This document shows positions 1 to 20,550 of a DNA stretch of 20,550 nt, in pieces. The stretch lies in assembly GCA_015485455.1 (NCBI GenBank), contig WFTN01000585.1, positions 1 through 20,550 of the forward strand, written 5' to 3'. Every line of letters starts with the position of its first letter. Position 1 is the first letter of the stretch. The notes below the pieces were generated by a model. The model ran no database searches and had not been told where the DNA came from. It worked only from the letters and a program-made list of their open reading frames with translations. The translations under genes and the position numbers were made by a program. Origin of the DNA: Planctomycetota bacterium (GTDB taxonomy: Bacteria; Planctomycetota; GCA-002687715; DRQF01).

Positions 1-63
1 ATTTCGAGTCTTTCGGTGCCGCCCTTGGGAAGCACGGGCTGGTGGACAGGAAGAAAGTGAGAG
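1..63 (+). other. Window edge upstream of the cytochrome operon, possible tail of a preceding gene
   Basis: These bases may hold the last codons of an upstream gene, but the frame cannot be fixed. Frame 1 closes with TGA at 58-60. Frame 2 closes with TGA at 65-67, which would give the same ATGA overlap seen elsewhere in this operon. Frame 3 has the most protein-like composition but runs on to 174-176. A purine-rich AGGAAG near 49-54 can serve as ribosome binding site for the cytochrome at 64. The operon promoter is therefore outside the window or not visible. Confidence 0.3.
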
Positions 64-702
64 ATGAGCAACACCAAACAAAACCAAACGACAGAGCCTG
101 GATCCCCCTGGGTGCCAGGGTGGGCCATCGGTCCTTTGTTGTTCGGACTGGCAGCGTGGTTCCTTTGGGGACCTAATCTGGACGATTTGCCCAACGCTGC
201 AACCCCTGAGTTCGATCGGGCTTTGTTATCCGCAGCACCCCGGCGCGTTCCCATGACAGATCCTCCCACCATTAAGTTAGCTGGGAACGATGCCACTTGC
301 ATGCACTGTCATACCAGCGTTGTGAGTAAGAGTGACAAGCCTCGCAAGCTTCTGCGGCACCAAAACGTGAAGCTTAATCATGGTCCCAATGTGAAATGCT
401 CCACATGTCACGCCTGGGAGAATCGTGACAAGTTGGCTGGCTTGGACGGCAGTGAAATGCCTTATGCCGATGTCGTGGATCAATGTGGCCAGTGTCATGT
501 GCGCAAGCGCAAAGACTGGGACAATGGTATCCATGGTCGCACCAATGGATTTTGGGATTCGACTGCGGGAGAGCGCAAGAAGCTGACCTGCACGGAATGC
601 CATGACCCTCACCACCCGCGGACGCCGGCGATGTCACCTGTGACACCTCTTCCAGGACCCAACACCTTGCGTATGCACCCGAACAAGGAATCACACAAAT
701 GA
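64..702 (+). CDS. Membrane-anchored tetraheme cytochrome c
   Basis: A 212-residue periplasmic electron carrier. Residues 16-36 form one hydrophobic segment without an obvious cleavage site, so it probably stays as an N-terminal anchor. Four CxxCH heme sites follow, at Cys79/82-His83, Cys112/115-His116, Cys141/144-His145 and Cys176/179-His180. Extra histidines (His99, His106, His157, His183) could be distal ligands. The heme spacing does not look like the NapC/NrfH family, so I do not name it NapC. It is first of eight co-directional genes and overlaps the ferredoxin gene by ATGA (699-702). By position it could play the role NrfB plays beside NrfCD, passing electrons to the octaheme enzyme or to NapAB. 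That role is inferred. The heme count and the anchor are read directly. Confidence 0.9.
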   Translation: MSNTKQNQTTEPGSPWVPGWAIGPLLFGLAAWFLWGPNLDDLPNAATPEFDRALLSAAPRRVPMTDPPTIKLAGNDATCMHCHTSVVSKSDKPRKLLRHQNVKLNHGPNVKCSTCHAWENRDKLAGLDGSEMPYADVVDQCGQCHVRKRKDWDNGIHGRTNGFWDSTAGERKKLTCTECHDPHHPRTPAMSPVTPLPGPNTLRMHPNKESHK

Positions 703-1655
703 GTTGCTCGAGCAATGGCAGCATGGATAGGCGGAGTTTCTTCCGGGCCGCCACAGGCGCAGCGGGGGGCATGGCCGCCTTGGTTGCAGCCCTATCACCT
801 CTGAAGTCTTTGGATACCTCTGACTTTACCGTCGAGAAATTCTTGCAACAGCATTACAAAGAGCTGGACGAGACCGAGATGGCCAAGGTCTTGGATCGCA
901 TCACCAAGGAAGTGGAAGAACGATACAAGGTTCGTCCGGACATCCGCGACATCAAACCTAAAGATGGTGTCGAGTTTGTTTATGCTTTGAACTTGGGAGC
1001 CTGCATTGGCTGTCGTAAGTGCGTCCATGCTTGCGTGGAAGAAAACAATCAAAGTCGCGATCCTGAAATTCAGTACATCCGCGTCTTGGAAATGCCTCGA
1101 GGCACGATTGACATCGAGAAGGGGGATCACACCTATGATCACCCCAAGGTGCCGAAAGACGACCACTTCTACATGCCCATCCAATGCCATCAGTGCGAGA
1201 ACCCTCCTTGCACCAAGGTATGCCCTGTGGAAGCGACCTGGACCGAGCCCGACGGCATCACCGTTGTTGATTATGATTGGTGCATCGGCTGTCGTTATTG
1301 CGAAGCTGCTTGCCCCTACTTTGCTCGACGATTCAACTTCACAGAACCTTCTATTCCGAAGGAAGAAGTGAATCCGACCATGTCCTATCTTTCCAATCGC
1401 CCTCGTCACAAAGGGGTGATGGAGAAGTGCCACTTCTGCTTGCATCGCACACGCAATGGTCAAAATCCTGCGTGCCTAGAAGTCTGCCCCGTTGGCGCTC
1501 GCAAGTTTGGTGACATCAAAGATCCGAATAGCGATGTGTCTCAGGTGCTGAAGCACAAACGAGTTTTTGTCTTGAAGGAAGAAGTCGGCACGATTCCTCG
1601 ATTCTTCTACTACTTCGATGAAGATTATCATCGTTCAGAAGAGAAAGGGGATTAA
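699..1655 (+). CDS. Tat-exported four-cluster 4Fe-4S ferredoxin, NrfC/PsrB type
   Basis: A 318-residue iron-sulfur subunit that should work on the periplasmic face with the NrfD-type protein encoded next. The N-terminus carries a twin-arginine signal (Asp10-Arg-Arg-Ser-Phe-Phe, then a hydrophobic stretch to about residue 34). Sixteen cysteines make four clusters: Cys102/105/108/112, Cys163/166/171/175, Cys195/198/201/205 and Cys244/247/259/263. This is the usual pattern of DmsB/NrfC/PsrB/HybA subunits. The start at 699 overlaps the cytochrome stop by ATGA. An internal Met at 723 would also keep the Tat signal. The next gene begins two bases after this stop, so the pair is almost certainly co-translated. 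It probably relays electrons from quinol oxidised in the membrane subunit to the multiheme proteins; electron direction is inferred from the neighbouring reductases. Confidence 0.95.
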   Translation: MSCSSNGSMDRRSFFRAATGAAGGMAALVAALSPLKSLDTSDFTVEKFLQQHYKELDETEMAKVLDRITKEVEERYKVRPDIRDIKPKDGVEFVYALNLGACIGCRKCVHACVEENNQSRDPEIQYIRVLEMPRGTIDIEKGDHTYDHPKVPKDDHFYMPIQCHQCENPPCTKVCPVEATWTEPDGITVVDYDWCIGCRYCEAACPYFARRFNFTEPSIPKEEVNPTMSYLSNRPRHKGVMEKCHFCLHRTRNGQNPACLEVCPVGARKFGDIKDPNSDVSQVLKHKRVFVLKEEVGTIPRFFYYFDEDYHRSEEKGD

Positions 1656-1657
1656 TC

Positions 1658-2935
1658 ATGGGTGCCTATCTTGTCTTTCTGAAACGTTGCTTTGCTCTGA
1701 GTTTCATCGGAGATTGGCGCTATCGCTTGTGGATGCTACTGCTGACCGTTGTGGCATTGTTGGGCCTGAACGCCTATTGCAAGCAGCTTGTTGATGGCAT
1801 GATCACAACGGGTATGACCGACCAGGTTTCTTGGGGCCTTTATATCGCCAACTTCACTTTCTTGGTGGGGATGGCCGCGGCCGCAGCCATGATGGTGATT
1901 CCGGTTTACATTTATAAGAAGACGGCCCTTCATGACCTCGTCATCTTTGGTGAGCTCTTGGCGGTGGCGGCCATTCTTATGTGCTTGGCCTTTGTGACCG
2001 TTGATTTGGGACGCCCTGATCGTTTCATGCATCTGTTCTTGCGCTTCAACTTTCCTATGTCGATGTTGACCTGGGACGTTGTGGTTCTGAACGTCTACTT
2101 GATGCTCAACCTTCACATCTGTGGCTACTTAGTTTGGTGTGCCTATAAGAAGAAGAAACCCGGCAAGAAGTTCTATATGCCATTTGTCTTCTTGGCGGTG
2201 TTCTGGGCCATCAGTATTCACACGGTGACGGCATTCCTTTACGTCGGTTTAGGAGGGCGTCCATTCTGGAACGCCGCCATCATTGCCCCTCGCTTCTTGG
2301 CTTCGGCTTTTGCCGCTGGCCCGGCATTTATCATCTTGACCTTGCAGATTATCCGCAAATTCACTGACTACAATGTGCCCGATGAGGCTTTGGCTTTGCT
2401 CCGTCGCATCGTCACCGTGGCCCTCACTATCAATGCCTTCTTGTTGGGGTGTGAGTTGTTCACCGAGTTCTACACGGGGGCAGCCCACAGTATTTCTGCC
2501 AAGTACCTGTTCTTCGGTCTTGATAACCACCACGGGCTTGGGCGCTACGAAGCCCTGGTGCCATGGATCTGGAGTGCCATCGGACTCAACACCATCGCAC
2601 TCTTGATTCTCTACACCCCGGCGGTAAAGAAGGTGGCTTGGTTGAATATCGCCTGTGTGGCCATGATTGTTGGCATCTGGATCGAAAAAGGCATGGGCCT
2701 GATTATTCCGGCATTCATCCCGTCACCACTTGGCGAGATTGTCGAGTATGCCCCAACTGCCAATGAGATCTTGGTGTGCTTGGGCATCTGGGCCTTCGGT
2801 CTTTTGGCCTACACCATTTTTGTACGCATTACGATTCCCGTCCTCACGGGGAAACTTACCTACGATCACAGCTATTCGTTGGAAACGGTCGGCACTGGGG
2901 AGTCCGACCAAAAGTCAAAGGAGACTGTCTCATGA
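1658..2935 (+). CDS. NrfD/PsrC-type polytopic membrane subunit
   Basis: A 425-residue integral membrane protein with many hydrophobic helices, by eye about eight to ten. They include segments near residues 20-40, 55-80, 88-110, 120-150, 170-195, 205-230, 245-265, 300-320, 328-350 and 365-390. Length, helix pattern and position directly after an NrfC-type ferredoxin fit the NrfD/PsrC quinone-binding family, which exchanges electrons between the quinone pool and a periplasmic iron-sulfur partner. It has no heme motif. It starts two bases after the ferredoxin stop, behind a GGGG-type ribosome binding site, and overlaps the octaheme gene by ATGA (2932-2935). With the ferredoxin it forms the likely electron entry point for the operon, since no NapC/NrfH-type quinol dehydrogenase gene is seen here. 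Proton translocation, known for some relatives, cannot be judged from sequence. Confidence 0.93.
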   Translation: MGAYLVFLKRCFALSFIGDWRYRLWMLLLTVVALLGLNAYCKQLVDGMITTGMTDQVSWGLYIANFTFLVGMAAAAAMMVIPVYIYKKTALHDLVIFGELLAVAAILMCLAFVTVDLGRPDRFMHLFLRFNFPMSMLTWDVVVLNVYLMLNLHICGYLVWCAYKKKKPGKKFYMPFVFLAVFWAISIHTVTAFLYVGLGGRPFWNAAIIAPRFLASAFAAGPAFIILTLQIIRKFTDYNVPDEALALLRRIVTVALTINAFLLGCELFTEFYTGAAHSISAKYLFFGLDNHHGLGRYEALVPWIWSAIGLNTIALLILYTPAVKKVAWLNIACVAMIVGIWIEKGMGLIIPAFIPSPLGEIVEYAPTANEILVCLGIWAFGLLAYTIFVRITIPVLTGKLTYDHSYSLETVGTGESDQKSKETVS

Positions 2936-4392
2936 GAAATCTAACCCAGTGGACAATGCGCGCCATTCTCTGCGTTTTTGTTGGACTCCTAACGGCCTCT
3001 ATGGCCCAAGCGCAGGCCTTTGGTCTGCCGGAAGTCTCGGCGAAATCGAAAGAATGTATCGATTGCCACAAAAAGCAAAACGTTGGTATCTACCAGCAAT
3101 GGGGCGAAAGCAAACACTATCGCGCCAATGTTGGTTGTTATGAGTGTCATGCAGCCGAGAAATCGGATGTGGATGCTGTCAATCACTACAACAACACGAT
3201 AGCGGTCATTGTCTCCCCCAAAGACTGTGCACGCTGTCACGAGAAGGAAGTCAAAGAGTTCTCCGGTTCGCATCATGCGAAGGCCGGTCGAATTCTGGGA
3301 TCTCTCGACAACGTCCTCGCGGAAGTTGTTGAAGGAAACCGCGACTTCGTCACACCTGGATTTCCCCATGGTAACTCTGCTGCTGCCGTCAATGGTTGTT
3401 GGCAATGCCATGGTTCTCAAATCAAAGTTCTGCCTGATGGCAAGCTCGATCCTGCAACCTATCCTAATAGCGGCATCGGCCGTTTGAATCCGGATGGAAC
3501 TGAAGGATCTTGCAACGCCTGTCACACGCGCCACACATTTTCTGCGGCGCAAGCAAGGCATCCAGATACATGCGGCAAATGTCACCTCGGACCCGATCAT
3601 CCTCAAAAGGAGATCTACGAGGAGTCGAAGCACGGTATCGCCTTCTTTTCGAATATTGACAAGATGAACCTGGATTCCAACAAGTGGATTGTTGGTGAAG
3701 ACTATTGGGCCGCACCTACCTGTGCGACATGCCATATGTCCCAAACCAAGAATCAACCGGTTACCCATGACATTGGCATGCGGATCAGTTGGAACAACAG
3801 ACCCAAGATTTCGGTTCGCCCCGAGGTTGCGGATGCCAAAATGGGACTTCCTGGTAAGGACGTCCCTTGGCAAGTCCGTCGCGCCAATATGAAGGATGTG
3901 TGCAGCAATTGCCACAACAAGAACTGGGTGGAGAACTTCTACATTCAGTACGACGGAATGATCGAACTCTATAACGAGAAGTATGCCAAACCAGGCATGG
4001 CTCTGTATGCTTTGGCTAAGAAGCTAAAGCCATATAAGGCGCCCTTCTCCCATGAGGTCGATTGGATTTGGTTTGAGCTTTGGCATCATGAAGGTCGTCG
4101 TGCTCGTCACGGTGCTTCCATGATGGCTCCTGATTACACCCACTGGCATGGAACCTACGATTTGGCCAAGACTTTCTACTCTCACTATATTCCCGCATTG
4201 CGGCACATGGTGAAAGATGGCAAAGAATCAAAGGACCCGGCCATGGTGAAAGCGGCGAAGGATCTTGATGCCAAGATCACTGAGACGATGAACACCAAGA
4301 ATCACCGGTGGGCAATCGACAAGCTCGATCCGAAAGAAAAAGCCAGAAGAGATGCAGCGCGGAAGGATTTCCTAAAGCGCTACGCCAAGTAA
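2932..4392 (+). CDS. Octaheme cytochrome c, hydroxylamine oxidoreductase (HAO) family
   Basis: A 486-residue secreted enzyme with signal peptide at about 1-28. Eight CxxCH sites have their first cysteines at 42, 69, 99, 156, 194, 214, 264 and 324. The stretch around hemes 5-7 (CNACHTRH, FSAA, CGKCH, then SKHG) matches the HAO family closely. In HAO the fourth heme is the catalytic one; here that is Cys156/Cys159/His160. Tyr402, in DYTHWHG, lies where bacterial HAO has its heme-crosslinking tyrosine when I align by eye. The family includes hydroxylamine/hydrazine oxidisers and reductive members (epsilon-Hao, IhOCC) that turn nitrite into ammonium. Placement between nrfCD-like genes and napDA favours nitrite or hydroxylamine reduction. 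The start at 2932 has AAGGAG at 2918-2923 and overlaps the previous stop by four bases; longer in-frame starts lack a signal peptide. Confidence 0.93.
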   Translation: MRNLTQWTMRAILCVFVGLLTASMAQAQAFGLPEVSAKSKECIDCHKKQNVGIYQQWGESKHYRANVGCYECHAAEKSDVDAVNHYNNTIAVIVSPKDCARCHEKEVKEFSGSHHAKAGRILGSLDNVLAEVVEGNRDFVTPGFPHGNSAAAVNGCWQCHGSQIKVLPDGKLDPATYPNSGIGRLNPDGTEGSCNACHTRHTFSAAQARHPDTCGKCHLGPDHPQKEIYEESKHGIAFFSNIDKMNLDSNKWIVGEDYWAAPTCATCHMSQTKNQPVTHDIGMRISWNNRPKISVRPEVADAKMGLPGKDVPWQVRRANMKDVCSNCHNKNWVENFYIQYDGMIELYNEKYAKPGMALYALAKKLKPYKAPFSHEVDWIWFELWHHEGRRARHGASMMAPDYTHWHGTYDLAKTFYSHYIPALRHMVKDGKESKDPAMVKAAKDLDAKITETMNTKNHRWAIDKLDPKEKARRDAARKDFLKRYAK

Positions 4393-4427
4393 TTTCAGCG
4401 ACGTAAGCAGAGAGAAAGAGCTGTGAA

Positions 4428-4880
4428 ATGAAGCGACACGAGCCGACAGAACAAGACGGAAAGATTGCCCTGCGCGATCATGTGGTCGAGAAAGCCATGG
4501 CGACAAAGAAACGTCATCCAGATCTGAATGGTGAGGCATCCTTGATGGCTTACTTGCAAGATGCGGAGTGTGTTCGATTCGCTACGGACCTCATCTTCGA
4601 CGCTTCCAACTTGCAAGACGGTGAGTTCGCCTGGGCACAACCGAAGGACACGGGGCCAAAAGATGGTTATCAGCTTTTTGTCCACCCGAAGTTTCGCTCA
4701 GACCCCGTTCTCCCTGCGATCGTTGCCTATCACGTGGCACGTATTAACTATGGCGAAATCGTCACGTCCGAGGAGGCAGAGCTTTACGGCTCCGCCCTCC
4801 TCGGACTTTCTGTTGATGAATACTACGCAAGCCTCTGCCGCGCAGCAGACAGCCTGGCCAGTTGTGGGGGAATGGGATGA
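4428..4880 (+). CDS. Conserved-position protein of unknown function in the nap/HAO operon
   Basis: A 150-residue soluble protein that I do not recognise. It has no signal peptide, membrane segment or heme motif, so it is probably cytoplasmic. The N-terminal 35 residues are highly charged; the rest alternates helix-like stretches (about 37-60 and 92-107) with an acidic C-terminal half (Glu-rich near 113-119). It lies 35 bases after the octaheme gene and overlaps napD by ATGA at 4877-4880. That ties its translation to a cytoplasmic chaperone for the Tat substrate NapA. A role in maturation or export of NapA or of the Tat-exported ferredoxin is a reasonable guess from placement, nothing more. 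The ribosome binding site is weak (AGAGAAAGAG about 10 bases upstream). Confidence 0.85.
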   Translation: MKRHEPTEQDGKIALRDHVVEKAMATKKRHPDLNGEASLMAYLQDAECVRFATDLIFDASNLQDGEFAWAQPKDTGPKDGYQLFVHPKFRSDPVLPAIVAYHVARINYGEIVTSEEAELYGSALLGLSVDEYYASLCRAADSLASCGGMG

Positions 4881-5155
4881 GACAAGACATTGAAACCCTT
4901 GCTGTGGTAGGCGCTTTCGCCCGCATCGAACCTGGGGCGTCCGTGAAAGTCAGACAACGACTAAACCAGATTCCCGGAGTTGAAACCTTCGATCTAGACG
5001 ACCAAGACCGCGTCGGAATCCTGATCGAAACCAAAGACGCCGCCGGGGCCGAAGAGATTCTCGAAGGGCCCATCAAGGCTACTCCTGGTGTTTGGGGAGC
5101 TTGGCCGGTGTCCGTCGAACTCGAAGAAGATCCAGACAGAATCGCCGAAGCCTGA
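4877..5155 (+). CDS. napD: NapD-like chaperone for periplasmic nitrate reductase
   Basis: A 92-residue cytoplasmic protein of normal NapD length with a ferredoxin-like beta-alpha-beta pattern. Its features are a first strand about 8-14, a helix with charged residues about 20-33, an LNQIPGVETF segment followed by a strand, then a second half with a helix (AGAEEILEGP) and a final PGVWGAWPVSVELEE. The paired IPGV and TPGVWGA turns are typical of NapD, which binds the Tat signal of NapA and holds back export until the molybdenum cofactor and iron-sulfur cluster are in place. It directly precedes napA and overlaps the unknown gene upstream by ATGA, so this start is preferred over an in-frame Met five codons earlier. 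The short family gives little to match on, but gene order supports the call strongly. Confidence 0.85.
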   Translation: MRQDIETLAVVGAFARIEPGASVKVRQRLNQIPGVETFDLDDQDRVGILIETKDAAGAEEILEGPIKATPGVWGAWPVSVELEEDPDRIAEA

Positions 5156-5170
5156 GGGCAACCGGCAACG

Positions 5171-5190
5171 CCTTGAGGTCATGCTCAAGG
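5171..5190 (+). promoter_or_regulatory. Perfect hairpin just before the napA ribosome binding site
   Basis: CCTTGAG (5171-5177) and CTCAAGG (5184-5190) are perfect inverted repeats around a six-base loop, in the 49-base spacer between napD and napA. The hairpin ends two bases before AAGGAG (5193-5198), which sits six bases before the napA ATG at 5205. It has no U-tract, so it is not an ordinary terminator. It could set napA translation relative to napD or act as an mRNA stability or processing site. An ATG inside the loop and right arm region (5181) is an alternative, less likely napA start. Confidence 0.45.
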
Positions 5191-5204
5191 AAAAGGAGCA
5201 GGTC

Positions 5205-7526
5205 ATGGAAAATACAAGAAGAGATTTCATGAAGGCGGCAGCGATGGCAGCCGTTGTTACAGCCACGAGTAGTCAGAAAGCGATGGGCAAGGTGTTCGAA
5301 GCTCCAAGCCCCCTCAAATGGCACAAATCTGTTTGCCGATTCTGCGGCACCGGATGTGGGGTCATGCTTGGGGTGCGGGACGATCGTTTGGTGGCCCTTC
5401 GAGGAGATGTGGAGCATCCCACCACGAAAGGATTGGTCTGCGCCAAATCCTTGTTCTTGCCTAAAATCGTCCATGCCAAGGACCGTCTTAAGACCCCCAT
5501 GATTCGCAAGAACGGCACACTCGTACCAGCTACCTGGGACGAGGCCATGACCTTGGTGGCCGAGAAGTTTGCCAGTGCCATCAAGAAGCACGGTCCAGAC
5601 TCTGTGGCCTACTATGGCTCGGGCCAAGCCATGAGCGAAGAAAGCTATCTCGCCAATCGTTTGTTCAAAGGTGGCATCGGCACCAACAATGTTGAAGGTA
5701 ATCCACGCCTGTGCATGGCCAGCGCCGTCGGAGGGTATGTTTCTACCTTCGGCAAAGATGAACCCATGGGAAGTTACGACGACATTGAACACGCCAAAGT
5801 GTTCTTCTTGGTCGGTTCTAACACGGCTGAATGCCATCCCGTCATTTACGACCAAATCTTGGCCCGCAAACAACAAAATCGTGATGTGTTGATCATTACC
5901 CTTGACCCGAGAAAGAGCCCCATCGACACCATCGCTGACGTCCATCTCGACCCAGTGCCGGGCTATGACTTAGCCGTTCTTCACGCTATGGCCTACTGCA
6001 TGATCCGAGACAAGAAGCATGACAAGGCTTTCATCGAAAAGAACGTCCAATTCAAGATCGTCAAAGACAAAAAGCCCACCAATGTGACGTTTGATGAGTA
6101 CTTTGAGTGGCTCAGCAAGAACTACACTCCGCGGCAGGCTGAGCTTCAGACCGGTGTCTCTCAAGCCAAGATCGAGGAAGCAGCGAAAATCTTCGCTGTG
6201 GGGCCAACAACTTCATTCTGGACTATGGGGCTCAACCAAAGAACCCGAGGTGTCTGGGTCAATAACCTGATGCACAATCTGCATCTCATCTCCGGGCAAA
6301 TCGGCAAACCTGGGGCAACACCATTTTCCCTTACAGGGCAACCCAATGCCTGTGGTGGCGTCCGCGACACCGGTTCTTTGTGCCACATTCTTCCTTATGG
6401 CCGCGCCATCAAGAAAGCCAAGCACAGAGAAGAGATGGAGAAGATCTGGGGTTGTAAACCCGGCACCATCAAGCCCAAACCAGGTCTGCATACCATCGCC
6501 ATGTTCCAGGCCTTGGCAAGAGATGAGGTGCAAGCCATGCTCATCTTGACCACCAACCCGGGGCATAGTCTTCCCAATGTCTCGGTTTACCGCGATGCTA
6601 TGGGGAAACCTCGGCCTAACAAACCGTTTATTTGCGTCATTGACGGCTACCCCACCAGGACAACAGAGCTAGCCGATGTGGTGCTCCCAGCGGCCATCTG
6701 GTCAGAAAAAACGGGTGTCTTCGGCATGTCCGAACGCCGCTATCAACTGCACCCTCAAGTGATTCCAGCCCCAGCAGGAACCGTTTCAGACTTCGATTTC
6801 CTTCTTGATTTCGCTGGTCGCTTGGAGGCCCATGGAGTCGTCCCTAAGGGCTATGTGTCCAGTAAGTTCAAGACCACAGACGACGTTTGGGAAGAGATGA
6901 TGTTGGCGTCGAAAGACACCGCATACGACTTCCGCGGTATCACAAGAGAGCGGTTGCGTAAGGAAAGGGGAGTGAGGTGGCCGGCCCCAACAGTGGGCCA
7001 TCCTGGAACCGCGAGACGGTTCGTCAAGGGAGAAGATCCATGTCTCGATGCCGGCCCATACGCCGACCTCACTTTGAAGCCGGGCGAGACGAAATTTTAC
7101 GCCGCCCCCAACCATCGAGCGACTGTATGGCTGAGGCCCGCCCTTGGTCCGGCCGAACCTGCTGACGCTGATTATCCTTTCGTTCTCACCACTGGTCGAG
7201 TCCTGGAGCATTGGCATACAGGCACTATGACCATGAAGGCTCGAGAATTGCGCCGTGCTTACCCCACATGCTTTGTTGAGGTGCATCCAGACGACGCTAA
7301 GAAACTGGGAATTCGAGATGGCAAGAAGATCAAGATCACCTCGCGGAGAGGTGAGGCTACGGTCAAAGTGCGGATCACCCAAGCGCCTCAGCCCGGCATG
7401 ATCTTTGTCCCGATGCACTGGGAAGACGTTCCGAGTCTTATCAACTTAGTCACCATAGACGCCTTCGATCCTGGTTCGAAACAACCAGAGTTTAAGATGT
7501 GCGCTGTGAAGTTGGAGAAGGCATAG
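5205..7526 (+). CDS. napA: Periplasmic nitrate reductase catalytic subunit NapA
   Basis: A 773-residue molybdopterin oxidoreductase that reduces nitrate to nitrite in the periplasm. It has a Tat signal (Arg5-Arg6-Asp-Phe-Met-Lys, hydrophobic to about residue 22). An N-terminal 4Fe-4S site follows at Cys44, Cys47, Cys51 and Cys79. Cys170 in NPRLCMASAV is the expected Mo ligand, and the FGKDEPMGSYDDIE context that follows is characteristic of NapA. The C-terminal third (from about 655) is the dinucleotide-binding beta-barrel domain. It is somewhat shorter than well-known NapA proteins of about 830 residues. The start at 5205 is chosen for the AAGGAG at 5193-5198 and the neat Tat signal; an ATG at 5181 would add eight residues. 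The preceding napD and the NapB-like lipoprotein 60 bases downstream support the assignment. Confidence 0.96.
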   Translation: MENTRRDFMKAAAMAAVVTATSSQKAMGKVFEAPSPLKWHKSVCRFCGTGCGVMLGVRDDRLVALRGDVEHPTTKGLVCAKSLFLPKIVHAKDRLKTPMIRKNGTLVPATWDEAMTLVAEKFASAIKKHGPDSVAYYGSGQAMSEESYLANRLFKGGIGTNNVEGNPRLCMASAVGGYVSTFGKDEPMGSYDDIEHAKVFFLVGSNTAECHPVIYDQILARKQQNRDVLIITLDPRKSPIDTIADVHLDPVPGYDLAVLHAMAYCMIRDKKHDKAFIEKNVQFKIVKDKKPTNVTFDEYFEWLSKNYTPRQAELQTGVSQAKIEEAAKIFAVGPTTSFWTMGLNQRTRGVWVNNLMHNLHLISGQIGKPGATPFSLTGQPNACGGVRDTGSLCHILPYGRAIKKAKHREEMEKIWGCKPGTIKPKPGLHTIAMFQALARDEVQAMLILTTNPGHSLPNVSVYRDAMGKPRPNKPFICVIDGYPTRTTELADVVLPAAIWSEKTGVFGMSERRYQLHPQVIPAPAGTVSDFDFLLDFAGRLEAHGVVPKGYVSSKFKTTDDVWEEMMLASKDTAYDFRGITRERLRKERGVRWPAPTVGHPGTARRFVKGEDPCLDAGPYADLTLKPGETKFYAAPNHRATVWLRPALGPAEPADADYPFVLTTGRVLEHWHTGTMTMKARELRRAYPTCFVEVHPDDAKKLGIRDGKKIKITSRRGEATVKVRITQAPQPGMIFVPMHWEDVPSLINLVTIDAFDPGSKQPEFKMCAVKLEKA

Positions 7527-7586
7527 CCCGTGTTGTTCAGCTAAATTCGACCAACACCCGCAAACTGGATCCGAAGGAGAAACATC

Positions 7587-8318
7587 ATGTATAGATGGAT
7601 TTGTTCGAGCCTGTTGTGTTCGGCGCTGCTCCTCGTTGTACTGAGTTGTACAAGTCATGAGAACGGCGACGAGCCCCAGGCCATAGGAGAAGAAGCCACA
7701 CCAGTTGTTTTGGCCTCACACCCGCCTGAGGAAACGACGAAAGGAGAAACTGAATTGGCCGAGTCCTTGCCAGCATCCCAAGAGGAAGTCAAGGCAAAGG
7801 TCCCGATGAAGCCCAAGCCCGTGGAAGCACCGGCTAAAGTTGTTGCTGTTAGGCAATCAGAAACGCCATTTGAGGACGACGCCTTTCCGCCGACCATCTC
7901 GGATAGCGCTTGGCACGCGTCCGCATGGCAACAAGACGATTGTCTGCGTTGCCACGAAACGGGCGTTGGCAAAGCACCGGAGATTGTTCATCGGGGCATG
8001 TCACCAATCTTGAAGACGGCGAAATGCCGCACGTGCCATGTTGAGATCCCCAACGAGTTGCCTCATTGGGGTGCCAAGGAAAAAGCGAAGAGTAAGATCG
8101 CAGAAGATCGAGGCTTCGCGAGCTTTGCATTTCCTCCGTCAATACCGGCTTCCCAGTCCCACAGGAAGGCTTGGCTGAAGGATGATTGTCGTATGTGTCA
8201 TGACAATGGCATCAGTGGGGCTCCAGCAATTGTCCACAAGAGAATTCCGGCTATTGCTCTGGAGAGTAAGTGCCGTACATGTCATGTCCAGGTGAGAGTT
8301 ATTGACGCCACGCGTTGA
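7587..8318 (+). CDS. Tetraheme lipoprotein built from two tandem NapB-like diheme modules
   Basis: A 243-residue protein with a lipoprotein signal (hydrophobic 7-20, lipobox LVVLS-Cys21). A Pro/Glu/Lys-rich linker runs to about 95, followed by two copies of a 56-residue module at 99-154 and 181-236. The copies are offset by exactly 82 residues and share about 28 of 56 positions. Each opens with AFPP, carries two CxxCH sites (Cys119/122 and Cys147/150; Cys201/204 and Cys229/232) and keeps two further histidines (His110 and His135; His192 and His217), enough for bis-His ligation. The CLRCH...GxAPxIVH...CRTCHV layout resembles NapB, the diheme partner that feeds NapA. NapB normally has one module and is not a lipoprotein, so this looks like a duplicated, membrane-tethered version. 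AAGGAG at 7574-7579 sets the start. It is the last gene of the operon. Confidence 0.9.
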   Translation: MYRWICSSLLCSALLLVVLSCTSHENGDEPQAIGEEATPVVLASHPPEETTKGETELAESLPASQEEVKAKVPMKPKPVEAPAKVVAVRQSETPFEDDAFPPTISDSAWHASAWQQDDCLRCHETGVGKAPEIVHRGMSPILKTAKCRTCHVEIPNELPHWGAKEKAKSKIAEDRGFASFAFPPSIPASQSHRKAWLKDDCRMCHDNGISGAPAIVHKRIPAIALESKCRTCHVQVRVIDATR

Positions 8319-8328
8319 GTTTTGCAAT

Positions 8329-8367
8329 TCATGAGGTCGCCGGGGCCATGCCCCAGCGATCTCATGA
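8329..8367. terminator. Long hairpin between convergent transcripts
   Basis: TCATGAGGTCGC (8329-8340) pairs with GCGATCTCATGA (8356-8367) with one mismatch. Inside it, GGGGC and GCCCC flank a three-base loop. Outside it, the stem extends imperfectly to GCAA and TTGC. It starts 11 bases after the stop of the tetraheme lipoprotein gene and lies 38 bases past the flagellin stop on the other strand, so it can serve both transcripts. Neither side has a good run of U, so termination may be Rho-assisted, or the hairpin may act as an RNA-stabilising end. Confidence 0.6.
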
Positions 8368-8404
8368 TTGCCCAAACCATTCTGTTTCAGGCTTTGAATC
8401 GTGC

Positions 8405-9232
8405 CTAAGGGATCCTTGCGCCTTCGATGAGGCCCAAGAGTGCCTGTGGTTGCAGGTTTGCCTGGGCCAGAATCGACAAGGATGCTTGGAGCATGATTTG
8501 GTTTCTGGTGAACTTTGCGCTTTCTTTGGCGTAATCCAAGTCGGTGATTCTTGATCGAGCTGCTTCCAGATTCTCCGCTTGAATCCCAACAAAATTAAGG
8601 CGTGATTCAAGGCTACTTTGGGCTGCACCAAAAGTGCCACGAATGGATGCCACCGAATTGATGGCAAGGTCGATGGCATCGATGGCACTGGCTGGGTCAG
8701 CCGAGATACTCAAACTTGAGAGGCCAAGGGTGGAAGCATTGGTATTTGAGAGTCCGATCGAAAAAACATCACTCAGGCTCGTTCCGGAACCTATTTGCAA
8801 GTCGATGGAAGAAAGAGATCCGTCCAGCAAGTTGAGTCCGTTGAAGGACGTGGTGCTGGCAATCTGATCGAGGCCGCTGCGCAGCGATGAGAATTCGCTT
8901 TGTAGAGAGGCTTGATCACTTGAGGACAAGGTGCCGTTGGATGCTTGAATAGCCAACTCCCGGAGACGAATGAGAATACTTGAGCTTTCGTCCAAAGAAC
9001 CTTCGGCAATTTGGGTGGCGCTGATGCCGTCTTGAATGTTACGGGAAGCCTGGGCTAAGCTCCTGACTTGCGCTCTCAAGCGATCGGCTATGGCAAACCC
9101 AGCGGCATCGTCGCTCCTGAGCTTTTGACCAGAGGAAAGTCGCCGGAGGCTCTTGCCCAATCGAAACTGCGCTTTCGCCAGATTGCGCTGGGCGTTGATT
9201 GAAAACAAGTTCGTATTGATGCCAAGAACCAC
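8405..9232 (-). CDS. fliC: Flagellin, short form
   Basis: A 275-residue flagellar filament protein. The N-terminal flagellin domain (about 1-138) shows the family hallmarks: INTNLFSINAQRNL, LRRLSSGQKLRSDDAAGFAIADRL, and DGISATQIAEGSLDESSSIL with FNGLNLLDG. The C-terminal domain (about 190-275) ends with the helical segment through ILAQANLQPQALLGLIEG. There is almost no variable middle domain, so the filament would be made of D0/D1 only. It should leave the cell by the flagellar export apparatus, consistent with no signal peptide. The start is GTG with GAGGA five to six bases upstream on the minus strand; no in-frame ATG fits better. No other flagellar gene is in the window. The gene converges with the nitrate operon and follows a DinB-like gene 138 bases away on the same strand. 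Confidence 0.95.
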   Translation of the reverse strand: MVLGINTNLFSINAQRNLAKAQFRLGKSLRRLSSGQKLRSDDAAGFAIADRLRAQVRSLAQASRNIQDGISATQIAEGSLDESSSILIRLRELAIQASNGTLSSSDQASLQSEFSSLRSGLDQIASTTSFNGLNLLDGSLSSIDLQIGSGTSLSDVFSIGLSNTNASTLGLSSLSISADPASAIDAIDLAINSVASIRGTFGAAQSSLESRLNFVGIQAENLEAARSRITDLDYAKESAKFTRNQIMLQASLSILAQANLQPQALLGLIEGARIP

Positions 9233-9268
9233 AGGATTCCTCGAGTCGAAAAGAAGTGTCTCATGTTC

Positions 9269-9276
9269 TTATCGAC
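9269..9276 (-). promoter_or_regulatory. Possible sigma-28-like -10 box for flagellin
   Basis: On the minus strand, GTCGATAA lies 36 bases before the GTG start and matches seven of eight bases of the flagellar -10 consensus GCCGATAA. The expected TAAA at the -35 position is not present at the usual spacing, so the call rests on the -10 box and on the gene being flagellin. Confidence 0.35.
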
Positions 9277-9370
9277 CTGATACCCACTCACCCCAAGAAA
9301 GTGAAAGTAAAGGGTAATCATGCAGCCTCATCCATAGGAGAAATCCTGCGGCCCTGGCTCTTTCTCTTAC

Positions 9371-9853
9371 TTAAGCGATCGCACCGTCGAGCCCGATCAA
9401 TCGCCTGAGAGTTCCCACTTGGCCTACGTGATAACCTTCGTGCCAAGCCAATCCCAGGAGGATCCCCCCGATTGTGGCGCCGAAAATCTCGTGAGGGCCA
9501 TCGGGATTCGCTTTCTTGAGGTCCGTATCCGTTTGTTCTTCCAGCCACGCCACAAGAGTTTCGGTGTGCGCGTGAAGAAGTGCGTGTATATCTTCCATGG
9601 CTGTTGGATTCGTATTGGCTGCGGGACTGCTGCCCCGGCCGTAGGCATCGGCTCCCTCTTCTGTCCAAGGTAGCTCAAGTCCGGCGACTTTGGAAACTGC
9701 GCGTCGTGTGCTGAGAATGTGGCCCAAGACCCAATTGATTGTGCTTCCGGCCCCGGTGTCTTTTAGGCTTGCTTCTTCGCTGATGCCTTCAACGTTCTTG
9801 GCTAAGGCAAAGGAATTCAAAGTGAAGATCTTGGCGATATCTGAACCGTTCAT
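9371..9853 (-). CDS. DinB-like four-helix-bundle metal-site protein
   Basis: A 160-residue cytoplasmic protein of the DinB/YfiT-like superfamily. The three metal-binding histidines typical of the fold are visible: His45 in the NWVLGHIL helix, and His138 and His142 in WHEGYHVGQ near the C-terminus. Members include thiol-dependent transferases and many proteins of unknown role; the sequence does not show which substrate this one uses. The start is ATG at 9853 with a purine-rich GGAAAGAGA before it. It stands alone between the flagellin gene and the HEAT-repeat gene, with 138 and 232 bases of non-coding sequence on either side, so it may have its own promoter, although none is clear. Confidence 0.88.
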   Translation of the reverse strand: MNGSDIAKIFTLNSFALAKNVEGISEEASLKDTGAGSTINWVLGHILSTRRAVSKVAGLELPWTEEGADAYGRGSSPAANTNPTAMEDIHALLHAHTETLVAWLEEQTDTDLKKANPDGPHEIFGATIGGILLGLAWHEGYHVGQVGTLRRLIGLDGAIA

Positions 9854-9906
9854 GTTTCTCTTTCCATTTTATCTTCAAATGTTTGGTTGGAATTCAGTCA
9901 TTCCTA

Positions 9907-9925
9907 CATCGTTCGGCAAACGATG
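9907..9925. repeat. Perfect small inverted repeat upstream of the DinB-like gene
   Basis: CATCGTT (9907-9913) and AACGATG (9919-9925) are perfect inverted repeats around a five-base loop. They lie about 54-72 bases before the DinB-like start and 160 bases past the end of the HEAT-repeat gene. It could be an operator or a weak transcript end; there is no T-rich run beside it. Nothing else is evident in the 232-base gap 9854-10085. Confidence 0.35.
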
Positions 9926-10085
9926 ACACCGCCTTGGCCTTACCACAACCAACATAATTTCCCGATTGCAACGAGGAGATTGTTCCTGATTCGGAAAGGG
10001 AAATATGCCACGACAGGGAGCTGCGATTGTCTGCTCTTTGTCTTCACGGCCATCAGTTTAGATGAGAAGAGAACACAGTGAGCGG

Positions 10086-11402
10086 TCAGTAGCTGGCCGA
10101 GGGCAAGAGCATGTTGATATCGTTGTTTGGGTTTTTGGTCTTGAACTTGATGTCTTCGCCCATTTGCTTCAACGACCAGGCGCAAGCGTTTCGAGCCATG
10201 TTCTTTTCCGATGACAATCGACTTCTCACACGCTTCACTAGATTCGATCGGGTGTGGCTCCCTATGGCGAAATAAGCCGCAGCTCTCACTTGCGCGTTTG
10301 TTGATTTCAAACACTTGAGCAATGCTTTGCTGTAGGTGTCATCCCAAGTGCCGTCCGCAATGCGATATAGAATGCTGATCTTGTCAAGGTCGCCTCCACT
10401 TCGGAGCACTTTTGATAGGGCCTTTGAGACTTCCGTATTTCCACTTCCGCAGGTCATGACTGTTTGTATGAGGATAGATCGAAGTTGTTTCTTCTTCTCT
10501 TTCTTGAGCACCTGAAGAATAGGGCTTACGCTTTCCACCAAACCGATGTCGCGAATGGCTTGGGCCAAGTTGGTGCGAATCTGAAATCCTCTTTCTTTGC
10601 GAAGAAGCCGATGCAGTTGGGGCAAGTACTTCACTTGACCTTCTTGGCCCATGGCTCGGATGGCTTCTAACCGTTTCGATTGGTCGACATCCTTGCCTGT
10701 CTGTTTGATTAAGAAGTCTATGACAGCGGGGTGTTCCTTCACTGCGACTTTTGACAAAGATGCCCGACGTTTCATCATGTTGTTGCTATCGGCGTCCGCG
10801 AGTAACGCTCGGATTTCTTCGAGCTCCGATCGTGATTCTGTGGCTAGTTCTTTCGGGAGGGCATGGGACTTGTCGAAATAGTGAAGGGCCTTGTGCATCT
10901 TTTTCTTCAATTCGTTTGCAGACAAGAGCCAGATGTGGCGCAGTAGAATCGTTTCGCCATTGGGGTGAACGAAAAGGAATTGAGGAGCTGATACCTGCCC
11001 CGATTCCATGTATTCGCATCGGGCTGCGTATTCGAGAGTCTTGAGTTGCTTGCGGCTCAAACGATGGGAGATGGATTGAACATAGGCCTCACTGGTTTTT
11101 GTGTCGCCTTTGTTGTCACCAGAAACGTATTCCGCGTAGGCCAAGAGGCAGACGAAGTTGCGGCTCAAAGCGATGAGATCCTTGTCCAAGAAATGATCGC
11201 CGCAGATGGATTCGTTGGCTGATTCACCTCGCAGGATGAAGGCGACCATGATGGGGCGGTTTTCCTTCTTGGCTTGCTTGAGGGCTTTTTCGAAATGAGG
11301 TTGCCAGTCAATGCCCTTATAGGAATCTTCCGCCCCAGCTTGTGCTTGGGCCATGGAGAACAGGCAGAAACTCGCAACACAACTCAAGATAAGATTACGC
11401 AT
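10086..11402 (-). CDS. Secreted protein with thioredoxin-like N-terminus and HEAT repeats
   Basis: A 438-residue protein with signal peptide at about 1-21 (cleavage near AQAQA). Residues 30-175 resemble a thioredoxin-like fold: a WxxxxxxALKQAKKENRPIM strand-helix entry and a predicted cis-Pro segment SAPQFLFVHPNGE at 138-150. The active-site CxxC is missing; only Cys67 lies in that loop, so it is probably not a disulfide oxidoreductase. From about 215 to the end, helical pairs of HEAT type repeat, for example around AIRAMGQ, LAQAIRDIGL and AAAYFAIGS, ending in ACAWSLKQMG. It probably binds proteins in the periplasm or on the surface. The start at 11402 is chosen over an upstream in-frame Met because it gives a proper signal peptide and has GCGAGGGG shortly before it. 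It lies 167 bases downstream of the large protease gene and may share its transcript. Confidence 0.82.
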   Translation of the reverse strand: MRNLILSCVASFCLFSMAQAQAGAEDSYKGIDWQPHFEKALKQAKKENRPIMVAFILRGESANESICGDHFLDKDLIALSRNFVCLLAYAEYVSGDNKGDTKTSEAYVQSISHRLSRKQLKTLEYAARCEYMESGQVSAPQFLFVHPNGETILLRHIWLLSANELKKKMHKALHYFDKSHALPKELATESRSELEEIRALLADADSNNMMKRRASLSKVAVKEHPAVIDFLIKQTGKDVDQSKRLEAIRAMGQEGQVKYLPQLHRLLRKERGFQIRTNLAQAIRDIGLVESVSPILQVLKKEKKKQLRSILIQTVMTCGSGNTEVSKALSKVLRSGGDLDKISILYRIADGTWDDTYSKALLKCLKSTNAQVRAAAYFAIGSHTRSNLVKRVRSRLSSEKNMARNACAWSLKQMGEDIKFKTKNPNNDINMLLPSASY

Positions 11403-11569
11403 GTGCACCCCTCGCCTTCCGCTTCTTCCTAAGAAAGCTGAATCATCCTTGGCCTTCACAGGGATAGACGCGAGTCTTCGAGGATGTGCCACATCTATTT
11501 TGGTTTATTTTTCTGGGACCAAGAATTCTGTGTCGATCAGGTTATGGCTTAGTCTCTTCGAGATCAAAT

Positions 11570-14500
11570 CTACTTCGGTGACGTTGTCCAGTTAAGAATC
11601 CGGATTGCTTTTTGGTTGTGGCCAAACACGGTTGCGGTGATGGATTTGACTTGGGTGCCGTAGAGAAGTGCACGGAAACCATCGCCATCGAGGGAGAAAC
11701 GTTCAGTTTCCTTCCAGTTTGCCATGCGGGTTTTGCCATTTTTGAGATATTTAATCTTGTACTCAACGAAGGCAAACTGATCGAGATGACTGATAGGGCC
11801 TTGGAGGCGAATGATCCATTCGCTGATGGCGCGATTCCCCCGTTGCTTGTTGCTCCAAAGTTGTTCAACGGTGAGCCTCGTTTTCTTCATCTCTTTGGAT
11901 TTGAACTTGAATACTTGAGGGGGGAGGCTGGAAGTACTTTTGTCGGCGTATTCGAGACTTCCTTTGACTGCTCTCGGCGTGCTACGGAGTTCGGTTTTTT
12001 CGAAGTTCGGGAATCCGTCGCTCGAAATACCGAAACTACCGAAATGAAGAGAGGTTGGGGTTTGCCCTTGATGAGCTGCCCCTGAGATGGAGTAGCTAGC
12101 CAACCAAAGGGGCTGATTTCTGAAGTGCCCCCAGAAGCGGTCCCGCCCGTGGAGCTGCAAGGAATGGCTGCTAAGAGATGGGAGGAATGCAATGATGGTT
12201 TTTTCTTTTCCCCTTGTGAATTGGATGGTGGCTTTGACCTGGACAGGGCCTTGGTCTTTCACGGAGCAGCCCCATTTGAATCCACCGAAGAGATAGCCAT
12301 GCCCCTTCATGATGATGGGCTTTTCCTTCTTCGAGGCGATCTCGAAGCGGACAGATTTGATGGAGCTAATAAGTTTCGTCGGCCCGGTGATTCCTATGAC
12401 ATTTCTTTGCCTTTGGATTCCTAAACCATGAAAGCGTTTGGCTTGGCATGATCCAAGGACAGTTCTTGTTTCAAAACTGCCGTCTTTGAAGACCAGGGTG
12501 ACGGTGAAGGCTTGAGGGCTGGCATAGGTGGCAGAGGCGCGAAAATCCTTGTTGAATCGAACGTCAGATTTCGTTGGGGTGGCGCTAATTCGAATCAAGG
12601 CATGACTTAATTTTGCCATTTCGGAATCGGGGCCTTCGACTTGAAGTCTTAGCCGAAATAGGGCATTGCCACCCCACTCTCCAGTGAATCGTTCAATGGC
12701 CCGAATGTTTATCACCGACTGTGGGCTGTTATTCCAAGAGGTCGAAGATTGTGGCACCCTCGTGATTAGCGTTTGGCAACCACCATCCACGTAGTGCAGC
12801 CGTGCTTGAATCGGGCCAGGTTCTTTGGCGACCCCTTGAAAGCGCCATCGAGGTGAATTCGTTCCGTCCTTCAAACTCAAGGTCGTTTGCCATTGATGGG
12901 GGAAAGGGATGTAGACTCTTGGGTCCCCGGGATTTTTTCGGGGAAGAATCAGCGATGGGGCTTGGTAGACATATTGGACAGTATGCGCCGATCCCCACCA
13001 AATGGGACCACCGATCTTGGTCCACCAAGTGATGTCCTTATGACCATCGACGTATTTCGTGACTGACGCAAGACGCTTATCAAGAAAGGCCACATCGACT
13101 GCTGGCCGTGGTGATGTGAAAGTTGCTTTCTTCTCGAAAGAGACGGTCTTCAGTTTTGCCTTGGCAGACACGGTGATCGTTTGACTTAGGCCCTTGAATT
13201 CGACGGCAAAGTCACCGTGTTTGTCTTTCTTGCCCTCGATGAGGTGTTTTCTGCCCTTCTCGTCCTTGCAATGGAAAGTCACCTTTTCGATCTTATTTGT
13301 TGTGAGCCAGTCGCCACTGAGTCGGACCTGATGATTCCAGGTTGGGACTTTGTTCTTGCTCCGACCGGCATAGGCGGATGTTCCGTAGAGTTCCACTCTG
13401 TGGGGACCGTCGTAGGCCGTCTTCTTGTCAGGAAGCTCCACCCACTTCTCAAGCACCATGGTTTCACGCATGTTGCGTTTCCAATGAATGGTTGCCCGAG
13501 CCCGAAAATCCTTGGAGGCGACACCAGTCATTTGAAAACCGTTGAGGTAGTTTTGGCCGCTGCGCACAATGAATTGGCGATGGCCTTGGCTTCCGTCAAG
13601 CTGCCATACGACCCGGTCGACTTCGAAATTGGCCAAACCCACAGGGATTCGAAGGTGAAGTCTGTACGCCGATCGGCTTCCATCGCCAAATTTGTGGAGT
13701 TTTGACTTGAGAATGACAAGATCGTTCGCCGGGTCTGAGAATGTCTCTGAATCGTATCTTCTGAGGGTCTCTGAGCCATCGAAGAAGATGAAACGTACGG
13801 AGATGGGTTCGGGAGATTCAACAGTGAACTCGCGCCTTGCGAGCTTCGATTTCTGCCCCATGGGATTGATTTCTTGATGCTCGTCACCGATGTCGATGAT
13901 GATGCGGTCGACGCTTCGGATATCCGCAACCGATCCATGAAAGTGAATGATACGAATCCAATGGGGGCGTTTGCTGTTCCCTTGGCTTGTATCCATGAGA
14001 CCCCAGTAGCGGTCTTCCACAGAGATGGACACACTTCTTTGTTGACCTATGGGCGGGTGAAACGACACGGGCTGCCTGAGGGTGCGTTTGCTTCCGTCTT
14101 GAAATACGAGGTCGGCAACAAGCTGGTGCTGCCCACCAAGAACGGCTGACCATATTTGAAAATGTCTCGACGAATCATCCGTTCGCAATTTGCTCGGCAG
14201 TTTGTTGCCCAAGCTTGGGGCATGCCATACGACGTCTCTTACGCTTTGTATTGCTGCTTTGGAGCCTTCTAATTCGGCGTAGTAGCGATACAGCGTTTTC
14301 TTTTCCTCTAAGTGATAACCGTTGGCTTCGCTTCGAACCCGAATCTTGAGCTGCTTTGGTGCTTGGTCAGTCTGGGTGCCCAAAGTCCGCTTGTTCCTTT
14401 CGTCTTCAAATGCAACGGCTAACATGACAAAAGCTTCGCTGTTCTTTTGTGGCTCGAATTTTTCGAATGCGTCATAGCCAACCCAGCAATAGCCACCTTT

Positions 14501-15271
14501 ACCCCAACGACTGCCCCAGGAGTTTCTCAGGAGGAAGCCACCGATGTCATCGTCGAAGCCAACGATCGCCATAGCATGGAGAGCGTGGCGTTGATTGGGC
14601 TTGCGGCGCTTCATGCCCCAGGCGTGCATTTCTTGAGTGTAGACCTGGAATCGGCCTGAGAAGAATCCGGGGGTCAATCGTACTCCCAGTGCGACAGGCA
14701 TATTCTGCTGCAAGACCATCTTGATTTGCTCCTTGTTCTTGAGCAAGTAGGTGGCTCGGTTCTTGAAGTGGGCTGCCTCCTTGAATGCGGAAGGGGAAGG
14801 TTGAGTCTTGAAGTCCTTTGCGATGTAAGGATTGGTTTTCAGAGTCGCCGCTCCGGACTTCTCCATAAGGCGACCAAGGGCGATGAGATTGGATCCTTTG
14901 TCTTTTCCCGAGTTCGTTTGCGAGTAGAGAAAGCTAGGCGAGAAAATAGTTTGAGGTTGATCAGCCTTCCAATCTTGGTCAATTGTCTCCAAGAAGCTCT
15001 TGATGGCTGCGGCTGTCCAGGCAGAGCAATCGTTCATTGATTGCTCGCCTACTGGTGGAAAGTGCCGCCGCAGATCAATGCGCTTAACCACAGCCCCTCG
15101 CGGCGCTGGCTTGTGGGTTTTGCCGTTCTTGATGTCCTCAGCTTTCGGCACCCGTCCGCCGGTTTGCGCATGAGAATCTGAGGGAGCAAGGAGAACCATC
15201 ATGGCCATCGTCAAGAAAACTCGAATTAGGTTGGGAGAACACCATGGTGCCAAGGTGGAAGAAGTGGTCAT
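11570..15271 (-). CDS. Large secreted papain-family (C1A) protease with tandem pYEATS-like repeats
   Basis: A 1233-residue exported protein with signal peptide at about 1-36 (cleavage after SHA). The catalytic domain, about 64-290, has papain residues: oxyanion Gln77, nucleophile Cys82 (EQSMNDCSAW), His232 in LHAMAIVGFDDD and Asn250 in NSWGSRWGKGGY. There is no long propeptide between signal and enzyme. Residues 303-1233 comprise about nine units of 85-120 residues. Most hold an I-x-x-V-x-x-V/I-x-[WFY] strand (near 345, 455, 552, 663, 768, 890, 974, 1078, 1168) and a closing hairpin of the type V-x-A-x-L-x-F-x-DGS. That layout resembles the prokaryotic pYEATS beta-sandwich, but the family match is by eye. 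The repeats may bind the substrate or cell surface. It lies upstream of, and in the same direction as, the HEAT-repeat gene. Confidence 0.9.
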   Translation of the reverse strand: MTTSSTLAPWCSPNLIRVFLTMAMMVLLAPSDSHAQTGGRVPKAEDIKNGKTHKPAPRGAVVKRIDLRRHFPPVGEQSMNDCSAWTAAAIKSFLETIDQDWKADQPQTIFSPSFLYSQTNSGKDKGSNLIALGRLMEKSGAATLKTNPYIAKDFKTQPSPSAFKEAAHFKNRATYLLKNKEQIKMVLQQNMPVALGVRLTPGFFSGRFQVYTQEMHAWGMKRRKPNQRHALHAMAIVGFDDDIGGFLLRNSWGSRWGKGGYCWVGYDAFEKFEPQKNSEAFVMLAVAFEDERNKRTLGTQTDQAPKQLKIRVRSEANGYHLEEKKTLYRYYAELEGSKAAIQSVRDVVWHAPSLGNKLPSKLRTDDSSRHFQIWSAVLGGQHQLVADLVFQDGSKRTLRQPVSFHPPIGQQRSVSISVEDRYWGLMDTSQGNSKRPHWIRIIHFHGSVADIRSVDRIIIDIGDEHQEINPMGQKSKLARREFTVESPEPISVRFIFFDGSETLRRYDSETFSDPANDLVILKSKLHKFGDGSRSAYRLHLRIPVGLANFEVDRVVWQLDGSQGHRQFIVRSGQNYLNGFQMTGVASKDFRARATIHWKRNMRETMVLEKWVELPDKKTAYDGPHRVELYGTSAYAGRSKNKVPTWNHQVRLSGDWLTTNKIEKVTFHCKDEKGRKHLIEGKKDKHGDFAVEFKGLSQTITVSAKAKLKTVSFEKKATFTSPRPAVDVAFLDKRLASVTKYVDGHKDITWWTKIGGPIWWGSAHTVQYVYQAPSLILPRKNPGDPRVYIPFPHQWQTTLSLKDGTNSPRWRFQGVAKEPGPIQARLHYVDGGCQTLITRVPQSSTSWNNSPQSVINIRAIERFTGEWGGNALFRLRLQVEGPDSEMAKLSHALIRISATPTKSDVRFNKDFRASATYASPQAFTVTLVFKDGSFETRTVLGSCQAKRFHGLGIQRQRNVIGITGPTKLISSIKSVRFEIASKKEKPIIMKGHGYLFGGFKWGCSVKDQGPVQVKATIQFTRGKEKTIIAFLPSLSSHSLQLHGRDRFWGHFRNQPLWLASYSISGAAHQGQTPTSLHFGSFGISSDGFPNFEKTELRSTPRAVKGSLEYADKSTSSLPPQVFKFKSKEMKKTRLTVEQLWSNKQRGNRAISEWIIRLQGPISHLDQFAFVEYKIKYLKNGKTRMANWKETERFSLDGDGFRALLYGTQVKSITATVFGHNQKAIRILNWTTSPK

Positions 15272-15364
15272 GAGGAGTGATTTCTCCGTTGTTCATTGGG
15301 CTATGGTGGCGAGCAGAACTGCGGGCGGAGAGCGATGATTTGTATGGCACCACTTCCGGTGGGA

Positions 15365-15393
15365 ATTCTAATCCTGTCCGTTGTTTATGGCAA
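15365..15393 (-). promoter_or_regulatory. Sigma-70-like promoter for the C1A protease gene
   Basis: On the minus strand, TTGCCA and TAGAAT are spaced by 17 bases, each five of six to consensus. Transcription would begin near 15358 and leave a leader of about 87 bases before the ATG at 15271. A perfect inverted repeat, CCGTTG (15378-15383) and CAACGG (15391-15396), covers the -35 element and could be a regulator site. Confidence 0.5.
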
Positions 15394-15639
15394 CGGGCAG
15401 TTTGGCTTGGGCACACGTCGATTCAGGGTTTGTTTAGCATTCGCTCAACTGTCACGACTTGTTCATGACCCGTCATTTTCTGGGGCACATGGGCGTGCAC
15501 GCGGTGCTTTCGGAGCGTGCCAGCAACGAACATTTTGCTTGGCCAATTCTGCCTCGAATGACTTCTGCTTGATCTGAACAGACTTCTCTATTCGATCTAT
15601 GTCTTTGAACTTCGGTCAAATGAAGATTCTCCATAGTTC

Positions 15640-15674
15640 AAAGAAAAGAGGGCAGCCAGTTTGTGGCCGCCCTC
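15640..15674 (-). terminator. Intrinsic terminator of the FG-GAP gene
   Basis: An 11-base stem (15648-15658 with 15664-15674, one mismatch that is a G-U wobble on the minus strand) closes a five-base loop. On the minus strand it is followed by TTTTCTTTG. It lies about 80 bases past the stop at 15757. Confidence 0.75.
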
Positions 15675-15756
15675 GATATTGGCTCTTTGGATGATCCCGT
15701 GAACACGACTTGGTTCATAGAATCAAGCATGTCTCACTGAATGTCGCCAAGTAGAA

Positions 15757-17427
15757 CTAGGGTGTCATGAGCATCCGAATCCCGTTGGAACTTCTGATGG
15801 CAGGGCTACTTTCGAACATCTGAATGTGGACGAGTGACCCAGCGATGAAGGGTGACTGGCGGGAGACGTTTGGCACTTGAAGTTCGCCGAGGAGGTCGAA
15901 TCCGAAATTGCCAGTTTCGATGAGATTCGTGCTGTCAGATGCGACCAAGAGGGGAATGCCAAAGATAATGAGATCTGCTGGTGCAAAGCTCAAGCCAACA
16001 ATGCCAAAGCCGCCGGGGGTTCCACCAGTGCATGACAAGGTTCCAGTAAGCGAGTTGATGTCTCCGCTGTCCGGCATCCAATTCAAATCCAATTGAGTAT
16101 CCCCTACTTTGGAATCGTATTTCAGGATGGGCAAAGTTGGAGCAAGATAGACGCGCACATTCCCAGAGTGAGGAGCGTTGTCTGATTCAGCAGACGCCCC
16201 GATGATGAAGTCGGAGAAGCCGTCCAAGTTAATGTCGCCAATGATTGCAACCGATATTCCTTGAATGGATTGAAACCCTAACCCTGGGAGGTTGTGGAGA
16301 ATTGCTCCATCCTTTCCCGAAATAATCGTCGCACGGCCTCCATCGACGAAGCTTGCATCACTGAGAGGAGACCCTACGATGATGTCATTAAAGCCGTCTC
16401 CGTTGACATCTCCAGCAGGCCCTAAACGGCTGCCAAATTCCTCTGCCGCGTGCTGCCCTGAAACAGTGAAGATCGGCGCTCCATTGATGCCAGAATAAGC
16501 TCTTACTTTTCCTTTTCCGGCAAGGCTGAGCCCAACACCAGGTGCGCTTACAATGAAGTCGTCATAGCCATCCTGGTCGATGTCGCCAATGGAACCCACA
16601 GCAACTCCTACGCGGGTTCCTGATGGACCAGTGACAACATGAAGGGTGGCACCATTGGCACCTGAGAATACTTTTGCTTGGCCTTGGAGGCTGAGCCCAG
16701 CGTCTGCGGCGCCAACGATGAAGTCGGGAGTGTTGTCCCCATTTACATCACCGCAACCTGAAACCGAAACTCCGAAAATGTCTCCTGGGGCTGACCCGAA
16801 GATAGTATAGAGAACGCTTCCGTTGGCACCTGAAAACACTTGGATCGCCCCGGCATTCACGCCAACGAAATCTGAATTCGGAACGCCCACAATGAAGTCG
16901 GCTGAACCGTCTCCGTTTAGGTCATCTACCCCGGAAACGGAGAAACCGAATTGGTCTCCAGCGTTTGGACCGAAGGCTCGATGAAGGAGGCTGCCGTCAA
17001 AACCAGAGTAGACGTCGGCCCTTCCGGCTTTTAGGCCCATTGTCGAGTCGCCAGGAGCGCCAACAATAAAATCTGGGAAGCCATCATTGTTCACATCGCC
17101 GGCGTTGCCGACGGAAAAGCCGAATGAGGTGCCTGTCATGGGTTCGATGATCTGATGGATCAAGGAGCCGTCTGCACCTGAGTACACGCGAACACTCCCA
17201 GCAGTTGGATTAGTTGCCTGATAGTGAAACCCTGGAGAGGCCACGAGAATATCTGGAATACCATCACTGTTGACGTCACCGAGTCCAATGGCTGCCTCTC
17301 CTAGGTGTTCTTGCACGTTGTTTCCAGAAAATGTAAACGCAACGGTGGGCTGCGCGCTCAAATTTTGCCACGCGCATAGACCAAAAATAAAGACAAAGGC
17401 GAACTCCCGCATAAACAAAGCTTTCAT
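15757..17427 (-). CDS. Secreted FG-GAP repeat protein, seven-bladed beta-propeller
   Basis: A 556-residue exported protein with signal peptide at about 1-25 (cleavage near LSAQ). Seven FG-GAP/integrin-alpha-like repeats start near residues 51, 111, 169, 227, 282, 340 and 398. Most contain a calcium-binding DxNxDGxxD loop followed by FIVGAPG. Seven repeats of about 58 residues fit one closed seven-bladed propeller. Residues 431-556 form a separate C-terminal domain ending in SNGIRMLMTP, of a kind I associate with planctomycete secreted proteins; its function is unknown. It probably acts in adhesion or as a surface protein. The start at 17427 is chosen because GGAG lies seven bases upstream and the signal peptide follows at once; an in-frame start 18 codons earlier has no such site. 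A terminator lies downstream at 15640-15674. Confidence 0.92.
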   Translation of the reverse strand: MKALFMREFAFVFIFGLCAWQNLSAQPTVAFTFSGNNVQEHLGEAAIGLGDVNSDGIPDILVASPGFHYQATNPTAGSVRVYSGADGSLIHQIIEPMTGTSFGFSVGNAGDVNNDGFPDFIVGAPGDSTMGLKAGRADVYSGFDGSLLHRAFGPNAGDQFGFSVSGVDDLNGDGSADFIVGVPNSDFVGVNAGAIQVFSGANGSVLYTIFGSAPGDIFGVSVSGCGDVNGDNTPDFIVGAADAGLSLQGQAKVFSGANGATLHVVTGPSGTRVGVAVGSIGDIDQDGYDDFIVSAPGVGLSLAGKGKVRAYSGINGAPIFTVSGQHAAEEFGSRLGPAGDVNGDGFNDIIVGSPLSDASFVDGGRATIISGKDGAILHNLPGLGFQSIQGISVAIIGDINLDGFSDFIIGASAESDNAPHSGNVRVYLAPTLPILKYDSKVGDTQLDLNWMPDSGDINSLTGTLSCTGGTPGGFGIVGLSFAPADLIIFGIPLLVASDSTNLIETGNFGFDLLGELQVPNVSRQSPFIAGSLVHIQMFESSPAIRSSNGIRMLMTP

Positions 17428-17474
17428 GTTGTTACTCCGCAAGACAATTGTTGTTGAAATCTGAGAACTGTGTC

Positions 17475-17501
17475 GACTCAAGAGGTGATGACTCTCGAGT
17501 C
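17475..17501. repeat. Inverted repeat upstream of the FG-GAP gene
   Basis: GACTCAAGAG (17475-17484) and CTCTCGAGTC (17492-17501) are inverted repeats with one mismatch around seven bases. They lie 48-74 bases before the ATG at 17427. This is a candidate operator or leader hairpin. No clear -10/-35 pair was found beside it. Confidence 0.4.
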
Positions 17502-17728
17502 GGATGAGCAGGTGATGGTGATGTGGAAACGCCTATGTGTCGCCACTTTTCCAAACGTGGAGAAGCACAAGGCGTGCCATTCATGAAGCACGTTCTTTGG
17601 TCGTTTCCTCCGGTGAAATCGAGGTTGACGACCAAGATGGGCCTTGTATCTTTAATTGCTCTTAATATCTCGCCAGTGTGTTACCCGAGGGTTACGAGTC
17701 AGCAAGAAAACGCCTCACGGGTTCATCG

Positions 17729-17757
17729 AAAAAAAAGCCCAGAGTTTCCTCTGGGCT
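17729..17757 (-). terminator. Strong intrinsic terminator of the M1 peptidase gene
   Basis: Reading the minus strand, AGCCCAGAG and CTCTGGGCT form a perfect nine-base stem around a GAAA tetraloop, followed by a run of T (complement of 17729-17736). It begins 47 bases after the peptidase stop. On the plus strand the trailing run is weak, so it acts mainly on minus-strand transcripts. Confidence 0.92.
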
Positions 17758-17803
17758 TCTTGTGGATGTGGATGACTCAGGGCAATTGTGGACTGGCCTC
17801 GTC

Positions 17804-19711
17804 CTATTTCGCCCAGCGATCGTTGCGACGGTTGTTGTCGACAGCGCATCGATCCGGGTCGACGGTGGCTTTGATCACCTCACCATCGAACTCTAAGACT
17901 TTGCTGCGGTCACCCTTCATCCAGAAGGTCACAGGAATTGTCTGTCTGAGGGTGGAACCATCGGCCATGGTCACTTCAACTGTGGTGGGAGCGGTGGCGG
18001 TCCCCATGTCAGCCACAGTGACGAAGGATTTGCCGTCTTTGAATTCGACGTTGGTAATCGTCTGATCGAGGGTCCAAGTTTCAAAGAACCAAGTGCGGAA
18101 ATACCAACCTAAGTCCAGGCCTGAAACACGGGAGAATGTTGCAAACAGATCTTCTGGCCGTGGGTGCTTGAAAGCCCAATTCTTCACATAGTCTTGGAGT
18201 GTGCGATAGAAGGTGTCTGCTCCGATCATGGCACGGAGCTGGAGAAAGGCGGCGGATGTCTTGGCGTAGGTGGCGATACCATAGGCCATGGCTCCCACGC
18301 CGTAGTGGTCGGAGTGGGTCATAGTGGGGCGCTCCCAGTCTTTGCCTGCCATGGCGGCGTATTGAGCGATCTCGCCTTCGTCTGATCGATCTTCTTTCCA
18401 GTAGTCATTGGTTGCAAGGGCGGTCAAAGCGCTGGTCATGCCTTCGTCCATCCAGGCGTAGCGTTTCTCGTTGCTCCCGGCGATCATGGGGAACCACATG
18501 TGAATCAGCTCGTGGGTCACGACTCCGTGGATCGATCGTTGGCGGTTTCCGGCGGCAATGGTGGTCATCATGGGGAATTCCATGCCCCCACCGGAGGCAC
18601 CTTCGCAGGCGGAAACGTGGGGATATGGGTAGGGGTAGACGTGCTTCGACATGAATTCGATGGTGTGGCGGGCGTAGGCGGCGGCGTCTCGCCAACCCCG
18701 CTGAGCTTTCTGACGATAAACTGCATGGATCATGCTTGTTTTACCGTCCTCAGTCTTGGCATGAGTGGCATCCCACATGTAGTTATTGGCGCAACCAATA
18801 GCAAAGTCGCGCACGTTTTCGGCAACGAAGCGCCAAGTGAGTTTGCCATCATCGGCATCCGCCATGATGCCTGGCTTAGCGACCTCTGCGGCGGTGACGA
18901 TGTGAACAACGTCTTCCGTTTGACTGGCCATTTCTAATCGGTCCCTGGATCGGGCGCTCAAGACCTCCTCGGCATTTGCCAGCGAACCTGTGGCCCTGAC
19001 TATGAAGTTACTCGGGACGGTGAGAGATACGTCGTAGTCTCCATATCCCATGTAGAACTCGCCGCTGCCCATGTAGGGATCTGCCACCCAAGATTCGACA
19101 TCGTCGAAGACAGCCATCTGTGGATACCAGTACCCCAAGTAGAACAGATCTTCCCCGATCCGTCCGTTCCTAGGAGCTCCAACTTTTGGGACTTTGTATG
19201 ACCAGGGAATTCGTAGAATGACCTTTCCGCCAGAAACGATTTTCTTACGGAGAGAAATACTCAGCACGGTCCCGGATCTTCTCAGGCGCCGAACTCCATC
19301 CGTGGGTTGCATAGTGTTTGGATCCCACGTTGTGACATCCCCCAGAGTGACGCCCCCTGTGATTTCGACTTTCTGTGATCTGGGCGAATCATCCCGATGG
19401 AGGTTTTGGCGCAAGTGGACTCGCACAGACCGAAGACTTTTTGGCGAGTTGTTCAAGTAGGTGATGGTCGCGACCCCTTTTACGATTGCAGTCTTGGGAT
19501 CTAAGCTCGCGACTATCTTGTAGTTAGCGCGGTTGGTCCAATAATTCGGCCCTGGCTTCCCTTCTTTGGTTCTGGTGCCTTTCTCAAGGGCCTTGGTGAA
19601 GGCGTGGGTGTTCTTGGGAAGAGCATAACGCTCACGACTGTCTTGAGCGGACAAAGTGCCGGTGAGCAGGGTGAATAGGTACAGAGAAAAAACAAAGGAA
19701 AAGGACCGCAT
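17804..19711 (-). CDS. Secreted M1-family zinc metallopeptidase
   Basis: A 635-residue exported aminopeptidase-like enzyme with signal peptide at about 1-22 (cleavage near LSAQ). The N-terminal beta-rich domain (about 60-270) precedes the catalytic domain. There, His400-Glu-Leu-Ile-His404 and Glu423 (WMDEG) make the gluzincin HExxH-x18-E zinc site. GGMEFP at 375-380 stands where M1 enzymes have the substrate-binding GAMEN motif, so the exopeptidase signature is altered but recognisable. Residues after about 575 form a further small beta domain, rich in strands such as ITNVEFKDGKSFVTV. The start at 19711 is set by GGAGGT four bases upstream; an in-frame ATG six codons earlier is less likely. 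It probably degrades peptides in the periplasm or outside the cell. A strong terminator lies 47 bases downstream. Confidence 0.93.
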   Translation of the reverse strand: MRSFSFVFSLYLFTLLTGTLSAQDSRERYALPKNTHAFTKALEKGTRTKEGKPGPNYWTNRANYKIVASLDPKTAIVKGVATITYLNNSPKSLRSVRVHLRQNLHRDDSPRSQKVEITGGVTLGDVTTWDPNTMQPTDGVRRLRRSGTVLSISLRKKIVSGGKVILRIPWSYKVPKVGAPRNGRIGEDLFYLGYWYPQMAVFDDVESWVADPYMGSGEFYMGYGDYDVSLTVPSNFIVRATGSLANAEEVLSARSRDRLEMASQTEDVVHIVTAAEVAKPGIMADADDGKLTWRFVAENVRDFAIGCANNYMWDATHAKTEDGKTSMIHAVYRQKAQRGWRDAAAYARHTIEFMSKHVYPYPYPHVSACEGASGGGMEFPMMTTIAAGNRQRSIHGVVTHELIHMWFPMIAGSNEKRYAWMDEGMTSALTALATNDYWKEDRSDEGEIAQYAAMAGKDWERPTMTHSDHYGVGAMAYGIATYAKTSAAFLQLRAMIGADTFYRTLQDYVKNWAFKHPRPEDLFATFSRVSGLDLGWYFRTWFFETWTLDQTITNVEFKDGKSFVTVADMGTATAPTTVEVTMADGSTLRQTIPVTFWMKGDRSKVLEFDGEVIKATVDPDRCAVDNNRRNDRWAK

Positions 19712-19825
19712 GTAGACCTCCAGAGTCATCGAGAGAATAGGTGTTTCTTAGCTTACGCAGGAACTGCGACAATACGTCGAATAAAGCTGGACACCCTAGA
19801 CGCAGCAAAACCCTCCCGGGAAAGC

Positions 19826-19854
19826 GTGACAGCCGATCAACATTTCAGTATCAT
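19826..19854 (+). promoter_or_regulatory. Sigma-70-like promoter for the rightmost gene
   Basis: GTGACA (19826-19831) and TATCAT (19849-19854) are spaced by 17 bases, each five of six to consensus. Transcription would begin near 19861 and give a leader of about 24 bases before the ATG at 19885. It lies in the 173-base divergent spacer shared with the M1 peptidase gene, for which no equally good promoter was found. Confidence 0.55.
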
Positions 19855-19884
19855 ACCAGCCTCAGCAACGTGGAGAGATGATGC

Positions 19885-20550
19885 ATGACTTGTCGAATCG
19901 TTCTTTTGTGCCTTGGCCTCTATCTCGGTTGTTTTTGTCCTTTGCAGGCACAAGACGACGAGAAGGCGTTTAACGCCGATTACGCTAAGGTCCTCAGGTT
20001 CACAAAGATCAATCGCTGGACAAAGGCTGGGGATTTGCTCGATGATCTACTGACCAAACATGCAAGCGCTCCTTATGTCTTCAGTCGTAGGCGCGAAATC
20101 CTCGAATATCTCGAACGCTGTGCCTTTCACAGTAAGTATCCAGATGCCAAGCCCAAAGACGTCGTTTCTGGTGACCTCAAATCGTACGATCCTAAACGAG
20201 GCACCATTAAAATCACCTACAATGGTAATTTTCGCGATTTCGAGCGCAGCAATGGCCTTCGCATTCACAAGGCCAGGCTGACAGGGCCCGCCACGATTGA
20301 AGTCTCCGGCCCCAAGCACCCTATTGGCAAGCAGCTCATGGTCATGATCGATAGCTACAAGGATAACGCTTATACCGTTCTCTTCGGCTGCGAACAGGAG
20401 AACGATTCTTGGTTTCCGGCTCGCCTTCGTGGGCTCAAGAATGGCAAATGGGTTGATCTCGATTACAAAGAAATCTCTCCGGTTAAGGGTGGCAAGAAGT
20501 TTAAGTTCAAAATCAAAGTGAAGTCCACTTCGATCCAAGCGTCCTACAAC
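19885..20550 (+). CDS. Secreted protein of unknown function, 3' end beyond the window
   Basis: The first 222 codons of a gene that stays open to the window edge. ATG at 19885 has GGAGAG at 19872-19877, seven bases upstream, and is followed by a signal peptide at about 1-22 (MTCRIVLLCLGLYLGC, cleavage near LQAQ). ATG codons at 19878 and 19881 are not preferred. The signal could instead be a lipoprotein type, as Cys16 and Cys18 lie within it, but no clean lipobox is seen. Residues 28-75 look helical and charged. From about 90 on, alternating hydrophobic positions suggest a beta-rich domain (GTIKITYNGNF, TGPATIEVSGP, YTVLFGCEQENDSWFPARL), perhaps a carbohydrate- or laminin-like sandwich. I do not recognise a family. 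It is divergent from the M1 peptidase gene. Confidence 0.8.
   Translation, partial: MTCRIVLLCLGLYLGCFCPLQAQDDEKAFNADYAKVLRFTKINRWTKAGDLLDDLLTKHASAPYVFSRRREILEYLERCAFHSKYPDAKPKDVVSGDLKSYDPKRGTIKITYNGNFRDFERSNGLRIHKARLTGPATIEVSGPKHPIGKQLMVMIDSYKDNAYTVLFGCEQENDSWFPARLRGLKNGKWVDLDYKEISPVKGGKKFKFKIKVKSTSIQASYN

Follow-up and report, generated by a model that had tools for sequence, protein, structure and literature searches.

In E. coli, periplasmic nitrite reduction by NrfABCD draws on a supply of electrons through a multiheme cytochrome, an FeS protein and the membrane protein NrfD. A similar multiheme/FeS/NrfD plan is present in the window (the whole 20,550-nt stretch of planctomycete DNA analyzed here), whereas no NrfA was found in its incomplete source genome and the NrfC and NrfD models are missed. 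Thermosulfurimonas dismutans and Dissulfuribacter thermophilus ammonify nitrate without NrfA and carry an 11-gene nap cluster (PMC5276818). In the available passages of this source, nap adjoins, as in the window, a four-gene locus in which an HAO-like multiheme cytochrome (TDIS_0606 in T. dismutans) is combined with an NrfD-family protein, a 4Fe-4S protein and a membrane cytochrome, with no NrfA, and reduction of nitrite by this locus has been proposed (PMC5276818). These organisms belong to other phyla and have napMADGH (with NapM, NapG, and NapH) and two unknown genes between the halves of the cluster, whereas in the window napDA is accompanied by a diheme-repeat tetraheme, NapGH is absent and a single unnamed gene separates the halves, as judged from the published description rather than from sequence (PMC5276818). 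In the nap-epsilonHao cluster of Caldithrix abyssi an octaheme, proposed to be a Tyr-less nitrite reductase, likewise adjoins nap (there without NapB and NapC) and no NrfAH is described; the proposed electron source is a Rieske/cytochrome b pair or ACIII, in contrast to the FeS-NrfD pair of the window (PMC5317091). The nap-hao-hcp cluster of Deferribacter autotrophicus also combines Nap with an octaheme and lacks NrfA, and ammonium is the product in culture; this cluster carries hcp and a decaheme and, unlike the window, no NrfD/FeS pair is described for it in the available part of the source (PMC6896113).

Since a similar cluster is in print for two deep-sea bacteria (PMC5276818), the planctomycete operon is a variant of the known nap–Hao arrangement and not a new system. 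The sequence-only reading of this DNA knew of no operon with this exact gene order and NrfCD; the two thermophiles provide a close published counterpart (PMC5276818). No description of the planctomycete operon was found in the open-licence literature searched.

Gene Organization and Conservation of the Operon

Eight genes (Table 1) are read directly in one direction at 64..8318 on the + strand, with gaps of at most 60 bases (2, 35, 49, and 60) and three ATGA overlaps (at 699, 2932, and 4877), as the sequence-only reading had described. The arrangement recurs in a same-genus genome (L145), in which genes 1–7 are found in identical order up to the end of the contig, and in a same-family genome (L146), in which all eight genes are in identical order, followed by napG/napH-like genes. 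The order is therefore not due to chance. As the window is an entire contig (C585), sequence on the 5′ side of the operon ends at base 1. What comes next past the first tetraheme gene in L146 is a divergent frame. Both promoter-like sites (3 versus 5.7 ± 2.6 in shuffles) and terminator-like sites (14 versus 9.8 ± 2.8) were uninformative.

Table 1. Genes of the operon in the window.
Feature	Position	Strand	Remarks
Tetraheme cytochrome c, gene 1	64..702	+	4 CXXCH; Cytochrom_c3_2 above cut-off; role in electron transfer
Tat-type periplasmic multi-[4Fe-4S] protein, DsrO/NrfC-like	699..1655	+	RRSFF and Cys patterns
NrfD/DsrP-type integral membrane quinol dehydrogenase subunit	1658..2935	+	Pfam NrfD 140.9 bits
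Secreted octaheme cytochrome c, HAO superfamily, probable nitrite reductase	2932..4392	+	8 CXXCH
Unnamed conserved protein	4428..4880	+	No signal or membrane segment seen
NapD-like chaperone	4877..5155	+	Pfam NapD 22.6 bits, under cut-off 28; precedes napA
NapA periplasmic nitrate reductase, nearest Desulfovibrio enzyme	5205..7526	+	PDB 2jio 777 bits
Tetraheme of two similar diheme units, last gene	7587..8318	+	CXXCH at 119/147 and 201/229; FPPxI repeat

Conservation is centered on the cytochrome–FeS–NrfD–octaheme unit: the first three genes stand together upstream of the octaheme in 51 of the 66 octaheme loci with at least 3.4 kb of upstream sequence, and the FeS gene is present in 52 of them. 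NapA lies within the available flanks of 20/80 octaheme loci; among core-bearing loci with full flanks, 22/34 are without NapA. The NapA genes that do flank an octaheme fall in at least three NapA groups, and the link therefore recurs; counting on the octaheme tree, with recomputed flanks, gave 15 and 5 changes of the pairing across 55 rows. Nap is thus a minority, movable partner of the octaheme module. Rrf2-family regulators were observed near 6/80 octaheme loci. Two of them were scanned as candidate NsrR proteins and rejected (50.4 and 27.6 bits, cut-off 182), leaving an assignment to the Rrf2 family only.

The First Tetraheme, the FeS/NrfD Pair and the Nap Proteins

The first tetraheme has a hydrophobic stretch near its N-terminus that is visible by eye and was not called in a threshold scan. 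The FeS protein contains three complete 4Fe-4S-type Cys patterns and further Cys, and its RRSFF start is Tat-like. Among the NCBIfam models it scores best with DsrO (170.9 bits, under the cut-off of 200), followed by NrfC (108.8 bits, under 377.6). The membrane subunit, with about 10–11 hydrophobic segments, exceeds the DsrP cut-off (410.7 bits, cut-off 350) and falls below that of NrfD TIGR03148 (27.1 bits, cut-off 347.6). By model scores the pair is DsrOP-like, and the earlier identification as NrfCD is not supported by the NrfC and NrfD models.

NapA matches the Desulfovibrio structure best among PDB entries, over residues 36–773 of 773, and has a Tat motif (TRRDFM), the CRFCGTGC motif and the Mo-Cys in PRLCMAS at residue 170. 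It remains under both NCBIfam NapA cut-offs (646.9 versus 904 and 613.3 versus 930.55 bits), and a NapA of the same type from another locus (L005) is likewise under the cut-off (661.4). Because the solved Desulfovibrio enzyme is nearest despite the missed equivalog cut-offs, we regard the protein as a Desulfovibrio-type sub-type rather than an equivalog. As the NapD score is under the Pfam cut-off, that call rests partly on the position before napA. The last tetraheme, for which no NapB Pfam match was listed at E up to 10, is probably the electron donor to NapA. Pfam gives no support to the original label 'NapB-like'.

The unnamed gene lies at most 450 bases after the octaheme in 43/75 loci. 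In an alignment of 48 rows (the window and 47 loci), its product of 150 residues is conserved at H86 (43/48), P87 (44), N107 (48), Y108 (47), G109 (41), C137 (46), and D141 (46). No Pfam family was listed for it at E up to 10, and its 12 database matches, one of which is probably the window's own entry, are called 'hypothetical' wherever named. The protein is possibly a maturation or assembly factor.

The Octaheme Cytochrome

With eight CXXCH motifs and a PF13447 score of 87.6 bits (cut-off 21.9), the octaheme belongs to the HAO superfamily. Its nearest relative is the archaeal IhOCC of Ignicoccus hospitalis (PDB 4qo5), with 27% identity over the aligned fold, and in the tree it stands apart from hydrazine dehydrogenase (HDH) and HOX. 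Organism and function of 4qo5, the title of which reads hypothetical multiheme protein, are presumed here to be those of IhOCC; in a PDB search with the C-terminal part of the octaheme it was the sole sensible match among 37. Kuenenia HAOr (PDB 6h5l) and HOX/HDH are multiheme cytochromes of the same superfamily, but are separated from the window octaheme by a tree split marked 100*. The octaheme thus sits with a reductive-type relative and not with HDH/HOX, in support of the sequence-only reading. A protein with 98% identity (P0002) is encoded on a 60.7-kb contig.

The structure model was built from 93 rows (pLDDT 78.6, compared with 58.6 for a 29-row model); whole-chain superposition with Foldseek was poor (rmsd about 19) and the fold is well tested only over residues 205–462 or so. 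The site of the cross-link Tyr, placed with residue numbers that we take to be those of the solved HAO/HOX/HDH structures, maps to residues 403–405 (THW) from the ends of the structure-alignment ranges; direct profile alignment is weak there, and a near-invariant Tyr402 is two residues off. The MAFFT alignment gave no usable Tyr column, and the C-terminal part could not be aligned reliably to HDH/HOX by profile. His404 is invariant in 93/93 rows, and most likely this His takes the position to which the Tyr of the oxidases maps.

Other Nitrogen-Oxide Genes

NrfA, NirS, siroheme nitrite reductase and the hybrid cluster protein (HCP) were not found in the source genome (77% complete) and its two nearest relatives, and NirK gave weak matches only, none above the family cut-off. 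Thus, none of the genes nrfA, nirK, and nirS, which the sequence-only reading had named in its refuting conditions, was found above family cut-offs in these incomplete genomes. Nap genes and an HAO-type octaheme in one cluster, with no NrfA found in the (incomplete) genome, correspond to the gene content of a nap-hao cluster. HCP was found in 3/7 octaheme genomes searched, and not in the operon carriers G000, G001, and G002 (77, 83, and 89% complete).

The source genome encodes two qNor-type NorB proteins. Counting genomes as independent, qNor is commoner with the octaheme or its 52–59% relatives (9/25 versus 6/74 genomes, Fisher p 0.002), also when two of three family members are dropped (7/23 versus 6/74, p 0.012); 15/17 matches were kept, the fragmentary G057 and G077 being excluded. 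The carrier sets comprised 7 (close) and 25 (broad) genomes, and the anammox genomes G058, G078, and G095 and those with weaker octaheme matches were treated as non-carriers. Among 99 relatives, PF02335 has matches in 42 at E 0.001, and 33 exceed its cut-off; the 19 with at least 290 bits were counted as NrfA, which excludes the fragmentary G014 (95.6 bits) and G045 (83.5 bits) and all matches <31 bits. Avoidance of NrfA was not significant in the close set (0/7 versus 19/92, p 0.34) or the broad set (2/25, p 0.14), again with genomes counted as independent. Replacement of NrfA by the octaheme was therefore rejected as a statistical pattern and is not used here. Two of the seven close genomes (G029 and G066) have partial NrfA-family matches of 24–25 bits, at or over the Pfam cut-off, which we read as other multiheme cytochromes.

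Proposed Function and Alternatives

We consider it somewhat probable that this is a quinol-driven periplasmic operon for two-step nitrate reduction. NapA would convert nitrate to nitrite, and the octaheme, of the IhOCC/reductive-Hao type, would reduce this nitrite, most likely directly to ammonium. The NrfD/DsrP-type protein and its FeS partner would pass electrons from quinol to the first tetraheme and on to the octaheme, and probably also through the diheme-repeat last tetraheme to NapA. Gene content, order and conservation and the recurrent NapA pairing are observed directly, and in the sequence examined no other nitrite reductase exceeded its cut-off; that nitrite is the substrate and ammonium the product is inferred, as are all steps of electron transfer. 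The self-contained nitrate-to-ammonium chain of the sequence-only reading accordingly keeps its IhOCC-side octaheme and its freedom from a rival nitrite reductase above cut-off, but is weakened by the minority status of Nap and the two qNor genes. Also counting against two-step reduction to ammonium are the qNor enrichment, the non-significant NrfA avoidance, the core loci without NapA, the incompleteness of the genome and the indirect mapping of the Tyr site; moreover, Deferribacter desulfuricans is tabulated with nap and hao, yet stops at nitrite (PMC6896113, table).

Because of the two qNor-type genes, NO may be the product, and the enrichment of qNor among octaheme genomes would suit NO as product or by-product. 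The octaheme could then be an NO-forming nitrite reductase like Kuenenia HAOr, for which conversion of nitrite to NO is described (PMC12758564), with Nap supplying nitrite and the two qNor enzymes forming N2O, a front half of denitrification without NirS/NirK, neither of which was found above cut-off; a Phycisphaerae octaheme has been proposed as a possible NirK/NirS replacement (PMC11266412). We regard this as rather unlikely: the octaheme falls outside the HAOr-type rows of the tree and nearer IhOCC, qNor was not seen in the other 4/7 octaheme-ortholog genomes (qNor search only), and cultured organisms with a similar locus produce ammonium (PMC5276818). It is distinctly improbable that the core serves in detoxification or in general electron transfer of the NrfD type (for NO, hydroxylamine, or a sulfur oxyanion), adjoined by Nap in some lineages only for shared regulation or electron supply. 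The 22/34 full-flank core loci without nearby NapA, the Rrf2-family genes (6/80 loci) and the DsrP-type membrane subunit are in its favor, and sulfur compounds are named as an alternative in PMC5276818, but the repeated pairing with several NapA groups is hard to explain unless nitrite is the substrate.

A free-hydroxylamine route (reverse HURM), in which the octaheme would reduce nitrite to hydroxylamine and cytoplasmic HCP would complete the reaction to ammonium, is the published model for the nap- and Hao-containing Nautilia and Deferribacter; although HCP occurs in some octaheme genomes, it was not found in the three incomplete genomes of the operon carriers, which makes this quite improbable here. 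Least credible is an oxidative hydroxylamine/hydrazine dehydrogenase feeding the quinone pool. Superfamily membership and several database entries titled hydroxylamine oxidoreductase/dehydrogenase would fit, but this role was rejected on the tree, which shows no HDH/HOX kinship, on the hydrazine_HDH score (58 bits, cut-off 900) and on the invariant His404 where a Tyr is most likely needed; the Nap pairing also argues against it.

Extending the favored two-step reading, we suggest tentatively that one DsrOP-type quinol dehydrogenase with flanking tetrahemes feeds both NapA and the IhOCC-type octaheme. All eight electrons of nitrate-to-ammonium respiration would then be handled by a single short operon without NapC/NapGH. 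In Planctomycetota and neighboring phyla, the core module, with its own unnamed accessory protein, could be the chief route of ammonification (or nitrite reduction) that does not depend on NrfA.

Planctomycetota are abundant. If the octaheme module makes ammonium, such ammonifiers are missed by standard nrfA surveys, and if it makes NO, such denitrifiers are missed by standard nirS/nirK surveys; with either product, the operon offers a protein that can be tested directly and, in the combination of cytochrome–FeS–NrfD–octaheme with the unnamed gene, a marker at the gene level. In the name 'Po. corsica', 'Po.' presumably stands for the genus Poriferisphaera. Phycisphaerae genomes that encode a nitrate reductase without any known nitrite reductase have been described, and the pure culture 'Po. 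corsica' encodes such an octaheme (PMC11266412).

Gene Organization of the Operon

The operon lies on C585, a complete contig of 20,550 bases in a genome of 614 contigs (G000; 4.13 Mb, 77% complete). Direct reading confirmed eight genes on one strand between positions 64 and 8318, with gaps of 2, 35, 49, and 60 bases and ATGA overlaps at 699, 2932, and 4877, as the sequence-only reading had described. The octaheme cytochrome carries eight CXXCH motifs; NapA begins with a Tat sequence and has CRFCGTGC and, within PRLCMAS, the cysteine that ligates Mo. The contig end bounds the operon on the upstream side, and a flagellin gene lies convergent to it downstream. In a same-family genome (locus L146) a divergent frame is the next one beyond the first tetraheme gene, which suggests that the operon probably starts there.

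Coordinates of the operon genes and of other features (positions on the respective contig or locus)
Feature	Locus or contig	Position	Remarks
Tetraheme cytochrome	C585	64-702
FeS protein	C585	699-1655
NrfD-family protein	C585	1658-2935
Octaheme	C585	2932-4392
Unnamed protein	C585	4428-4880	150 residues
NapD-like	C585	4877-5155
NapA	C585	5205-7526
Tetraheme cytochrome	C585	7587-8318
Minus-strand neighbors	C585	8405-9853 and 10086-19729	flagellin, DinB-family, HEAT-repeat and FG-GAP repeat proteins, M1-type peptidase; ordinary
Papain-type (C1) peptidase domain protein	C585	11570-15271	1,233 residues; domain near N-terminus, then a long rest without assignment
qNor-type NO reductases	L180 (C397), L183 (C516)		G000; about 795 residues each
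Cytochrome c followed by COX1-family protein	L186 (C219)	686-2880	G000; 254 and 476 residues
Second octaheme	L003 (G000 C5)	5168-6403	411 residues
Diverged octaheme	L148 (G001 C298)	7119-8537	50% identity
HAO-family paralog	L155 (G095)	9329-10990	about 47–57% identity

Synteny is conserved in related genomes. In a same-genus genome (L145) the first seven genes recur in the same order before the contig ends (octaheme 91% identical, NapA 85%), and in L146 all eight are followed by napG- and napH-like genes, the latter below the napH model cut-off (159.8 bits vs. 213). We further surveyed the best 80 named loci of the octaheme matches listed (62–80% identity), 55 of which bear planctomycete titles. 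Of the 66 loci with at least 3.4 kb upstream, 51 have the tetraheme, FeS, and NrfD genes ahead of the octaheme; of the 75 with at least 600 bases downstream, 43 have the unnamed gene no more than 450 bases behind it.

In the octaheme tree, L037 and G002 C214 are at zero distance, as are L038 and G066 C60. The MAG HyVt-576, tied to the window's family through zero-distance octahemes, is by its name presumably a vent MAG. Several Oslofjord tunnel (OFTM) genomes are among the surveyed loci; the accessible text of PMC10732223 describes a different NrfD-containing cluster in such genomes.

Nap Is a Recurrent Partner of the Octaheme Module

Among the best 80 loci listed, the available flanks hold a NapA of the window's type (at least 60% identity) in 10 and more distant NapA-like enzymes (31–43% identity) in a further 10. 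Nine of these distant enzymes were scanned; all exceed the NF010055 cut-off (904 bits) and three that of TIGR01706 (930.55). In half of the NapA-bearing loci (10/20) the NapA match is co-directional and begins less than 1 kb downstream. A NapA tree of 19 of these 20 loci (fragment L009 left out; no unpaired NapA references) sets the window's type apart (12 rows, branch value 99) from a group of 10 rows (100) that joins planctomycetes to a verrucomicrobial and a "deltaproteobacterial" bin, and from two Gammaproteobacteria with a myxococcal bin (100), taxa that binning errors may blur. On a quick octaheme tree with open forks (55 rows of known state), the presence of any NapA nearby requires at least 15 changes and that of the window's type at least 5. 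Of the 34 core-bearing loci for which 8 kb is available on each side, 22 show no NapA in view.

Judged by gene neighborhoods, the core module of tetraheme, FeS, NrfD, and octaheme stands alone, with Nap joining it repeatedly; this is stronger evidence than a single operon that the octaheme consumes the Nap product. The proposal of one self-contained Nap–octaheme chain holds insofar as NapA of several groups recurs beside the octaheme, but not as a fixed unit.

Comparable clusters are published. According to the accessible text of PMC5276818, growth with nitrate and ammonium formation were observed for T. dismutans and D. thermophilus, both of which lack NrfA. Their 11-gene cluster combines napMADGH and two unknown genes with a four-gene locus, proposed by the authors for nitrite reduction, that encodes an HAO-like multiheme cytochrome, a membrane cytochrome, an NrfD-family protein and a 4Fe-4S protein. 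In the portions available, nap–epsilonHao/Hao clusters are also described in Caldithrix (PMC5317091) and Deferribacter (PMC6896113), and the octaheme in Phycisphaerae (PMC11266412). The open-licence literature searched yielded no description of this operon in planctomycetes, of how widely it occurs, of its pairing with several types of NapA or of the unnamed gene. The operon is a variant of the published cluster type, and the comparative evidence is new.

Electron Supply

The label of an NrfCD module did not survive model scoring: the FeS protein scores best as DsrO (under cut-off) and the NrfD-type protein as DsrP (over cut-off). From their families, this pair and its tetraheme partner would form a membrane quinol dehydrogenase. 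NapA and the octaheme may possibly share this one supply in the window, because the window contains no napGH, neither after the last cytochrome, where the sister genome has them, nor elsewhere along its length.

Product of the Octaheme

No match to NrfA, NirS, siroheme nitrite reductase or hybrid cluster protein (HCP) was found in G000 or its two nearest relatives, G001 and G002 (77, 83, and 89% complete), and NirK-model matches reach at most 30 bits (cut-off 296). Within these three incomplete genomes, the expected lack of another nitrite reductase above cut-off was observed. We lean somewhat towards ammonium as the octaheme product. Reduction of nitrite to NO is a rather unlikely rival that nevertheless draws on two qNor-type NorB proteins in G000 (PF22085 plus COX1). 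Of 99 relatives, 25 carry the octaheme or its 52–59% relatives, and 9 of these have qNor vs. 6 of the other 74 (p 0.002, or 0.012 once two of the three family members are left out; kinship ignored in both); PMC11266412, in its accessible part, leaves NO or ammonium possible. That HCP was not found in the three genomes' sequence argues against a route via free hydroxylamine, as put forward for Nautilia (PMC2628731, accessible text). The gene-level observation of the sequence-only reading was borne out, and its nitrate-to-ammonium interpretation is supported in part.

G000 also encodes a cbb3-like oxidase beside a FixO (CcoN model 204 bits, under cut-off). Its fourth COX1-family protein (55 bits; L186), after a 254-residue two-domain cytochrome c, is possibly a cNor or an oxidase. 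C516 holds a separate frame with weak Cu-nitrite-reductase-model matches (at most 25 bits). Hydrazine dehydrogenase exceeds its curated cut-off in 26 of 392 genomes of the phylum, which, like the planctomycete titles of most surveyed loci, points to a planctomycete host.

Unnamed Gene, Regulators and Paralogs

The unnamed protein, for which no Pfam family was found, shares conserved H86-P87, N107-Y108-G109, C137, and D141 with 47 aligned relatives, a family that by its gene context appears tied to the octaheme module. Rrf2-like regulator genes lie near the octaheme in 6 of the best 80 loci listed (L022, L033, L044, L049, L070, L078; four scanned, all Rrf2); in two of these, L022 and L033, the gene directly precedes the first tetraheme. 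A porin cluster of the Alginate_exp type occurs in 14 loci (one member scanned).

The second, short HAO-superfamily octaheme of G000 (L003; about 32–34% identical) is followed by a 277-residue frame, apparently a membrane protein. In the same-genus genome G001, the diverged octaheme of L148 belongs to another kind of multiheme cluster, where its neighbors are two tetraheme frames and a cytochrome with 11 hemes. The HAO-family paralog in the anammox-type genome G095 (L155) has the motif PDYTHWHG in common with the family of the window's octaheme.
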